Source: Clostridium sp. 1001271st1 H5
GTDB taxonomy: Bacteria; Bacillota; Clostridia; Lachnospirales; Lachnospiraceae
DNA length: 64,000 nucleotides
NCBI RefSeq assembly: GCF_005845215.1
Contig: NZ_SPHO01000001.1
Span: 171,146-235,145 of the forward strand
Direction: 5' to 3'
Shown here piece by piece: positions 1 through 64,000 of this stretch (its first letter is position 1; the number at the start of each line of letters is the position of its first letter). The translations under genes were made by a program, and so were the position numbers. Below the pieces are notes generated by a model. That model saw only the letters and a program-made list of their open reading frames with translations. It was not told the DNA's origin and did not search any database.

Positions 1-430
1 GCCACGGCAGTTACCCCCGATGGATACCTGATAGAGGTAGAGGTTGTAGGAGAGCTCGTTAGTGAAGCAATTTTAGAAGGGGCAATAGCTGGAGCTGCGG
101 CTGGTGTTTTGGCAATTGGAAATGGCTATGAGGGGGATTCTGGGACTGATGACTATAAAAACTCCAGAAGGTGGTGGCGGCGTAACAGATAACGTCAAAG
201 TTGGTGATAAAGAGGTTAGTTTCGGGTATGGTGGAAGGCATCTTGAAGGAACTGGTTTATCTGCTAATGAGGTGAATCAGGCTATTGCAAAAGATGTTGT
301 TACAAAAAATCCTGAAACAGGACAATTCTACAAAGGGCAGTTAGATGTTAATGGTGTCACAATTGAATATACATCATATGGAGTAAAGGATGGGTTAATA
401 AATGTTGGTACTTATTATCCCGTTCAGTAG
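1..430 (+). pseudogene. Polymorphic toxin C-terminal tip A, frameshifted, open at left edge
   Basis: The open left edge reads a Gly/Ala-rich pre-toxin segment (LEGAIAGAAAGVLAIGNGYEG) in frame 1, which then stops at 190-192. The toxin-like tail continues in frame 2 to the stop at 428-430, with KTPEGGGGVTDNVKVGDKEV followed by YGGRHLEGTG and ending INVGTYYPVQ. Removing one A from the A5 run at 157-161 joins the frames into GTDDYKTPEGGGG. The first ~115 bases are nearly identical to 2225-2340, so this is one of two copies of a shared pre-toxin module. The GRHLEG motif followed by an IAKDVV helix and a short beta-rich end suggests a small RNase-type toxin of the BECR kind, but I cannot name the family. 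It lies 8 bp upstream of its likely immunity gene. Confidence 0.65.
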
Positions 431-438
431 GAGGTCTA

Positions 439-819
439 ATGGCATTAGAAAATAGAGAATTGACAGATTGTGAAAAAAAGTGGATGGAATTAATCCTATC
501 TAAAAATTTTTTGTATAGAGATGAGGTGATTAATCAAATTAATTATGCAAAGGTTATTCGAGAATACACGGACTATTATTTGGCTCTGAAATTTGATATT
601 GAAGAGGGAGTACAACCAGTAAGAATAAGGACTGGAGTTCCTGTTGAGATGAGAGTATATAAAAAAGATTATATACCAGTACAATTCTTTTTGCATATTA
701 CTCGTGGATATGTTTCAGAGCTAGAGATATTTAAAGCTGATTCTTCAAATATAAAAGCGGAGTCAAGTTTAGCAGATGGAAAGGTAGAAATTTTATTAAA
801 CCCAGAAGTACTGTGTTAG
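439..819 (+). CDS. Probable immunity protein for toxin A (DUF6984-like)
   Basis: This 126-residue soluble protein starts at ATG 439 behind a perfect AGGAGG. It has no signal peptide or membrane segment. The opening ELTDCEKKWMELIL and the later LHITRGYVSELEIFKAD pattern recall DUF6984-type proteins often found as immunity genes beside polymorphic toxins. That family call is from memory and tentative. Its position 8 bp after the toxin A tip, its low GC and its small size support an antidote role: it would bind the toxin tip in the cytoplasm and protect the producer or its siblings. The next gene is more than 450 bp away and belongs to another toxin cassette. Confidence 0.55.
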   Translation: MALENRELTDCEKKWMELILSKNFLYRDEVINQINYAKVIREYTDYYLALKFDIEEGVQPVRIRTGVPVEMRVYKKDYIPVQFFLHITRGYVSELEIFKADSSNIKAESSLADGKVEILLNPEVLC

Positions 820-824
820 GCGGG

Positions 825-965
825 TTCGCCCGGCTTTGCCGGGCGATGTCCTCCGGTCGGGTGGCGTCAAGCCACCCGGCCTTTAACCCGCACACTTTTC
901 GACCCTGCGATTTTTCATGATTTCCCGGAAAAGTGAGGCTGTTTCACATCGGGCCTACGAGCCGA
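825..965. repeat. Cassette-flanking repeat R1
   Basis: This is the first of three ~140-bp repeats that follow each immunity gene. It starts with a perfect hairpin at 828-844 (GCCCGGC, TTT loop, GCCGGGC). A second hairpin lies at 859-877 (GGGTGGC, GTCAA, GCCACCC). A conserved tail follows, containing CTTTAACCCGCACACTTTTC and then a TTTCACAT box near 952. The hairpins could stop transcription from the preceding immunity gene, but no T-run follows directly. The stretch 820-1269 has no credible gene. A shorter, degenerate relative of the second hairpin and tail lies at about 1198-1250. Confidence 0.8.
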
Positions 966-1045
966 TATTCCTGGTTCATGGTATATCTTCCGAGTTCGGC
1001 CAGAAAATGGCAACACGGGCGGTAACGGCGCGTCACAGGGGCAAG
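963..1045 (+). repeat. Inverted-pair repeat, left copy (83 bp)
   Basis: This segment begins at CGATAT and ends GGGGCAAG. It is nearly the reverse complement of 2066-2147, sharing GGTTCATGGTA, CCGAGTTCGG and GGCGCGTCACAGGGGCAAG. It abuts repeat R1. The pair encloses the toxin B fragment, immunity gene B and repeat R2, so a recombination between them could invert that block. Confidence 0.75.
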
Positions 1046-1269
1046 AAAAATCATTAATTAGAAACCTCCCTGCTATGTATGTTATTTTGCCGCAAAAATT
1101 TTTATTAGCCGGGATTGCTTCTGAGCCACCCCATAATCCTTTGATTTGTGGTGTTTCAGGCGCCTTGGGTGGCAGAATCTGATTTATTTCAAAACTTGGG
1201 TGCCGCCAAGCCACCCAGCAGATTATTTTTCGACCTGTGAAATGAATACCGAAAGTGAGGAACCGGTAA

Positions 1270-1401
1270 GAAAAACGCAAGGAAAAGGAACAGGATTTGC
1301 AACCACATGAACATAATTTTCAGTATAATGAGGATGGATTGCCTAATGGAAAATCAGACGGTCCCTTAAAACCAGGGTACGATAATAAACCGACAAACTA
1401 A
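1270..1401 (+). pseudogene. Toxin B C-terminal fragment
   Basis: The frame ending at TAA 1399-1401 encodes LQPHEHNFQYNEDG followed by a GPLKPGYDNKPTN end. This matches the last ~36 residues of toxin C (LQPHEHDYHYNENG and NPLKPGYNNNPTQ, ending at 2591). The frame is closed upstream by a stop at 1267-1269 and has no start or ribosome site. Only the last ~35 residues of a toxin tip therefore remain, 9 bp in front of intact immunity gene B. This is a typical displaced or decayed toxin cassette. Confidence 0.65.
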
Positions 1402-1410
1402 GGAGGAGTT

Positions 1411-1914
1411 ATGAGTCATTTTATATTTGGTTGTTTTAAATCGGATGTAGTTGTACCCCAAATAGCTGATGAACTTAAAAAAATGGCACAAAAAAAAGAA
1501 GTTTTTATTTGGTTTGACAATGAGATAGATTTTTACTCTGAAATATCAAAAATGGCAAAAGAGCAAGGAGGGAAAGGAAAAGTTTTATTTGCATTGACAT
1601 CCCGGAATCAACCGTGTAATAGTGATGAGCTACTGTTTCCATATGACAAATATACCAATGAACAGTTGTTTGCAGATAAAACAAGAGAGTATTTTTCTCA
1701 ATGTTGTCAAGAAAATTTGGAAATTTTGTATTGGTGCTTAAAAGAAATGGTTCAAAGACTGCGGCCTAAATTATTTGAAGTGTTCATTACAGAAGGATAT
1801 GATTGTGATTTTACTAGAAAAAACATAACTTTAGATGAGATGATGCTTGATATCCAGCAACAAGTGTTAACTTCTTTTTCAATAGAATCATGCGTCTATC
1901 AAATCGAAGTTTAA
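1411..1914 (+). CDS. Immunity protein B, paralogue of the protein at 2602-3102
   Basis: This 167-residue cytoplasmic protein starts at ATG 1411 behind AGGAGG. It aligns along its whole length with the protein at 2602-3102. Both begin MS(H/Y)F(I/L)FG, share ALTS(R/L)NQPxNS near residue 70, LLFP(Y/F)DKY near residue 80, and a VxEGYD motif near residue 130. I do not recognise the family. Each copy directly follows a toxin tail ending in a (N/G)PLKPGY motif, so the pair are best read as cognate immunity proteins for two related toxins. It has low GC and no signal peptide. It is intact even though its toxin is reduced to a stub, as expected when protection against siblings is retained. Confidence 0.6.
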   Translation: MSHFIFGCFKSDVVVPQIADELKKMAQKKEVFIWFDNEIDFYSEISKMAKEQGGKGKVLFALTSRNQPCNSDELLFPYDKYTNEQLFADKTREYFSQCCQENLEILYWCLKEMVQRLRPKLFEVFITEGYDCDFTRKNITLDEMMLDIQQQVLTSFSIESCVYQIEV

Positions 1915-1928
1915 AAACCAGGGTAGCT

Positions 1929-2065
1929 ATTGCCCGGCTTTGCCGGGCGATGTCCTGTGGTCGGGTGGCATCAAGCCACCCGACCTTTAACCTGCACACA
2001 TTTCGACCCTACGATTTTTCTTGATTTTTGAAAAATTGCGGTTCTTTCACATTTGGTCCATGAGT
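1929..2065. repeat. Cassette-flanking repeat R2
   Basis: This second copy of the ~140-bp element follows immunity gene B. It has the same GCCCGGC-TTT-GCCGGGC hairpin (1932-1948) and GGGTGGC-ATCAA-GCCACCC hairpin (1963-1981), then CTTTAACCTGCACACATTTC and the TTTCACAT box. It runs straight into the right copy of the inverted pair. The stretch 1915-2130 contains only these repeats. Confidence 0.8.
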
Positions 2066-2147
2066 CTTGCCCCTGTGACGCGCCGTAACTGCCCGTGTTG
2101 CCCTTTTCCGACCGAACTCGGAGATGTACCATGAACCGGATATATCG
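2066..2147 (-). repeat. Inverted-pair repeat, right copy
   Basis: This is the reverse-oriented partner of 963-1045, reading CTTGCCCCTGTGACGCGCC through to GGATATATCG. The start of the toxin C pre-toxin frame lies inside it, so the repeat probably derives from an older toxin gene or its junction. Confidence 0.75.
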
Positions 2148-2591
2148 CCAGGCGTGTTTATATATGGCGAGGCGTGTGGACAATATGATGGGCAGCATGT
2201 TTGCAGGAAGCGGAACATATGTAACCACGGCAGTTACCCCCGATGGATACCTGATAGAGGTAGAGGTTGTAGGAGAGCTCGTTAGTGAAGCAATTTTAGA
2301 AGGGGCAATAGCTGGAGCTGCGGCTGGTGTTTTGGCAATTGAAAATGGCTATGAGGGGGTTCGATTTATGAGCAGTTAAATCCTGATGGGACAGTAAAAA
2401 GTAGAGTGTTCTATGACGAAAATGGTAATCAGTTTAACAGGCAGGATTTTGACCACACTCATTTTGATAAAAACACACAACAGAATTTGCAACCGCATGA
2501 ACATGACTATCACTACAATGAAAATGGTTATCGAGATGGTGAAATAGTAAATCCGCTTAAACCAGGGTACAATAACAATCCAACGCAGTAG
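2131..2591 (+). pseudogene. Polymorphic toxin C tip, frameshifted
   Basis: Frame 1 reads MARRVDNMMGSMFAGSGTYV, then the pre-toxin module shared with position 1, and stops at 2377-2379. Frame 3 carries on with SIYEQLNPDGTVKSRV, FYDENGNQFNRQDFDHTHFD, LQPHEHDYHYNENG and NPLKPGYNNNPTQ to the stop at 2589-2591. Adding one G to the G5 run at 2355-2359 restores YEGGSIYEQLNPDG. The tail is rich in His, Asp and Asn (DHTHFD, PHEHDYHY), which could be a metal-binding nuclease site, but that is inference. Immunity gene C follows after 10 bp. The upstream limit is uncertain because only an internal ATG is available. Confidence 0.65.
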
Positions 2592-2601
2592 AGGAGGGAC
2601 A

Positions 2602-3102
2602 ATGAGTTATTTTTTATTTGGAAAATTTGACTTTATAAAAAACAGTGAAATGATTCAGACGGTAAAATCTTATGGAAACAAGAAGGGGGTATGCTTTCTA
2701 TTTAATGAGGAAATAACAATATATGATGAAATACATAGAATGTGTAAGGAACAGGGGGTTCAAGGAAATATTACGTTTGCACTTACCTCTTTGAATCAAC
2801 CCTATAACAGTAGTGACTTGTTGTTTCCATTCGACAAATATTCTCATAATGAGTTGTTTCCGGATAATTCAAAGGAGCATTTTATAACATGTTGCAGAAG
2901 AAATATAGAACGCTTATTTGATTGTTTAAAAGCTCTAAGTGAGATATGTTGCCTTGCACAACTGAACATTTTAGTGGTTGAAGGCTATGATGATAATTTT
3001 GCAATAAAAACATGCACTTTAAAAGAAATGGAAGATGATTTACTTCTACAAATTGAGAATAATGGGTACATTGATTCATGTATTTATTGTGTAATACGGT
3101 AA
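2602..3102 (+). CDS. Immunity protein C
   Basis: This 166-residue protein starts at ATG 2602 behind GAGGAGGG. It is a clear paralogue of the protein at 1411-1914 and shares the MSYFLFG start, ALTSLNQPYNSSDLLFPFDK and VVEGYDDNF. It is soluble, low in GC and has no recognised domain name. It lies 10 bp after toxin C, so it is probably the antidote of that toxin. Divergence between the two paralogues, especially in the N-terminal third and the last 40 residues, would fit matching to different toxin tips. Confidence 0.6.
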   Translation: MSYFLFGKFDFIKNSEMIQTVKSYGNKKGVCFLFNEEITIYDEIHRMCKEQGVQGNITFALTSLNQPYNSSDLLFPFDKYSHNELFPDNSKEHFITCCRRNIERLFDCLKALSEICCLAQLNILVVEGYDDNFAIKTCTLKEMEDDLLLQIENNGYIDSCIYCVIR

Positions 3103-3111
3103 AACAGTTTG

Positions 3112-3256
3112 CCATTCGCCCGGCTTTGCCGGGCGATGTCCCACGGCTGAGGTGGCGTAAAGCCACCCAACCTTTAACCAGCACACTTTTCGGCCCTGCG
3201 ATTTTTCATGATTTTCAGAAAACCAGAACCATTTCACATCGGACCAACGAGCCGAT
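3112..3256. repeat. Cassette-flanking repeat R3
   Basis: This third copy follows immunity gene C. It has the perfect GCCCGGC-TTT-GCCGGGC hairpin (3118-3134), a slightly degenerate GGTGGC/GCCACC hairpin, the CTTTAACCAGCACACTTTTC box and a TTTCACATCGGACCAACGAG tail. It ends at a non-toxin gene, so it may mark the right border of the cassette array. Confidence 0.8.
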
Positions 3257-3300
3257 ATAATAGCAAGGTATGTTATATGCGGATAAAGGAATGATAAAAA

Positions 3301-4242
3301 ATGCGTTACATAAAAACAATTATATCAATCATGATTATTGCACTTATTCTTACTGCATGCACACAAGAAAATAGCAATGAAGGAATATTAAATGTTAGTG
3401 ATGAATGGAGTGCCAAACTAATCAATCAGCCTCCCGTCATATTGTTTGATTATGACAAGAACGACAATAAGGATAGGTTTGCATTTGATTATGTTCTGTA
3501 TGATATGCAGCTTCAAGAACGAAAAAAGGAATACATTTGTACAGTGCCATATAACAAGAGCGGCGGAGGTATATATTTCGGCAAAGACAGAACTCGTATT
3601 ATGTTTGCAAGCTCAGGCGGGAAAGGGGCTGCAGATGTTGATTTGGTGACAGGAGATGTATCCTTTGTTGAACTGGGAGAAAATATTGACAGCCCAAAGT
3701 ATGTCAATGAAAATGTTATTAGTTATATCAAAGAAGGTAAAATATATGTATATAAAAAGAATCAGGAAAGACATTTATTAATTGGACAATGCCAACAGCC
3801 TGATTATAACCTGGATACATATGATTGGTTTTCTGATGGAAAGAGTATATTGTATGTTTCCAAACAGGAGGATGGGGATTATGCCCTGGCTAAAAAAAAT
3901 TTGGTAGCAGATACTTCTGAGGTGTTATTAAAACATGAAAAACAAATCTATTTTAAATTATCCAACAGCGAAACGAAGGTAATGTTAAGATGCAATGGAA
4001 AACTGTATCTGTATGATATGGAAACAAATACGATTTTAAATATAGAATTACCGGATATATATGAATCACGCATATATTCCATATGCTTTTCGCCAGATGA
4101 TAAATTTATAGTTTTTTCATGTGTGATTGATGATGGAAGTTATCTAAACAGCTATGAAATTTGGATTGTAGAAATAGATACACTTAATCAAACGATGATT
4201 TATAATAAAAAGAAAGCATCGGAGGCTGCGGTGGTGTGGTAA
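3301..4242 (+). CDS. Lipoprotein with beta-propeller-like (TolB/WD40-type) repeats
   Basis: The 313-residue product has a Lys-poor signal peptide and a lipobox LTAC ending at Cys20, so it should be a lipid-anchored surface protein. The rest is rich in beta-strand motifs of the kind seen in TolB-like propellers: SDGKSILYVS around residue 180 and SPDDKFIVFS around residue 262, each followed by aromatic and charged strands. No catalytic motif is visible. Low GC links it to the toxin array upstream rather than to the hydrolase downstream. The start at ATG 3301 follows AAAGGA. It might be a sensor or binding protein; its exact role is unknown. Confidence 0.7.
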   Translation: MRYIKTIISIMIIALILTACTQENSNEGILNVSDEWSAKLINQPPVILFDYDKNDNKDRFAFDYVLYDMQLQERKKEYICTVPYNKSGGGIYFGKDRTRIMFASSGGKGAADVDLVTGDVSFVELGENIDSPKYVNENVISYIKEGKIYVYKKNQERHLLIGQCQQPDYNLDTYDWFSDGKSILYVSKQEDGDYALAKKNLVADTSEVLLKHEKQIYFKLSNSETKVMLRCNGKLYLYDMETNTILNIELPDIYESRIYSICFSPDDKFIVFSCVIDDGSYLNSYEIWIVEIDTLNQTMIYNKKKASEAAVVW

Positions 4243-4329
4243 TATATTTTATGATATGCTTTAAAGAACGTTTGGCTGGGTATGCCGTTGGATAACGAAG
4301 ACGAGGCCAAAAGAGAACCGGCTTTGTAA

Positions 4330-4452
4330 AAACATGAATTGTCCGGAACAGAAAGAAGAAAGGCGGCAGGTTTTCTGGAAGACGCACCGCTCAGTCAGGA
4401 AGACAAAGAAAAGAATGCATATAAGAATGCAGAATTGCTGCTGAAATTGTAA
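4330..4452 (+). pseudogene. Remnant of an amidohydrolase C-terminus
   Basis: A short frame ending at TAA 4450-4452 encodes FLEDAPLSQEDKEKNAYKNA then ELLLKL. This resembles the closing helix of Amidohydro_2 proteins (pattern PLSEEDKEKI..NAEKLL). There is no start or upstream body. It lies in the otherwise empty 4243-4573 interval. The family match is by eye on about 30 residues. Confidence 0.35.
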
Positions 4453-4573
4453 AATGTGTAATTGAAATACGTTGTACATTAAAGCCAGCCAGACACCTGT
4501 ACCCACCTCCAGAAAATTGTGGTAGAATGGAAGGAACACAATGAATGCGTCAGGACAATGGAGGAATAAGAAT

Positions 4574-5845
4574 ATGCTCATACAAAATGGAAATCAAATG
4601 CTGCAGGACTTTACAGAGAGGAATTACAGGGAAACTATATCCAGGGTGACGGAAGGCGTATGGTATGTATTGGGAATAGGCCACAGTAATGCAATCTTTA
4701 TAGAGGGGACCACAGGCATCATTTTAATCGATACGCTGGATTCAATGGAACGGGGGAAGCGGCTGCTGGAGATTATTCATGAGAAAACGGGCAAAGAGGT
4801 AAAGACGATTCTCTATACCCACGGCCACCCGGACCACAGGGGCGGCGCGGGGGCGTTTCTGGAAGGCGCACCGGAGATAATAGCATTTACCCCTAAAAAC
4901 GCTGCGCTGGAAAAAACAGGGCTCTTGAAAGATATCCAGAATCTCCGGGGAGCCAGGCAGTTTGGATACACCCTTACGGACAAAGAGGCCCTTTCACAGG
5001 GAATTGGACCGCGGGAGGGTATTATCTATGGGGAGCATCATGCTTTTGTTCCGCCAACCACGGTTTACGGGCAGGATAAGGTGGTAAGGGAAATTGACGG
5101 GGTGGAGATGGAGATAGTCCGCCTTCCGGGCGAAGCAGAGGACCAAATCATGGTATGGTTCCCCCAAAAGGCAGTGCTGTGCTGCGGTGACAACTATTAT
5201 GGCTGCTTCCCCAACCTATACGCAATCAGGGGCGGCCAGTACCGCGACCTGGCTGCGTGGATTAACAGCCTTGATGTAATTATGTCCTATCCTGCCCAAT
5301 ATCTCCTGCCAGGACACACGGCAGCCATATCCGGAAATGATACAATCCGTCAAGTGCTGGGAAATTTCAGAGACGCGATTGACTATATTCTCACCAAAAC
5401 ATTGGAGGGTATGAACATGGGCAGGAGCGCGGAAGAACTGGCCTCTGAAATACGGCTGCCGGACAAATATGCAGACCTTCCGTATCTGGCGGAACATTAT
5501 GGCTGTACGGAATGGACTGTGAGGGAAATTTATTCAGCATATTTAGGCTGGTTTGACGGGAACCCCACCAACCTTCACCCTCTGGCGCCAAAACAGCATT
5601 CCCGCAAGATGCTTGATTTAATGGGCGGAAGGACAAAGGTCTGTGAAGCGGCCCGGACAGCTCTTCAGGAACATGAATATCAGTGGTGCCTGGAACTGTG
5701 CGATTTGCTGATTACAGATGAAGCAGACAGGGAAGCTCTGCAGTTAAAGGCAGCTGCGCTGGAGAAGATTGCGGAATATGAGACCAGCGCAAATGGACGG
5801 CATTATTATATTGCATGTGCGAAGGAACTGAAAAACCTGTGCTGA
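4574..5845 (+). CDS. Alkyl-sulfatase-like metallo-beta-lactamase-fold hydrolase
   Basis: This is an MBL-fold enzyme of the SdsA/linear alkylsulfatase type. It has the zinc signature THGHPDH at about residues 82-88, a GDNYYGCFPN segment near residue 200 and LLPGHT near 240, followed by an alkyl-sulfatase dimerisation-like helical region with LHPLAPKQH. It likely hydrolyses sulfate esters or a related substrate in the cytoplasm, as no signal peptide is seen. Full SdsA enzymes are about 650 residues; this one (~423) lacks the C-terminal SCP2-like domain. I prefer ATG 4574, which has GGAGGA eight bases upstream. ATG 4541 in the same frame is the alternative. It stands alone and is followed by a terminator. 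Confidence 0.8.
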   Translation: MLIQNGNQMLQDFTERNYRETISRVTEGVWYVLGIGHSNAIFIEGTTGIILIDTLDSMERGKRLLEIIHEKTGKEVKTILYTHGHPDHRGGAGAFLEGAPEIIAFTPKNAALEKTGLLKDIQNLRGARQFGYTLTDKEALSQGIGPREGIIYGEHHAFVPPTTVYGQDKVVREIDGVEMEIVRLPGEAEDQIMVWFPQKAVLCCGDNYYGCFPNLYAIRGGQYRDLAAWINSLDVIMSYPAQYLLPGHTAAISGNDTIRQVLGNFRDAIDYILTKTLEGMNMGRSAEELASEIRLPDKYADLPYLAEHYGCTEWTVREIYSAYLGWFDGNPTNLHPLAPKQHSRKMLDLMGGRTKVCEAARTALQEHEYQWCLELCDLLITDEADREALQLKAAALEKIAEYETSANGRHYYIACAKELKNLC

Positions 5846-5892
5846 TTGTTTGAACCATTGTTAATGTAGAAGAAAATAAAGGAATAGGCATC

Positions 5893-5927
5893 GGGTGGCA
5901 GAGTCGGGAAGATTCTGCCACCCTTTT
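5893..5927 (+). terminator. Rho-independent terminator after the alkyl-sulfatase-like gene
   Basis: The stem GGGTGGCAGAGTC pairs with GATTCTGCCACCC around a GGGAA loop and is followed by TTTT. The interval 5928-6114 shows nothing else clear; a weak promoter for the recombinase may lie near 6025-6060. Confidence 0.85.
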
Positions 5928-6114
5928 ACCTGGAACGGGATAGCTGCTGACTCACTGCGGAAATGTCTGTAAGTGCACCAGCCCTCCGTAATCAATAACC
6001 CCCCGGTTTTTTGATACATAAATATGCTTTACAATAAGAAAACTAAAAAGGATATTTTGTATTCAATATGACATCAATGGTAACTTGTTAACCGGACTGG
6101 AAACGGAGGACTCA

Positions 6115-7029
6115 ATGGAAAAGGAAATGCAGCTGGCTAAATTCGAAACTTATTTGCGCTCTGAGGAAAAATCAGAATCAACCATAAGCAAATATCTCCA
6201 CGATGTGGGGGAGATGCTTGATTTTATGGGACAGGCAGGTCTGAGCAAGGATTTGCTGATGCAATACCGGGGACATCTCAGCAGCCAATGCAGGGCGTGT
6301 ACCGTGAACGGGAAACTTTCAGCCGTGAATGCATACCTTAAGTGCATGGGATTGGAGGGGCATAAAGTTAAATTCCTAAAGGTGCAAAAGAGAATCTACA
6401 TTGATGAAAAGCGGGAGCTGACAGAGCAGGACTACAGACGGCTGCTGGAAACAGCCTTCCGCATGGGGAAGCAGCAGCTTTATTTTCTTATGCTGGTTTT
6501 GTACGGGACCGGAATCCGAATCAGCGAACTGCCCTATGTGACGGTGGAGGCCATACATCAGGGCAAGGCGGAAATATATATGAAGGGAAAATACAGGGTA
6601 ATCATATTTCCAAGGAATCTGGTCAGGCAGCTTAAGGAGTACACAAGGGACGCAGATATAAAAAGCGGGTGTATCTTCAGGACAAAGGGCGGGAGATGTC
6701 TGGACAGAAGTAATATATGCCATTCCATGAAGAAAATATGCCAGGAGGCCAGGGTGGAAAAGTCAAAGGTATTTCCCCATAATTTCCGTCATCTGTTTGC
6801 AAAAAGCTTTTATGCCATTGAAAAAAATCTGGCGCATCTGGCGGATATCCTGGGACATGCTTCCATTGAGACTACACGGATTTACGTGGCCTCCAGCCTG
6901 AAACAATACGAAAAGGTAATGAACCGCATGAGAATTGCCATAGACAAAAAAGGACCACAGAATAATCATTCTGTGGTGTCATACAGACATTTCTGTAAAT
7001 CAGAAATGCAATCTCCTTGTATTTTATAA
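6115..7029 (+). CDS. Tyrosine recombinase, likely DNA invertase of the adjacent switch
   Basis: This 304-residue XerC/D-type integrase has an N-terminal SAM-like core-binding domain (residues ~1-90) and a catalytic domain with the full set of active residues: Arg135 in GTGIRISEL, Lys near 159, His222 and Arg225 in HNFRH, His248 in LGHAS and nucleophile Tyr257 in TTRIYV. I chose ATG 6115 because GGAGGA lies just upstream; a TTG at 6085 is in frame but has no ribosome site. The gene is not next to phage or transfer genes. Its last ~24 codons run into the left inverted repeat of a 274-bp segment, so inversion would swap the C-terminal tail. This points to a dedicated promoter-flipping enzyme. 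Confidence 0.85.
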   Translation: MEKEMQLAKFETYLRSEEKSESTISKYLHDVGEMLDFMGQAGLSKDLLMQYRGHLSSQCRACTVNGKLSAVNAYLKCMGLEGHKVKFLKVQKRIYIDEKRELTEQDYRRLLETAFRMGKQQLYFLMLVLYGTGIRISELPYVTVEAIHQGKAEIYMKGKYRVIIFPRNLVRQLKEYTRDADIKSGCIFRTKGGRCLDRSNICHSMKKICQEARVEKSKVFPHNFRHLFAKSFYAIEKNLAHLADILGHASIETTRIYVASSLKQYEKVMNRMRIAIDKKGPQNNHSVVSYRHFCKSEMQSPCIL

Positions 7030-7227
7030 TAAAAGACAGACCGCGTCAATATACATATATTATTTTTCCTCAAAGCAAACAGACCGGGAAGGAAAAAAAC
7101 TTCTTGCCGGTTTCTTGGTGTGTCCAAGTACTGGATTTTTCTGTATTTTATCCGTGTAATTCCTTATCGTATCCTGCCTGATACGCCTTGATGTCCGGAA
7201 AATACCGCAGAATGATTATTCTGAGGT
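6954..7227. other. Putative invertible DNA segment (promoter switch)
   Basis: The segment is bounded by inverted repeats at 6954-6977 (ACCACAGAATAATCATTCTG then TGGT) and 7204-7227 (ACCGCAGAATGATTATTCTG then AGGT). The reverse complement of the right copy matches the left at 22 of 24 positions. The shared CAGAATAATCATTCTG core is itself nearly palindromic, as expected for two recombinase-binding arms around a crossover. Inside is a minus-strand promoter but no obvious plus-strand promoter. A weak hairpin (ACCGGGAAG with CTTCTTGCCGGT, 7083-7111) may terminate the recombinase transcript. The segment lies between the recombinase and a tight three-gene operon. Confidence 0.75.
7021..7049 (-). promoter_or_regulatory. 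Promoter inside the invertible segment, now pointing at the recombinase
   Basis: On the minus strand, TTGACG (7049-7044) and TAAAAT (7026-7021) are separated by exactly 17 bases. As sequenced, transcription would run leftwards, antisense to the recombinase 3' end. After inversion about the repeats, the -35 would sit near 7132-7137 and the -10 near 7155-7160, reading rightwards into the gene at 7297. Confidence 0.65.
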
Positions 7228-7296
7228 AGTACAAATGAAACCGCCGGAGTTTTATGCACCGCAGGACTGGTGCTGTTTGAAAAAGGAGAAATAGAG

Positions 7297-7542
7297 ATGG
7301 TGAGCTGTTCCCTGTTAGAGTATCTGGCCTTGAAGGCAAAATGTGAATATCTGTCGGATTTAAGATTCATGCGCGTGGATGAAAGGTGGCTGAGGGAATT
7401 CATACTGCGAAGCAGGGATGATTTTACCCGGGATGAATGGAAGGAGGCGTGCGTCTATCTGACAGGACAGAAGGTATTGACTGAGGACGAGGCAATCAGA
7501 ACACTCCTGCAGCACTGGGCAAATAAAACAGATACGATTTGA
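7297..7542 (+). CDS. Small protein of unknown function, first gene of the switch operon
   Basis: This 81-residue protein starts at ATG 7297 behind AAAGGAG. It is helical and charged, with LLEYLALKAKCEYLSDLRF at the start and RDDFTRDEWKEACVYLTG in the middle. There is no signal peptide or membrane segment. I recognise no family. No promoter is visible between the right inverted repeat and this gene. It is followed after 12 bp by the next gene, so the two are almost certainly co-transcribed. It could be a small adaptor or regulator, but nothing in the sequence proves it. Confidence 0.6.
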   Translation: MVSCSLLEYLALKAKCEYLSDLRFMRVDERWLREFILRSRDDFTRDEWKEACVYLTGQKVLTEDEAIRTLLQHWANKTDTI

Positions 7543-7554
7543 TGGGAGGAGACA

Positions 7555-8064
7555 GTGGCAAGAATTGAAAAATATATTATCATGGAGGATGATATTCCCC
7601 GCGACGGCGGTCCTTACCCTGAATATACATATACGTTTCTGGTTGGCATCCAGTCATTTGACGGCAGGGCTGCCAGGGGATATGTAAAGTCATTCCATGT
7701 GGAGGAATTATTGTTTTTTCAGGGACTTGACCAGATGATTTTTATTATGGAGGATATTATGGATGCAGTGGGCGTCCCCATGAGGGGAAGGGCCCCGCGT
7801 AGTCTGACCGGGAAACAGTGCCCGGGGAACAGGACTGTCCCGTTCGTGGATTTGCAGGGCAGAATAAAAAAGGATTATGATTTTGCCCGTGAGGAATTAA
7901 GGGAATACCCGGTATGTCCCATGGTATCGGTCCGGGTAGCCGGACGTCGGGATGCAGGGATGCAGGGGATATTCCGGACAGGGTTTGGGGATGTAAGATT
8001 CCGGAGCGGAGTGGAGCTTATGCGCCTGATGTATGAGCTGTTTGACATTTGCTCCAACAGATAA
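7555..8064 (+). CDS. Protein of unknown function, second gene of the switch operon
   Basis: This 169-residue protein has a GTG start at 7555 with GGGAGGAG upstream. It is mixed alpha/beta, with IEKYIIMEDDIPRDGGPYPE at the N-terminus, FHVEELLFFQGLDQMIFIME around residues 50-70, and a basic C-terminal half (RVAGRRDAG, FRTGFGDVRFRSG). It has no signal or membrane segment and no family I know. The gene sits between the 81-residue protein and the TrmH-type methyltransferase with short gaps on both sides (12 bp and 35 bp), so it probably works with them and shares their on/off control. Confidence 0.6.
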   Translation: MARIEKYIIMEDDIPRDGGPYPEYTYTFLVGIQSFDGRAARGYVKSFHVEELLFFQGLDQMIFIMEDIMDAVGVPMRGRAPRSLTGKQCPGNRTVPFVDLQGRIKKDYDFAREELREYPVCPMVSVRVAGRRDAGMQGIFRTGFGDVRFRSGVELMRLMYELFDICSNR

Positions 8065-8099
8065 TAGAATATAGGGAAAACGGTAGTCAGGAGATACCA

Positions 8100-8924
8100 A
8101 TGCCAAATATAATTGAGATAACGGATTTTGCCGCCCCGGAGCTGGATGTTTACGCCCGGCTTACAGAGGGGCAGCTGTTAAACCGCCACCAACCGGACAA
8201 GGGCATTTTCATAGCGGAAAGTCCCAAGGTTATAGAGCGCGCCCTGAACGCGGGGTGTGTCCCTATATCCATGCTGATGGAAAGAAAACATGTGGAGAGC
8301 CAGGCCAGGGAAATCATCAGCCGATGCGGTGATATTCCGGTGTATACGGCGGAATTTGACGTGCTGACACAGCTCACCGGATTTCATCTTACGCGGGGCA
8401 TGCTGTGCGCAATGTACCGTCCGCCGCTGCGCAGGACAGAAGAAATCTGTGCAGGCGCGCGGCGGATTGCAGTGCTGGAAAATGTCATGAATCCCACCAA
8501 TGTGGGCGCCATCTTCCGTTCGGCCGCTGCCCTGAACATGGATGGAGTCCTGCTGACATCAGCCTGCAGCAATCCGCTGTACCGCCGCGCCATCCGGGTG
8601 AGCATGGGGACTGTATTCCAGATACCCTGGACCTTTCTGGACAGCGGGTTATGCTGGCCTCAGGAGGGAATCGGGCGTTTGCATGAGCTGGGATTTAAAA
8701 CTGCGGCAATGGCTTTAAAGGATGATTCGGTCACCATTGATGATGCGGGATTGATGTCGGAGGAAAAGCTGGCCATTATCCTGGGCACGGAAGGGGACGG
8801 GCTGGCGGCAGGGACCATTGCCGACTGCGATTACACGGTCCGCATTCCCATGGCCCATGGAGTGGATTCCCTGAATGTGGCGGCTGCAAGCGCGGTTGCT
8901 TTTTGGCAGCTGGGCCGCAGGTAA
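8100..8924 (+). CDS. TrmH/SpoU-family RNA 2'-O-methyltransferase
   Basis: The 274-residue protein fits the SPOUT class. An N-terminal substrate-binding domain (residues ~1-115, with KGIFIAESPKVIERAL) is followed by a knotted catalytic domain with motif 1 NVMNPTNVGAIFRSA (~137), motif 2 LGTEGDGL (~232) and motif 3 IPMAHGVDSLNVAAA (~250). These enzymes transfer methyl from SAM to a ribose 2'-hydroxyl of rRNA or tRNA; the target here cannot be read from sequence. ATG 8100 has AGGAGA upstream and is preferred to an ATG at 8049 inside the preceding gene. As the last gene of an operon that seems to depend on an invertible promoter, it may be expressed in only part of the population. Confidence 0.85.
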   Translation: MPNIIEITDFAAPELDVYARLTEGQLLNRHQPDKGIFIAESPKVIERALNAGCVPISMLMERKHVESQAREIISRCGDIPVYTAEFDVLTQLTGFHLTRGMLCAMYRPPLRRTEEICAGARRIAVLENVMNPTNVGAIFRSAAALNMDGVLLTSACSNPLYRRAIRVSMGTVFQIPWTFLDSGLCWPQEGIGRLHELGFKTAAMALKDDSVTIDDAGLMSEEKLAIILGTEGDGLAAGTIADCDYTVRIPMAHGVDSLNVAAASAVAFWQLGRR

Positions 8925-9044
8925 ATAATGATTACATAGCAAAGGTGCAGGAACCCTGCCATGATTCGTGTTGACCCGGAAGACGGCCAGACGGGCAAGG
9001 CGGACGTGGAAGTGTGGAAGGTTCCGGTGGAGTGAGCTGCAATA

Positions 9045-10517
9045 CTATGTGTCCTCATCAGAAATCAATAGCCGGATAGAGGGATTCAGCCTCAAATCCT
9101 CAGGCTGGAGTCCCTGGTTTAAAAGATATTGTTCCGCTGCCGGAAACTGCTGTGTAACCAGGATTTTTATGGCCTGGCAGCAGCCGGCAATATCATCTCC
9201 CTTCAGACCCTGAATCATTGTGTCAGTGAAGCGGAGGATTGCCTCATCTAAAGCCGGATTGCCATCGTGGGATGCTTTCAGCGGATAACCCCACAGGAAC
9301 AGACTGTAGATACGGCCGTAAATTTCACGTATCCCCTTTAACGGGCTGCATTTTGTGACGAAGAGCAGGCAGCGCCAAAGGGATAGTTCCTGACGGCCAT
9401 GGGCCAGGTCCTGTTCCAGCTGGCTGGTAAGTCTGCTTTTTTCCTCCCGTGAGGCAGAGGACAGGCAGTGCTGCATTACGGTTTCACAGGAATAAACCAG
9501 CAGCTCAAAGGACTGGAAGAAGAAGGCCAGATTGCGGCGGACCACAGGGCTTGTAAAGTCAGGGGAATCACAGTGCGCGCCGATTCCAAAGACCATGGTC
9601 CCCTTTCCGTTGATGGAACGGACTGCCCCCAGCTGGTTGAGAACCTTGACGGTGCGGCGTATGGTGCTGACCGAGACGCCGTAGGCTGCAGCCATATTCT
9701 CATAAGAAGGCAGGAATTCTGCCACCCGGTAGCAGCCCATATAGATTTCATGAAGAAGCCAGGCTGCCAGGCTGTAGCATACCTGAGGCCGTTCGCGGTA
9801 TATCCGCCACACAAAAGGGATGTGTTCCACGTTCTCTGCTGGTGGAATCCGCTGGGTCAGGAGGTCCACAGCCCTGCCGATGGAATCCTGACGGAATATT
9901 TGGAGCTGCCGGGCCAGCTGGTTCCATTCCTTATTTTCAGCAAGGAGGACACAGTGCTCTATCTCATCATGCAGCAGGGCCACATCGTTTAAATCCTTTC
10001 CGTCATCGTGCTTTAAGAATAGCAGGCCCCAGTATATGGACGCCTCCCAGTAAAGGTTCATGACCAGGGGATTGTCGATTTTTTGAAGGACAAAACAGAA
10101 AAAATGGAGTACATCATCCGTACATGACCCCTCTGCCAGGCGGGCAAGGCAGGCCAGGTCCCTTTCATCGGCCCGGTAAAAGCTCTCCGTGAGCAGGGGA
10201 TGCATAATCAGGCCCACTGATTGAAACAGGTCCTGGAAGCTGTGAATCCTGCAGGAAAAATAGCGCAGGATGCACTGGTTTGAGGTTTCCTGGTCCTGTT
10301 GGAATATAACCTTTGTGGAACGGCCGTTGTGCATGTCGATATATCCTTCCGAACGCAGGCGCTTCAGGGCCATCTTTACTGTCTGGGCAGACACGCAGAG
10401 TTCGCGGCACAGGGTGTCAATGGAGGGGAGACAGTCCCCGCATTTATAATAACGGAATTGAATCCGGGTAAGAAAATATTCGTAGACAAGATTTGAATAC
10501 TGCTGTTCACTTTGCAA
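9045..10517 (-). CDS. GntR-type transcriptional regulator with two winged-helix domains
   Basis: The 490-residue protein begins with a GntR winged helix (residues ~1-70: CLPSIDTLCRELCVSAQTVK, then ALKRLRSEGY). A second winged helix lies around residues 245-305 (FLPSYENMAAAYGVSVSTIR, then TVKVLNQLGA and NGKGTMVFG). The remaining helical blocks match no effector domain I know. Two DNA-binding domains in one chain could span two half-sites. The start is TTG 10517, supported by GAGGAG about nine bases upstream; the nearby ATG reads only five codons. It is divergent from the hybrid histidine kinase at 10752, with a shared 234-bp control region. Confidence 0.75.
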   Translation of the reverse strand: MQSEQQYSNLVYEYFLTRIQFRYYKCGDCLPSIDTLCRELCVSAQTVKMALKRLRSEGYIDMHNGRSTKVIFQQDQETSNQCILRYFSCRIHSFQDLFQSVGLIMHPLLTESFYRADERDLACLARLAEGSCTDDVLHFFCFVLQKIDNPLVMNLYWEASIYWGLLFLKHDDGKDLNDVALLHDEIEHCVLLAENKEWNQLARQLQIFRQDSIGRAVDLLTQRIPPAENVEHIPFVWRIYRERPQVCYSLAAWLLHEIYMGCYRVAEFLPSYENMAAAYGVSVSTIRRTVKVLNQLGAVRSINGKGTMVFGIGAHCDSPDFTSPVVRRNLAFFFQSFELLVYSCETVMQHCLSSASREEKSRLTSQLEQDLAHGRQELSLWRCLLFVTKCSPLKGIREIYGRIYSLFLWGYPLKASHDGNPALDEAILRFTDTMIQGLKGDDIAGCCQAIKILVTQQFPAAEQYLLNQGLQPEDLRLNPSIRLLISDEDT

Positions 10518-10590
10518 ATTTCATGCTCCTCTGTATATATAGTTTATCTTTGTCATTTTAACATTTTCCCAACTGTTTTGCCATAAGCGA

Positions 10591-10619
10591 TTGTGTTTTT
10601 TTCAAATTTGGATTATAAT
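10591..10619 (+). promoter_or_regulatory. Sigma-70 promoter for the hybrid histidine kinase
   Basis: TTGTGT (10591-10596), a 17-base spacer and TATAAT (10614-10619). It lies 133 bp upstream of the start codon, leaving a long leader. Confidence 0.7.
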
Positions 10620-10682
10620 TATGAATCAAACAGAACTATATGAACAAGGATAGGCGTAAGGCGGCACAACCTATTAGTCGTG

Positions 10683-10734
10683 ACTGCAATTGACTTTCAG
10701 GTATTGGCCCATTTATTTTCCGTATAATTGCAGT
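10683..10734 (+). promoter_or_regulatory. Leader inverted repeat ending at the kinase ribosome site
   Basis: ACTGCAATT (10683-10691) is perfectly complementary to AATTGCAGT (10726-10734), with a 34-base loop. The right arm ends one base before AGGAGG (10736-10741). The arms could form an mRNA stem that limits access to the ribosome site, or be a spaced protein operator. Confidence 0.4.
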
Positions 10735-10751
10735 TAGGAGGAAGTGAACAT

Positions 10752-13187
10752 ATGACGGACCAAAGGCATGACAAAATCCATGGGGACAATACCGCAGGTA
10801 TTACGCCGGCTGAATATGAGTATAATACGCTGATGCGTTTATTGGGGGTCAGTGTGAGCAAGCATCTGCTGGATGAGCATTTTACCCTGATTTGGGCCAA
10901 TGAGTTTTATTATCAGCTGATTGGATGGCCCAAGGATGAATACGAGGCAGTCTATCACAACCGGCCGGACCTGTATTATCAGTCAGACCCGGATGAGTGG
11001 AAAAAACTTTCAGAAACTGTTCTGAAGGCATTGGAGGAGGGCAGGGACGGATACAGGCTGCTTTCACGCATCCGCAGGAAAAACGGAGACTATGTCTGGG
11101 TACAGTTTTCGACCCAGTTTGCAGAGGAATATATAGACGGTTATCAGGTGGCCTACTCCACGCTTACCAATGTGGACGACCTTATGAAGATGCGGAAAGA
11201 GCAGTCGGTTACATATGAGAGTCTGCCTGGGTTTGTGGCAAAGTATCGGATTGAGTATGTTAAGAGTGAGATGGAGCTGACCCTGCTGTCTGCCAACGAC
11301 CGTTTTCTGGAGTATTTTGGAAATGCAGATGAACAGGGAGGAACTCCTCTTTATAAGGCCAATATCCGGGATAACCTGGAAATCATCAATGGGCAGAAAT
11401 CCAGGATACTGGCCGGCGGGCCGCTGCATTTTACCATGCATGTCAACGGACGGAACGGACAGACCTTATGGCTCCAGGTCAACGCCACCTGTGTTGACTG
11501 GCAGGAGGGGAGGCCGGTATATCTGGTGATTTTCATTGATGTGACGGATGTGACGGAACTAAGGGAGATGCAGAGGAAACTGACCGCCCAGACCGAGGCC
11601 CTGAAGGATGCATTGTCCGTGGCGGAACAGGCTAACAGGGCCAAATCCGACTTCCTTTCGCGTATGTCCCACGAAATACGCACGCCCATGAATGCCATTA
11701 TCGGCATGACCACCATTGCGGCTGCATACATTGAGGACCGCAAGCGGGTGGGGGACTGCCTGGAGAAGATTGGATATTCCTCCAAGCATTTGATGACGCT
11801 TATCAATGATGTGCTGGATATGTCTAAAATTGACGCCGGTAAAATGAAGATTGCCCATGAGGCCTTTAACCTGGAAACCACGGTGGAGTCCATAACATCC
11901 ATCATATATCCCCAGGCAGCGGAAAAGGGGCTGGCATTTAAGGTGCCTCTGATAAACCTGACCAATACGGTTCTCATAGGAGATGGACTGAGGCTGAATC
12001 AGGTACTGATTAATCTGTTGTCCAACTCTCTTAAATTTACGCCGGAGGGAGGCACCATCCGGCTGGAAATACGGCAGATGTGGAGGAAGGCAGGAAAGAC
12101 CCGCATAAGCTTTACAGTCAGTGACACCGGTCGTGGTATGAGCGAGACATTTTTAAGCCATTTATTTGAACCATTTGAACAGGAGCATGTGCCTGACGGC
12201 CAGTCATATGGCGGTACCGGGCTGGGGATGCCCATTACCAAGAATCTGGTCACATTGATGGGCGGAACCATTTCTGTGAAAAGTAAACTGGGGCAGGGAA
12301 GCACATTTACCATTGAACTTGATTTTGAATTGCAGGCTGAGGATGCAGATACCCAGGAACAGAAGCCCCATGCCATACAGGCATTGAAGGTACTGGTGGC
12401 CGATGATGACAGGGACAGCTGCATCCACGCCTCCCTTCTTCTGCAAAATCTGGGGATTCAGTCGGACTGGGTGCAGACCGGATGGGAATGTGTGGAGAAA
12501 GTGCGTGCCATGTACCGGGAAGGCGAGGGCTACGATGTCTGCCTGGTGGACTGGAGGATGCCGGATATGGATGGCATAGAAGCCACCCGGCGTATGAGGG
12601 AGATTGTGGGGCCGGATACGCTTATTATCATTGTTACCGCCTATGACTGGGGGGCTATTGAGAAAACAGCGAGGGCAGCGGGCGCCAATGCGTTCCTGGC
12701 AAAACCTATTTTTGCATCCACTCTTTATAATGCGCTGCTGTCTGCCACCGGAATTGAAAAAGCGGTGCGGCGGACGGGCTCCCATGAGAGTTTTCACCGG
12801 CCCGAACTGGCCGGACATCACGTGCTTTTGGTGGAAGACAATGATATTAACCGGGAAATTGCAATGGAATTCCTGAATATGACGGAGGTTACAGCGGACT
12901 ATGCAAGGGACGGAAGGGAAGCAGTGGAAAAATTCCTGACAAAGGGCGATTCCTATGACCTGATTCTGATGGATGTCCAGATGCCTGTGATGGACGGATA
13001 CCAGGCTACCCAGGCTATCCGGCAGTCCGGTCATCCAAAGGCGGCTTCCATCCCTATTATAGCCATGACAGCCGATGCTTTCCATGAGGACGTGGTGCGG
13101 GCGGCTGAGTCCGGGATGGACGGACATCTGGCAAAGCCCATAGACCCGGATTTGCTATATCAGACCCTGGCGGATAAGTTCATCTGA
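10752..13187 (+). CDS. Soluble hybrid sensor histidine kinase with two receiver domains
   Basis: The 811-residue protein has no membrane segment. In order: a PAS domain (~40-130, WANEFYYQLIGWPKDEY), a second PAS-like block (~150-265), a coiled linker, HisKA with SHEIRTPMNAIIGMT (phospho-His ~306), HATPase_c with an N-box LINLLSNSLKFTPEGG (~420), DTGRGM and GGTGLGM, then two receivers. REC1 has VADDDRD (~549) and acceptor Asp in CLVDWRMPDMDG (~599). REC2 has LVEDNDINRE (~692) and LILMDVQMPVMDG (~739). It likely senses a cytoplasmic signal and runs an internal phosphorelay; no Hpt domain or output partner is nearby. ATG 10752 follows AGGAGG. Confidence 0.9.
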   Translation: MTDQRHDKIHGDNTAGITPAEYEYNTLMRLLGVSVSKHLLDEHFTLIWANEFYYQLIGWPKDEYEAVYHNRPDLYYQSDPDEWKKLSETVLKALEEGRDGYRLLSRIRRKNGDYVWVQFSTQFAEEYIDGYQVAYSTLTNVDDLMKMRKEQSVTYESLPGFVAKYRIEYVKSEMELTLLSANDRFLEYFGNADEQGGTPLYKANIRDNLEIINGQKSRILAGGPLHFTMHVNGRNGQTLWLQVNATCVDWQEGRPVYLVIFIDVTDVTELREMQRKLTAQTEALKDALSVAEQANRAKSDFLSRMSHEIRTPMNAIIGMTTIAAAYIEDRKRVGDCLEKIGYSSKHLMTLINDVLDMSKIDAGKMKIAHEAFNLETTVESITSIIYPQAAEKGLAFKVPLINLTNTVLIGDGLRLNQVLINLLSNSLKFTPEGGTIRLEIRQMWRKAGKTRISFTVSDTGRGMSETFLSHLFEPFEQEHVPDGQSYGGTGLGMPITKNLVTLMGGTISVKSKLGQGSTFTIELDFELQAEDADTQEQKPHAIQALKVLVADDDRDSCIHASLLLQNLGIQSDWVQTGWECVEKVRAMYREGEGYDVCLVDWRMPDMDGIEATRRMREIVGPDTLIIIVTAYDWGAIEKTARAAGANAFLAKPIFASTLYNALLSATGIEKAVRRTGSHESFHRPELAGHHVLLVEDNDINREIAMEFLNMTEVTADYARDGREAVEKFLTKGDSYDLILMDVQMPVMDGYQATQAIRQSGHPKAASIPIIAMTADAFHEDVVRAAESGMDGHLAKPIDPDLLYQTLADKFI

Positions 13188-13292
13188 GAAAGGCCCCGGG
13201 ATGGAAACGCGGGAAGTTGGGCGGAGTTGGGCCGGTTGGGCCCATAAAAGAGAAATACGGAAAACGAATGGCCGGGTACTCATTATAAGCAT

Positions 13293-13321
13293 TTTACAAT
13301 GAAAATATGTGAGGATATAAT
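13293..13321 (+). promoter_or_regulatory. Sigma-70 promoter for the MerR-flavodoxin operon
   Basis: TTTACA (13293-13298), a 17-base spacer and TATAAT (13316-13321), 84 bp before the MerR start at 13405. Confidence 0.7.
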
Positions 13322-13404
13322 ATAGGTACAGGAGCTTAAATGCTGCTGTGCCTATTTTTTAAACGGCCGGACCCGGTGTGCGGGACGTGGAAAGGGGGGA
13401 CGAT

Positions 13405-13800
13405 ATGACAGGCGAAGAAGTCAGCCGCCAGTATCATATTCCGGTAAAAATATTGCAGGAATATGCACAATGGGGGCTGTGCGGCGCTGTAAGGATTGCC
13501 ATGGAGGACTGGCAGTACGACTGGGAGTACGGCGACAGTGACCTGGAGCGCCTGGGGATGATTATGGCGCTGCACGACATGGGATTTTCGCCGGAGGATG
13601 TGGAAACCTATATGAAGCTGCTGATTGCCGGGGATTCTACCAAACAGCAGAGAATGCAGATGCTCAATGTGCTGCGGAGCAAAACCCTGGATGAGATTCA
13701 TCTGCGGGAACGCCAGCTGGAGCGAATGGATTATCTCAGAAATGAAATCAGGAACCGGATGACAAACGAATATGAATCAGGAGGACAACACGATGAGTAA
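13405..13800 (+). CDS. MerR-like transcriptional regulator
   Basis: This 131-residue protein has an N-terminal HTH of MerR type (MTGEEVSRQYHIPVKILQEY) and a long C-terminal helix (LRERQLERMDYLRNEIRNRM) suited to dimerisation. The first wing is atypical: the usual R-x-Y-D-E-x-G stretch is replaced by LQEYAQWGLCG. ATG 13405 follows a G-run ribosome site. The last 8 bp overlap the flavodoxin start, so the two are translationally coupled and it probably controls the flavodoxin operon. Confidence 0.65.
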   Translation: MTGEEVSRQYHIPVKILQEYAQWGLCGAVRIAMEDWQYDWEYGDSDLERLGMIMALHDMGFSPEDVETYMKLLIAGDSTKQQRMQMLNVLRSKTLDEIHLRERQLERMDYLRNEIRNRMTNEYESGGQHDE

Positions 13801-14269
13801 AACATTAGTAGCGTATTTTTCCGCCAGCGGCGTCACAGCCAGGCTGGCAGAGACATTGGCCCAGGTAACGGGTGGTGATTTGCACGAAATACTGCCCGCA
13901 GAGCCCTATTCATCCGCTGACCTGGACTGGACAAATAAGAAGAGCCGCAGCAGCGTGGAGATGAAGGACCCGTCCTGCCGGCCGGCCATCGGCAATCAGG
14001 TGGAGGATATGGAGCAGTATGACACGGTCTTTGTGGGCTTTCCCATCTGGTGGTACGTAGCTCCTGCCATTATCAACACATTCCTGGAAAGCTATGACTT
14101 CTCAGGAAAGACAGTGGTTCCCTTTGCAACTTCCGGCGGCAGCGGCATGGGTGACACGGAGCGGATATTAAAGGGCTGCTGTTCCCGGGATACCCGCTGG
14201 AAACCGGGCAGACGGTTCGGCAGTGTGAAGGCCGCCGACCTTAAAGCATGGGTGGATGGCCTTGGATGA
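13793..14269 (+). CDS. Flavodoxin
   Basis: This 158-residue protein has the FMN phosphate loop in an AYFSASGVTARLAE start, the VFVGFPIWWYVAPAI segment (~80) and the PFATSGGSGMG loop (~113), as in short-chain flavodoxins that carry electrons or act as NAD(P)H-quinone oxidoreductases. It starts at ATG 13793 inside the end of the MerR gene, with AGGAGG upstream. The C-terminal CCSRDTRWKPGRRF region is more basic than usual for this family. It is followed by a truncated Fe-S aldo/keto reductase, a common neighbour of such flavodoxins. Confidence 0.85.
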   Translation: MSKTLVAYFSASGVTARLAETLAQVTGGDLHEILPAEPYSSADLDWTNKKSRSSVEMKDPSCRPAIGNQVEDMEQYDTVFVGFPIWWYVAPAIINTFLESYDFSGKTVVPFATSGGSGMGDTERILKGCCSRDTRWKPGRRFGSVKAADLKAWVDGLG

Positions 14270-14286
14270 TAGGAGGAAGTACAGAG

Positions 14287-14898
14287 ATGGCATATTTACC
14301 TGACTGGGATTATCCGGCCGTGCAGTCCGGACGATGCTATGAGGTGGCCAGAAAACACGGAAAACCGGTGGTAATCATGGAGCCTGTAAAAGGCGGTATG
14401 CTGGCCAACCCGCCGGAGTCTGTCCTGAACATTTTGAAGGAGGCGGAGCCGGAGCGGTCGGCTGCGTCCTGGGCCATCCGTTTTGCAGCCGGTCTGGAAG
14501 GCGTTATTACCGTGCTCTCCGGCATGAGCAGCCTGGAGCAGATGGAGGATAATCTTTCCAGCATGAAGGATTTTAAGGGCCTGACCCCGCAGGAGCAGAA
14601 AACACTGGATGCTGCACAGAGGGAGATTAACCGGATACCTCTGATTCCATGCACTGCCTGCAATTACTGCGCAAAGGTATGTCCCAATAACATTGGCATA
14701 TCCGGTTCATTTACAGCCATGAATTATCTGACCCTTTATAAGGATAAGGCGGCAGCCGCCCACCAGGAGGACTGGCTGGTGGGAGGGCATGGAAAAAAGA
14801 AAGCCGCAGAATGTATCAAGTGCGGCAAGTGTGAACAGGTCTGCCCCCAGCATATTGCCATTCGGGAAGAACTGGCAAGGACAGCGCAGGCACTGTAA
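14287..14898 (+). pseudogene. Aldo/keto reductase with C-terminal 4Fe-4S domain, N-terminus missing
   Basis: The ~203-residue product begins in the middle of an AKR barrel (LPDWDYPAVQSGRCYEVARK, VIMEPVKGGML) and continues with the normal C-terminal helices and a two-cluster ferredoxin module (CTACNYCAKVCP and CIKCGKCEQVCP). Family members with this architecture are about 375-390 residues, so roughly the first 170, including the catalytic Tyr and Lys, are absent. An AGGAGG-led ATG at 14287 could still make the protein, but it cannot work as a reductase. An internal deletion between the flavodoxin and this gene is the simplest explanation. Residual Fe-S binding remains possible. Confidence 0.7.
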
Positions 14899-14951
14899 CT
14901 GTTTGGGGGACAGCTGTTTCCGGGCAGGCATTTCCCGCAGGTACATGGCTG

Positions 14952-15794
14952 CTACAGACGGAGCACGCCGATTCCCACCAGACCGGGGCCGGTGTGCACA
15001 GCCAGGGAAGCTGTGATGGCTTTTTCCATAATCAGGCGTCCTTCCGGTATGCCGGCAATCAGCCGGGGCTTCAGTTCATGGGCCGCTTCCTGCCCCTGGC
15101 CGTTCAGCAAAGCGGTCAGGCAGGGACGGCCGCCAGCAAAGGAACTGGCCTCGGCCAGCAGTCTGGAGAGTCCCTGCTTTGCGCCGCGTATCTTCGCCGC
15201 AGTGTAATATACCCCGTCGTCATTGCAGGAGATGATGGGCTTAATGTTCAGAATGCTGCCTACCACAGAGGTAACCAGACCAATCCGTCCGCCTTTGCGC
15301 AGATAGGTCAGCGTATCCATGTAATAAAACACCTTGGAATCCTTGACTTTTTCCGGAAGTATTTCTTTCAGTTCTTCAAAGCTTTTTCCCTCTTCCAACT
15401 GCATCCCGGCCCATACAGCCAGGATACCGGCCCCGAAGGATATGCTTCTGGTGTCCAGCACAAAGGAAGTCAGGTCCTTTTCATCCCCCAGAACACTGCC
15501 GACCGTATTATATGTACCGCTTAAGCCGCTGGAAATACAGAATGCCAGCACATGGGTATAACCCCCTGCCTTGATTTCTTCAACCATATCTTTCACATCC
15601 TGGGGACTGGGTGTTGAAGTGGCGGGAATTTCTCCCGGAAAACGCTGATAAATGGTCTCGGGCAGGATGTCCACCCCGTCAATATAATCCCTTTCCGGAT
15701 AAATGATATGAAGGGGCATCACCTTCATGTGGAATCTCTGGACTATCTCATGGGATACGTCGCAGCCAGAATCAATTAAAATCGCAGTTTTCAT
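14952..15794 (-). CDS. DegV family fatty-acid-binding protein
   Basis: This 280-residue cytoplasmic protein has the DegV hallmarks: ILIDSGCDV at the start, PATSTPSPQD near residue 57, SSGLSGTYNT near 88, and YLRKGGRIG near 165. DegV (FakB-type) proteins bind a fatty acid and present it to a FakA kinase. No kinase gene is nearby. It starts at ATG 15794 with GGAGGTG upstream and lies convergent to the truncated reductase. Confidence 0.9.
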   Translation of the reverse strand: MKTAILIDSGCDVSHEIVQRFHMKVMPLHIIYPERDYIDGVDILPETIYQRFPGEIPATSTPSPQDVKDMVEEIKAGGYTHVLAFCISSGLSGTYNTVGSVLGDEKDLTSFVLDTRSISFGAGILAVWAGMQLEEGKSFEELKEILPEKVKDSKVFYYMDTLTYLRKGGRIGLVTSVVGSILNIKPIISCNDDGVYYTAAKIRGAKQGLSRLLAEASSFAGGRPCLTALLNGQGQEAAHELKPRLIAGIPEGRLIMEKAITASLAVHTGPGLVGIGVLRL

Positions 15795-15892
15795 ACAACA
15801 CCTCCATATGTAGTATTCGATACTATATATAAAAGTATCTCATAACACAATGCCTGTGTCAACATGAAATTTGCCTGCTGCCGGAACTATTA

Positions 15893-17965
15893 TTAAAATT
15901 TCAGTCCGTATTTCTGCAATTTCCGCACAGCCGTTGCCTGGCTTATTCCCAGTAATTTTCCAAGGCTGTAAGTGGAATCGCACTGCTGCATGGAACTGCA
16001 AAGCAGCCTCTTTTCAAACAGGTCCAGGATGGCAGGCAGTTCCTGCTGTCCTATCAGGGAACTGTAATCGTCAGCAGGAAAAGCATTTCCAGGTGCGAAT
16101 TCCGGCAGCAGCAGCAAATCCTTTTCTGTAATCCGGATTCCGTCTGAGAGAATGCAGAGCTTTTCCAGGATGTTTTTCAGTTCCCGTATGTTTCCGTTCC
16201 AGGTATGGCGTTTAAGGCGTTCAATGGCCTCAGGGCTGATGGCTGTCTGTGTTCCCGCTGATTTGTTTATGCTGCACAGCACATTTTGGACCAGGAAAGG
16301 GATATCGTCCCGGCGTTCCCTCAATGGGGGGATGGTGACCGACATTACGTTCAGCCGGTAATACAGGTCCTCCCGGAACCTGCCTTCCCTGACCAGCTCG
16401 GGAAGATTTCTGCTGGTGGCTGCGATGAGCCTGAAATCACTGCTGACGGACCGGCTGCTGCCCATGGGAGTGTAATTCTTGTCATCAATGGCGTGAAGCA
16501 GCTTTCCCTGGAGATGGTATGGGAACTCGTCGATTTCGTCTAAGAACAGGGTGCTCTTATCCGCCAGGGCAAACAGGCCTGTCCGGCCGGACTCTCTGCT
16601 GTCTGCCGGGCCCTTTTCGCAGCCAAAGAGCTCTGCTTCTATCAAATCGCCGGAAACAGCGCCGCAATTAAGCCGGACCAGATTGTGATTGCGTCTGCTG
16701 CTTATCTCATGGATAAGCGTTGCTATCACATCCTTGCCAACGCCGGTCTCTCCGAACAGCAGGACATGGGCATCGGTCTGCGATATCCGTGTCACCTGCC
16801 GGATGACCTTGCACATGCTCTCGGACTCGGCAACAATCTTATTGGACTTTAAGGTCAGGTCCGTCAGCTTGTGGGTGATGTTGGTGCAATTCTGCCGGCT
16901 TAAATTGTCGGCCGAGATTCTGACATCCATCATGTCGGCTATCTCCCTGGAGTTGATAACAACCCTGCGCACATCGCCGTTTTTGTCAAATATGGGGCTT
17001 GCAATGACCAGGATTTTCTGGCCGATTTTTGTTGTCTGGATATCCCGGAGCCGGTGCTTCATCTGAATGACCTTTTCGCTGAGGTCCGAGGAGATGAAGC
17101 CGTTGGCCTTCATCTGGGCGGATGTCCGTCCCAGCATGTCCTCTCGTTTCAGCCCGTAGATGCGCTCGCAGGCTTTGTTTACGAATACGCACAGCCCTGT
17201 GCTGTCCGTGACGTAAATCTCGTCGTAGGAATGATTGGCTATTTCCAGCAGCTCCCTGTATTTGGCTTTTACCTCGGCCAGTGATTTCTTGCTTGCGTAC
17301 AGGTCCGACATGTTAAAAAGGAACAAGGCAATTTTAACAGGCTCCCCCTCCTCAAAATAGGGGTAAGCTTGAATTTCCAGGCTGATGTCATCATAGGAAG
17401 CATGGTAGGTCTGCTTGAGGTTGGAGTAATTGAATTTGGGAATCATGTCATCAATGGTGCCCATGCTGGCGATGCCTGTTTTACAGAGGATTCTTTTCGC
17501 AGCCGTATTCAGACTCATGACATTGCCATGGATATCAGAAAGAATAAAACCAAAATTAAGGTCGGCAAAAAATGATTTGCTGACTTTTTTTCTGTATGTC
17601 TCGTCGGATTGGATGTGGTTCACAAGCAGGGCTGTTTTATTGGCAATGCCGATGCAGCAGCCGTCGTCAGAGGTCACAATGATGGTCCTGCCTGCAATCA
17701 ATTCCGGGTTTATGAAGCTGCAGTTTTGAGGGAGGGTCACATAATCGCTGTCACTTATGGATTCCAGCACATGGTCAAACTGCAGGCCAAAGGCAATCTC
17801 CTTATAAAGCTTGCCTGTATGGATGATTCCGCAGGGCTTTTTCCTGGCATCGCACAAAATGATGTGGCTGGCGTTCACATCGTTTTGCAGCAGGTAGTGG
17901 AGCAAATCCCGTATACTCTGGTTAAATTGAAAGATTGGAACAATGTCAATATATTTTGTATCCAT
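15893..17965 (-). CDS. Sigma-54-type PAS/AAA+ regulator without the GAFTGA loop
   Basis: The ~690-residue protein has an N-terminal sensory region with CBS- or PAS-like features (1-240), a PAS domain (~285-390: ITD-like YVTDSTGLCVFVNKACERIY), an AAA+ domain with Walker A GETGVGKD (~403), Walker B LFLDEIDE, an arginine-finger region (FREDLYYRLN) and a C-terminal helix-turn-helix (LGKLLGISQATAVRKLQKYG). The sigma-54 contact loop, normally GAFTGA, reads GPADSRE. ATG 17965 is preferred (AAAGGTGA upstream). It is divergent from the ureohydrolase operon, whose promoter looks sigma-70, so it may act as a repressor or a sigma-70 activator, as TyrR does. Confidence 0.8.
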   Translation of the reverse strand: MDTKYIDIVPIFQFNQSIRDLLHYLLQNDVNASHIILCDARKKPCGIIHTGKLYKEIAFGLQFDHVLESISDSDYVTLPQNCSFINPELIAGRTIIVTSDDGCCIGIANKTALLVNHIQSDETYRKKVSKSFFADLNFGFILSDIHGNVMSLNTAAKRILCKTGIASMGTIDDMIPKFNYSNLKQTYHASYDDISLEIQAYPYFEEGEPVKIALFLFNMSDLYASKKSLAEVKAKYRELLEIANHSYDEIYVTDSTGLCVFVNKACERIYGLKREDMLGRTSAQMKANGFISSDLSEKVIQMKHRLRDIQTTKIGQKILVIASPIFDKNGDVRRVVINSREIADMMDVRISADNLSRQNCTNITHKLTDLTLKSNKIVAESESMCKVIRQVTRISQTDAHVLLFGETGVGKDVIATLIHEISSRRNHNLVRLNCGAVSGDLIEAELFGCEKGPADSRESGRTGLFALADKSTLFLDEIDEFPYHLQGKLLHAIDDKNYTPMGSSRSVSSDFRLIAATSRNLPELVREGRFREDLYYRLNVMSVTIPPLRERRDDIPFLVQNVLCSINKSAGTQTAISPEAIERLKRHTWNGNIRELKNILEKLCILSDGIRITEKDLLLLPEFAPGNAFPADDYSSLIGQQELPAILDLFEKRLLCSSMQQCDSTYSLGKLLGISQATAVRKLQKYGLKF

Positions 17966-18090
17966 ACGCGTCACCTTTTGTTGTTTTGCTGAGATTTTTG
18001 GCATGTTTCCCGGATTCCGTCCAAAGTGGTTCCTTTGTGGTATTCCATTCCCAGTATACCATAGAATCCGGAAAATCAATTCAGGATAAT

Positions 18091-18106
18091 GATTCATAAT
18101 TGAATC
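18091..18106. promoter_or_regulatory. Palindromic operator candidate upstream of the ureohydrolase promoter
   Basis: GATTCA-TAAT-TGAATC, a perfect 6-bp inverted repeat ending ten bases before the -35 box. The neighbouring regulator at 15893-17965 is the obvious candidate binder. Confidence 0.45.
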
Positions 18107-18116
18107 GTTTTTACCG

Positions 18117-18145
18117 TTGACTGGTTCTGGGCATACGGCTAATAT
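18117..18145 (+). promoter_or_regulatory. Sigma-70 promoter of the ureohydrolase operon
   Basis: TTGACT (18117-18122), a 17-base spacer and TAATAT (18140-18145). No -24/-12 sigma-54 element is visible in 17966-18210. Confidence 0.7.
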
Positions 18146-18210
18146 AGAGGACAAAGCTGAGGGGCCCTGATGCAAAGTGATACAATTATGTTTCTTATGG
18201 AGGTATTGAT

Positions 18211-19155
18211 ATGAATGACAATCGTTTGAATCTGCCCATGACAGGCATCTGTTCTTTTATGAAAAAGGAGGTTTGTGCTGATTTGGACCAGCTGGATGCG
18301 GATGTGGCAGTTCTGGGGGTGCCCTATGATATGGGAATCCAGTACCGTTCAGGTACCAACCAGGGGCCTGAATGCATCAGGGCAGGTTCAAAATTAACGG
18401 CATTTACCAATGATGACGGCGTATATGACCCTGACAGGGACGAAATGTTCCTGGACAGCCGCTGGAGGATTGTGGACTGCGGCGACGCTGATATTGTCCA
18501 CGGTGATTTGGAACAAAGTTTCCGCAATATTGAAGGCTCTGTCCGGAAGATTGTGGCAAGGGGAGCCATGCCCGTGGTGATGGGAGGAGACCACTCCATC
18601 ACAATTCCGGTGGTCAGGGCATTGGACAGCCTTGGTCCGGTCTGTGTGGTTCAGATTGATGCACATCTGGATTGGTGCGATGAACGGGCGGGACAGAGAC
18701 TGGGGCAGGGAAGCCCCATGCGCAGGATTTCTGAGATGAAACATGTAAACGGAATGGCCCAGGTGGGAATCCGGGGCCTTGGAAGCAGCATGAAGTCCGA
18801 TTTTGAGGATGCCCGGGCATACGGCAGCGTGATTATCCCGGCCCGGGATGTAAAAAAGAAGGGAATCCAGTACGCTCTCAGCCAGATACCGGAAGCGGAC
18901 CGGTACTATATTACATATGACATCGATGGTACGGACCCTTCCCTGGTAACAGGCACAGGCACGCCGTCTGCGGGCGGACTGGACTATTATGAAATCAATG
19001 ACCTGCTGTACGGAATTACCAAAAAAGGAGAGGTAGTGGGCTTTGACCTGGTAGAGGTGGCTCCTCAGTATGACCTGTCCGGGTATACGGGCATTTTTGC
19101 CGCCAGGATGATGATTGAATTTATGGGATATATTTTAAAATCAAAAGAGAGATAA
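18211..19155 (+). CDS. Agmatinase/arginase-family ureohydrolase
   Basis: The 314-residue enzyme has all manganese-binding motifs of ureohydrolases: GGDHSI (~125), DAHLDW (~150) and DIDGTDPS (~237), with LVEVAP near the end. It should hydrolyse a guanidino compound such as agmatine or guanidinobutyrate to an amine plus urea; the substrate is not fixed by sequence. It starts at ATG 18211 behind GGAGG. It leads an operon with a DUF819 membrane protein and an M20 hydrolase, suggesting uptake and breakdown of a guanidino or amide compound. No urease is visible. Confidence 0.85.
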   Translation: MNDNRLNLPMTGICSFMKKEVCADLDQLDADVAVLGVPYDMGIQYRSGTNQGPECIRAGSKLTAFTNDDGVYDPDRDEMFLDSRWRIVDCGDADIVHGDLEQSFRNIEGSVRKIVARGAMPVVMGGDHSITIPVVRALDSLGPVCVVQIDAHLDWCDERAGQRLGQGSPMRRISEMKHVNGMAQVGIRGLGSSMKSDFEDARAYGSVIIPARDVKKKGIQYALSQIPEADRYYITYDIDGTDPSLVTGTGTPSAGGLDYYEINDLLYGITKKGEVVGFDLVEVAPQYDLSGYTGIFAARMMIEFMGYILKSKER

Positions 19156-19198
19156 AGAACCGGCAGACCTTTAATTGTTATGAAAGCAGAGGAATCGT

Positions 19199-20395
19199 AT
19201 GGATGGAGTCTTAATTAATGATACACTGTTAATCTTTGCAATTATTATCGGAGTCACGGCATTTGGTATGTACGCTGAGAGAAGGTGGCGGTGGGCCGGT
19301 ATTTTGTCCGGCATGGGCGTCAGTATTTTCACGGCCGTGGCCCTGGTTACCTGTCATGTGCTGCCCACTGCGTCCGGCGCATATGACGTTGTGTTTGATT
19401 ATATCATGCCTCTTGCCATTCCCATGGTGCTTCTTGAGGCAAATATAAAACGAATCATCAGGGAAAGCGGGCATGCCTTTATTCTGATGAATGTCGCCTG
19501 TCTGGGCGCAGTGGTCGGCGGCATTGCAGTGGGATTTTTGTTCAGGAATAATTCCTATTTTGCAAAGGACATTGCCGGATATGTAGCCATGGAGGTGGGC
19601 GTGTGTACCGGAGGTACGGTAAACCAGGCTGCAATGGCCAAAACCTTTCATGTAAGCCAAAATGTGGTGGGAGCTGCCGCGGTTGGAAGCAATCTGGTGG
19701 CGGTAACCTTCCTGGTGGTTATTGGAATGGTACCTAATCTGAAGTTTTTCAAGAAGAATTTCAGGCATCCCTATATGGACGAGCTTGAAATCCAGGGTGC
19801 GGATTCCGGCAGGACGGCTGAGACTGAGGCAGCCAAAGAGGGAGCTGGATACACGGTGCTGGGACTGGCAAAACTGCTGGCGTTCTCCTTCGGGGTATTG
19901 GGAGTATCAACCCTGGTCTGCAGCTTCATGGATTCCCTGGGACTTCCCACTGTATTTGACATGCTGTTCAGCAATATTTACCTGGTTACCTCCGTGCTCA
20001 CCCTTGTGGTTGTCACCGCATTTCCAAAGTTTGCGGAGTCCATGCGGTTTGGGCAGGAAATCGGTTCCTTCATGCTTCTGCTGTTCATGACCGTAATGGG
20101 CACAGGGGCCAGCATCATTGAGATTATCCAGATTGCCCCTATGATTGTTGTGGCGGAAATCATCATTATTTTCTTTATCATGACCATCACCCTGGGTATC
20201 ACCAAAATCTTTAAGATGAATCTGGAGGAAGCGCTGATTTCCATAAACTCAAGCTATGGCGGACCGGCCACGGCCTGCGCCTATGTGGGCAGCAAAGGGT
20301 GGCAGCGGCTTATGATACCGGCTGTGCTGATTGGTGTGTACGGATATATTATCGGCAACGCGCTCGGCATACTGGCCGGAAACATTTTCCTGTGA
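19199..20395 (+). CDS. DUF819-family membrane protein, probable carrier
   Basis: This 398-residue protein has about ten hydrophobic helices. It fits DUF819 (YjcL type) with a loop rich in Gly (VGVCTGGTVNQAAMAKTFHV, ~135-155) and a second pseudo-symmetric half with SSYGGPATACAYVGSKGW near 360. The two matching Gly/Asn loops suggest an inverted-repeat transporter fold. The substrate is unknown; position between a ureohydrolase and an M20 amidohydrolase suggests import of their substrate. ATG 19199 follows AGAGGA, 43 bp after the ureohydrolase. Confidence 0.75.
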   Translation: MDGVLINDTLLIFAIIIGVTAFGMYAERRWRWAGILSGMGVSIFTAVALVTCHVLPTASGAYDVVFDYIMPLAIPMVLLEANIKRIIRESGHAFILMNVACLGAVVGGIAVGFLFRNNSYFAKDIAGYVAMEVGVCTGGTVNQAAMAKTFHVSQNVVGAAAVGSNLVAVTFLVVIGMVPNLKFFKKNFRHPYMDELEIQGADSGRTAETEAAKEGAGYTVLGLAKLLAFSFGVLGVSTLVCSFMDSLGLPTVFDMLFSNIYLVTSVLTLVVVTAFPKFAESMRFGQEIGSFMLLLFMTVMGTGASIIEIIQIAPMIVVAEIIIIFFIMTITLGITKIFKMNLEEALISINSSYGGPATACAYVGSKGWQRLMIPAVLIGVYGYIIGNALGILAGNIFL

Positions 20396-20409
20396 TATGA
20401 GGTGACAAT

Positions 20410-21792
20410 ATGAACGCTGATTTTATCTGCTCGCAGATTGAAACACACAAGGAGGAAATCATAAGGTTAAGCCTGGATATATGGGGAAATCCGGAGGGGC
20501 CTTACAGGGAATTTAAGGCAAGCGCCTGGACGGCAGGATTGCTTGAAAGGCATGGATTTCAGGTGGAATTGGGGGCGGGCGGCATTAAGACCGCCATAAA
20601 AGCCCGCTGCGGCAAGGGACATCCTGTTATCGGCTTTCTGGGTGAATACGATGCGCTCCCCGGCCTGAGCCAGACCAAAAGCAGTGAGCCGGAACCAGTC
20701 CCCGGCCAGGAATACGGCCATGGCTGCGGGCACAATCTCATATGCGGGGCAAATGCAGGCGCTGTCATTGCGCTGAAAGCATGGATGGAGCAGGAGCATA
20801 TTCCCGGTACCATTATATTTTACGGCTGTCCGGCGGAGGAGGTCCTTACGGGAAAGCCTTTTATGGCAAGGGCCGGCCTGTTTGATGAACTGGATGCAGC
20901 CCTGGCCTTCCATCCTATGGAATGCAATATGACAACCTATGGAAATATGACGGCGGCCAATATGGCAAAGTTCCATTTTAAGGGAAAAACCGCCCATGCT
21001 TCCGCAGACCCTTACAACGGACGCTCCGCCCTGGACGCAGTTGAGCTTATGGACATCGGAGCCAATTATCTCAGGGAACATATAAAGCCTGACGCCAGAA
21101 TCCATTATACGATTACCGAAAGCGGCACTGTGCCTAATATTGTCCCTGACAAGGCATGTGTGTGGTATTTTGTGAGGGCTGCCATGAGGGAGGATGCGGA
21201 GGATGTCTACAGAAGACTTGTGGATGTGGCAAAAGGCGCTGCCCTGATGACTGGTACAGAGCTTGAGACAGAGTTTTTAGGGGGATGTTATGAGACCTTA
21301 AACAATAAGGTGCTGGAGGATTTGGTACACAAGGCCATGGAGGATATTCCGCAGGAACCCTGGACACAGGAGGAAATAGAGTACGCATCAGCCCTGAACC
21401 GATTCTATGAGAAGAATAAATCAGCTATCTTGGACCAACATGATTTGCCGGATAACATGGAAATCCATGAGGGGGTGCTTCCCATGCTTGCAACAGGGGA
21501 CTGCAGCTCATCGGATGTTGGGGATGTGGCCCATATAGTACCCACGGCATTTTTCACAACGGCCTGCAGCAACATAGGCGCACCCGGCCACAGCTGGCAG
21601 ATTACAGCCTGTTCCGCCCACAGCATTGGCCTGAAGGGTATGCTGTACGGAGCTAAAATACTGGCAAAAGCCGCCCAGGATTTGCTGACGGAGCCTGAAA
21701 TACTGGAACGGGCAAATGCGGAATTCAAAAAAAGAATCAGGGGAAAGACATATCAATGTCCGTTACCGGAAAGCATGGATATACCTGAATAA
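20410..21792 (+). CDS. M20-family amidohydrolase (AbgB-like)
   Basis: This 460-residue metallo-amidohydrolase has GEYDALPGL (~77), the metal motif GCGHNL (~104), GCPAEE (~138) and AFHPM, with the dimerisation lid in the middle and SSSDVGDVAHIVPT (~365). It resembles the p-aminobenzoyl-glutamate hydrolase AbgB and other M20D enzymes that cleave N-acyl or amide bonds in the cytoplasm. It begins 14 bp after the DUF819 gene behind GAGGTGA, so it is the third gene of the operon. Confidence 0.85.
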   Translation: MNADFICSQIETHKEEIIRLSLDIWGNPEGPYREFKASAWTAGLLERHGFQVELGAGGIKTAIKARCGKGHPVIGFLGEYDALPGLSQTKSSEPEPVPGQEYGHGCGHNLICGANAGAVIALKAWMEQEHIPGTIIFYGCPAEEVLTGKPFMARAGLFDELDAALAFHPMECNMTTYGNMTAANMAKFHFKGKTAHASADPYNGRSALDAVELMDIGANYLREHIKPDARIHYTITESGTVPNIVPDKACVWYFVRAAMREDAEDVYRRLVDVAKGAALMTGTELETEFLGGCYETLNNKVLEDLVHKAMEDIPQEPWTQEEIEYASALNRFYEKNKSAILDQHDLPDNMEIHEGVLPMLATGDCSSSDVGDVAHIVPTAFFTTACSNIGAPGHSWQITACSAHSIGLKGMLYGAKILAKAAQDLLTEPEILERANAEFKKRIRGKTYQCPLPESMDIPE

Positions 21793-21814
21793 GTAAGAAA
21801 TACAGGGGATATGC

Positions 21815-21919
21815 ATGAGGGATACAGCGGATGCTTCAGTCATGGCGGCTTTAAAAAGAGGCTTTGATGTTGATGATATGGCCTTTACAAAAGTACTCTA
21901 CCGCTACTTTGAAAAATAG
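21815..21919 (+). CDS. Possible 34-residue small protein
   Basis: A short frame, MRDTADASVMAALKRGFDVD then DMAFTKVLYRYFEK, starts at ATG 21815 with an AGGGGAT upstream and is in line with the preceding operon (22 bp gap). It is helical and not a recognised fragment. It may be real or chance. The stretch 21920-22080 shows only two copies of a GAAAATAGCGCTG motif and no gene. Confidence 0.25.
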   Translation: MRDTADASVMAALKRGFDVDDMAFTKVLYRYFEK

Positions 21920-22080
21920 CGCTGTTGCACAGGAAAATAGCGCTGCAGCATTGAAAAATGGTGGGCTGCCCGGACCGCGTCCAACCGCTGGAATCAATTT
22001 ACATATTGCCACCCCCCTGATAAGCTGTATAATTGAATGAAGATTGAAATGATGCATACAGCGAAAGAACAAGAGGAAAC

Positions 22081-24366
22081 ATGAACAGAAATCGGAGGAT
22101 ACACAAGACAGATTCCCATTCCGGCGTACGTATATTCTGGGGCTGGGCAGCCGTTCTCACCACCATTATTTACATAAGCTGGAGAGTCTTCTTCACGCTG
22201 CCGGATTACAGGACATACGGCTGGCTGGCAGCGGTTTTAGGCGTTATACTGGCTGCAGCGGAATGTTCTGCCATGCTGGAGGGAACAGAGCATTTCATAC
22301 GGCTCCAGCGAAAGGTGATTCCCGAAAAACCGGAGGTTCCCAGGGAATGGTATCCGGAGGTGGATGTGCTGATTGCCACCCATAACGAGGATGCGGAGCT
22401 GCTGTTTAAAACAGTGAACGGCTGTATCCATATGGATTACCCGGATAAGACAAAGGTACATATTTATCTGTGTGACGACAGCGGCCGTCCGGAGGTGGCA
22501 AGACTGGCAGCAGAGATGGGAGTAGGTTACTGTGCCATGAAGGAAAACCGGCATGCCAAGGCAGGGAACCTGAACAATGCCATGTCCATGACGGATTCCC
22601 CATGGGTTGTGACCCTGGATGCGGACATGATTCCCATGCAAAACTTCCTGACTGAGGTGGTTCCCTACACGTTTCTGCCTGTGATGAAGAAGCTTGAGGA
22701 CGGAACCTGGGCAAAACGGACAGCCGGTGAAATGGACGGGTCCTTCCGGATAGGCTTTATCCAGACGCCCCAGAGTTTTTATAACCCGGACTTATTCCAG
22801 TTTAACTTTTTCAGTGAAAAGAGGATTCCCAATGAGCAGGATTTCTTTTTTAAGGAAGTCAATGTAGGGCGGAATAAAGCCAATGCCCCCATATATGCCG
22901 GTTCCAATACGCTGCTTTCAAGGCAGGCCCTCAACGAGGCAGGAGGCTTTGCAACAGGAACGGTTACAGAGGATTTTGAGACAGGCCTGCGGATACAGTC
23001 AAAGGGATATACCTGTTACGCCATAGACAAAATCCTGGCCCACGGACTTGCTGCAACGGATGTGGGAAGCCTGGTCAGACAGCGAATCCGCTGGGGACGG
23101 GGCTGCATCCATTCCCTCAGAAGGGTGCATATCTTATGGAACCCAGGATTTAAATTTAATACAAAATGCAGCTACCTGTCCTGCCTCATGTACTGGTGGA
23201 CCTTTTTACGGCGGTTTGTATATATTTCAGCTCCCATTCTGGCAGTTCTGTCAGGTGTTCCCGTGGTGGTCTGCAGCCTGGAGGGTTTCCTCTTTATCTG
23301 GCTTCCTGCATATCTGCTCTATAATCAGGCGCTAAAGGTTGTCTCCGGCAGGATAAGGTCCCGGCGCTGGAGCAACATCATAGATACCACCATGTTTCCC
23401 TATCTCATTGTTCCCATTGTTCTGGAGACTTTATACTTTAAGCAGAGAACATTTCATGTGACGGATAAAAGGCGGGTCCGGGGAAGAAATTCCAGCTGGA
23501 AACTGGCCATACCCCATATGTTATTTTTATTGTTTGATTTGGCAGCCCTGTTTTTGTGCCTGAGGCATGTATTCCTGAATGGCTTTTTCGGAAGCGTCAT
23601 TCTGGCCTTTTGGCTGGCTGCCAATGGCCTGGACCTTGTAATGGCCGTATTTTTCATGACAGGGCGGAAAAATCTGCGGACCAATGACCGTTTCGATGTT
23701 CAGATGCCGGCAGAGATTACATATCTGGGGAGAGAGAGTCATGGGGTGACTGAAAACATTTCAGAAACAGGGCTTTCCGTCATTACAAAAGAGCCTGTCT
23801 ATGTGCCGTATGAAAAGGAACAAGCAGTGGTTCACCTGAAATCACGGAAATATGAGGCGTGGATAAAGTGCAGGGCAGTTCATGTCCGCAGAGTGGGGAA
23901 TGGCTGGCTCTACGGCCTGCAAATCATGTCGTTGGAAGGGGAAAACAAGAAGCAGTATTACCAGATGCTCTATGACCGCCACCATGGGCTTGCGGAACAG
24001 ATTCACAAATCAGCGGGATTATACAGGGATATATGGCTGAACATCCGGAAACGATTCAGGGGAAATACGGTATCCGGGCAGAAACTGCCGGGCATAAGCC
24101 TGGATGTGGAGCTGGAAACCCTGGAAATGGGAAGGGTCAGGGCGGTTGCCTGGGATTTTGAATCCATTACCCTGGAAGGGACAGGAGGGAAGGAGAGGCT
24201 GACCCTGGTGGCTCCGGAACAGGGGATGATGGTCCGCTGCGTGCTTGCCGGTCCGGAGAGAGGGAGGTACCGGATTGAGAATCAGAGAGAGCTGCTGTTA
24301 AGCGAGTCATTTGGGGGATTATTCTGCCGGGATGCTTCAAGGGATATTGCCATGGAAGGAAGATAA
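22081..24366 (+). CDS. Cellulose-synthase-like family 2 glycosyltransferase with PilZ domain
   Basis: The 761-residue membrane enzyme has two N-terminal helices, a GT-A domain with DVLIATHNED (~100), CDDSGRP (~137), the metal DAD motif in TLDADMIP (~180), TED (~301) and QRIRWGRG (~338), then four or more helices, and a PilZ domain with R-T-N-D-R (~530) and N-I-S-E-T-G (~560). PilZ of this form binds c-di-GMP. This is the BcsA layout, so it likely polymerises and exports a beta-glucan or similar polysaccharide. No bcsB, bcsZ or other partner is nearby. The C-terminal ~150 residues after PilZ are unassigned. It starts at ATG 22081 behind AAGAGGAA. Confidence 0.85.
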   Translation: MNRNRRIHKTDSHSGVRIFWGWAAVLTTIIYISWRVFFTLPDYRTYGWLAAVLGVILAAAECSAMLEGTEHFIRLQRKVIPEKPEVPREWYPEVDVLIATHNEDAELLFKTVNGCIHMDYPDKTKVHIYLCDDSGRPEVARLAAEMGVGYCAMKENRHAKAGNLNNAMSMTDSPWVVTLDADMIPMQNFLTEVVPYTFLPVMKKLEDGTWAKRTAGEMDGSFRIGFIQTPQSFYNPDLFQFNFFSEKRIPNEQDFFFKEVNVGRNKANAPIYAGSNTLLSRQALNEAGGFATGTVTEDFETGLRIQSKGYTCYAIDKILAHGLAATDVGSLVRQRIRWGRGCIHSLRRVHILWNPGFKFNTKCSYLSCLMYWWTFLRRFVYISAPILAVLSGVPVVVCSLEGFLFIWLPAYLLYNQALKVVSGRIRSRRWSNIIDTTMFPYLIVPIVLETLYFKQRTFHVTDKRRVRGRNSSWKLAIPHMLFLLFDLAALFLCLRHVFLNGFFGSVILAFWLAANGLDLVMAVFFMTGRKNLRTNDRFDVQMPAEITYLGRESHGVTENISETGLSVITKEPVYVPYEKEQAVVHLKSRKYEAWIKCRAVHVRRVGNGWLYGLQIMSLEGENKKQYYQMLYDRHHGLAEQIHKSAGLYRDIWLNIRKRFRGNTVSGQKLPGISLDVELETLEMGRVRAVAWDFESITLEGTGGKERLTLVAPEQGMMVRCVLAGPERGRYRIENQRELLLSESFGGLFCRDASRDIAMEGR

Positions 24367-24409
24367 GGATATAATATCAGCAGTCAGTACAAGAGAGGTA
24401 AGATATAAG

Positions 24410-24970
24410 GTGGATGAGAAAGCAGACAGCAGGAAAAAATTGTCGGAAGCAATCGAATATCTGTTGGGCAGAAAGAGTCTGGATGATATTCCGGTAAGCG
24501 AAATCGTGGAGAAAGCAGGCATATCAAGGCGGACCTTTTATCGCCATTTCTGTGACAAGTACGAGCTGGTGAACTGGTATTACGATGAATTTTATGAAGA
24601 AAGCTTCGGCAGCATTGTGATGGGAGCCGGACTGGAGGAGGCATTGGTCCAGTGCCTGCGGATTTACTGGCAAAAGAGGAATGTCCTGAAGCATGCATAT
24701 GAGAGCCGGGATATCAATGGCCTGAAGAACCATGATATCCAGATTACCAGAAGGATTTATGAGACATTCCTGAAGCAGAGGGGCGCGGATATCCGGTCTG
24801 AAATCATGTGGTTTTCCATTGAAATGGCTGTGAGGGGCGGAAGCGACATGGTGATTCAGTGGATGCTTGGAAATATTGAACTTCCGGCTGAGAAAATGGC
24901 GCGCCTGATTTGTGAGACGCTGCCCGAGGCAATTAAAAAGTACCAGATGCAGCCTGTCACACATGTGTAA
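24410..24970 (+). CDS. TetR-family regulator
   Basis: About 186 residues from GTG 24410. It has an N-terminal TetR HTH (SLDDIPVSEIVEKAGISRRT then FYRHFCDKYELVNWYY) and a helical C-terminal domain of the TetR_C 'DhaS-like' kind. It follows the PilZ glycosyltransferase by 43 bp and could control it. The start is uncertain: AGAGG lies ~12 bases before the GTG, and longer in-frame starts overlap the glycosyltransferase. Confidence 0.75.
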   Translation: MDEKADSRKKLSEAIEYLLGRKSLDDIPVSEIVEKAGISRRTFYRHFCDKYELVNWYYDEFYEESFGSIVMGAGLEEALVQCLRIYWQKRNVLKHAYESRDINGLKNHDIQITRRIYETFLKQRGADIRSEIMWFSIEMAVRGGSDMVIQWMLGNIELPAEKMARLICETLPEAIKKYQMQPVTHV

Positions 24971-25017
24971 ATCTGTGACTTCCCTTTTGGCATGTCTCCT
25001 GCTATACTGCACATGTA

Positions 25018-25317
25018 ATAAAGAATGCCATGAAGGAGACCAGTAGTACAGAGGCTTTTCTCACAGAGAGCGTCCGGTTGGTGGAAGGACGCAGGAAACA
25101 CTGTATGAATACGCTCCGGAGCAGCAGCCTGAAATGGTCAGAGTGTGTCTGAATATTGTTGTTTGCCGCACTCAGGTAGGGTTTGACGGGAACGCCCGAT
25201 ACAGCGTGAGAGTGTTGACTGACACTCGATGAGGAATGTTCTGTGAAGGATGTTCAAGTACAGAGGTGGTACCGCATAACCTGCCCTCTGCAGCAAGCTG
25301 CTGCAGGGGCTTTTTTT
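25018..25317 (+). promoter_or_regulatory. T-box riboswitch controlling tyrS
   Basis: The leader carries the conserved T-box CAGAGGTGGTACCGC (25261-25275), which pairs with the uncharged tRNA acceptor end. It is followed by a terminator (GCCCTCTGCAGC, AAG, CTGCTGCAGGGGC, then T7, 25283-25317). Upstream, the Stem I region holds a GAATACG sequence near 25107, giving a UAC tyrosine specifier. A TGC-TATACT extended -10 at 25000-25008 is the likely promoter. Uncharged tRNA-Tyr should favour the antiterminator and switch tyrS on. Confidence 0.9.
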
Positions 25318-25336
25318 GTCTGAAAAGGAGGAAGAC

Positions 25337-26566
25337 ATGGGAATTTACGAAGAATTGGAAGCAAGGGGACTGATTGCCCAGGTAACGGATGAAGCAGAGA
25401 TTAGGGAGCTGGTGAACGGGGGAAAGGCAAAGTTTTATATCGGCTTTGACCCAACGGCGGATTCCCTTCACGTGGGGCATTTCATGGCCCTGTGCCTGAT
25501 GAAGAGACTGCAGATGGCGGGAAACCGTCCCGTGGTCCTGCTGGGAGGAGGAACAGGATACATCGGGGACCCGTCGGGCCGCACGGACATGCGCTCCATG
25601 ATGGGACCGGATGTGATTCGCCATAACTGCCAATGCTTTAAGCGGCAGATGGAACGCTTTATTGATTTTGACGGGGAAAACGGAGCCATTGTCGTGAACA
25701 ATGCGGACTGGCTTCTGAATCTGAACTATATTGAGCTTCTCAGGGATGTGGGCGCCTGCTTTTCCGTGAATAATATGCTCCGCGCGGAGTGTTATAAGCA
25801 GAGGATGGAAAAAGGGCTGTCCTTCCTGGAATTCAACTACATGATTATGCAGTCCTATGATTTTTACCATCTGTACAAGGAGCTTGGCTGCAACATGCAG
25901 TTTGGCGGGGACGACCAGTGGTCCAATATGCTGGGCGGAACAGAGCTGATTCGAAGGAAACTGGGGAAAGACGCTTATGCCATGACCATTACCCTTCTCA
26001 TGAACTCGGAAGGAAATAAGATGGGTAAGACTGCAAGGGGAGCCGTGTGGCTGGACCCGCAGAAGACATCGCCCTTTGAGTTCTACCAGTACTGGAGAAA
26101 TATTGCAGATGCGGACGTGATGAAATGCATCCGTATGCTTACCTTCATCCCGGTGGAAGAGATTGATGCCATGGACAGCTGGCAGGGAGCCCAGTTAAAC
26201 AGGGCAAAAGAAATCCTGGCCTATGACCTGACTGCGCTGGTGCACGGGGAGGAGGAGGCCCGCAAGGCAAAGGAAACCTCCGTTTCCCTGTTTGCAGGGT
26301 CCATGGATGATGATAATATGCCGTTTACAGAGGTTGGGGAAGAAAACCTTATACAGGACAGCATAGGTATCATGGACCTCCTTGTGCTGTGCGGTCTGGC
26401 AGCATCCAAAAGCGAGGCCAGAAGGCTGATTGCACAGGGAGGAATCCAGGTCAGCCAGAAACGGGTGGAGACCATTGACTTTGCCGTGAGCCGGTGTATG
26501 CTGGAGGATGGAATCATCCTTCAAAAAGGGAAAAAGGTGTTTAGAAAAGCGGGCATGAAGAAATAG
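25337..26566 (+). CDS. tyrS: Tyrosyl-tRNA synthetase
   Basis: This 410-residue class I synthetase has the HIGH-type HVGH at residues 45-48, the tyrosine-binding DDQWSNMLGG (~195), the KMSKS-type loop KMGKT (~232) and an S4-like RNA-binding end (AASKSEARRLIAQGGIQVSQ, ~355). It charges tRNA-Tyr. It starts at ATG 25337 behind GGAGGAAG, directly after the T-box terminator. Length and motifs are normal. Confidence 0.95.
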   Translation: MGIYEELEARGLIAQVTDEAEIRELVNGGKAKFYIGFDPTADSLHVGHFMALCLMKRLQMAGNRPVVLLGGGTGYIGDPSGRTDMRSMMGPDVIRHNCQCFKRQMERFIDFDGENGAIVVNNADWLLNLNYIELLRDVGACFSVNNMLRAECYKQRMEKGLSFLEFNYMIMQSYDFYHLYKELGCNMQFGGDDQWSNMLGGTELIRRKLGKDAYAMTITLLMNSEGNKMGKTARGAVWLDPQKTSPFEFYQYWRNIADADVMKCIRMLTFIPVEEIDAMDSWQGAQLNRAKEILAYDLTALVHGEEEARKAKETSVSLFAGSMDDDNMPFTEVGEENLIQDSIGIMDLLVLCGLAASKSEARRLIAQGGIQVSQKRVETIDFAVSRCMLEDGIILQKGKKVFRKAGMKK

Positions 26567-26582
26567 TTCATATATGCCTGGG

Positions 26583-26619
26583 GGCGCTGCGGATGAAAGG
26601 TTCATTTTGCAGCGCCTTT
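26583..26619 (+). terminator. Terminator after tyrS
   Basis: GGCGCTGC (26583-26590) pairs with GCAGCGCC (26609-26616), followed by TTT. Confidence 0.7.
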
Positions 26620-26651
26620 AGAGGGTGTTTGAAGCATTGCAGGGTGCGTTC

Positions 26652-27087
26652 TTACATGGGTTTCAGGTTTTTCTCCAGACGTTCCACCATCCAGGCAAAG
26701 CGCCTGGCGCGCCCTGCGTCCGTCCTGGCATCATAATAAGCCCTTGTATAGGTTTTTTGCACAGAGGGAGACATTCCCTGAAAATTCAGATATGCCTGTT
26801 CATGTTCTTTTAAAAGACCGGCCACTGCCTGGATTTGTTCCGCTGTGACAGCCGGGGGGCCGGAAGGCTTGTCCCACTGGCCGTTTTGTCTGGCCTCCCG
26901 GATTTTCTCTCTTCCGAAATCAGTCATCAGTCTGCGTTTTTCCAGGCCTTCAGCCAGGGTCTTGTTCTTTTCGGACCACTTGCTTTGACTTTTCAAACTG
27001 CAGCCAGACGCCGCCGCTGTCCGTGCAGTGATTCTCCAGCCAGATGCGGAACTCGCCGCGTGTCTTAAAATGCAGGGGCTCGCTCAT
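26652..27087 (-). pseudogene. YdeI/OmpD-associated-family protein, deleted and frameshifted
   Basis: An ATG at 27087 (minus strand) opens a 45-residue frame with the family N-terminus (HFKTRGEFRIWLENH, GVWLQFEKSK). Before its stop, the normal C-terminal part begins in another frame (KWSEKNKTLAEGLEKRRLM then FGREKIREARQNGQWD) and runs to 26652. In the family, the segment after the first beta hairpin contains a YDEAVEEALCFGWIDS-like block and an RFTPR motif; both are absent here. A deletion of about 80 codons that also shifted frame explains this. A TTG at 26996 could start the C-terminal piece, but it would lack half the fold. Confidence 0.7.
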
Positions 27088-27217
27088 ACTATTTTCTCCG
27101 TTCTGTGTGCGGGGTTTATCTGTATGAGAAAATTATAGCATGGGACAGGGCAAATGGACAGGATTTGTTTGCGGATTCTATCATGTGATTTATATACTAT
27201 GTTTTTATGGGTTTGTC

Positions 27218-27226
27218 TGCTATAAT
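27218..27226 (+). promoter_or_regulatory. Extended -10 promoter for the Ig-like lipoprotein
   Basis: TGC-TATAAT (27218-27226) with no good -35. It lies about 46 bp before the start codon. Confidence 0.55.
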
Positions 27227-27272
27227 ATTCAAAAATGCCGACGGTTCTGGTATTGATTCAGGAGGGGATTTC

Positions 27273-28277
27273 ATGAAACATAGAAGAGTAACAGCATTGA
27301 CGGCTATTTTGGTTTCCGCCGTGGTGTCCGTATGTGCCTGCGCATGGACGGCAGGGGATGATGCAAATGTCTGCACAAAGGTGTCTGAACAGGGAAAGAA
27401 TGAATCATCAAAACCAGTCTCCCAGGCCGGAACGGAAGCACAGACCGAATCAAGCCAGGCTGCTCCCAATATGCAGTCAGCACCCATTCTAAGGGGAGAA
27501 GCCCGGTCCGCGGCAGCAGAAGCCCATGGCCTACTGGAACAGGCATCGCCTGAAACCAGCGCCATGACCCTGTTTATATACGATGGGAAGTCTGTGCGGC
27601 TGTCCTATATGTTTGACAGCAAAAAGGAACAGGGGATACTGGATGCTCTGAGCGCTGTAAAGGCAGAACCAGTGGATGGCTGGACCGCAAAGGACGTATC
27701 CCTGCCTGTGTACGGAATTGAGATTGGCAGGCAGGATGGAATGAGTATTTTTGCCGCGTGGACCAATGGGAGATGGATTGCCCAGGACGGGTCTGTATAT
27801 AAATTCGATTTTGATTTTGAAGGTCTGGCGCACAGGAAGGAATGGGAGAGCGCAGGGGAACTGCCCTCTTTTACAAATTTTCCGTGCGCCCGGATATTCA
27901 CCCAGGAAAAAGATAAGTGGAATACCCGGTTCCTGGTTCCGGCTGCTCCTTTAAACCCACCGGATGGCATTTCCATGACGCTGGATTCCTGGGATAAGGA
28001 TATGGCGGCGGTGACTATTACCAATGAGAGCGGCGGGGAATGGAGCTGCGGCGAATTTTACGAGTTACAGGTTCAGATTGACGGCACATGGTATGAGATT
28101 CCGGCCATGCCAGGCAACTGGGGCTTTAACTGCGTGGGCTTTTATGTGCCGGACGGCGGCGGGCAGAGTATGCTCAATCATCTGGAAATGTATGGGGAAC
28201 TGCCCCCGGGAAAATACCGCCTGGTTATGAAGGAGCTGTCGGTAGAGCATGTCATACCACCAGTTGGTTTACCATAA
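27273..28277 (+). CDS. Secreted/lipoprotein-like protein with C-terminal Ig-like domain
   Basis: This 334-residue product starts at ATG 27273 behind AGGAGGGG. It has a signal peptide with a VSVCAC end that could serve as a lipobox (Cys22 or 24), then a Ser/Gln/Ala-rich linker to about residue 85. A middle domain (~95-200, IYDGKSVRLSYMF) and a C-terminal bacterial Ig-like domain (~225-330, GISMTLDSWDKDMAAVTITN, then LPPGKYRLVMKEL) follow, the latter like those seen in Firmicutes lipoproteins. It probably sits on the cell surface. Its 3' end overlaps the convergent AraC gene by 26 bp. Confidence 0.7.
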   Translation: MKHRRVTALTAILVSAVVSVCACAWTAGDDANVCTKVSEQGKNESSKPVSQAGTEAQTESSQAAPNMQSAPILRGEARSAAAEAHGLLEQASPETSAMTLFIYDGKSVRLSYMFDSKKEQGILDALSAVKAEPVDGWTAKDVSLPVYGIEIGRQDGMSIFAAWTNGRWIAQDGSVYKFDFDFEGLAHRKEWESAGELPSFTNFPCARIFTQEKDKWNTRFLVPAAPLNPPDGISMTLDSWDKDMAAVTITNESGGEWSCGEFYELQVQIDGTWYEIPAMPGNWGFNCVGFYVPDGGGQSMLNHLEMYGELPPGKYRLVMKELSVEHVIPPVGLP

Positions 28278-29193
28278 GAACACAGCGCTCTAAAAGCACA
28301 ATGCTGGAGGCAGGGGACAGGAATTCCTGGGTGGTGAGCATGGATTTTTGCTGCTGTTTCAGCTCGTCGTGGCGGAAATTCCGGCGGTATTCCTTGGGGG
28401 AACAGCCATACTGCCGCCTGAAGCCGCTGTTAAAATATTTGGAATCAGAAAAACCGCAGGACATACATATGTCCAGCAATGGGAAGTCCGTCAGCAGTAA
28501 AAGCTGGCGGGCTTTTTCGCACCGGATTTTGGCCAGGTATTCCTGAAAGGGGATTCCCAGGTAATCTTTAAAAAAGTGGGACAGGTAGGTAAGACTTAAA
28601 TCCTCCTTCAGGGCAAGGTCGGACAGGAGAAGCTTTTCCGAATAATGTTCGTCAATATAGTGGGTGATTTTGCGCATGCGGGAAGCCTTGCTCTGGGAGG
28701 CGCTTTTTTCCTTATCAGACAAAAGCCTGTGGGGCAGGGTGTCCAGAAGGCAGGCAAAGAGCAGGTTCAAGAGCCCAACACACTTTAATTCAAATTTGTC
28801 GGTTTTTTTCAGGTAAAGGCAGGCAAGCTCTATCATCATGTCGTACAGCTTTTTGTGGACATCCATTCCATCCTTTTGGAGAATCAGGGAGGTGAATTCC
28901 AGATTGGCAATCTGGGGGTAATAGGAGGAAAAAAAGGACGGGTGTACCTGCAATGAAACTAAGAGGGCAGGTGAATCGGCCTTCAGTTCATGGCTCTGAA
29001 ATGGGTTCACAATAAAGAAATCCCCTGGTTTCAGGCTGCGGTTCTCATTCTGGGCCTGAAGGCTCAGACTGCCCTCCAGCAGAAGGCAGAGCTCAAAATC
29101 CTTGTGGATATGGGGTGTGCGGTAAAGCATGTTGACGAGAAACAGTTTAAAGTTCATTTGGCTGTGCGATATGATTTCAAATTCCTGGCTCAT
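28252..29193 (-). CDS. AraC-family regulator of the adjacent sugar operon
   Basis: The 313-residue protein has an N-terminal cupin sensor domain (PHIHKDFELCLLLEGSL, PGDFFIVNPFQSH) and a C-terminal double HTH (LLLSDLALKEDLSLTYLSHF, then CGFSDSKYFNSGFRRQYGCS). About 40 residues follow the HTH, an unusual extension (LKQQQKSMLTTQEFL). It is divergent from the sugar isomerase at 29363 with a 169-bp gap, so it likely activates that operon on binding a sugar. The start is ATG 29193, with GGGGGTAAGG upstream. Confidence 0.85.
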   Translation of the reverse strand: MSQEFEIISHSQMNFKLFLVNMLYRTPHIHKDFELCLLLEGSLSLQAQNENRSLKPGDFFIVNPFQSHELKADSPALLVSLQVHPSFFSSYYPQIANLEFTSLILQKDGMDVHKKLYDMMIELACLYLKKTDKFELKCVGLLNLLFACLLDTLPHRLLSDKEKSASQSKASRMRKITHYIDEHYSEKLLLSDLALKEDLSLTYLSHFFKDYLGIPFQEYLAKIRCEKARQLLLLTDFPLLDICMSCGFSDSKYFNSGFRRQYGCSPKEYRRNFRHDELKQQQKSMLTTQEFLSPASSIVLLERCVLMVNQLVV

Positions 29194-29362
29194 TGAATCC
29201 TTACCCCCTTTCCCACAGTATACGTCCTTCCGGCTGTACTTGTAAAGTAAAAAGCAAACTTGTCATGGTTTGAACCGTAAATTTGTTTGGGATTCCAGGC
29301 TGGAAACTTGCTATAGTATGAGTATGATACACAGACAACCAATGAATCAGGAGGGTAAGGAT

Positions 29363-30397
29363 ATGACAAAATTCAAGTTTTCCGTGGGGCCATGGAATGT
29401 GCATTCAGGAGCGGATTCCTACGGGCCGGCTACCAGAAATGAAATTGATTTTGAAGAGAAAATCAGGAAATTCGCGGAGCTGGGTTTTTCCGCCATCCAG
29501 TTCCATGATGACGACGCAGTGCCGGATATTAATGATTATACAGAGGAAGAGATAAAGGAAAAGGCCAGGGAACTTAAAAAAATGCTGGACAAATACGGGC
29601 TGGCGGCTGAGTTTGTGGCTCCCAGGCTCTGGATGGACGGACGCACCGCGGACGGCGGATTTATGAGCACCTCACAGGAGGACAGGGAATACGCCATGTG
29701 GAGGGCTTACCGCTCCATCGACATTGCAAAGGAGCTGGGCTGCAATATGGTGGTGCTGTGGCTGGCAAGGGAGGGAACCCTTTGCGCGGAGTCCAAATCC
29801 CCTGTGTGGGCCACAAAGATGCTGATTCAGGCCATCAACAAAATGCTGGAATATGATTCGGATATCCGGATATGCATTGAGCCAAAGCCAAACGAGCCCA
29901 TTGACAGAAGCATCTGCGGGACCATGGGCCATGTACTGGCTGTGTCGGCAGCCACCATTGACCCCGGAAGGGTGGGCGGAAACCTGGAGAGCGCCCATGC
30001 CATTCTGGCCGGCCTTGACCCGGCCCATGAAATCGGATTTGCCATGGCAATGGGAAAACTGATGACCGTGCATCTCAATGACCAGAACGGAATCAAGTAT
30101 GACCAGGACAAGGCTTTCGGCGTGGAAAACCTGCGGGCTGCCTTTAACCAGGTCAAGGTACTGAAGGAAAATGGTTACGGTGAGAACGGGGAATACGTGG
30201 GCCTGGATGTAAAGGCCATGAGGACCACCAGGGATGAGGACAGCTATAAGCATCTGGAGAACAGCCTGAATATATTCAGGGCATTGGAAGAAAAGGTGGA
30301 CCGGTTTGACTATGAATACCAGAAGGAATGTGTGAAAAACCGGGATTTTGAGGGACTTGAAATGTATGTGATGAATCTTCTCATGGGCCTTGCATAA
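29363..30397 (+). CDS. Xylose isomerase-like TIM-barrel enzyme
   Basis: This 344-residue protein opens FKFSVGPWNVHSGADSYG and has QFHDDDAVP (~48), IEPKPNEP (~172) and HLNDQNG (~235), as in short class I xylose isomerases. It should bind divalent metal and interconvert an aldose and a ketose. The substrate need not be xylose. ATG 29363 follows GGAGGG. It leads a five-gene operon (kinase, oxidoreductase, epimerase, aldolase) that reads as a full route from an imported sugar to triose phosphates. Confidence 0.8.
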   Translation: MTKFKFSVGPWNVHSGADSYGPATRNEIDFEEKIRKFAELGFSAIQFHDDDAVPDINDYTEEEIKEKARELKKMLDKYGLAAEFVAPRLWMDGRTADGGFMSTSQEDREYAMWRAYRSIDIAKELGCNMVVLWLAREGTLCAESKSPVWATKMLIQAINKMLEYDSDIRICIEPKPNEPIDRSICGTMGHVLAVSAATIDPGRVGGNLESAHAILAGLDPAHEIGFAMAMGKLMTVHLNDQNGIKYDQDKAFGVENLRAAFNQVKVLKENGYGENGEYVGLDVKAMRTTRDEDSYKHLENSLNIFRALEEKVDRFDYEYQKECVKNRDFEGLEMYVMNLLMGLA

Positions 30398-30452
30398 GGA
30401 ATATGCGAAGGACAGGTACGAAGAATGGCAACAAGCGCCAAAAGGGGAAAGA

Positions 30453-31622
30453 ATGGTGGCAGACAAGAGAGCAGTGGCAGAAAAGCGTGCAGTGGCAGAC
30501 AAGAGAGCAGTGGCAGCAGGACATATTTGTATTGATATCACTCCCCTGTTTCCAAAGGGGAGCGCAGGAGAGGCGGGAAAAATTCTGGCGCCCGGCAGTC
30601 TGGTGCAGATGGATGGGGTGGATATCCATCCCGGCGGGGCAGTGGCAAATACCGGCCTGGCCATGAAACGGCTGGGGGTGGATGTGCGCCTGATGGGAAA
30701 GATAGGAAAGGATGAGCTGGGAACCCTTATCCTTAAGTGTTTGGAGGGACATGGGGCCGCAGAGGGAATGATTCTGTCGGACCAGGAAAAGACTTCGTAT
30801 TCCGTTGTGCTGGCCATGCCGGGAATTGACCGTATTTTCCTGCATGACCCAGGCGCCAATGTGACATTTTCCGGCAGCGACCTGGACTTTGAGGCAATCA
30901 AAGAGGCGCACCTGTTCCATTTCGGATATCCGACCCTGATGCGGCACATGTACCAGAACCAGGGAGAAGAAATGGCCCGGATGTTCAGGCGGATAAAAGA
31001 GGGGGGAACCGCCATATCCCTGGACATGGCAGCCATTGACCCGTCCTCGGAAGCAGCCGGGGCGGACTGGAAAGGGATTTTGGAAAAGGCGCTGCCCTAT
31101 GTGGATTTCTTTGTGCCAAGCGCAGAGGAGCTGTGCTTTATGCTGGACCGGGAACGCTACCGGGAATGGACCAAACGGGCGGAGGGCAGGGATATCACAG
31201 AGGTAATCCAGGTCAAGGATGTGAAGCCCCTGGGGCAGATGGTCCTGGATATGGGGGCCGGGGCTGTATTGATTAAATGCGGCGCTCCGGGCATCTATTA
31301 CCGCACGGCCTCCGGAAACCGGATAGAAGACCTGTGCAGGAAGCTGAATCTTTCCATGGAATCCTGGAAGGACAAGGAGGGCTTTGAGCCAGGCTTTGAA
31401 CCGGATACAGTGGTATCCGGTACTGGTGCAGGGGATACCAGCATTGCGGCGTTCCTGGCCTCAGTCCTGAGGGAAGCGGACCTTAAAGAGGCCGTGGAGA
31501 TGGCGGCTGCGGCAGGCGCTTGCTGCGTGGCTGCTTACGACGCCCTCAGCGGCTTAAAGTCCCTGGAGGAAATGAAGGAGAGAATCAGGCGGGGATGGAG
31601 AAAAGGGGCATACAGACCATGA
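30453..31622 (+). CDS. PfkB-family carbohydrate kinase with repeat-encoded N-terminal extension
   Basis: The ~389-residue kinase has the ribokinase fold: GHICIDITPLFP at the start, GGAVANTGLAMKRLG (~67) and the catalytic VSGTGAGDTSIAAFLAS (~322), where the Asp is the base. A family member would normally begin at the VAAGHICID segment; here it is preceded by a basic run (VADKRAVAEKRAVADKRAVA) encoded by three 18-bp tandem repeats. ATG 30453 with AGGGGAAAG is preferred over one at 30390. It probably phosphorylates the sugar made by the isomerase upstream. Confidence 0.85.
   Translation: MVADKRAVAEKRAVADKRAVAAGHICIDITPLFPKGSAGEAGKILAPGSLVQMDGVDIHPGGAVANTGLAMKRLGVDVRLMGKIGKDELGTLILKCLEGHGAAEGMILSDQEKTSYSVVLAMPGIDRIFLHDPGANVTFSGSDLDFEAIKEAHLFHFGYPTLMRHMYQNQGEEMARMFRRIKEGGTAISLDMAAIDPSSEAAGADWKGILEKALPYVDFFVPSAEELCFMLDRERYREWTKRAEGRDITEVIQVKDVKPLGQMVLDMGAGAVLIKCGAPGIYYRTASGNRIEDLCRKLNLSMESWKDKEGFEPGFEPDTVVSGTGAGDTSIAAFLASVLREADLKEAVEMAAAAGACCVAAYDALSGLKSLEEMKERIRRGWRKGAYRP
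30456..30509 (+). repeat. 18-bp tandem repeat (3 copies) in the kinase N-terminus
   Basis: Units GTGGCAGACAAGAGAGCA, GTGGCAGAAAAGCGTGCA and GTGGCAGACAAGAGAGCA, followed by a partial fourth. The first and third are identical. Each encodes VA(D/E)KRA. Confidence 0.9.
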
Positions 31623-31671
31623 TGAGACAGAGCTGAAAAATGGCAGAACCAACCATGAAAGGAGAAGAGAG

Positions 31672-32820
31672 ATGGCAAAGACACTGACATACGGTATGGT
31701 AGGCGGGGGTCCGGATGCATTTATCGGCGATGCCCACCGCCGGGCAATCGGGCTGGATGGAACGGCAGTCATTGGGGCAGGGGTATTTTCAAGAAACCGG
31801 GAGAAATCCTTACAGATGGCGGAAGAACTCGGCGTTTCCCCGGAACGGTGCTATGAGGATTACCGGGCAATGGCCAGGGCCGAGGGAGAGCGGGAGGACG
31901 GGATTGACTTTGTGGTGGTGGTCACGCCCAACCAGTCCCATTATGAAATCTGCCGGGCCTTTTTGGAGGCGGGAATCCACGTGGCCTGCGATAAACCGGT
32001 GACAACCACATACGGACAGGCAAAGGAACTGGAAACCCTGGCAGAGGAAAAGGGCCTTTTGTTTATGGTGACTTATACCTATATGGGCCATGTGACCGCA
32101 AAATACGCCAGGGAGCTGGTGGCTTCCGGCGCCATCGGTAAGGTGCGCACGGTCATGGCGGAATATCCCCAGGGCTGGCTTGCATTTGAGGGTGATTTCG
32201 GAGGAAAGCAGGGAGAGTGGCGCTGCGACCCGCAGCAGTCGGGCGGGGTGAACTGCCTGGGAGATTTGGGCACCCATGTGGAGAATGCAGTGGCAGCCAT
32301 GACCGGCCTTAAGATTAAGCGTCTCCTGGCTAAAATGGATGTCATTGTACCCGGCCGTGTGCTGGATGACAACGACAGTATTCTGGTGGAATATGACAAT
32401 GGAGCCACCGGCATATACTGGACGTCACAGGTGGCGGTGGGGCATGACAACAGCCTGCGAATCCGTATTTACGGCAGCAAGGGCACCATCCAGTGGTTCC
32501 AGGAAACACCTGAGAAGATTACGGTCATAGATGCAGACGGCACCATCCGGGAAGTGCACCGGGGATATGGAGCCATAGGGGAAAGGGCAGGCAGATATGG
32601 AAGGCTTCCGGCCGGACATCCCGAAGGCTGGTTTGAGGCCATGGGCAATCTCTACCGCAGCTTTGCAGAATGCATCCGCGCCAAACAGGAAGGAACCTTC
32701 AGGCCGGAAATGGCGGATTATCCTGCGGTGAGCCAGGGCGCTGAAGGGCTGGCGTTTGTGGAAGCCTGCCTGGAAAGCAATAAGAATGGAAACACATGGG
32801 TGGAGTTAGAGCGTAAATAA
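31672..32820 (+). CDS. Gfo/Idh/MocA-family oxidoreductase
   Basis: This 382-residue NAD(P)-dependent dehydrogenase has a Rossmann start (YGMVGGGPDAFIGDAHRRAI), VVVTPNQSHYE (~83), the conserved EKP-type CDKPV (~107) and a C-terminal beta-sheet domain with GDLGTHVENA (~200), where the His is the likely catalytic or substrate residue. It probably oxidises or epimerises a sugar, inositol or sugar acid. ATG 31672 follows AAGGAGA. It is third in the operon. Confidence 0.85.
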   Translation: MAKTLTYGMVGGGPDAFIGDAHRRAIGLDGTAVIGAGVFSRNREKSLQMAEELGVSPERCYEDYRAMARAEGEREDGIDFVVVVTPNQSHYEICRAFLEAGIHVACDKPVTTTYGQAKELETLAEEKGLLFMVTYTYMGHVTAKYARELVASGAIGKVRTVMAEYPQGWLAFEGDFGGKQGEWRCDPQQSGGVNCLGDLGTHVENAVAAMTGLKIKRLLAKMDVIVPGRVLDDNDSILVEYDNGATGIYWTSQVAVGHDNSLRIRIYGSKGTIQWFQETPEKITVIDADGTIREVHRGYGAIGERAGRYGRLPAGHPEGWFEAMGNLYRSFAECIRAKQEGTFRPEMADYPAVSQGAEGLAFVEACLESNKNGNTWVELERK

Positions 32821-32833
32821 GGAGGATATGATT

Positions 32834-33823
32834 ATGGCAAGACCGGTAACGATTTTTACAGGACAATGGGCTGATTTGGGTTTGGAGGAAATGTGCCGGA
32901 CAGCAAAAGACATGGGATATGAGGGGCTGGAGATTGCCTCCTGGGGCCAGATTGATTTACAGAAGGCAGCGGAGGACCCGGAATATGTAAGGGACCTGAA
33001 AGCCACCCTGGAAAAATACGGACTTGGATGCTGGGCCATTGGCGCCCATCTGCCGGGCCAGTGCGTGGGCGATGTGTGGGACCCGCGTCTGGACGGGTTC
33101 GCACCGGCGGAACTGGCAGGGAAGCCGGATGAAATCAGGGCATGGGGCATACAGCAGTTAAAGTACGCTGCCATGGCTGCAAAGGCCATGGGAGTCGGGG
33201 TGGTGACCGGTTTTATGGGTTCCCCCATCTGGAAGATGTGGTATTCCTTCCCTCAGACCACAGAGGAAATGGTGGAGGCAGGGTTTCAGCAGATTAAGGA
33301 GCTGTGGACCCCTATTTTCGACGTGTTTGACCAGTGCGGCGTAAAGTTTGCCCTGGAGGTCCATCCAACAGAAATCGCATTTGACTATTACAGCACCCGG
33401 AAACTGCTGGAGGTGTTTGAATACCGTGAGACTCTGGGCATTAATTTTGACCCCAGCCACCTGATTTGGCAGGGAATGGACCCGGCCATGTTCCTGTATG
33501 ATTTTGCCGACAGGGTGTATCACGTACATATCAAGGATGCGGCCGTAAACCTGAACGGAAGAAATGGAATCCTGGGCTCTCACATCACCTTTGGCGACCC
33601 AAGACGGGGCTGGAACTTTGTATCGCCGGGCCATGGCGACGTGGATTTTGACAAAATCATCCGGATACTGAATGTAAAGGGATATGACGGGCCTCTCTCC
33701 ATTGAATGGGAGGACAGCGGCATGGACCGTATTTTCGGGGGAACAGAGGCATGTGCATTTACGAAGAAGATTAATTTTTCGCCGTCAGATATTGCCTTTG
33801 ACGATGCATTAAAGACAAAGTAA
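32834..33823 (+). CDS. Sugar phosphate isomerase/epimerase (AP-endonuclease 2 family)
   Basis: The ~329-residue TIM barrel has EGLEIASWGQID (~33), FALEVHPTE (~175), INFDPSHLIWQG (~205) and VHIKDAAV (~232), the metal-binding Glu/Asp/His pattern of xylose isomerase-like epimerases. ATG 32834 has GGAGG at a normal distance; ATG 32828 is too close to it. It sits 13 bp after the oxidoreductase and likely handles a keto-intermediate of the same pathway. Confidence 0.85.
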   Translation: MARPVTIFTGQWADLGLEEMCRTAKDMGYEGLEIASWGQIDLQKAAEDPEYVRDLKATLEKYGLGCWAIGAHLPGQCVGDVWDPRLDGFAPAELAGKPDEIRAWGIQQLKYAAMAAKAMGVGVVTGFMGSPIWKMWYSFPQTTEEMVEAGFQQIKELWTPIFDVFDQCGVKFALEVHPTEIAFDYYSTRKLLEVFEYRETLGINFDPSHLIWQGMDPAMFLYDFADRVYHVHIKDAAVNLNGRNGILGSHITFGDPRRGWNFVSPGHGDVDFDKIIRILNVKGYDGPLSIEWEDSGMDRIFGGTEACAFTKKINFSPSDIAFDDALKTK

Positions 33824-33841
33824 GAAGGACAGGTAAGAACA

Positions 33842-34681
33842 ATGCTGGTAAACTTAAATGACGTATTGATTCCCGCCAGGAGGGGAAAGTACGCGGTGGG
33901 ACTGTTTAACACGGTCAATCTGGAACTGGCCAGAGGTGTGATGGAGGCTGCCGAGGAACTGGACTCCCCTGTTATCATCGGAACAGCCGAGGTACTGCTG
34001 CCCTATGGGCCCCTTGAGGACCTGGCAAATCTTCTGATTCCCATGGCGGAGCGGTCGCCGGTCCCTGTGGTGGTGCATCTGGACCACGGCCTGAAGGAGG
34101 AGACATGCAGACAAGCCCTGAACCTGGGATTCAGCTCCATTATGTATGACTGTTCCACCATGGAATACGAGGCTAATATCGGACGTGTAAAAAAAATGGC
34201 GGAAACAGCCCATGCCTGCGGGGCGTCCATTGAGGCGGAGCTGGGTCATGTGGGAGATAACGGAGGAGAGGACCCATCCTTATTTTATACGGATTCGGCC
34301 CAGGCACGGGATTTCATTGAGAGAACCGGAGCAGATGCGCTGGCCATTGCCGTGGGAACGGCTCATGGCGCCTACAGGCTTCCGCCCAGGCTGGATTTTA
34401 ACCGGATTGCTGAGATTGCGGAAACCATTCCAACGCCTCTGGTCCTTCACGGGGGCTCCGGTCTGTCGGATTCGGATTTCAGGACAGCGGTGGGGCGGGG
34501 AATCAGCAAGGTCAATATTTTCACGGATATCAACCAGGCCGGCGCCAGGGCAGCGGCCCTTGGCTGCAGGGAAGGAGCGGGGCTTACGGATATCATTCTG
34601 CCGGAGATAGAGGCGGTGAAACAGTCTGTGATGGAGAAGATGAGATTGTTTGGGTCTGTGGGCAGGGGGAGTGAGAGGTAA
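33842..34681 (+). CDS. Class II fructose-bisphosphate/tagatose-type aldolase
   Basis: This 279-residue zinc aldolase has HLDHG (~80), SIEAELGHVGDNGGED (~131), AVGTAHGAYR (~175), HGGSGLSD (~203) and KVNIFTDINQA (~224). It should split a ketose phosphate into dihydroxyacetone phosphate and an aldehyde. It closes the five-gene operon. It starts at ATG 33842, 18 bp after the epimerase, and is followed by a convergent terminator. Confidence 0.9.
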   Translation: MLVNLNDVLIPARRGKYAVGLFNTVNLELARGVMEAAEELDSPVIIGTAEVLLPYGPLEDLANLLIPMAERSPVPVVVHLDHGLKEETCRQALNLGFSSIMYDCSTMEYEANIGRVKKMAETAHACGASIEAELGHVGDNGGEDPSLFYTDSAQARDFIERTGADALAIAVGTAHGAYRLPPRLDFNRIAEIAETIPTPLVLHGGSGLSDSDFRTAVGRGISKVNIFTDINQAGARAAALGCREGAGLTDIILPEIEAVKQSVMEKMRLFGSVGRGSER

Positions 34682-34698
34682 GGTTAAGATACCAGAGA

Positions 34699-34733
34699 GG
34701 GATGCAGAACCGGTTACAAGGGTTTTGCATCCC
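34699..34733. terminator. Terminator between the sugar operon and the convergent LysR gene
   Basis: GGGATGCAGAACC pairs, with one mismatch, to GGTTTTGCATCCC, followed by CTTCT. It overlaps the last codons of the LysR gene. Confidence 0.6.
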
Positions 34734-35664
34734 CTTCTGCTATAAGAAGAAATTCCTCCATGGCCCGGCTGAAATACCGTCCGTTTTTCCAGTAAAAATA
34801 CAGATTCCGCTGGCAGAGGACGTCATCCAGCTTGTAGTACACCACGCCGGGGTGGATGGGTACCTGCTTAATCAGCGTGTCGCTGATAAAGGAAATGCCC
34901 ATTCCGGAACAGGTGATGTTATAGGAAGTAAGCTGCTGGTCCAGTTCAAACCGGATATCCGGGGTAATATTACGGCCGGCCAGGATTTTCATGGCCCGTT
35001 TTCGTGTATCATTATCCGGTTTGAGCATGATATAGGGTTCCTTTCCGAACGGTTCCAGGGGAACAGGCGCAATGTCCCTGTCCAGGAAGGAACCGTCATG
35101 AATCATTTCCGCCGGAATCTGGTATTGGGCCGTTTCCCTGTTTACTTCAAGGGCCTTCGGTACAGCCAGAAGCAGGTATTCCTTCCGGTAAATACGGCTG
35201 TCAAAGGCAGTCTTATCCAACTGGCAGTTGTCAATCATAAGGTCAATGCCGCCATTTTGCAGCAGGGATTTTAACTCGGATGTATTTTCTTCAATCAGTT
35301 CCACCTTTACCATGGGAAACTGCCGGGTAAAGCTGCCAATCAGCGGGGGAAGGACCCAGGATGAAAAAAGGCTGCTGCCTCCCAGGACCAGCTTCCCTGT
35401 TTTTAATCCGCCCCAGTCATTCATGAAACTGCTGAACTCATGCTCCACGGAAATGATTTGCTCCACAGAGCTGATATACCGTTTGCCGAATTCCGTGAGA
35501 GTCAGGGGCTTTGTGCTCCGGTCAAAGATGGGATAGCCTATGTGTTCTTCAATCCTTTTTACGGTGGCGCTTAAGGAGGGCTGTGATATAAACAGTTTCC
35601 TGGCAGCTTTGGAAAAGCTTTTCTCCTGATAGACCGTGTAGATATATTCCATTCCCTGAAACAT
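34714..35664 (-). CDS. LysR-family regulator
   Basis: This 316-residue protein has an N-terminal winged HTH (EKSFSKAARKLFISQPSLSA then TVKRIEEHIGYPIFDRST) and a periplasmic-binding-like effector domain. The start at ATG 35664 follows AAGGGGG. It is divergent from the aspartase-malic enzyme operon, with a 144-bp control region, and probably senses an amino or dicarboxylic acid to regulate it. Confidence 0.9.
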   Translation of the reverse strand: MFQGMEYIYTVYQEKSFSKAARKLFISQPSLSATVKRIEEHIGYPIFDRSTKPLTLTEFGKRYISSVEQIISVEHEFSSFMNDWGGLKTGKLVLGGSSLFSSWVLPPLIGSFTRQFPMVKVELIEENTSELKSLLQNGGIDLMIDNCQLDKTAFDSRIYRKEYLLLAVPKALEVNRETAQYQIPAEMIHDGSFLDRDIAPVPLEPFGKEPYIMLKPDNDTRKRAMKILAGRNITPDIRFELDQQLTSYNITCSGMGISFISDTLIKQVPIHPGVVYYKLDDVLCQRNLYFYWKNGRYFSRAMEEFLLIAEGDAKPL

Positions 35665-35729
35665 GGCATCCCCCTTATTTTTCCAAAAAGTATATTACTG
35701 AAGCTATAATTAATATAGAACCATATGTA

Positions 35730-35759
35730 TTGGATTATATTATACCGCGGCCTTATAAT
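35730..35759 (+). promoter_or_regulatory. Sigma-70 promoter of the aspartase operon
   Basis: TTGGAT (35730-35735), an 18-base spacer and TATAAT (35754-35759), in an AT-rich divergent region suited to LysR binding. Confidence 0.65.
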
Positions 35760-35808
35760 AACATCAACTTGATATTATATCATTTGAATAGGGGAGGTTT
35801 CATTAAAA

Positions 35809-37251
35809 ATGGACGGAAGAAAAGATTACAGGGTGGAAATGGATTCAGTGGGGGCAAAGGATGTGCCGGAGGATGTGTACTATGGGGTACAGTCCATGCG
35901 GGCGGCTGAAAATTTCCAGATTACCGGACTGAATATGCATCCGGAAATCATCAACAGTCTTGCTTACATAAAAAAGGCAGCTGCAATCACCAACTGTGAA
36001 ATCGGACTGCTGGATAAGAAAATAGCGGAGGCCATTGTGCAGGCCTGCGATGAGATACTGGAGGGCAGGTTCCATGAGGATTTTATTGTTGACCCCATTC
36101 AGGGAGGAGCGGGCACGTCCTTAAACATGAATGCCAACGAGGTGATTGCCAACCGTGCCATTGAGATACTGGGAGGACAGAAGGGTGATTACTGCATTGT
36201 CAGCCCCAATGACCATGTGAACTGCGGACAGTCCACCAACGACGTAATTCCCACTGCCGGGAAGATGACCTCCCTGCGTCTGTTAAAGAACCTGAAGTCA
36301 GAGCTTATGCGCCTTCACAGGGAGTTTAACCATAAGGCGGAGGAATTTGACCATGTAATCAAGATGGGGCGCACCCAGATGCAGGACGCGGTGCCCATCC
36401 GTCTGGGGCAGGAATTCAAGGCCTACTCCGTGGCTGTCATGCGCGATATCCGCCGTATGGATAAGGCCATGGAGGAGATGTGTACCTTAAATATGGGCGG
36501 AACTGCTATTGGAACGGGTATCAATGCCGATGAAGCCTACCTGCGAAGAATTGTCCCCAATCTGGCGGAGGTGTCAAATATGGAGTTTGTGCAGGCATTT
36601 GACCTGATTGACGCCACCCAGAACCTGGACCCCTTTGTGGCAGTGTCAGGTGCAATCAAGGCCTGTGCAGTAACCCTGTCCAAGATTGCCAATGACCTCA
36701 GGCTGATGTCCTCCGGCCCCAAGGCGGGCTTCAATGAAATCAACCTGCCTGTAAAGCAGAATGGTTCTTCCATCATGCCGGGCAAGGTCAATCCCGTGAT
36801 TCCGGAAGTGGTGAACCAGGTTGCATTTAACATCATTGGAAATGACCTGACCATCACCATGGCGGCGGAGGCCGGCCAGCTGGAACTGAATGCCTTTGAA
36901 CCCATTATTTTCTACTGCATGTTCCAGTCCATTGACACCCTGGCCTATGCAGTCAGAACCTTTGTGGACAACTGTGTATCCGGCATCACGGCCAATGAGG
37001 ACCGGTGCCGTTCCCTGGTGGAAAACAGCATTGGAATCATTACTGCCCTTTCTCCTCATGTGGGATATGAGAAGGCTGCGGACATTTCAAAGAAGGCTCT
37101 TCAGACAGGTACGCCTGTGAGGAGCATCATACTTCAGGAGGGCTTACTGGATGAAACCGAGCTGGACCATATCCTGGACCCGGTCCGTATGACGGAGCCT
37201 GGAATATCGGGAAAAGAGCTTCTGATGAAAAATAGCCTTGATGAGAAATAG
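35809..37251 (+). CDS. aspA: Aspartate ammonia-lyase
   Basis: This 480-residue fumarase/aspartase superfamily enzyme has GAGTSLNMNANEVIANRA (~100), the N-C-G-Q-S-T-N-D motif (~142), GRTQMQDAVP (~187) and the superfamily signature GSSIMPGKVNP (~320). It converts aspartate to fumarate and ammonia. The choice of aspartase over fumarase rests on the overall AspA-like sequence and the context of malic enzyme next door. Together they would turn aspartate-derived C4 acid into pyruvate if a fumarase acts between them. Confidence 0.85.
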   Translation: MDGRKDYRVEMDSVGAKDVPEDVYYGVQSMRAAENFQITGLNMHPEIINSLAYIKKAAAITNCEIGLLDKKIAEAIVQACDEILEGRFHEDFIVDPIQGGAGTSLNMNANEVIANRAIEILGGQKGDYCIVSPNDHVNCGQSTNDVIPTAGKMTSLRLLKNLKSELMRLHREFNHKAEEFDHVIKMGRTQMQDAVPIRLGQEFKAYSVAVMRDIRRMDKAMEEMCTLNMGGTAIGTGINADEAYLRRIVPNLAEVSNMEFVQAFDLIDATQNLDPFVAVSGAIKACAVTLSKIANDLRLMSSGPKAGFNEINLPVKQNGSSIMPGKVNPVIPEVVNQVAFNIIGNDLTITMAAEAGQLELNAFEPIIFYCMFQSIDTLAYAVRTFVDNCVSGITANEDRCRSLVENSIGIITALSPHVGYEKAADISKKALQTGTPVRSIILQEGLLDETELDHILDPVRMTEPGISGKELLMKNSLDEK

Positions 37252-37269
37252 CCGGGGAGGAATGGAGAT

Positions 37270-38466
37270 ATGGATTATGCAAAGGCTGCTTTGGAAATGC
37301 ACCGGGCCAATCATGGAAAACTGGAGATAACAAGCAAGATTCCTTTGACAACAAGGGATGAGCTGAGTACTGCATATACACCGGGTGTAGCTGCCCCTTG
37401 TTTGAAAATCAAGGAGGACAAGAGGGAGGCATACACTTATACGGCAAAAGGCAATCTGGTGGCTGTGGTGACGGACGGAACCGCGGTGCTGGGACTGGGA
37501 GATATCGGTCCGGAGGCCGCTATGCCGGTCATGGAGGGGAAAGCTATCCTGTTTAAGAAATTTGGTGGCGTGGATGCGGTTCCCATCTGTCTGGATACCA
37601 AGGACACGGAAGAAATCATAGAAACAGTCAAACGGATTGCCCCTGCATTCGGAGGCATCAACCTTGAGGATATAAGCGCACCCCGCTGTTTTGAAATTGA
37701 ACAGAGGCTGGAGCGGGAGTTAAATATCCCTGTTTTTCACGATGACCAGCACGGCACCGCCATTGTGGCCACGGCTGCCCTGATTAATGCCCTGAAGCTG
37801 ACAGGAAAATACATGGACAGGATTAAAGTCATTGTAAACGGGCCGGGAAGCGCCGGCACGGCCATCACGAAAATGCTGCTTCATGCCGGGGTGAAACATT
37901 TAATTGTCTGTGATGAGAACGGCGCTCTGTATCCCGGACGTGAGAAGATGGATGCGCATAAAGAAAAGCTTTCCCTGCAGACCAACAGCAGCAAGGTAAA
38001 AGGGACGCTTAAAGAGGTAATTGCCGGTGCAGATGTTTTCATCGGCGTTTCGGCAGCCGGGGTGGTATCAAAGGAGATGGTCAGGTCCATGCAGGAGGAC
38101 GCCATTGTTTTTGCCATGGCAAACCCTGTGCCTGAAATCATGTATGAGGAAGCAAAGGAAGCCGGCGCGCGCATCATGGCTACCGGGCGAAGCGATTGTC
38201 CAAACCAGATTAACAATGTGCTGGTATTTCCGGGACTGTTCCGGGGCGCCCTGGACTGCCGGGCCAGGGATATCACTTATGATATGAAGCTGGCAGCAGC
38301 GTATGGCATTGCGGATTTAGTCAGGGAAGAGGAACTGGGGGAAGAGTATATCATTCCGTCGGCCTTTGACGAGCGTGTGGCCAGGGCTGTGGCAGAGGCG
38401 GTGAAGAGGGCAGCCGGGGAAACAGCCGGACTGCTGGAAGAGGAGCAGGATTTAATCCAAAAATGA
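37270..38466 (+). CDS. NAD(P)-dependent malic enzyme
   Basis: This 398-residue short-type malic enzyme has YTPGVAAPC (~37), GDIGPEAAMPVMEGKA (~77), the catalytic HDDQHGTAIV (~157), the NAD-binding NGPGSAGTAI (~193) and MANPVPEI (~280). It decarboxylates malate to pyruvate. It starts at ATG 37270 behind GGGGAGG, 18 bp after aspA. A terminator follows. Confidence 0.95.
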   Translation: MDYAKAALEMHRANHGKLEITSKIPLTTRDELSTAYTPGVAAPCLKIKEDKREAYTYTAKGNLVAVVTDGTAVLGLGDIGPEAAMPVMEGKAILFKKFGGVDAVPICLDTKDTEEIIETVKRIAPAFGGINLEDISAPRCFEIEQRLERELNIPVFHDDQHGTAIVATAALINALKLTGKYMDRIKVIVNGPGSAGTAITKMLLHAGVKHLIVCDENGALYPGREKMDAHKEKLSLQTNSSKVKGTLKEVIAGADVFIGVSAAGVVSKEMVRSMQEDAIVFAMANPVPEIMYEEAKEAGARIMATGRSDCPNQINNVLVFPGLFRGALDCRARDITYDMKLAAAYGIADLVREEELGEEYIIPSAFDERVARAVAEAVKRAAGETAGLLEEEQDLIQK

Positions 38467-38473
38467 GACACGG

Positions 38474-38500
38474 AAGGGGCGGAATGTTTCCGCCCCCTTT
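38474..38500 (+). terminator. Terminator after the aspartase-malic enzyme operon
   Basis: GGGGCGGAA, TGT loop, TTCCGCCCC, followed by CTTTG. Confidence 0.75.
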
Positions 38501-38547
38501 GACTGTATTTTTTCTGAAATAATCTGTTGTTTCTGCAAAGTCCGGTA

Positions 38548-39960
38548 CTACAAAATGCTGTCAAACTCGCTGGTTGAATAAGCTTTCCCCTCATCCCTGA
38601 GCTTTCTGGCGTTCTGCATGGCGCGGAAGCGGTTTCGGCTGATGGGATAGAAGCACACTACCAGTGCGCACAGCAGCATCAGGCCGCCGGGAATGATGGA
38701 AGCCATATTGGTAACAGCTGCCTTGGCGCTGTCCGGCTGTATGGAAAGTGATGCGTCGTAGCCGCCCAGGTCCAGAAGGATTCCAACTGCCTGGAGTGCG
38801 GTTGCCTTTCCAAGCTTGATAAAGAATGAAAAGTAGGAAATCATGACGCCGGTCAGCATCTCGCCTGTTTTAAATTCATAGACCTCGCATACGTCGTAGA
38901 GCAGGTTATAGCTCAGTACCAGGAAGCCTATGATGGCAAAGTGCGCCATACAGAACTGGATTACCTGGTCCGTAATGCTGTGGAAACCAACGAACTTGAA
39001 TATTACCAGGGCAAATCCTGCAATGGCCATGAAAGTGATAAAAACCCACTTTTTATCAAACACAACAGCCAGCTTTCCGATGAGTACGGAGAGGATGACT
39101 CCCACAATGGTGCCTGCCAGATATACAACGGCGGTGTCGGCCTCAGTGGCGCCCACGACCACGATGGTATTGTAAATAACGCTGGCATTGCAGGTGTTAA
39201 ATGCAAAATAGAAGAGGAAGGAGGCCACAATGACTAAAATGTAAGGCTTATATGTAAGCACCTTGCCCAGACTTTTGAAAATAGGCTCATCCTTGCTCTG
39301 GGGCGGATATTTGATTTCCCATCCCCTGGTGGCCCGCCATGTGATAAAAATGGCTGTTCCTGCTATGGCGCCCAGTGTGAGGGCTGCAAAGGTCCAGGCG
39401 CGCTCCTCGCTGATTCCCTGGCCTTTAAACAGGCTGACCAGTATCATGGGCAGGGCATTGGCGAAGAACAGGCCGCAGGTGCCGAATACCTGGCGGATGG
39501 AGGAGGCGCGGGTCTTTTCGTCGTTGTTGGTTGTCAGCTCGGAACCCAGAGACAGGTAGGGAATATTGAACAGGGTGTAAGCTGTCCAGTAAAATACAGA
39601 CACAACAACAAAATATACAAACTTTAAATTGGCTGAAAAGTTTACCTTTGTAAACATCATGGTAGTCAGCAGGACCAATGGCACGGTGGATATCAGCAGG
39701 AATGGACGTCTGCGCCCGGCTTCCAGTGTACACCGGTCTGACATGGTTCCTATGATGGGGTCGCTGATGGCGTCCCACATAACTCCCAGAAAGACAATGG
39801 TGCCGGCCAGGGCAGGCCGTACGCCTGCCACATTTGTAAGAAAGAAGATAAAAAATGCTCCTACAAACTCAGTGATGACTGTGTCGCCTAAGTTTGCAAT
39901 ACCAAATCCCAGTTTTACCGGCATGGGCAATAATCGGTCATAGTTATCTTTGTGATCCAT
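38548..39960 (-). CDS. GPH-family (MFS) cation-coupled symporter
   Basis: This 470-residue protein has about 12 membrane helices and the GPH features: LGFGIANLGDTVITEFVGAF at the start, MWDAISDPIIGTMSDRC (~62) and GRRRPFLL (~82). GPH carriers usually import glycosides, pentosides or hexuronides. It is the last gene of a minus-strand operon with two GcvP-like genes, 31 bp downstream of gcvPB, so its substrate could be linked to that enzyme instead. The start has GAGGAGGAA upstream. Confidence 0.85.
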   Translation of the reverse strand: MDHKDNYDRLLPMPVKLGFGIANLGDTVITEFVGAFFIFFLTNVAGVRPALAGTIVFLGVMWDAISDPIIGTMSDRCTLEAGRRRPFLLISTVPLVLLTTMMFTKVNFSANLKFVYFVVVSVFYWTAYTLFNIPYLSLGSELTTNNDEKTRASSIRQVFGTCGLFFANALPMILVSLFKGQGISEERAWTFAALTLGAIAGTAIFITWRATRGWEIKYPPQSKDEPIFKSLGKVLTYKPYILVIVASFLFYFAFNTCNASVIYNTIVVVGATEADTAVVYLAGTIVGVILSVLIGKLAVVFDKKWVFITFMAIAGFALVIFKFVGFHSITDQVIQFCMAHFAIIGFLVLSYNLLYDVCEVYEFKTGEMLTGVMISYFSFFIKLGKATALQAVGILLDLGGYDASLSIQPDSAKAAVTNMASIIPGGLMLLCALVVCFYPISRNRFRAMQNARKLRDEGKAYSTSEFDSIL

Positions 39961-39991
39961 TCTTGATTCCTCCTCTTGTTTGCTTTTCCTG

Positions 39992-41584
39992 CTACTGGCC
40001 GAGAATATCCTTACTGATTGTGCCGGCTTCCATGCGTTTGCGAAGCTGTCTGTATGTAACTGCTATTTTATCAAAATCCATTACTTCATCCAGCAGGGTA
40101 TTGTGGATAGGGGCGTTATGGGGAGCGCTCTTCACAGTCTCCGGTTCTTCGTAGCATTCCCTGGAAATCTCTTTCAGGATGGCTGCGAATTCATCCAGGT
40201 CATCCTTGGAAAACGACTCTGTGGGCTCCAATGTAAATGGCTCAGGCACAATCCATGGATGGTGGGACTGCCAGTAATGCTGCATGCCGAAGTCCACCAG
40301 ACGTTTTGTCACATCCACGGTTCCAAATCCAGTATCTTCCTTTAAGGGCTGCCAGCTGTAACGGCACTGTTCAATTCTGCGTTTTCCCTCTGCATAGAAT
40401 ATCTTGACGCCCTTAATCTGTCCCACCTTCTTCATCATATACTGATTGTTGAGGACGGCGCAGACAGCTGCCTCACGCAGTCCGTCGGCTCCTAATTGGC
40501 GAATCCACATGTAGACACGGAGGATTACATTGGCATTTCCCATAAACATACGGACTTTTCCAATGCTTTCAGGACAATTGCAATCCATATAATACTGTTT
40601 GCCGTCATACTCCACGCGGGGCACGGGCAGGAATGCTTTCAGCGGTTCCCTGACACAGAGAGCTCCTACTCCGGGTCCCATGCCGCCGTGAGGGGAGGAG
40701 AAGGTTTTGTGCAGGTTGTAGTGGATTAAGTCGGCCCCGATTTCCTTTGCACGGGTAACGGTCATGATGCCGTTCACATTGGCCTGGTCATAGTAGCAGA
40801 GAGCGCCAACTGCATGGGCAGCATCCACAATTTCCTTAATCTGGGGATTGAAGATGCCTGTATCCTCCGGATTTGTGATAAAGATGGCGGCTGTGCGCTC
40901 AGACAGCGCGCTCTGGAATGCTTCCAGGGATGGCATGCCTGTCTCAGGGTCGCTCATCAGGGTGATAACCTTGTAACCCGCAGTGGCAGGAGCGCCTGCA
41001 TCACAGGGGTGGGAAAATATGGTGGTGATGATTTCATCCTTCTGGGTGTTGCCCTTTGCTTCATGGTAGGCCCGAATCACACTGGCGCCTGCAAAGCAGG
41101 CAGCAGCGCCGCCCCCCATGTGGCAGCAGGCAGCGTCCATGCCGGAAATCTCACAAATCATTTCTTCTGTTTTTTTGTATATCTCCAGAATACCCTGGAT
41201 GGTGGACGCATCCTGCAACGGGTGTACGTCTATGATGTTTGGATGTGTATTCGCAATATGCTCCTGTACCTTGGGGCTGTACTTAATGGTACATGTGCCT
41301 TCACCCAGGTCAGGGGTGATGTCGTTGCCCAGGATTTCCTGGGTCAGGCGCAGATAGTGCCGGTTGACCCTGGCCTGATGTACTTCGGGAAGGAACGGCG
41401 GGGTTTTTCTTCTCATACAGGGAGGAATGTCATCAGCCCCATCGCCTACTTCCTCTATTACCTGGGGACTTGGCTTTGTCACATTGACGCCCCTTTGGCC
41501 GGGAACGGACAAATCAAAAATCAGCTCTTCATCCCATTTTGCTTCATGGAACCTGCGTAAATGTTTGCTGTAATCTCGTTTCAT
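39992..41584 (-). CDS. gcvPB: Glycine dehydrogenase (decarboxylating) subunit 2-like protein
   Basis: The 530-residue PLP enzyme has the GcvPB layout with the PLP lysine in HYNLHKTFSSPHGGMGPG (~275-292), MGGGAAACFAG (~155) and YYDQANVNGI (~250). Canonical GcvPB reads H-K-T-F-C/S-I-P-H-G-G-G-G-P-G; here the loop is HGGMGPG. In the glycine cleavage system it pairs with GcvPA. The matching subunit is 16 bp upstream, but no gcvT, gcvH or lpd lies in the window. The C-terminal ~40 residues look longer than usual. The substrate may be glycine or a related amino acid. Confidence 0.75.
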   Translation of the reverse strand: MKRDYSKHLRRFHEAKWDEELIFDLSVPGQRGVNVTKPSPQVIEEVGDGADDIPPCMRRKTPPFLPEVHQARVNRHYLRLTQEILGNDITPDLGEGTCTIKYSPKVQEHIANTHPNIIDVHPLQDASTIQGILEIYKKTEEMICEISGMDAACCHMGGGAAACFAGASVIRAYHEAKGNTQKDEIITTIFSHPCDAGAPATAGYKVITLMSDPETGMPSLEAFQSALSERTAAIFITNPEDTGIFNPQIKEIVDAAHAVGALCYYDQANVNGIMTVTRAKEIGADLIHYNLHKTFSSPHGGMGPGVGALCVREPLKAFLPVPRVEYDGKQYYMDCNCPESIGKVRMFMGNANVILRVYMWIRQLGADGLREAAVCAVLNNQYMMKKVGQIKGVKIFYAEGKRRIEQCRYSWQPLKEDTGFGTVDVTKRLVDFGMQHYWQSHHPWIVPEPFTLEPTESFSKDDLDEFAAILKEISRECYEEPETVKSAPHNAPIHNTLLDEVMDFDKIAVTYRQLRKRMEAGTISKDILGQ

Positions 41585-41600
41585 ATTCTAGTGTCCTCCC

Positions 41601-43007
41601 TTAATTTAAAATAGCCTGTAATGCAGCAGCCAGCTGGTCTATGGATTCTTTGTCTGCGGTCTCGGTCACACAGTACAGAGCGCTCTGACCAAGCTCAGGA
41701 TAATCCCGGGACAGGTCCACGCCGCCAAAAATCTGATGGGAGAGCAGCAGCTTGTTGATTTCTTCCACTGTCCTGCCGGTTTTGTCAAAGTTCACCACAA
41801 ACTCTTTGAAAAAGACAGATGGGAACCGGAGTGACACACCGGGAATCCCAGCCAGTTTTTTTGCTGCATATTTTGCATTGGTCATAATGGTGCTGCCGAT
41901 TTCCTCCATGCCCCTGGGACCCATGAGGGACAGGTAGACAGCCACAGGCGCTGTCCACAGATTGTTCTGGGTTCCTGTAAATTCCTTTCCGTTTTCTCTC
42001 ATGGCATAGTGGGTACGCTCAATGAGTACAACGGAATAGCCCTGTTCACCCGGCACCGTGGTTTCCACCATGCCATCCACCAGCTCTTTGAATTCCGTGA
42101 TATAGCGCATATCGTCATGGCTGGCAATAAATCCTGCCTGGCCGCCGCCGAAGTTCAGATGAAGGCCCAGCCCGTGAAGGTCGCCTACGGAGATGGTGGC
42201 GCCGTAATTGGCAGGGGCTTCCAGCACGCCCAGGGAGATGGGGTCCACATACACAACGAATTCAGCGCCTGCGGCCTTTGCCAGTTTGCCGATTTCCTCG
42301 CCCTGGGTTTCAATGATTCCCAGGAAGGTCGGGTTTTCAATATACACAGCAGCCGTATCCTGGTCCAGTTTGGACTTTAGGTCTTCCAGGTCCAGCATTC
42401 CGGTGTCGCTGTGGTAGCCCACAAGCTCAATCTTGATTTCCTGGCTGGGGTCTATCATTTTCAGGTAATTTTGCACCAGGGCCAGGTTCTGGCGGTTCAT
42501 GGTCTGGGGAAGAAGGACCTTGCTCCTTCCGGTGATACGGCAGGCCATGCGAAGGCCGGTAGCGGATGCCTGGCCGCCGCAGTGGCACGGAACTGTCAGG
42601 AAGGACATGTCTAACAGCTCTGCCATCAGGCTCTGGTATTCGAAAAATATCTGGTATTTTCCATGGTCAGCCCATGTCTCGGCTCCGTATGTGGTCAGCA
42701 GTTCTCCCCTGGATGCGATTTCGTCGCATACAGCCGGTACGTAGTGCTGCGCACAGCCGGCTCCCATGAAGTTTGAAAACTCATTGCAGTTCCTGTTTTT
42801 GGACAGGATGCGCTCCACATGACGCTTGATTCCCTGCTCATCCGGAATGGCCTCCGGCAGATTCAGGGAACCCTGGTAGCGGATGGCTTCCGGGATTTCT
42901 TCGTAAAGCTCCATTACATCGCTGATTCCCACCTCAGCCATCATCTCAGCCTGTACATCCGGTGCAGAGTTGGGGATGTAGGGGTATACTGTTTTTTTTC
43001 GGTCCAT
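41601..43007 (-). CDS. gcvPA: Glycine dehydrogenase (decarboxylating) subunit 1-like protein
   Basis: The 468-residue protein begins YPYIPNSAPDVQAEMMAEVG and has NFMGAGCAQHYVPA (~80) and YVDPISLGVLEAPANYGA (~255), typical of GcvPA. The following loop, VGDLHGLGLHLNFGGGQAGF, departs from the usual VGEGQ-x-LG-x-x-x-SFGGPYLGF. It lies 34 bp after the ATP-NAD kinase-like gene and 16 bp before gcvPB. The divergence in the active-site region suggests a paralogue with altered substrate. Confidence 0.75.
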   Translation of the reverse strand: MDRKKTVYPYIPNSAPDVQAEMMAEVGISDVMELYEEIPEAIRYQGSLNLPEAIPDEQGIKRHVERILSKNRNCNEFSNFMGAGCAQHYVPAVCDEIASRGELLTTYGAETWADHGKYQIFFEYQSLMAELLDMSFLTVPCHCGGQASATGLRMACRITGRSKVLLPQTMNRQNLALVQNYLKMIDPSQEIKIELVGYHSDTGMLDLEDLKSKLDQDTAAVYIENPTFLGIIETQGEEIGKLAKAAGAEFVVYVDPISLGVLEAPANYGATISVGDLHGLGLHLNFGGGQAGFIASHDDMRYITEFKELVDGMVETTVPGEQGYSVVLIERTHYAMRENGKEFTGTQNNLWTAPVAVYLSLMGPRGMEEIGSTIMTNAKYAAKKLAGIPGVSLRFPSVFFKEFVVNFDKTGRTVEEINKLLLSHQIFGGVDLSRDYPELGQSALYCVTETADKESIDQLAAALQAILN

Positions 43008-43041
43008 TTCTTACCTCCTGATTTATGATTTTATAGGTTAA

Positions 43042-44190
43042 TTAATAAATTACTTTTGCCATGATTACATCCTTGTACCCGGTGGTAACCGGGATATAGC
43101 CGGTGAGCTGCTGGTTTATTTCCTCATCCCCGGTGTCAATCAGAAGCGGGTTTCCGCCCAGGGAAAAGATTTTGTCCCTGGAGGCAATGACCATGATGTT
43201 TTTAGTCCCCACCCTGCGTATGACTTCGGCGGAAATCTGCTGGTTGCCCCTTCCGAATATATATCCCTGTCCTCCAATTACAGTGACAATGATTTTGGCC
43301 TTGGGATATTGCTTAAGGGCAGCCAGGATGTCCTGTTCCGTGCAGTCTGACTGTATGACCTGACCCTGGTAGAGAAGGTCCACTCCTAAAAGGGTGTTTG
43401 GCTTTTCCATATATTTCATCAGCCGGGCCGTGGTAGAACCGGTTCCCACAATGTAGAGATATTCCGGTTCCTGCTCAATCTGCTGGCTGACATACATGCA
43501 CATGGACTGGATAGAGGCGTCCTCTGAGTATCCCCTGCCGCTTTTCAGGTTCTGAACAAATTTCTTTTCATTGGGCACCTTCAGGTATCCGTACAGTCTG
43601 GCGTCACAGATACCCTGCCGGAACAAATCCTCGTCAATATCCATGACCTCTGCTTCCCTGTACTCCATAACCCGGCCTTCCATATACCGGACCATCAGTT
43701 CCCCGGCTGCCTTGGGTGTGCGGGCGTAGACAGCGGAATGTATTTTACATCCGGCCGGTATGCCCAGTACCGGGACCGAGGTTCCCACTGCGTCCAGAAT
43801 ATTGCGGGCAGTGCCGTCTCCGCCGGCAAAGAGAATCAGGTCTACTCCTTCCTTACATAGCATTCCGGCTGCTTTTATGGTGTCTTCCGGGGTAGTGCCC
43901 CGGGAAGAATCAGGGGACAGCCGGGAGGATATTGTCCCTTGGACGATTTGATAATTCAATCCGGCTTTTTTGCATATGTCCCCGCCCATTTCACCGGGAC
44001 AGGTATAGATTTTGAATTGCTGCGCCATTGGTTCTAAAAGCTTCATGGTACCCAGGGCCTTTGCGCCTGCCTCCGGGACAGCTCCCAGCTCCAGGGCCTT
44101 ATGCAGGGTCCGGACTCCGTCTGACCCCTTTAAACCGACTTTACCTCCGATACCAGCCACAGGATTTATAATGAATCCTATTTTTTTCAT
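43042..44190 (-). CDS. ATP-NAD kinase-like protein
   Basis: This ~382-residue protein starts MKKIGFIINPVAGIGGKVGL and has the NAD kinase/diacylglycerol kinase signature FAGGDGTARNI (~130) followed by GIPAGCKIHSA (~150). Proteins of this type (COG3199) often sit beside catabolic operons; their substrate is not settled. ATG 44190 has only a weak ribosome site; AAGGAG lies 37 bases further upstream, without an ATG, GTG or TTG after it, so an unusual start or longer protein is possible. It leads the operon with gcvPA, gcvPB and the GPH carrier. Confidence 0.75.
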   Translation of the reverse strand: MKKIGFIINPVAGIGGKVGLKGSDGVRTLHKALELGAVPEAGAKALGTMKLLEPMAQQFKIYTCPGEMGGDICKKAGLNYQIVQGTISSRLSPDSSRGTTPEDTIKAAGMLCKEGVDLILFAGGDGTARNILDAVGTSVPVLGIPAGCKIHSAVYARTPKAAGELMVRYMEGRVMEYREAEVMDIDEDLFRQGICDARLYGYLKVPNEKKFVQNLKSGRGYSEDASIQSMCMYVSQQIEQEPEYLYIVGTGSTTARLMKYMEKPNTLLGVDLLYQGQVIQSDCTEQDILAALKQYPKAKIIVTVIGGQGYIFGRGNQQISAEVIRRVGTKNIMVIASRDKIFSLGGNPLLIDTGDEEINQQLTGYIPVTTGYKDVIMAKVIY

Positions 44191-44347
44191 TCTATCTATG
44201 TACTTAATGAAATGATTTAAGTATTCTCCTTTCTTTGGGTATAGTATTCTGACAATATGGCTAAAAATCAACTAATGTCATTATAAGGTATGCTCTATAA
44301 GGGATTGTCAAGATAAATTTTGGGAGAAAATCAACTGATAAAAGAAA

Positions 44348-44371
44348 AACCTTCCTCTTAAGGGGAAGGTT
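44348..44371 (-). terminator. Terminator of the MerR gene
   Basis: On the minus strand, AACCTTCC and GGAAGGTT form a stem with an 8-base loop, followed by TTTCTTTTATC. It separates the MerR gene from the downstream operon. Confidence 0.8.
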
Positions 44372-44395
44372 ACAGAAAATAGAAAAAAACAGGCG

Positions 44396-45244
44396 CTACG
44401 GATTCTGACAGATGACCATGTGGATTTTTGTGACAAACTCATCTGCATTTCTAATCAGGTTGGGAGCGATGCAATAGCTTTCAAAGGACTGGCCGGTCAA
44501 TACAATTCCGTTTTCCTTTGCATAGGCCAGGGTCCGGTGGTAGGCCTCCATAATCTCCTTATAGCTGCCAAGGTGGATGGTGGTGAGACAGTGGTACTCA
44601 GGCATAACCTTGATTTGACTGTCCCTGACCTGGGTTTCTTTTATTGGATAGAAAATCTGGAAGTGGGTGGGAATATCAAAAAACTGGTGGCTGAAATGGT
44701 CATAAAAGAATGCAGTCAGCTTCCCGCCTATTTCCAGGTGGTGTGTTTCCATATAGTTTACCAGTTCAATTTCGTATTCCAGAAAGAGATTGCTCACATA
44801 AGCGCTGCTGTAATGATTGGAAAAGGCAATGAGTCCTGGAGAATAGATTTCGCGCTGGACCTGTCCGGCATAGGAGGACAGATTATCATAGAACTGGTCT
44901 GACAGACAGTCACGGAAGTCGCTGAGACGCAATATGCTTTTTTTGAGGCGCGTTAGCTCCCTGGAGCACTCCTCAATCTTGAAGTTGAGTAATTTAACCT
45001 TATCCTGCCTCTGGTTTTTCTGGAGGTAATCCCGGATTTCGTTTAATTTTAGTCCGGCATTCTTTAACTTTTTTGTGGTAATGATATCCTGAATCTGGTC
45101 TTTTGTATAATAACGGTAATTATTGTTTTCGTCAATATCAGGTATGATAAGCTGAATCTCATCGTAATAGCGCAGTGTTTTTGTGCTTACATTACTCAAT
45201 CTGGCAGCTTCCCCCACAGAATACTTTTCCTTGATTTCGTACAC
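44396..45244 (-). CDS. MerR-family regulator with GyrI-like effector domain
   Basis: The 282-residue protein has a MerR HTH (YSVGEAARLSNVSTKTLRYY, then IQLIIPDIDENNNYRYYT), a coiled coil (~80-125) and a C-terminal GyrI-like/SOUL-type ligand domain, as in BmrR-type multidrug sensors. It starts at GTG 45244. It may regulate the GcvP-like operon downstream on the same strand. Confidence 0.85.
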   Translation of the reverse strand: MYEIKEKYSVGEAARLSNVSTKTLRYYDEIQLIIPDIDENNNYRYYTKDQIQDIITTKKLKNAGLKLNEIRDYLQKNQRQDKVKLLNFKIEECSRELTRLKKSILRLSDFRDCLSDQFYDNLSSYAGQVQREIYSPGLIAFSNHYSSAYVSNLFLEYEIELVNYMETHHLEIGGKLTAFFYDHFSHQFFDIPTHFQIFYPIKETQVRDSQIKVMPEYHCLTTIHLGSYKEIMEAYHRTLAYAKENGIVLTGQSFESYCIAPNLIRNADEFVTKIHMVICQNP

Positions 45245-45429
45245 GACCCCTTCCCCCCCGTTTCATAAAACATTCCCCATGATGTTCCAAGGTAAGTATA
45301 GTCCATTGGAATCGGTTTGTAAATGTTTCCACTTTAAGTTTAGGGGGACAACACATGGAAATGAGTCACACATTGTCCAGCTGTCCCATACTATATACCA
45401 TAATCATATTTATTAAAGGAGGATTTGAT

Positions 45430-45654
45430 ATGTGTTGTAATAGATGCTGCTGTAGATGCTGTAGGTGTTGCAGATGCTGTAGATGGTGGGGCTCCAACCA
45501 GAATAACTGGGACAACAACTGGGATAATAACTGGTGGCCTGCATGGGACCCGTGTGCAGGTGAAAGACGGTGGGCTTTCCGCGCCGGCTTTAACGAAGGA
45601 TACAGAGTGGGATTTGAAGACGGGAGACGGAATTGGCATCCCTGCAACAGATAA
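45430..45654 (+). CDS. Cysteine-rich, tryptophan-rich miniprotein
   Basis: This 74-residue protein starts at ATG 45430 behind AGGAGG. Its N-terminus is MCCNRCCCRCCRCCRCCRWW, a run of CC-R units encoded by near-repeats of TGCTGTAGA. A W/N/D-rich centre follows (NNWDNNWDNNWWPAWDP), then a basic helix with FNEGYRVGFEDGRR, a G-x-x-x-G pattern, and a final HPCNR. There are 13 cysteines. I know no family. Metal binding, a spore or envelope protein, or a modified-peptide precursor are possible; no modifying enzyme of a known RiPP type is adjacent. It is followed by an FAD/Rieske protein. Confidence 0.7.
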   Translation: MCCNRCCCRCCRCCRCCRWWGSNQNNWDNNWDNNWWPAWDPCAGERRWAFRAGFNEGYRVGFEDGRRNWHPCNR

Positions 45655-45843
45655 AGAAAGAGGGCGGGTACCGGCGCAAATGGCCGGGCCCGCCTTTTTG
45701 CGCGGACCGGTGAGAGCCGGGATGAGAGAGCCGGGTCCTGCGCTTATTTTATTGTGAACAGATGTTTCAAGCATAATACCTTTGATATTTTTTCTTATCC
45801 GGGGAATAATAACCAGCAGTACACATTGATGGGAGGTGATGAA

Positions 45844-47229
45844 ATGGAATCTATCTGGTTAAAAAACATACATGAGAATACGGAGCATCCGGCGCAGCCG
45901 GGTCCTGCGGACAGGGACCGCAAAAGCAGGACAGACCTTCCATCCAGGGCAGAGGTGGCTGTGATAGGCGCGGGAATGGCGGGAATGCTCTGCGCCCGCA
46001 TGCTTGCGGACCAGGGCGCAGAAGTGGCGGTTCTGGAGGCCAGGGTGGCAGGCCATGGTCAGACAAAGAATACCACGGCAAAAATCACATCCCAGCACGG
46101 CCTTATTTATGACAAATTAATCAGGACAATGGGGCATGACAGGGCTTTGCTGTATGCGAGGGCCAGCCAAAGCGCTATTGAGGAGTATGAGAGGATGATT
46201 CGGGCCAGGAACATTGAATGCAGCTTTGTCCGGCTTCCGGCCTGTCTCTATACAAAGGAAGAAAGAGGAAAGATACTTCTGGAAAAGGAGTACAGGGCAG
46301 CTGTAAGCCTTGGACTTCCGGCTGTCCTGACATCTGACACCAGCCTTCCTTTTCCGGTGGCAGAGGCGCTTTTATTTGAAAATCAGGCGCAGTTTCATCC
46401 GCTGGAATTTCTTGAGGCTGTCAGGGAGGGAATCCCTGTCTATGAACACACTGCGGTGCAAAAGGTGGAGGGGCATCGTCTGGTTACGGACCGGGGAATC
46501 ATGGAGGCAGAGAAGATTATTTTTGCCTGCCATTATCCATTTCAGAATGTGCCCGGATTTTATTTTGCCCGGATGCATCAGGAACGCAGCTATGTGCTGG
46601 CGCTGGAGGCTGTTGGCGGGAAAGAGGTTAATCTGGACTGTATGTATTATGGCATTGATGAGGATGGGCTGTCCTTTCGAAAGGCAGGCCCCTATATTCT
46701 GATGGGAGGCGGGGGACACCGCACAGGAGAAGGGTGTGACGGCTCTTCCTTTGAATACCTGAGAGGTCAGGCCAAAACCCTGTGGCCGGATTTGAGGATT
46801 GTTTCAGAGTGGGCGGCACAGGACTGTATGACGCTGGATGCTGTTCCCTATATCGGAAGATATTCCCGTCTGCGGCCCTACTGGTATATCGCATCCGGTT
46901 TCCAGAAATGGGGAATGACCGGCTCCATGGTCTCGGCACTGATTTTGAGGAATCTGGTCATGGGTATAGAGAGCCCGTGGGAACAGGTTTTTTCTCCCCA
47001 GAGACGGACTTTCAGGGCATCTGCGGGTTCCTTTTTTAAGGAAGGGTACCACGCTGTCCGCGGCCTTGCTGCCTTCGGGACTCCCAGATGTCCGCATATG
47101 GGCTGCAGGCTGTCCTGGAACAGGGAGGAACACAGCTGGGACTGTCCATGCCATGGCTCACGGTTTTCCGAAGACGGCAGTCTGATTGACAATCCTGCCC
47201 AGACTGATTTAAAGGCGGATAAGAGATAG
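45844..47229 (+). CDS. FAD-dependent oxidoreductase with C-terminal Rieske domain
   Basis: The 461-residue protein has a DAO-type FAD domain with the dinucleotide loop VAVIGAGMAGMLCARML (~41) and GHGQTKNTTAKITSQHG (~71), and ends in a Rieske [2Fe-2S] domain with CPHMGC (~425) and CPCHGS (~441). Such fusions are putative glycine-oxidase-like or redox enzymes of unknown substrate. ATG 45844 is chosen for its GGGAGGTGAT; a further in-frame ATG at 45754 has no good site. Confidence 0.85.
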   Translation: MESIWLKNIHENTEHPAQPGPADRDRKSRTDLPSRAEVAVIGAGMAGMLCARMLADQGAEVAVLEARVAGHGQTKNTTAKITSQHGLIYDKLIRTMGHDRALLYARASQSAIEEYERMIRARNIECSFVRLPACLYTKEERGKILLEKEYRAAVSLGLPAVLTSDTSLPFPVAEALLFENQAQFHPLEFLEAVREGIPVYEHTAVQKVEGHRLVTDRGIMEAEKIIFACHYPFQNVPGFYFARMHQERSYVLALEAVGGKEVNLDCMYYGIDEDGLSFRKAGPYILMGGGGHRTGEGCDGSSFEYLRGQAKTLWPDLRIVSEWAAQDCMTLDAVPYIGRYSRLRPYWYIASGFQKWGMTGSMVSALILRNLVMGIESPWEQVFSPQRRTFRASAGSFFKEGYHAVRGLAAFGTPRCPHMGCRLSWNREEHSWDCPCHGSRFSEDGSLIDNPAQTDLKADKR

Positions 47230-47256
47230 ATGGCGGAACCGGGCAGGGTGAATGTC

Positions 47257-47285
47257 TTGTATTGTAATACATGCCGTGGTAGAAT
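47257..47285 (+). promoter_or_regulatory. Promoter of the MATE gene with a palindrome over the -35
   Basis: TTGTAT (47257-47262), a 17-base spacer and TAGAAT (47280-47285). The palindrome TGTATT-GT-AATACA (47258-47271) covers the -35 and would block polymerase if bound by a repressor. Confidence 0.65.
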
Positions 47286-47294
47286 CAAAAGAAG

Positions 47295-47319
47295 CCTGCA
47301 CAGTGTTTACCTGTGCAGG
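47295..47319 (+). promoter_or_regulatory. Leader hairpin before the MATE ribosome site
   Basis: CCTGCACAG (47295-47303) pairs perfectly with CTGTGCAGG (47311-47319) around a 7-base loop, ending two bases before AAGGAGG. It may affect mRNA stability or translation. Confidence 0.55.
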
Positions 47320-47338
47320 ATAAGGAGGCAATGTACAT

Positions 47339-48733
47339 ATGATGGATGACGGAAAAACCATATTATTTGAAAAGACGCCGGTGCCAAGGGCTGTTATGCA
47401 GCTGGCAGTGCCCACAATCCTGAGCTCGCTGGTTATGGTGATTTACAACCTGGCAGATACATATTTTGTAGGAATGATGAACAATCCGGTGCAGAATGCG
47501 GCGGTGACACTGGCAGCGCCTGTGCTTCTGGCCTTTAATGCTGTGAATAATCTGTTCGGTGTGGGAAGCTCCAGCATGATGAGCCGGGCACTGGGACGCC
47601 GTGACTATGAGGCGGTCCGGCGCAGCAGCGCGTTCGGATTTTATTGCGCGCTGTTTTTCGGCGTTCTTTTTTCTGTTCTGTGCACGATTGGCCTGCACCC
47701 CCTGCTGATTCTCCTGGGGGCGGATGCCAATACAATGGATGCAACGGCCGGATACCTGAAATGGACCGTGCTCTTCGGAGCAGCCCCTGCCATCCTCAAT
47801 GTGGTCATGGCGTATTTGGTGCGCTCCGAGGGTTCATCCCTTCACGCCAGCATCGGAACCATGAGCGGCTGTCTGCTTAATATTATTCTGGACCCCATCT
47901 TTATCCTGCCATGGGGCCTTGACATGGGGGCGGCAGGAGCCGGCCTTGCCACGTTCCTGTCCAACTGTGCTGCCTGTGTTTACTTTTTTGTGCTGCTGCG
48001 GGTCAGAAGGAAAACCACGTTTGTATGCATTCATCCGATGAAGTTTTCCTTTCAGAGGTACATTGTGCTGGGAGTGTGCGGCGTGGGCGTACCGGCGGCA
48101 ATCCAGAATCTTCTGAATGTGACAGGCATGACCATACTGAACAATTTTACATCTGCCTACGGCGCCCAGGCAGTTGCAGCCATGGGTATTACCCAGAAAA
48201 TCAATATGGTTCCCCTGCAGGTGGCCATGGGCTTTTCCCAGGGAATCATGCCCCTCATCAGCTACAACTATGCCAGCGGAAATCACAGGAGGATGAAGGA
48301 AACCATATATTTCACCATCAGGACCCTGCTGCCTTTCCTGGTGGTGGTTTCTCTTGGATATTATGCAGGAGCAGGTATGCTGACAAGGGCGTTTATGGAC
48401 AATGAAGCCATTGTCGCATATGGCACAAGGTTCCTGCGCGGGTTCTGCCTGGGGCTTCCCTTTCTGTGTATGGACTTCCTGGCAGTGGGAGTATTCCAGG
48501 CAGTGGGCATGGGAAAAGCAGCGCTGAGCTTTGCCATACTGCGTAAAATTGTGCTGGAAATCCCTGCCCTGTACCTGCTGAACCGTTTATTCCCTCTGTA
48601 CGGTCTTTCTTATGCCCAGATGGCGGCGGAGCTGGTGCTTTCCATTGCATCGGTCATCATGCTGGCGCGTATTTTCAGGCGGATGCAGAGGGATGACCGG
48701 TCCGGGCCGGATTCCGGGCAGACGTTCAGATGA
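47339..48733 (+). CDS. MATE-family efflux transporter
   Basis: This 464-residue protein has 12 predicted helices in two similar halves, with typical MATE text: PTILSSLVMVIYNLADTYFV near residue 22 and AAMGITQKINMVP near 280. It should export drugs or metabolites by Na+ or H+ antiport. ATG 47339 (or 47342) follows AAGGAGG. It has its own promoter and operator-like palindrome. Confidence 0.9.
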   Translation: MMDDGKTILFEKTPVPRAVMQLAVPTILSSLVMVIYNLADTYFVGMMNNPVQNAAVTLAAPVLLAFNAVNNLFGVGSSSMMSRALGRRDYEAVRRSSAFGFYCALFFGVLFSVLCTIGLHPLLILLGADANTMDATAGYLKWTVLFGAAPAILNVVMAYLVRSEGSSLHASIGTMSGCLLNIILDPIFILPWGLDMGAAGAGLATFLSNCAACVYFFVLLRVRRKTTFVCIHPMKFSFQRYIVLGVCGVGVPAAIQNLLNVTGMTILNNFTSAYGAQAVAAMGITQKINMVPLQVAMGFSQGIMPLISYNYASGNHRRMKETIYFTIRTLLPFLVVVSLGYYAGAGMLTRAFMDNEAIVAYGTRFLRGFCLGLPFLCMDFLAVGVFQAVGMGKAALSFAILRKIVLEIPALYLLNRLFPLYGLSYAQMAAELVLSIASVIMLARIFRRMQRDDRSGPDSGQTFR

Positions 48734-48761
48734 TGATAATTCTGTCATACATAGTTTGATA

Positions 48762-48801
48762 ACGAAATCCCCTGGCCAGAGCACGGACCAGGGGATTTCG
48801 T
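48762..48801. terminator. Terminator after the MATE gene
   Basis: A perfect 14-bp stem, ACGAAATCCCCTGG with CCAGGGGATTTCGT, separated by 12 bases and followed by TATAG. Confidence 0.8.
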
Positions 48802-48938
48802 TATAGAAAAAAACTATACATAACGCAAGGCACATATATTTCACCGATTGGACAAAACAGGCAGGTGTTTTTATAATAATCAAGGTAACATTACATTATT
48901 TATACTGGGATAATATAAAACCGGGAGTGGAAAAAATT

Positions 48939-50105
48939 ATGAAGAGCAGATATTTAGGAATTGTTTTATGCGCTGCCGCATTACTGGCAGCAGGGTGTTC
49001 TTCCAATACAGATGCTTCAAAGACAGCCGCCGGGTCAGACAGCGGCGCGGCAGCCCTCATGACATCGGATGCAAGTGCGGATTCAGCAGGGGATGCGTCA
49101 AAGGGCACAGCCGCAGCAAAGGCGGAATCAGGTGAAGTGACAGAAGGGCCATCTGCTGTAAAGGCGGACCCGGTTGAAAAGAAAAAGGTCTATGTGTCGC
49201 CTGACTGGGTACAGAGTGTTTTGGACGGGAACCAGGAGGAGTCAGAGGATTACATGATTCTGGAATGTGCCTGGGGAACCCTGCAGGATGCCGGCGCTTA
49301 TAAGGAGGGCCACATCAAGGGCGCATATCATATGAATACAGATGATATTGAATCAGATGAGTACTGGAATATCCGGACTCCGGAAGAAATAAAGGACCTG
49401 ATGGCCGAATACGGAATCACGAAAGATACAACCGTTATCTGCTACAGCGACAAGGGGACGAATTCAGCGGATGACCGGGTGGCGTTCACCCTTTTATGGG
49501 CCGGAGTTGAGAATGTAAAATGTCTGGACGGCGGCTACGAGGCCTGGCTTGAGAGCGGTTACGGAACTGAGAAAACCATCAACACCCCTCAGTCCTCCAA
49601 CAGGGAGTTCGGCGCGGAAATTCCGGCCCATCCGGAATACATCCTGTCCATTGACCAGGTAAAGGAAAAGCTGGCAGGGGACGATAACTTTAAGCTGGTC
49701 AGCATACGCAGCAGGGACGAATTCCTGGGCAGGACCAGCGGATATGGGTACATTGACAGGGCAGGCGAACCTGAGGGCGCTGTCTGGGGACATGATACGG
49801 ATGACGGCTCTTATAATAATGAGGACGGGACTGCCGCAGGCCTGGATGTATTAAAGGGATATCTGGAGGAATCCGGGGCTTCCCTTGACAATGAGCTGTC
49901 CTTTTACTGCGGCACGGGCTGGAGAGCTGCCATCCCCTTCCTGATTTGCTATGAAAATGGAATGACCAATATGACCATGTATGACGGCGGCTGGTACCAG
50001 TGGCAGATGGATGATTCCCTCCCGGTACAGGTGGGGGACCCGTCAGAAAGCGGCTGCCGGTTTACCACGGTGGGACAGCTGTCCACGGACAAGGCAAAGA
50101 AATAA
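48939..50105 (+). CDS. Exported rhodanese-like sulfurtransferase lipoprotein (two domains)
   Basis: The 388-residue protein has a signal peptide with lipobox LAAGC (Cys20) and an Ala/Ser/Lys-rich linker to ~residue 85. Two rhodanese domains follow: the first (~87-210, VICYSDKGTNSADD loop) and the second (~225-370) with the active loop CGTGWR near 324. It resembles SseA/YnjE-type thiosulfate or 3-mercaptopyruvate sulfurtransferases, but anchored outside the membrane. It opens a run of genes to 55.5 kb that ends with another rhodanese lipoprotein. ATG 48939 follows GGGAGTGG. Confidence 0.85.
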   Translation: MKSRYLGIVLCAAALLAAGCSSNTDASKTAAGSDSGAAALMTSDASADSAGDASKGTAAAKAESGEVTEGPSAVKADPVEKKKVYVSPDWVQSVLDGNQEESEDYMILECAWGTLQDAGAYKEGHIKGAYHMNTDDIESDEYWNIRTPEEIKDLMAEYGITKDTTVICYSDKGTNSADDRVAFTLLWAGVENVKCLDGGYEAWLESGYGTEKTINTPQSSNREFGAEIPAHPEYILSIDQVKEKLAGDDNFKLVSIRSRDEFLGRTSGYGYIDRAGEPEGAVWGHDTDDGSYNNEDGTAAGLDVLKGYLEESGASLDNELSFYCGTGWRAAIPFLICYENGMTNMTMYDGGWYQWQMDDSLPVQVGDPSESGCRFTTVGQLSTDKAKK

Positions 50106-50175
50106 AGAATGATGTAGATAAGCGTTGCGTCTTGATTAAGTCCAACGCTTATTCAATGTAAAAGGAAAAACGGTT

Positions 50176-50613
50176 ATGAAGAAGGCTGCATATATCTCTG
50201 TTACAATCCTGGAAATCCTGTGCCTGGCCGGGGCATGGGCCGTACAGTATTTTACCCGCAGAAAAATGGGGATGGCACGGTACGTGGTGTATAAAAACCG
50301 GGGCTGGGAAGCCAGATATCCCATGGAACTGCTGGCAAATGGGGCTGCACTTCTGATGGCGGTCCTGGCCGCTGCGCTGCTTCTCTATTTCCTGAGACAG
50401 AGAAGGAACCTGCCAAAAACAGCGTGGCTTATGAATGCAGGTATGACAGCTCTGACATCTGCTTATGGTGGATTCACATGGATGAATTCTGCGCAGGAGG
50501 TTCGGTCTTACTACTTTATCAGTGCCATACTGGGGGCCGTGTCCCTGATTCAGATTGTGAAGACATGGATTGGAATGATGGTGTGCAGGCACAGCGGGCA
50601 TGGAATTGGATGA
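50176..50613 (+). CDS. Small membrane protein
   Basis: This 145-residue protein has four likely membrane helices (about residues 5-25, 50-70, 83-103 and 112-132). No family recognised. It lies between the rhodanese lipoprotein and the Fe-S oxidoreductase, and its stop overlaps the ATG of a broken small gene (ATGA at 50610-50613), which suggests a conserved translational unit. Confidence 0.6.
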   Translation: MKKAAYISVTILEILCLAGAWAVQYFTRRKMGMARYVVYKNRGWEARYPMELLANGAALLMAVLAAALLLYFLRQRRNLPKTAWLMNAGMTALTSAYGGFTWMNSAQEVRSYYFISAILGAVSLIQIVKTWIGMMVCRHSGHGIG

Positions 50614-50789
50614 AACCCAGTGTAAGGAACAGAGGATAGAACCGGGTTCTCTATTTTACCATTACAGCAGTGCTGGCGGCTGTTGTCATTGGACTGGGCA
50701 TGTTTTTTAAGAAAAGGTATGTACTGCAGGAGACTGAGGAAAGGATAGGTGAGAATGGACGGAATGTTCAGGATGAAGGACAGCGATAA
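50610..50789 (+). pseudogene. Small membrane protein interrupted by a TAG codon
   Basis: ATG 50610 overlaps the preceding stop as ATGA. The frame reads nine codons, hits TAG at 50637-50639, and continues with NRVLYFTITAVLAAVVIGLG (a clean membrane helix), MFFKKRYVLQETEERIGENG and a stop at 50787-50789. Without the TAG it would be a 59-residue single-helix protein. Its end overlaps the Fe-S gene start. Confidence 0.5.
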
Positions 50790-51738
50790 ATGCATACACT
50801 GCCGCATCTGCCGGAAAAACTGCTCCTTCTTAAGTAAGTACGGCCTTGATATCGGAGATACGTCAGAACTTAAGAAACTGGCCTATCACTGCTTTCTGTG
50901 CGGGACCTGTACCCAGGTTTGTCCGGTTGGAATTGACGGCAGGTCTGTTATCCTGGAAATGCGGAGGGAACGGGTGGAGGAAAACCAGGGGAAATGTCCG
51001 GAAAAGGGATATTCCATGCTCCTTGCGGAAAAACGGAATTATATTTACCGGAACAAACGCCGTCTTGCAGGCAGAAGCATCCTGTTTCCAGGCTGTAATT
51101 TTCCCTCCTTCTATCCAAAGACCACCAGGAAATTAATCAGCCTGCTGGAGGAAAAGGAGGGCATGGGAGTCCTGTTTGACTGCTGCGGCAAACCGGTGGC
51201 AGAGCTTGGCCTTCAAAGGGACGAGGATAAGATTGTCCGGAGGATAAATGAAAATCTCCGCAGGGCAGGGGCTTTGGAGGCCGTGATGCTTTGCCCCAAC
51301 TGTTATGATTTCCTCAAGGATAAGCTGGAGGTACGGGTCATCAGCATTTATGAGAAATTATCCCGGCTGGGAATCGGACGGCAGGTGGAAGAAAATGGGG
51401 TCCTGTTCCTTCCGTGTCCTGACAGGGAGAGAAGACAGTGGGTGGAATGGCTGTCTCCATTTCTGAAGAATGCGCCGGAAACAGTGCGGGATGTGCAGTG
51501 CTGCGGCCTGGGAGGCTGTGCCGGGGTCAGGGAGCCGGACCTGGCCGGAGATATGGCCGGCCGGATGGCCGCCCAGGGACATGAACATATTTTTACTTAC
51601 TGCGCCTCCTGCGCAGGGAACCTCACACGCAGCGGCTGCCAGGGGGTCATGCATCTGCTGCCTGAGATTCTGGAATGTGACGAGGGGCCGGATATCAGGA
51701 AGTCAATGGTCAACCGGATGATGACAAAATTTTGGTAA
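50755..51738 (+). CDS. Fe-S oxidoreductase with CCG domains (HdrD/GlpC-like)
   Basis: The 327-residue protein has two 4Fe-4S motifs near the N-terminus (CIHCRICRKNC ~13 and CFLCGTCTQVCP ~46), then two cysteine-rich CCG-type segments (FPGCN ~115, DCCGKP ~144; CCGLGGCAG ~251, YCASCAGN ~285). This is the heterodisulfide reductase subunit D / GlpC / LutA kind of redox protein, suited to thiol-disulfide or electron-transfer work near the membrane. It starts at ATG 50755 (GTG 50749 is possible). Confidence 0.85.
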   Translation: MDGMFRMKDSDKCIHCRICRKNCSFLSKYGLDIGDTSELKKLAYHCFLCGTCTQVCPVGIDGRSVILEMRRERVEENQGKCPEKGYSMLLAEKRNYIYRNKRRLAGRSILFPGCNFPSFYPKTTRKLISLLEEKEGMGVLFDCCGKPVAELGLQRDEDKIVRRINENLRRAGALEAVMLCPNCYDFLKDKLEVRVISIYEKLSRLGIGRQVEENGVLFLPCPDRERRQWVEWLSPFLKNAPETVRDVQCCGLGGCAGVREPDLAGDMAGRMAAQGHEHIFTYCASCAGNLTRSGCQGVMHLLPEILECDEGPDIRKSMVNRMMTKFW

Positions 51739-51785
51739 TGGTTTGGACAAGGATATAAATAGAGATATGGGAGAGAATCTTATAA

Positions 51786-53117
51786 ATGAATCGTGCAATC
51801 ATTATTTTTACCAGGGTTCCGGCTCCCGGACAGACAAAGACCAGGATGATGCCTGTTCTTGGCCCGGAGGAATGCGCCCGTCTTCATACCTGCTTTTTAG
51901 AGGATATAAAGAGGGAATGCGGGAACGTAAAAGGGGAGCTTTTTATCTGCTTCACGCCGGATGATGGCAGGGAGCTTTTATATCCGGTTTTCGGCAGGGA
52001 TGAACATTATATTCCCCAAAGGGGAAACGGTCTGGGAGAGCGGATGTATCAGGCTGTCCGTGAGGTGCTGGGCCGGGGATATGACTCATGCATACTCATG
52101 GGAACCGATGTGCCTGAGGTAAAGGCAGCATATCTGGAACGTGCATTTGACCTGCTGAAATATCACGATGTGGTTCTGGGACCTACCAGGGACGGGGGAT
52201 ATTATCTGGTGGGCATGAAGAGACCCCGGCGGGCGGTGTTTGACATGGAGGGATATGGACATGGCTCCGTGCTCCGCGATACCGTGTTGCGGCTTAAGAC
52301 CGCGGGATGCACGGTTGGATTTACGGAAACCCTGCAGGACATGGATACCTGCCAGGACCTTCAGGCATACCGCCGGAGAATGCGGGGGGACAAGAGGCTG
52401 AAAAAGACATCCACAGGCCGGTTTCTGGCAAAAACCAGCCGCATTTCCATCATTATTCCTGTCTACAATGAGGAGAAGACCATTGGCCGTATGCAGGACC
52501 AGCTGGAACCGTTGAGAGGAAAATGCGAAATCCTGTTTGTGGACGGCGGAAGCAAAGACAGAACATTGGAATTGCTTCGCCCATGGGTCAGAGTCATACA
52601 TTCGGAAAAGGGGCGGGCAAAGCAGATGAATACGGGAGCTGTGAAAAGCCGCGGCGATATCCTGTTTTTTCTCCACTGCGACAGTGAGCTGCCTCCCCGT
52701 CCGCTGGCTGAGATACGCAGGGTGATGAGGGACCACAGCGCAGGATGCTTCGGCATAGCCTTTCATTCGCGGAACTTTTTCATGTTTACCTGCCGTGTGA
52801 TTTCAAACCACCGGATTAAGGACCGCAGGGTCATGTTTGGCGACCAGGGTATCTTTGTGGACCGAAGCCTGTTCTTTGATGCAGGCATGTTTCCGGAGAT
52901 TCCTGTGATGGAGGACTACCAGTTTTCGCTGACGCTTAAGGAACGGAGGGTAAAGCTGGGGATGACAGGACGCCGCATTTACACATCGGACAGGCGGTTT
53001 CCAAAAGGAACCCTGCCCAAGCTCAAGCTGATGTGGAAAATGAACCGGCTGCGAAAGATGTACCGGGACCAGGCGCCCATTGAAGAGATTGACCGGATGT
53101 ACCGGGATGTGAGGTGA
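51786..53117 (+). CDS. Fused TIGR04282/TIGR04283 glycosyltransferase
   Basis: The 443-residue protein joins two glycosyltransferases often encoded side by side. Residues ~1-200 match TIGR04282 (DUF2064): FTRVPAPGQTKTRM, MGTDVPE (~102) and GPTRDGGYYLVGM (~128). Residues ~218-443 match TIGR04283: SIIIPVYNEEKTIG, FVDGGSKDRT and FFLHCDSELP. These families were named from arsenosugar-type pathways, but the substrate here is unknown. It is followed after 5 bp by an APH-type kinase. Confidence 0.85.
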   Translation: MNRAIIIFTRVPAPGQTKTRMMPVLGPEECARLHTCFLEDIKRECGNVKGELFICFTPDDGRELLYPVFGRDEHYIPQRGNGLGERMYQAVREVLGRGYDSCILMGTDVPEVKAAYLERAFDLLKYHDVVLGPTRDGGYYLVGMKRPRRAVFDMEGYGHGSVLRDTVLRLKTAGCTVGFTETLQDMDTCQDLQAYRRRMRGDKRLKKTSTGRFLAKTSRISIIIPVYNEEKTIGRMQDQLEPLRGKCEILFVDGGSKDRTLELLRPWVRVIHSEKGRAKQMNTGAVKSRGDILFFLHCDSELPPRPLAEIRRVMRDHSAGCFGIAFHSRNFFMFTCRVISNHRIKDRRVMFGDQGIFVDRSLFFDAGMFPEIPVMEDYQFSLTLKERRVKLGMTGRRIYTSDRRFPKGTLPKLKLMWKMNRLRKMYRDQAPIEEIDRMYRDVR

Positions 53118-53122
53118 TATGA

Positions 53123-54133
53123 ATGGAACGGATAGCAGGGTTAAGGGAATATGTAACCTGTAAGCAGTACCGCAGCGCTCTGGGGCTGCCGGATGAGGTG
53201 ACGGAGGAATACAGTCTCCTGGCCCAGGGCGAGTACAACAGAAATTATCTGTTCACCCACCCTGTCACCGGCAAAAAGCTGGTGCTCCGTGTAAACTGCG
53301 GCAGCCAGATGCATTTGGACCATCAGATACAGTATGAATATGATACCTTAAAGCTGCTGCTGCAGTCGGGCAGGACGCCGGCTCCCTTCTATGCAGATGG
53401 AAGCCTGAAAAAAATTCCTCATGGCATCATGGTGATGGAATTCCTGCCGGGACATGGAATGGATTACAGGACGGAACTGCCCTTTGGAGCGGAGTGCCTG
53501 GCTGATATCCACAGTGTCAGGGTGGGGGATGACAGCCATCTGATTCATCCGGCGGACCCTTTGGAGGCCATTCTGACAGAATGCGAGGAGATGGTCCGTA
53601 CCTACATGGATTCAGATTTGGGAAACCATGGAACCAAAATGAAGATAAGAGAAATGCTGGACCTGGGGTGGAAGCGCCGTGAGGAGGCTGCGGGCTGCAA
53701 AGGCTATGAATGCTGCATCAACACAGAGCTTAATTCCACCAATTTCCTAATCAACGGAGAGGGAAAGGGCAACTATCTGGTGGACTGGGAGAAGCCTGTT
53801 TACGGGGAGCCTGCGCAGGATTTGGGGCATTTTCTTGCGCCTACCACCACATTCTGGAAGACAGACGTGATTCTGGACCGGAGGGAGATGGAAGACTTCA
53901 TAAACCAGTACATCCAAAAGGTGGACGGCAGGTTTGACACAAAGGGGCTGAGGGAGCGTACCTTTGCCTATATTCCCATCACCTGTCTGAGGGGCATTAC
54001 CTGGTGCGCCATGGCCTGGGTGCAGTACCAGCAGCCGGATAAGCTGCTGTTTAACCAGTCCACGTTCCAAAAGCTGGGGCAGTATCTGGACATGGGATTT
54101 TTGGAAGAAATGGACAGGCTGCTGCGGTCATAA
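53123..54133 (+). CDS. APH-family phosphotransferase
   Basis: This 336-residue kinase-fold protein has a weak N-lobe (VLRVNCGSQMHL), the catalytic region with INTELNSTNFLIN (~195; normally HGDLHxxNxL, here the catalytic Asp is replaced by Glu or Asn) and the metal-binding VDWEKPVYGEPAQDLGHFL (~216). It resembles choline/aminoglycoside kinases (APH). Coupled to the glycosyltransferase fusion, it may phosphorylate a sugar or lipid head group. Confidence 0.75.
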   Translation: MERIAGLREYVTCKQYRSALGLPDEVTEEYSLLAQGEYNRNYLFTHPVTGKKLVLRVNCGSQMHLDHQIQYEYDTLKLLLQSGRTPAPFYADGSLKKIPHGIMVMEFLPGHGMDYRTELPFGAECLADIHSVRVGDDSHLIHPADPLEAILTECEEMVRTYMDSDLGNHGTKMKIREMLDLGWKRREEAAGCKGYECCINTELNSTNFLINGEGKGNYLVDWEKPVYGEPAQDLGHFLAPTTTFWKTDVILDRREMEDFINQYIQKVDGRFDTKGLRERTFAYIPITCLRGITWCAMAWVQYQQPDKLLFNQSTFQKLGQYLDMGFLEEMDRLLRS

Positions 54134-54184
54134 CGGCCTGGAGCGCGCCTGCCGGATATTGGATTTACCTTAAAAGAAAGGAAT

Positions 54185-54622
54185 TTGAATGGAAAAAAAC
54201 AAAGTAAATGGATAGGGAAAATCGTGGTGGCTGCATGCATAGCTGCTTCAATCCTGAGCTACATATGCATACCATCCGTGAAAGGCATGATTAACAGAAT
54301 TGTGACTATGTTTGCAACCGGGGACTTTACCGTGGTCAGGGAATTTGTTGCTTCCTATGGAAGCTATGCTGCTGCGGTGTCCTTTGATATTGTAAGCTAT
54401 GCGGCAGGACTGACATCCATGCCATTTCTGTCATTTTTCATAGCCACGGGTATTGGGCAGCTCCCGGCAACCATCGTGTACTCCTATGTGGGCGGAATGC
54501 TGACCGGGGGCGCCAGGTTTTTTGTCACAGGATTAATGATATTATTTGCCTTATCTGCCTTGATTGTCATGATAAGGAAAATATATATAGAAAAACAAGA
54601 TAATTCAAGGAGGAAGAAATGA
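54185..54622 (+). CDS. TVP38/TMEM64-family membrane protein, internally shortened
   Basis: The 145-residue product has a TTG start at 54185 (AAAGGAA upstream). It carries an N-terminal helix, REFVASYGSYAAAVSF, then goes straight to LTSMPFLSFFIATGIGQLPA then TIVYSYVGGM, the C-terminal VTT segment. Typical TVP38 proteins are ~200-230 residues, with a Gly-rich central block (F-G-x-x-x-G type) between these parts; that block is missing. An in-frame deletion is likely, so function is doubtful. It overlaps the next gene by 4 bp. Confidence 0.65.
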   Translation: MNGKKQSKWIGKIVVAACIAASILSYICIPSVKGMINRIVTMFATGDFTVVREFVASYGSYAAAVSFDIVSYAAGLTSMPFLSFFIATGIGQLPATIVYSYVGGMLTGGARFFVTGLMILFALSALIVMIRKIYIEKQDNSRRKK

Positions 54623-55530
54623 AAAAGAAAATCGTAGCATTGGGAATTATGATGGCGCTGTCCGTGACAGCGGCGGCCGGATGCGGTCAGAAAGCAGCAA
54701 ATGAAACAACAGCCCAGGCAGCGGCAGAGACTTCGGCGGCTGATGCAGCGGATACCACGGCAGCAGAGGCAGCAGGTGCTGAGACAACAGCGGCTGCACA
54801 GTCAGATGGCAGCTATCAGTACGTATCCCCTGCAGATGCAGTGGCGGCAGCAAAGGATAAGAGCGCCCATGTGCTGGATGTAAGGGAGTGGGATAATTAT
54901 GTAAAGGGAAGAGTGGCTGATTCTATCTGGTGCCCTATTTTCCCGCTGGAGGATGATTCGCTGGCAGATGCCATGAGCGCATATGCAAAGGAGAACTTGA
55001 GCGACGGACAGAAAATTTACATTATCTGCAACAGCGGCAAGAAAGGTGCTGAGAAGACAACCGGAGTGCTTAAGGAGGCCGGCATTGACGGCTCCCTGAT
55101 TTATACTGTGGAGGGCGGAGCAAAAGCCCTGGGGTCTGAGAAAGGCGCCTTTACGACCAACCGCGCAGACGAGAACATTGACTGGAAGACTGTTGCAGCA
55201 GCAGATGCATTAAAGGAAGTTGGGGGAGACAATGTCCAGATTCTGGATGTGCGTGACAATGATACATATGCAGAAGGCCATTTAAAGGGTTCCCTGCAGT
55301 GCCCATTAAAGGAGATTGAGGACCCGGATGCCCAGACTGCCATGTATAAGATGGCAAAAGAGGAGATGGACCCGTCCAAACCTGTATACCTGCTTTGCTA
55401 CAGCGGCAACAAGTGTGCAAAAACCGGCATTTCTGTCATGAAGGATGCGGGATTCGATGTTGACAATCTGTTCATCATTGAAAATGGCGCAAAGGATAAG
55501 GATATCCAGGCTGCATTTGTGACAGAATAG
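54619..55530 (+). CDS. Exported two-domain rhodanese lipoprotein
   Basis: The 303-residue protein has a lipobox AAAGC (Cys22) and an Ala/Thr/Glu-rich linker to ~residue 62. Two rhodanese domains follow, each starting with an LDVR motif (HVLDVREWDNY ~78; QILDVRDNDTY ~210). The loops carry CNSGKKGAE (~138) and CYSGNKCAK (~260), each with a likely catalytic Cys. It is coupled to the TVP38-like gene by a 4-bp overlap. Together with the lipoprotein at 48939 it brackets this gene group. Confidence 0.85.
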   Translation: MKKKIVALGIMMALSVTAAAGCGQKAANETTAQAAAETSAADAADTTAAEAAGAETTAAAQSDGSYQYVSPADAVAAAKDKSAHVLDVREWDNYVKGRVADSIWCPIFPLEDDSLADAMSAYAKENLSDGQKIYIICNSGKKGAEKTTGVLKEAGIDGSLIYTVEGGAKALGSEKGAFTTNRADENIDWKTVAAADALKEVGGDNVQILDVRDNDTYAEGHLKGSLQCPLKEIEDPDAQTAMYKMAKEEMDPSKPVYLLCYSGNKCAKTGISVMKDAGFDVDNLFIIENGAKDKDIQAAFVTE

Positions 55531-55553
55531 GTTAACCCTTCCGGTGATGTGAT

Positions 55554-55592
55554 TTCCCCCTGCCGTACTGCATAAAATTACGGCAGGGGGAA
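55554..55592. terminator. Strong hairpin after the rhodanese operon
   Basis: A 14-bp stem, TTCCCCCTGCCGTA with TACGGCAGGGGGAA, with an 11-base loop. No long T-run follows, so termination is inferred. Confidence 0.6.
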
Positions 55593-55671
55593 TCGTAACA
55601 TCACCAGACAGGGTTATTGTTTTTTATAAACAGTATGGATTTCAGGTGCCAGTGACATGCATCGCACGCAG

Positions 55672-55690
55672 GCGTCTGAAAAACAGACGC
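55672..55690 (+). promoter_or_regulatory. Leader hairpin of the ABC importer operon
   Basis: GCGTCTG and CAGACGC around an A5 loop, 26 bp before the start codon. No known riboswitch core is recognised in 55593-55716. Confidence 0.4.
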
Positions 55691-55716
55691 TAAGTGTTCA
55701 TGGCAGGGAGGAGAAT

Positions 55717-56979
55717 ATGAAGAGAAGAATCACAGCAGCGATATTGGCAGCCGTAATGATGCTGACTCTGGGAGGGTGTTCGGGCACCGGCCGGACAAAG
55801 GATGCCGGCAGCAGTCATGAAGAGAATGCCGGCAGCCAGGTCATTGAAAACATGTCCTTTGATGAGATGAAGGAGGCTGCAAAGGGAACCACGGTCACGT
55901 TCTACGGCTGGGGCGGGGATGATAAGCTGAACCAATGGCTGGACGATGTATTTGCGCCTGTCATGAAGGAAAAATATGACATTACAATGGAACGCGTTCC
56001 TATGGATATTGACCAGGTTTTAAGCCAGCTTACAGGCGAGATACAGGCAGGCGGGAGGGACGGCAGCATTGACATGATTTGGATTAACGGGGAGAATTTC
56101 CAGTCGGCAAAGGAAAACAACATGCTGTACGGACCCTTTACAGACAAGCTTCCTAATTTTAATGATTATGTGGATGGAGACAGCGAAGATGTGACCATGG
56201 ACTTTGCTTATCCAATTGAGGGGTATGAGGCGCCTTACGGAAAGGCCCAGATGGTCATGGTGGCAGACCTGGCGGTGACTCCGGATGTGCCTGAGAGCGC
56301 CCAGGCCCTGAAGGAATTCGTGCAGAAATATCCGGGCAGGGTGACCTATCCGGCGCTTCCTGATTTTACAGGCAGCGCATTTGTAAGAAACATCATCTAT
56401 GAAATCTGCGGCTATGAACCGTTTATGGACATGGAGGCTGACAAGGAGACTGTAAGAGCGGCAGTGGCTCCGGCCATGGAGTACCTAAGGGAACTGAATC
56501 CATACCTTTGGAACCAGGGAACCACCTTCCCGGATTCATCCACTACTGTGGACAATATGTTTGCGGACGGGGAGCTGGTGATGAATATGACGTACGGCGC
56601 CTATGACGTGGTCCTGAATATTGAGGACGGCAAATACACGCAGACCACGGAAACCTTCCAGTTTGACAAGGGCACCATCGGCAATACCAATTTTATGGCA
56701 ATTGCAGCCAATTCCGGCAATAAGGCCGGTGCCATGGTGGCAATCAATGAGATGCTGTCACCGGAAATCCAGGCGGACCGCTATGAGAAGCTGAGGGTTA
56801 TCCCGGTACTGGACAATGAAAAGCTTTCCGATGAACAAAAGGAAGCCTTTGACCAGGTGGACCTGGGTAAGGGAACAATCCCCCAGGATGAACTCCTCTC
56901 AAAACGCCTTCCTGAGATGCCTGCACAGCTGGTTCCCATCATCGAGGAAATTTGGGCGGAGGATGTAGTGGGTAAATAA
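55717..56979 (+). CDS. ABC importer substrate-binding lipoprotein (YnjB-like)
   Basis: This 420-residue protein has a signal peptide with lipobox LGGC (Cys20), followed by TVTFYGWGGDDKLNQWLDD and the distinctive DMIWINGENFQSAKENN (~125), which matches the E. coli YnjB pattern. It is the extracellular receptor for the permease pair and ATPase that follow. The ligand of YnjBCD-type systems is not established. ATG 55717 follows GGAGGAG; an in-frame start at 55657 has no site. Confidence 0.85.
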   Translation: MKRRITAAILAAVMMLTLGGCSGTGRTKDAGSSHEENAGSQVIENMSFDEMKEAAKGTTVTFYGWGGDDKLNQWLDDVFAPVMKEKYDITMERVPMDIDQVLSQLTGEIQAGGRDGSIDMIWINGENFQSAKENNMLYGPFTDKLPNFNDYVDGDSEDVTMDFAYPIEGYEAPYGKAQMVMVADLAVTPDVPESAQALKEFVQKYPGRVTYPALPDFTGSAFVRNIIYEICGYEPFMDMEADKETVRAAVAPAMEYLRELNPYLWNQGTTFPDSSTTVDNMFADGELVMNMTYGAYDVVLNIEDGKYTQTTETFQFDKGTIGNTNFMAIAANSGNKAGAMVAINEMLSPEIQADRYEKLRVIPVLDNEKLSDEQKEAFDQVDLGKGTIPQDELLSKRLPEMPAQLVPIIEEIWAEDVVGK

Positions 56980-57093
56980 TGGGAAGGAAACTGACGGGGA
57001 GGATACTGGCGGTAAGGAAGCTGACGGTTTTTTGGGGAGGGTGGTGGGTGGGGCGTGTGCGTGATTGGAAGGAAAACATTGGGAGGAAATGGA

Positions 57094-57960
57094 ATGAAAA
57101 AAATGGTGACACCGTATTTGCTTCTGGTTCCCCAAATCATCCTGTCCCTGCTTTTTATCATTGGATTGGCAACTGGAATCACCCAGAGTCTGGGGGTGAT
57201 TCCAGCTTTTGGACTAAGGGAACCAACACTAAAATATTACAGGGAAGTATTATCCAGGCCGGAGATGCTTAAATCCGTGCTGTACAGCCTCAGGGTGGCA
57301 TTTTTGTCCGCAGGAATTGCCACAGCGGCAGGCGTGGGCTTAAGCGCTGTGTGTGTAATGCACAAAAAGACAAAGGGTCCAATGATGCGGGTAATACAGC
57401 TTCCCATCATTGTTCCCCATGTGGTGGTGGCCATTTTTATGGTCAATATTTTTTCGCAGAACGGGGTGGTGGCCAGACTTGGTTATGCCCTTGGATTATT
57501 GCAGGAACAGCAGCAGTTTCCCATGCTTATTTATGATACAAGGGGAGTTGGGGTCATACTGGCATATCTGTGGAAGGAGATTCCGTTCATCATCTATTTT
57601 GTCATTGCGCTGATGGCAAATATCAATGAGAAATTGGGGGAAGCAGCCATAAACCTGGGGGCGGACCGCTGGACCGCATTTTGCAAGGTCACCCTGCCTC
57701 TGTGTAAGGATGCGGTAATCAGCGGATTCCTGATTATATTTGTATTTGCCCTGGGAGCCTATGAGCTTCCCTTTCTTCTGGGTGCCACCTCCCCTAGGGC
57801 TCTTCCGGTGCTGGCATATCAGCAGTATATTCACCCGGATTTAAAAAACCGGCCTTATGCCATGGCGCTTAATGGAATCATCATCCTACTTTCCGTGCTC
57901 AGCGCCTGGATTTATTATTTCATCATGCGGAAGAACATGAAGGCGTTAATGGAACAGTAA
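57094..57960 (+). CDS. ABC transporter permease 1 (YnjC N-half-like)
   Basis: This 288-residue protein has six membrane helices and a BPD_transp_1 EAA-type loop with GEAAINLGADRWTAFCKVTL (~195). In E. coli, YnjC is a single double-length permease; here the halves are separate genes. ATG 57094 with GGGAGGAA is chosen. The G/T-rich 56980-57090 gap holds no gene. Confidence 0.85.
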   Translation: MKKMVTPYLLLVPQIILSLLFIIGLATGITQSLGVIPAFGLREPTLKYYREVLSRPEMLKSVLYSLRVAFLSAGIATAAGVGLSAVCVMHKKTKGPMMRVIQLPIIVPHVVVAIFMVNIFSQNGVVARLGYALGLLQEQQQFPMLIYDTRGVGVILAYLWKEIPFIIYFVIALMANINEKLGEAAINLGADRWTAFCKVTLPLCKDAVISGFLIIFVFALGAYELPFLLGATSPRALPVLAYQQYIHPDLKNRPYAMALNGIIILLSVLSAWIYYFIMRKNMKALMEQ

Positions 57961-57978
57961 ACCGCGAAGCAGAAGGAG

Positions 57979-58809
57979 ATGGAGCAAAAGGTTATGAAGA
58001 AAAGAAAAGCGTTTATTTCAGGTATGATACTGGCCCTGCTGTGTGCAGCCATCCTGATTCCCGCGGCCAGTCTGGTGATATGGGTATTTACAGAACGATG
58101 GGCCTGGCCCGGGCTGTTTCCGCAGGTGTTCTCGGAACGGGCAGTCATGGAAATTGTCAGAAGAAAGGGAGAACTGGCCTCCCTCATGACGTCCAGCATC
58201 ATGATTTCTTCTGTAGTGGCCCTTTTATCGGCCTTTGCCGGGGTATTGACATCCAGGGCCCTTATCCTGTACCGGTTCCGGGGCAGGAATTTGATTTCCT
58301 TTTTTGTGGTCCTTCCACTGATGGTTCCGACTACGGTGTTTGCCATGGGGATACAGATTACATTTATCCGGTTGGGGCTTAATAATACTGTGACGGGGGT
58401 TATCCTGGCACACCTGATTTATTCCCTGCCCTATGCTGTGCGCCTTATCATGGACGGCACCCAGGCAGTCGGCATTGCACTGGAAGAGCAGGCCAGGGTG
58501 CTGGGAGCCAGCTCCTTCCAGGCATTTAGGAGGACTACCCTGCCAATGCTGGTTCCGGTGATACTGTCAGCAGTCAGTATGGCCTATATTGTATCCTTCA
58601 GCCAGTATTTTCTGACGCTGCTTCTCGGAGGAGGCAGGATAAAGACCTTTGCGGTTGTGATGGTTCCTTATTTACAGAGCGGCAGCCGGAACATTGCCTG
58701 CATTTACAGCATTCTGTTCATGGGCATTACCCTGATGGTATTTGCTGTATTTGAACGGATTGCAGGGCATTGGACAAGACAGATGGTTGGAGGATATTAT
58801 GAGTCTTAA
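57979..58809 (+). CDS. ABC transporter permease 2 (YnjC C-half-like)
   Basis: This 276-residue protein has six helices and an EAA-type loop, EEQARVLGASSFQAFRRTTL (~170). It begins 18 bp after permease 1. The start is unclear: AAGGAG abuts ATG 57979 and is 15 bases before ATG 57994. It overlaps the ATPase gene by 11 bp. Confidence 0.85.
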   Translation: MEQKVMKKRKAFISGMILALLCAAILIPAASLVIWVFTERWAWPGLFPQVFSERAVMEIVRRKGELASLMTSSIMISSVVALLSAFAGVLTSRALILYRFRGRNLISFFVVLPLMVPTTVFAMGIQITFIRLGLNNTVTGVILAHLIYSLPYAVRLIMDGTQAVGIALEEQARVLGASSFQAFRRTTLPMLVPVILSAVSMAYIVSFSQYFLTLLLGGGRIKTFAVVMVPYLQSGSRNIACIYSILFMGITLMVFAVFERIAGHWTRQMVGGYYES

Positions 58810-59839
58810 CATAGAAAATCTGACCGTATCACTTCAGAAAAAGGTGATACTGCACGGAATTGACCTGGAAATAAAGGAGGGGGAGTTCGTATCCCTTTTA
58901 GGGGAATCCGGATGCGGAAAGACTACCCTGTTAAAATGCATTGCCGGTCTTTTGGAGCAGGAGAGCGGGGATATACGGATACAGGGAACCTCTGTGACGG
59001 ACTGTCTGCCGGAGAAGCGGGGAACGGTAATCGTGTTCCAGGATTTACGGCTGTTTCCACATATGACGGTGGAGAAAAATATTTCCTTTCCCATGGAACT
59101 GAAAAAGGTGCCGAAAAAAGAACAGAGAGAGCGGGTGGGTGAACTCCTGGAAGCAGTGCAGCTTGCCGGATTTGAGAAGAGAAAAATGAAGGAGATGTCG
59201 GGCGGACAGATGCAGAGAGTGGCATTGGCCAGGGCATTGGCAGCAAATCCCAGGGTACTTCTTCTGGACGAACCATTTTCAGGTCTGGACGAGAGGCTGC
59301 GGACGGAGATGGCGCGGCTGGTAAGGAAACTGCATGAGGAATGGAAAATCACCACCATTCTGGTCACCCATGACAAGGCAGAGGCCCTCCGCATGTCTGA
59401 CCGCATTGCGCTGATGAGCCACGGGAAGGTCCTGCAGTACGGTACTCCTGAGCAGATGTTTTATCAACCGGAGACAAAAACAGTGGCGGAATATTTTGGC
59501 AAGGTGAATTATGTTCCCGGAGAGGTGGTGGGAGGCAGGTTTGTCTGTAATCTGTTTGAGATAAGGTCGGATTTGCCTGACGGGACCTATGATGCCATGA
59601 TACGCCCGTATTCAGTCCGGCTGCAGGAGGACGGGGAGTTTGAGGTGGAGGAGGTTACCTTTATGGGGGAGATGACAGAGATACGGGTAAGGGTTCCCGG
59701 GAAATTTGCTCCCGGAGGGAACATTCTGTGCCAGAGGATGGAAGGTATTGGACTGCAGACAAAATTCCAGGCAGGCATGAAGGCGGGACTGCGCGTGGAA
59801 CCAGATGGGGTTGTACTGTTCAGGCATGGTACGGCATGA
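58799..59839 (+). CDS. ABC transporter ATPase (YnjD-like)
   Basis: This 346-residue ATPase has Walker A GESGCGKTT (~36), signature MSGGQMQRVALARAL (~131), Walker B VLLLDEP (~154) and the H-loop VTHDKAEAL (~187). A C-terminal TOBE-like domain (~240-346) makes it longer than E. coli YnjD. ATG 58799 follows TTGGAGG inside the end of permease 2. Confidence 0.9.
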   Translation: MSLNIENLTVSLQKKVILHGIDLEIKEGEFVSLLGESGCGKTTLLKCIAGLLEQESGDIRIQGTSVTDCLPEKRGTVIVFQDLRLFPHMTVEKNISFPMELKKVPKKEQRERVGELLEAVQLAGFEKRKMKEMSGGQMQRVALARALAANPRVLLLDEPFSGLDERLRTEMARLVRKLHEEWKITTILVTHDKAEALRMSDRIALMSHGKVLQYGTPEQMFYQPETKTVAEYFGKVNYVPGEVVGGRFVCNLFEIRSDLPDGTYDAMIRPYSVRLQEDGEFEVEEVTFMGEMTEIRVRVPGKFAPGGNILCQRMEGIGLQTKFQAGMKAGLRVEPDGVVLFRHGTA

Positions 59840-59840
59840 A

Positions 59841-59968
59841 AGGTATGCAGCGGGAAAGGTATGCGGCGGGAGAGGTGTGCAGCGGGAAAGGTATGCGGCG
59901 GGAGAGGTATGCGGCGGGAGAGACATGTACTGGAAGAGGAAGGTACCGGAAGAGACATGTAGCCGGGG
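59841..59968 (+). repeat. 16-bp imperfect tandem repeat (8 units)
   Basis: Eight units of consensus AGGTATGCGGCGGGAG run without gaps from 59841. The first five are nearly identical and the last three are degenerate (for example AGACATGTACTGGAAG). A further stray unit lies near 59983. The array fills most of the 180-bp gap between the ATPase and the nucleoside hydrolase. Confidence 0.9.
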
Positions 59969-60019
59969 GCCTGTTCCCAGAGAGACATGTAACGGAAAAA
60001 CATGTATGAAAGGAAAAGG

Positions 60020-60976
60020 ATGAAGAAAATCATATTTGACTGTGACAATACCTTTGGAACAAAAGACTGCGATGTGGATGACGGGCTGGCCCTGATGTAT
60101 TTGCTGGGAAGCAGGGACGCCCAATTACTGGGAGTCACTTCCACCTATGGAAATAACAGCCTGGATGTGGTACAGGCAGTGAATCTGCGGATGCTGGGAG
60201 AACTGGGACGCCAGGATATTCCTGTAAAAAGAGGCGGGGAGAAACGGGGAGACTACCAGAGCCAGGCAGCTGATTTCCTGGCGGAAATGGCGGACCGCTA
60301 TCCGGGGGAATTATCGGTTCTCGCCACCGGCTCCCTGACAAACCTGAGAGGCGCATATGAGAGGGACCGGCATTTCTTTGAGAAGGTAAAAGAGATTGTC
60401 CTGATGGGCGGAATCACGGCTCCTCTTGTATTTGAAAAAAAGGTAATGGATGAGCTTAATTTTTCCTGTGACCCTCCGGCGTCTTGGACCGTACTCACAA
60501 AGGGAAGAAATGTTTCCGTGATGACAGGCAATAATTGTCTGAAAGCTTTATTTACAAAACAGGAATACAGGGAACGGTTCTCGGATAAGGGAAACAGGGC
60601 GGCAGCGTATATCATGGAAAAAACAGATTACTGGTTCGGATACAATGAAGATGATTACGGCATCCGGGGATTTTATAACTGGGATGTGACGGCTGCTGTC
60701 TATCTCATGCATCCGGAGCTGTTTGCAGATGAAGTGAAACACCTCCGGCTGTCAGAGCAGGATTTGGAGACCGGGTATCTGAGGATGGATACAGATGTGG
60801 TTCCAAACCGGATGGCAGAAGGGAGGGCAGACAGGCCGGCAGAAGGGACGGCAGGAGAAAGATGCACCTGTAATCTGCCGGTCATTGGGGATGTGAGGGC
60901 GTTTAAGGACAACATCTATGAGACATGGCTGAGTGTTACTGGGATACTGACCGGCACCGGAAAGAGTATGAAATAA
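60020..60976 (+). CDS. Inosine-uridine-type nucleoside hydrolase
   Basis: This ~318-residue enzyme starts KKIIFDCDNTFGTKDCDVDD, the calcium-binding Asp cluster of nucleoside hydrolases, and has VLATGSLTNL (~95), LMGGIT (~128) and NFSCDPPAS (~145). It releases ribose from a nucleoside or related compound. An Arg/Ala-rich insertion (MAEGRADRPAEGTAGER, ~265) looks like repeat-derived filler. It follows the importer, so the imported ligand may be a nucleoside or pyrimidine-type molecule. ATG 60020 follows AAAGGAAAAGG. Confidence 0.85.
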   Translation: MKKIIFDCDNTFGTKDCDVDDGLALMYLLGSRDAQLLGVTSTYGNNSLDVVQAVNLRMLGELGRQDIPVKRGGEKRGDYQSQAADFLAEMADRYPGELSVLATGSLTNLRGAYERDRHFFEKVKEIVLMGGITAPLVFEKKVMDELNFSCDPPASWTVLTKGRNVSVMTGNNCLKALFTKQEYRERFSDKGNRAAAYIMEKTDYWFGYNEDDYGIRGFYNWDVTAAVYLMHPELFADEVKHLRLSEQDLETGYLRMDTDVVPNRMAEGRADRPAEGTAGERCTCNLPVIGDVRAFKDNIYETWLSVTGILTGTGKSMK

Positions 60977-61104
60977 GGATGAAAGCCAGAGGAGGGATTC
61001 CCGGAATGGGGGACAGGGGCTGTGTTTTTTGTGGGGCGGGGTGGATATCCGCTGAAAAAAGAAAAGTGGCATGCTGCAGGTGACTGATACCGGCATATAA
61101 GAAG

Positions 61105-61128
61105 GGCCGCATTGTCTTGAATGCGGCC
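61105..61128. terminator. Bidirectional terminator
   Basis: GGCCGCATT and AATGCGGCC around a 6-base loop, followed by TTTG. It separates the nucleoside hydrolase from the convergent YedF gene. Confidence 0.75.
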
Positions 61129-61177
61129 TTTGCCTGAATGTACGTCGAAGTTTAGCTGAGTTGGCATGAACGTGAAA

Positions 61178-61810
61178 TTAAGGACGTACCAAACATTTGG
61201 CAGCTGTCATACGCTCTACAATCTCATACATATTGGTGACGCTTCCCACCTGTAGCTTCTCGCCCAAACCATAGAAGTTAAGGCAGGTTCCGCAGGTAAG
61301 AATCTCCACTCCCTGGGATTCCAGGGATTTTAAATCCTCCAGGTTATCGGAGCCTTCGCAGGAAAGGTGGGCGCCGCTGTTATACAGAAGCACGGTTTCC
61401 GGCAGGGCATCCTGCTGTGTAAGTGCGTAGACAAAACCCTTCATCAGGGCCTTTCCCAATTCCGGATCTCCGTGTCCCATCAGGTTGGAGGAAAGAACCA
61501 CTACCATACCCTTCCTGCGGCTGTCGGGCCGGCAGGCAATCGGTTCATCATCGGTATCAGCCGCAGCATCTGAGCCGGAAGCAGCGTTTGCTCCTTCGCT
61601 TACAACAATTTTAACAGCGAATTCATTATCGCTTATTTTCTCGGAAACAGCTGCAAGGCCCTTGCTTGCTGCCATCTTGCTCAGGTTCTGGACCGCTATC
61701 TCGTTGTCCACCAATACCTCAACTGTCTCACCTGGATTACAGGATTCCAATGCTTTCTTAGTGTCAATGACAGGCTTTGGGCACTGTTTTCCGCGTTCAT
61801 CTAATTTCAT
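61178..61810 (-). CDS. yedF: YedF-type sulfurtransferase-like selenium metabolism protein
   Basis: This 210-residue protein has an N-terminal TusA/SirA domain with CPKPVIDTKKAL (catalytic-type Cys ~9) and a C-terminal DsrE-like domain with VVLSSNLMGHGDPELG (~110) and CGTCLNFYGL (~180). This is the YedF layout, linked by neighbourhood in many anaerobes to selenium metabolism. ATG 61810 has AAGGAGG. It is the second sulfur-transfer theme in this part of the window. The region 61811-62139 holds only an unsupported open frame and no recognised signal. Confidence 0.85.
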   Translation of the reverse strand: MKLDERGKQCPKPVIDTKKALESCNPGETVEVLVDNEIAVQNLSKMAASKGLAAVSEKISDNEFAVKIVVSEGANAASGSDAAADTDDEPIACRPDSRRKGMVVVLSSNLMGHGDPELGKALMKGFVYALTQQDALPETVLLYNSGAHLSCEGSDNLEDLKSLESQGVEILTCGTCLNFYGLGEKLQVGSVTNMYEIVERMTAAKCLVRP

Positions 61811-62139
61811 GTTTCGTATCCTCCTTAAGCATGTATCTGATTCTTCCTGTTCCCCGGAAGTGTGCTTTGAAATTATCATCACATGCCTCTAATTATAGCA
61901 GGTTTGTGATGGTATGCAAACGCTTTTACCCCTTTAGGCAGCTGGCATTTATTTTTTCTATACATAAGCACATTGCTATATTTATTATCGATACAGGCAA
62001 GGGGTCCGCGGCGGATGCCCTGAACAGGCTAAATGCGGCTGCGGTTCTACTGATAGACGAGCCGGCTGCCTGTGTGATTGTGACAGGACAGTCTGATGAA
62101 ATGATAAGACGTTACGTCTGTTGTGTATCTGCGCGTATA

Positions 62140-63264
62140 TTATGCAGGAGCAGTGCCGCAGCTCTCGCGTTCCACCACATGGCAGGGCAGGACGATTTTC
62201 ATGGGAAGGTGATGGCCTCCTTCAATTCTGTCAATCAGGATTTTTGCAGTCATACGTCCCATTTCAGCTAAGGGAAAGTGAACCGTGGTCAGCATTGGGT
62301 CCAGATATCTGCCCACATTGATATCGTCCATACTGATGACGGAGATATCCCCGGGAATAAAAAGCCCGGATTCCCTGACTGCCCGCATGACACCGATAGC
62401 AATAACATCATTGGAGCAGAAACATGCCGTTGCATCCAGTCCGGATTTCAGCAGCTCCCCGGCACCCAGGTACCCGCCTTCCATGGAAATAGGGACATGT
62501 CTGATACGGGATTCATGACAGGGAAGGCCATGCTTTTTCAGAGCAGCGCAGTATCCAAGAAAAGGGCTGCTGTATTCACTGCCACCGATGTAGGCAATCC
62601 GTTTATGGCCTGATTTGACCAGGCTGTCAACTGCATCAGATGCAGCTTTCTGCCCGTCGCAGACAATCTGGTCTATGGGTGATTCCAGATATTGGAATCC
62701 TGTGTAGATGAAATGGAGGGCAGGCCAATCAGGAAGGCGGCAAAGATATTGCCCTTCTGGGACCCCGTCCGTATGGCTGCTGCCAATGATGGCGATTCCG
62801 TCCATGTTGGAATCTGCCGTCATGTCGGAAAACAGGGGAGGGCAGCTGGCAGTGGATGCCAGGGGAGGGAGGCTGGCAGTGGATGCCAAAGGAGGGAGGC
62901 CTGCAGTGGATGTCAAAGCAGAGAGGCCGGCAATGGAAGACAGACTGTATTTCAGGCTGTAACCATGTAACCGGGATTCCTCCTCCATGCCTCTTATCAG
63001 TAAAGAGCGGGACTGTTCACTGCCAATGCCGGCTGTCTGGGTAAACAGGCATGCAATGGAATGGCAGGGAGTCTGATTCTCCCGGATGGAATGCATTTTT
63101 AAGCTCCGGGCATGGGCGTTTGGAATATAGCCGGTTCTCTTTGCGATTTCTAGTATCCGTTGCCGGACCTCCTTGCCTGCGGGGCACTTTCCGTTTTGAT
63201 TGATTACGCGGGAAACCGTGGATACGGAGACCCCGGCTTCAGCAGCGATTTCCTTAAGCGTCAT
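62140..63264 (-). CDS. LacI-family regulator with a repeat-expanded linker
   Basis: The 374-residue protein has a LacI HTH (TLKEIAAEAGVSVSTVSRVI) and a periplasmic-binding-like sensor domain (FCSNDVIAIGVMRAV ~280). Between ~107 and 142 the sensor is interrupted by LSALTST, LPPLAST and similar 9-residue units encoded by a 27-bp tandem repeat. ATG 63264 with GGAGG is chosen over GTG 63270. Its target is not obvious; no sugar operon is adjacent. Confidence 0.85.
   Translation of the reverse strand: MTLKEIAAEAGVSVSTVSRVINQNGKCPAGKEVRQRILEIAKRTGYIPNAHARSLKMHSIRENQTPCHSIACLFTQTAGIGSEQSRSLLIRGMEEESRLHGYSLKYSLSSIAGLSALTSTAGLPPLASTASLPPLASTASCPPLFSDMTADSNMDGIAIIGSSHTDGVPEGQYLCRLPDWPALHFIYTGFQYLESPIDQIVCDGQKAASDAVDSLVKSGHKRIAYIGGSEYSSPFLGYCAALKKHGLPCHESRIRHVPISMEGGYLGAGELLKSGLDATACFCSNDVIAIGVMRAVRESGLFIPGDISVISMDDINVGRYLDPMLTTVHFPLAEMGRMTAKILIDRIEGGHHLPMKIVLPCHVVERESCGTAPA
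62835..62942 (-). repeat. 27-bp tandem repeat (4 units) inside the LacI gene
   Basis: Units at 62835, 62862, 62889 and 62916. The first two differ at two positions; the fourth is the most diverged. Each encodes nine residues (A-G/S-L-P-P-L-A-S-T type) and keeps the frame. Confidence 0.9.
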
Positions 63265-63335
63265 GGACACTGCCTCCAGGTGCGGCTAAATGCCAGCAAA
63301 GACACAGGTTGATTCATAATAACCTCCAGGAATAT

Positions 63336-63394
63336 AAAAAACGCCGGAAGAAACAGACTGTTTCAACAGTCCCATGCGTCTTCAAGGCGTTTTA
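63336..63394. terminator. Structured bidirectional hairpin
   Basis: AAAACGCC pairs with GGCGTTTT, extended by AAGA/TCTT, and encloses a small hairpin GACTGT-TTCA-ACAGTC. T-runs lie on both sides, depending on strand. The rest of 63265-63574 shows no gene. Confidence 0.55.
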
Positions 63395-63574
63395 TCTATT
63401 ATAGTTTGATTTTACTGTATTTGTATCGAATCCTCAAATGTGTATCAGATTCTTAAGCGGGCTTCTCTTGGAGAAGAACAGTGTCTTCGTGACAATGATT
63501 GATTTAAGTATATAGAGCCTTAATTTATTTGTCAATAGGAAGACAGCGGTTTATATTCTATGGTTTAGCGCAGG

Positions 63575-64000
63575 TCAGTTGTTCTCCAGTTTGTCAAGAG
63601 CCTGGGCAATGTTGAATGCATGGTCGCCGATGCGCTCATAATCGGTCAGGATTTCTGAGTACAGGATGGATGTTTCCACATGGCATTGCCCGTTTCTCAT
63701 GCGTTCGATTTGGTTGGAACGATATCGGGCAGTCCGGCGGTCAATGTCTTGTTCCAGAAGCAGGGCCTGCTCCAGGAGGGAGGCATGTTCCGGCATGGAA
63801 GGCTGTTCCGGTATGGAAGGCTGTTCCAGACGGAAGTCATGTTCCGCCATGGAAGAATATTCCGGCAGGCAGCCTGAATCAATGCGGTAGGCACTGCAGA
63901 CCAGGTGTATGGCGCGCATGCAGGAGGTTCTCATATCCGTCAGCTCAAGAGATGCCTGGGAAGACAGCTCCATCCTGCGTTCCATCATGGTCTGTGCGTA
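63575..64000 (-). CDS. PhoU-domain protein, C-terminal part (Na/Pi cotransporter type), cut by right edge
   Basis: The frame is open through position 64000. The visible ~140 residues include a PhoU-like helix (MELSSQASLELTDMRTSCMR) and the final helix with HVETSILYSEILTDYERIGD, as in the C-terminus of Na/phosphate cotransporters or PhoU itself. Between them a run of E-Q/H-x-x-x-x hexads (EQPSIPEQPSMPEHASLLEQ) replaces the usual loop and is encoded by an 18-bp tandem repeat. Confidence 0.7.
   Translation of the reverse strand, partial: YAQTMMERRMELSSQASLELTDMRTSCMRAIHLVCSAYRIDSGCLPEYSSMAEHDFRLEQPSIPEQPSMPEHASLLEQALLLEQDIDRRTARYRSNQIERMRNGQCHVETSILYSEILTDYERIGDHAFNIAQALDKLENN
63750..63875 (-). 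repeat. 18-bp tandem repeat (7 units) inside the PhoU-domain gene
   Basis: Seven contiguous units with consensus TGTTCCGGNATGGAAGGC (plus strand) run from 63750. The third-to-fourth pair is nearly identical and the rest diverged. Each encodes six residues, keeping frame. Confidence 0.85.

Follow-up and report, generated by a model that had tools for sequence, protein, structure and literature searches.

Does the tyrosine recombinase gene found in the 64-kb stretch of DNA that we have analysed (64,000 nucleotides, hereafter the window) switch the two small genes behind it on and off by turning a promoter around? We consider that it does, with a probability of about 0.88: the locus would be a phase-variation cassette in which the recombinase inverts a 274-bp promoter segment controlling Orf81 and Orf169 (Table 1). 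This reading draws on several kinds of sequence evidence, namely the recombination sites, the promoter match, the catalytic residues, an inverted ortholog, the co-evolution of recombinase and site, and purifying selection.

Table 1. Features of the recombinase locus (positions within the window)
Feature	Position	Strand	Remarks
Intrinsic-terminator-like hairpin in the gap separating the recombinase gene from its upstream neighbour	5893-5923	+	13-bp stem then TTTT
Tyrosine recombinase, XerA-like, 304 aa	6115-7029	+	Pfam PF00589/PF02899
A-run outside the left site	6946-6951	+	T-run past the palindrome for minus-strand transcripts, terminator-like
Left palindromic recombination site	6954-6977	.	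ACCACAGAAT-AATC-ATTCTGTGGT
Invertible spacer, 226 bp	6978-7203	.	Opposite orientation in ortholog L051
Promoter TTGACG-17-TAAAAT	7049 to 7021	-	10/12; aimed at the recombinase (OFF)
Hairpin probably acting as insulator/terminator, located upstream of the promoter	7081-7113	.	CCGG...CCGG stem
Right palindromic recombination site	7204-7227	.	T-run absent on the outer side
Orf81, small protein, first gene behind the switch	7297-7542	+	Five helices modelled, pLDDT 81
Orf169, unnamed family	7555-8064	+	Two beta-beta-beta-alpha units modelled, pLDDT 73
Promoter-like site TTGACA-17-TAGAAT before the methyltransferase gene	8042-8070	+	11/12
SpoU/TrmH-family RNA methyltransferase gene	8100-8924	+	PF00588

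The recombinase is complete, as an earlier note on this DNA had claimed. It has the Pfam Phage_integrase domain (7.6e-23), a SAM-like N-terminal domain and the catalytic set R135, K159, H222, R225, H248 and Y257, and these residues are invariant in 50 aligned recombinases (that of the window included) except for K159, which is K in 45 and R in 5. The protein matches the XerA-like 4a8e (E 1.1e-20) and stays below the NCBIfam cut-offs of the Xer equivalogs (123 of 220 bits for XerA, 98 of 330 for XerD and 97 of 335 for XerC); judged by these scores, it is a Xer relative and not the chromosome-dimer resolvase itself. Its frame crosses the left arm into the invertible segment, where it stops, so the last residues of the recombinase depend on orientation. 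The 9 closest loci likewise have a frame that crosses the left site (in L056, in the first copy only), and among the six other loci of the ACC site class five recombinases stop before the site and that of L059 stops at its edge. We do not claim an orientation-dependent C-terminal tail that controls recombinase activity; the residues after the site are short and poorly conserved.

The 24-bp inverted repeats described in the earlier note are correct to the base (22/24 matches), and they are the only pair of 24-mers in the window with at least 22 matches within ~600 bp; pairs with at least 22 matches were absent from all five dinucleotide-shuffled windows. Each single arm of the pair is itself a palindrome, so that direction is fixed by the 4-bp centre and a few differences between the arms. 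A site pattern search of the own genome revealed seven sites at up to three mismatches, all of them adjoining the three closest recombinases, and the reversed control pattern gave no site there at the same limit. The exact site is present in 4 of the 80 family genomes, own included, with 0 matches for the control. The promoter-like minus-strand match claimed between the repeats is present as well, and a similar site occupies the equivalent place in the closest sister loci. According to the same note, the gap between the right repeat and Orf81 is free of promoters, and no plus-strand site was found in 7228-7297 at the scan threshold. Weak plus-strand promoter-like sites (9/12) lie upstream of the segment or inside it (6935-6963, 6941-6969 and 7033-7061), in a stretch that is rich in such matches (17 observed versus 6.1 expected in 5500-10000).

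A point against the switch is that the own assembly contains one full-length copy of the segment, in a single orientation. Natural evidence for inversion is provided by the orientation of L051, a collinear locus from another species of the genus (a metagenome-assembled genome, in which it shares a contig with L011) whose recombinase is 88% identical. L051 is collinear with the window up to 6979 and then again from 7202, and window positions 6954-7127 align to L051 4702-4530 in minus orientation; the spacer scores 100.5 when inverted versus -16.5 when direct, the best of 100 shuffles reaching -11.5. Because the spacer is inverted between collinear flanks, inversion of the segment does occur in evolution, the breaks falling at the repeats, and the window carries the OFF orientation. 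The L051 promoter, TTGACG-17-TAGAAT, points at the downstream gene, and the proposal that the operon is OFF as sequenced and turns ON after a 274-bp inversion finds support in this ortholog. The locus has the layout of an inverton: short inverted repeats around a segment a few hundred bp long, and within it a promoter whose direction changes by inversion, to judge from the sequences of the window (OFF) and L051 (ON). Among the 33 sister-locus pairs tested, 12 were inverted, 19 were in the same orientation and 2 were unclear, which represents about five separate flips (L051; L097; L077 versus L069/L075; L059, for which one of two pairs is marginal; and L065/L068).

A palindromic pair lies 3' of the recombinase gene in 46 of 52 related loci. 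No cognate pair was found in the other six, L096, whose sequence ends 118 bases after the gene, L100, which is a fragment, and L074, L079, L084 and L094, which have no such excuse. The ACC site class falls in a single recombinase clade (15/15; 100/100), as does the TACAAC class (11/11; 100/99); the CATAAT class requires seven changes on the tree and has a member with mixed arms (L085). The six-base centre is identical between partner sites in 45 of 45 loci, and the three site classes contain 8, 7 and 16 distinct left centres. Partner sites show 0 mismatches at 270 centre positions versus 25 at 806 arm positions, a contrast less affected than the within-locus match by the way in which repeat pairs were obtained (exact 9-base seeds, selection by identity and ends typed by hand), which is biased to identical arms. 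To judge from the sequences, recombinase and site co-evolve.

According to the mechanism that we propose, the recombinase most likely binds both palindromic sites, and strand exchange within their shared asymmetric centre would invert the 274-bp segment. In the OFF state the promoter would fire back to the 3' end of the recombinase gene, and this transcript probably ends at once because a T-run follows the left palindrome on that strand. In the ON state it would fire into Orf81 and Orf169, crossing the right palindrome, which lacks a T-run. The hairpin upstream of the promoter probably stops recombinase transcription before it reaches the target genes.

The left site folds into a hairpin with -13.2 kcal/mol when calculated with its flanks (z -3.3). 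In 9/9 closest loci the 12 positions outside the sites contain 7-10 T on the left versus 0-4 on the right, and the Lys codons at the left T-run are 10 AAA and 0 AAG, where the gene bodies have 133 AAA and 119 AAG (p 0.002). These conserved T-runs make it probable that the left palindrome is a terminator for the OFF-state transcript. The mean T count of 10 positions is 4.4 on the left and 2.5 on the right over 45 loci (the 46 minus L086, where the contig breaks off at the site), and some loci of other site classes show the opposite bias; we therefore limit the terminator role to the 9 closest loci. The position of the CCGG...CCGG stem upstream of the promoter is near-constant in 9/9 closest loci. 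With its flanks this hairpin folds at -15.4 kcal/mol on the plus strand (z -2.6) and -9.1 on the minus strand (z -1.0), and its covariation is modest, with 3 of 9 pairs changed on two sides (78 of 500 shuffles are as high) and a covariation score attained by 22 of 500 shuffles.

The switch appears to act on the two small genes, and these may be regulators of surface structures. Homologs of Orf81 lie behind repeats in 6 other loci and those of Orf169 in 10, and family and fold comparisons, which included HicB-like and triphosphate-tunnel candidates for Orf169, gave neither protein a named family or a confident fold match. Sister switches stand before capsule and surface-protein genes, and the capsule switch at C9 holds a 24-base site identical to the left site of the window. 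A tentative and somewhat unlikely version of the mechanism goes further: the sites would double as terminators, the product of the switch would be the orphan regulators Orf81 and Orf169, perhaps acting in trans on further surface loci of the cell that are phase-variable, and not a surface structure, and the recombinases, given the C9 site, might cross-flip one another's segments. As the palindromes would be terminator hairpins with a T-run only on the outer flank of the recombinase side, one element would both exchange strands and silence the OFF-facing promoter.

The range of the earlier note runs to 8924, and its last gene, the methyltransferase gene, is probably a neighbour outside the switch, with its own predicted promoter. 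We find it unlikely that the ON transcript passes Orf169 into this gene and sets its level, making the RNA 2'-O-methylation enzyme phase-variable. The gap behind Orf169 is just 35 bases, and the window lacks the upstream region present in L051, G002 and G005, the last two being without an intact cassette there; however, the strong promoter-like site lies directly upstream of the gene, and L051, with the same cassette, retains the ancestral region. Besides, matches to the gene occur in 60 of 61 genomes, and among the 15 genomes of the genus above 300 bits it stands directly behind a listed recombinase only in the genome of the window and in G013. In our view quite unlikely, too, is a relic or locked switch, in which inversion took place in the past, none occurs now in this strain and the small genes are left from a lost surface operon. 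In L052, L053 and L056 a CpsB-like gene and further polysaccharide-type genes come after the Orf169 homolog, unlike the arrangement behind Orf169 here, and the relative G005 retains only broken pieces of the cassette. Against this, the catalytic residues are present, the site centres are identical and the promoter match is intact, while dN/dS against L051 is 0.082 for the recombinase (residues 1-277), 0.21 for Orf81 and 0.14 for Orf169, a range (0.08 to 0.21) that denotes purifying selection on all three genes.

The repeats could also be paired transcription terminators or operators of a regulator, with no inversion of DNA, since each arm forms a hairpin and a T-run follows the left one on the minus strand. 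The spacer of the ortholog is nevertheless inverted, with collinearity switching at the repeats, the centres agree within loci and differ between loci, and every site located in the own genome adjoins one of these recombinases; this explanation is highly improbable, and plain terminators were rejected on these grounds. Hardly credible at all is a small mobile element whose integrase is the recombinase and whose attachment sites are the repeats. The Phage_integrase domain and the lack of a cassette beside the methyltransferase gene of G002 would fit, but the top matches are Xer-like, no recognised mobile-element gene lies between the sites or directly adjoining them, and the centres are in inverted and not direct order, which implies inversion rather than excision. 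Attachment sites were rejected on these grounds.

A promoter switch of the kind favoured here is already known from print, as invertons of Clostridia have been tied to a group of tyrosine recombinases (PMC11892184). The RecV switches of Clostridioides difficile (cwpV and flagellar) resemble it in having an XerC/XerD-type recombinase, imperfect 21-bp inverted repeats with 195 bp between them, a phase-variable surface gene and an involvement of transcription termination (PMC2784873, PMC7446863). In cwpV, however, it is the terminator that serves as the switch, and the promoter is placed beyond the segment (PMC2784873); moreover, RecV serves two or more loci, whereas here every recombinase adjoins its own pair (PMC2784873, PMC7446863). 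In the fim switch of Escherichia coli a promoter between inverted repeats is also inverted and termination is linked to orientation, although two recombinases, FimB and FimE, are used (PMC2784873). The window recombinase matches the NCBIfam models of tyrosine-type DNA invertases weakly (22 bits, cut-offs 221 and 222). In Bacteroidota, promoters flip before UpxY, a small first gene (PMC11892184), and polysaccharide-type genes follow in L052, L053 and L056 too; Orf169 differs in that none of its matches to named families was accepted, and to liken it to UpxY is no more than a guess. A further likeness is with inverton group 139 and invertase group 35 of hCom2, in which 32 of 33 invertons are in Clostridia, with a short invertible segment beside a tyrosine-type recombinase whose gene is in a non-regulatable orientation (PMC11892184). 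For Clostridium sp. D5 the printed example shows repeats of 26 bp with 205 bp between them, which are also the sizes of L088, the comparison covering size and layout (PMC11892184). Palindromic sites with a probable terminator function and Orf81/Orf169 are features of the loci studied here that the passages of PMC11892184 on group 139 do not describe. What we add is the probable terminator role of the left palindrome, the two small target genes and the methyltransferase as, probably, a bystander; the data also indicate two uncharacterised protein families heading phase-variable capsule and adhesin operons. Catalogues of the promoter-flipping switches of gut Clostridia have been drawn up from read data, and the ~50 loci of one family allow recombinase, site, promoter, terminator and target to be compared, giving testable rules (one site class to each recombinase clade, a crossover centre that varies freely yet matches between partners, a palindrome maybe doubling as terminator) that would aid in finding such switches and in reading their state from assemblies.

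An earlier note had described two 24-bp arms, a promoter lying between these arms and a tyrosine recombinase gene; all are present in the window as stated, and the arms are the sole pair of 24-mers there with at least 22 matches lying no more than about 600 bp apart; five shuffled windows contained no such pair. Both arms are palindromic in themselves, the left one reading ACCACAGAAT-AATC-ATTCTGTGGT, and what makes the pair inverted is therefore just the 4-bp centre and the differences between the arms. The recombinase reading frame passes the left arm and stops within the 274-bp segment.

Coordinates of the features discussed (window positions unless a genome or locus is named)
Feature	Position	Strand	Remark
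Small ORF, DUF6984 protein, two 166-167-aa proteins	104-3102		the two proteins have similar starts
Tyrosine recombinase gene	6115-7029		stop at 7029
Left arm	6954-6977
Promoter	7049-7021	minus	toward recombinase gene (OFF)
Right arm	7204-7227
Orf81	7297-7542		small gene behind the switch
Orf169	7555-8064		small gene behind the switch
Methyltransferase gene	8100-8924		SpoU/TrmH family
T-box leader	25021-25291	plus	106.9 bits
Second copy of the left-arm site	G000:C9:95455-95478		own genome
Tandem sites	L052 3886-4243		turned locus
Inverted duplication	L070 3538-3805 and 4145-4412		turned locus; 268 bases, 267 matches
Mirror-image duplication	L159 (G031:C35:53000-66000)		gap about 400 bp
Cassette remnant	L165 (G005:C1:1807423-1808232)		broken

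The closest relative of the recombinase (88% identity, 245/277 residues) lies in a collinear locus of another species of the genus, L051 (G013:C18, the same contig as L011, and like it numbered on the recombinase strand). The flanks align in the plus orientation as far as window 6979 and resume at 7202, and window 6954-7127 matches L051 4702-4530 in the minus orientation, starting at the outer repeat edges. With one spacer inverted, 172 of 221 bases are identical (score 100.5 over the whole alignment); not inverted, the score is -16.5, and the best of 100 shuffles reached -11.5. The L051 promoter (TTGACG-17-TAGAAT) points toward the downstream genes. Among 33 pairs of related loci tested for spacer orientation, 12 were inverted, 19 were the same and 2 were unclear; the 12 correspond to about five separate flips, and one of them (L059/L061) scored barely over shuffles.

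Relatives were taken from 61 genomes (of 50 places listed with more than 200 bits, the window aside, 49 were used, plus two fragments), giving 52 loci with the window. A cognate repeat pair lies 3' of the recombinase gene in 46 of these, with spacers of 118-334 bp, and was not found in six (L074, L079, L084, L094, L096 and L100), of which L096 has a contig ending 118 bases on and L100 is a fragment. A simple sequence rule sorts the sites into three classes. In a tree of 50 recombinases the ACC (15/15) and TACAAC (11/11) classes each formed one clade, and the CATAAT class (19 loci, among them L085 with mixed arms) needed 7 changes versus 15.4 in shuffles. In all 45 labelled loci both partners share the same six central bases, an identity that tyrosine recombinases need for strand exchange; the three classes contain 8, 7 and 16 different centres. 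Because the pairs were chosen for being inverted repeats, the contrast between centres (0/270 mismatches between partners) and arms (25/806) is the safer evidence.

Our genome holds seven sites at three mismatches or fewer, all adjoining the three closest paralogs (control pattern 0), and the exact site occurs in 4 of 80 genomes of the family, our own included (control 0/80). The left-arm site is identical over 24 bases to one at a distant capsule-type switch of the same genome, and the two switches might therefore cross-recombine or be controlled jointly by two recombinases. The sister switches L052, L053, L054 and L055 have two or three tandem palindromic sites 42 bp apart on one side, so that inversion could end at alternative points; in L070 an inverted duplication with further sites lies 3' of the recombinase. 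In the case of L013/L056 (E. citroniae), a run of N within the switch is followed by a second copy of the segment, which could reflect a mixed population or misassembly.

Relatives of Orf169 and Orf81 lie 3' of the repeats in 11 and 7 of the 52 loci, respectively, window included, and occur together only in the window and L051. The start motif of the L052 CpsB/CapC protein recurs in a nearby gene in 7/52 loci. Representative neighbour genes gave Pfam matches above cut-off to CpsB_CapC, Wzz, Polysacc_synt_2, SpaA, FIVAR, choline-binding repeats, sortase, signal peptidase and BTAD, and below it to AP2 (L069) and flagellar rod (L082); one scanned representative had no Pfam match. This occurrence behind sister switches, together with the surface-type neighbours, indicates that Orf81 and Orf169 repeatedly stand at the head of phase-variable surface operons; here no such operon follows them. 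Orf169 is predicted to form two beta-beta-beta-alpha units (pLDDT 73) and Orf81 five helices (pLDDT 81), and structure searches with these models gave a confident match for neither. Between the window and L051, dN/dS is 0.08 for the recombinase, 0.21 for Orf81 and 0.14 for Orf169, and all three are under purifying selection. L159 contains two copies, facing opposite ways, of an Orf169 relative with its neighbours, either a real palindrome or an assembly artefact.

Among the nine closest loci, the 12 bases of the flank outside the left-most palindrome, read the way the OFF-facing promoter points, include 7-10 T, versus just 0-4 outside the right-most; over the 45 loci having both flanks the contrast is weaker (mean 4.4 left versus 2.5 right of 10). 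The A-run by the left palindrome is coding, and all ten lysine codons there are AAA, whereas the gene bodies use AAA 133 times and AAG 119 times (Fisher p 0.0023), which suggests a constraint on the DNA and not on the protein alone. With its flanks, the left palindrome, a probable terminator for the OFF-state transcript, is predicted to fold at -13.2 kcal/mol (z -3.3). A second hairpin, CCGG...CCGG, lies upstream of the promoter at a near-constant position in 9/9 closest loci. In its stated pairing 88.9% of cells pair; two-sided changes occur in 3 of 9 pairs, equalled in 78/500 shuffles, and the covariation score was reached in 22/500. The plus-strand fold is predicted to be the better one (z -2.6, against z -1.0 for the minus strand), so the ON-state half of its putative role as an insulator is less certain.

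The methyltransferase gene has matches in 60/61 genomes, above 300 bits in 15/17 of the genus, and among those 15 it stands directly behind a listed recombinase only in the window's genome and G013. In L051, behind the same cassette, its upstream region is as in G002 and G005, with TATACTATAAT, and these two genomes have no intact cassette at the gene. That stretch is absent from the window, where Orf169 ends within a promoter-like TTGACA-17-TAGAAT. From this context we read the gene as a probable neighbour, into which ON-state read-through is possible. A remnant of the same cassette lies about 6 kb from the gene in G005. Elsewhere in the window there is a T-box leader, and the genes at its start resemble a toxin-immunity tail region, DUF6984 being the only family named there by the search.

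Our literature search found no paper on such switches in this genus. Inverton group 139 has been reported (PMC11892184), with 32 of 33 members from Clostridia, a tie to a tyrosine-type recombinase group and a repeat motif termed novel by the authors, so this kind of switch is already in print. In that paper's example from Clostridium sp. D5, 26-bp repeats are separated by 205 bp, and both sizes recur in our locus L088. The fim switch and RecV, a C. difficile recombinase, set functional precedents, orientation-linked termination included (PMC2784873).
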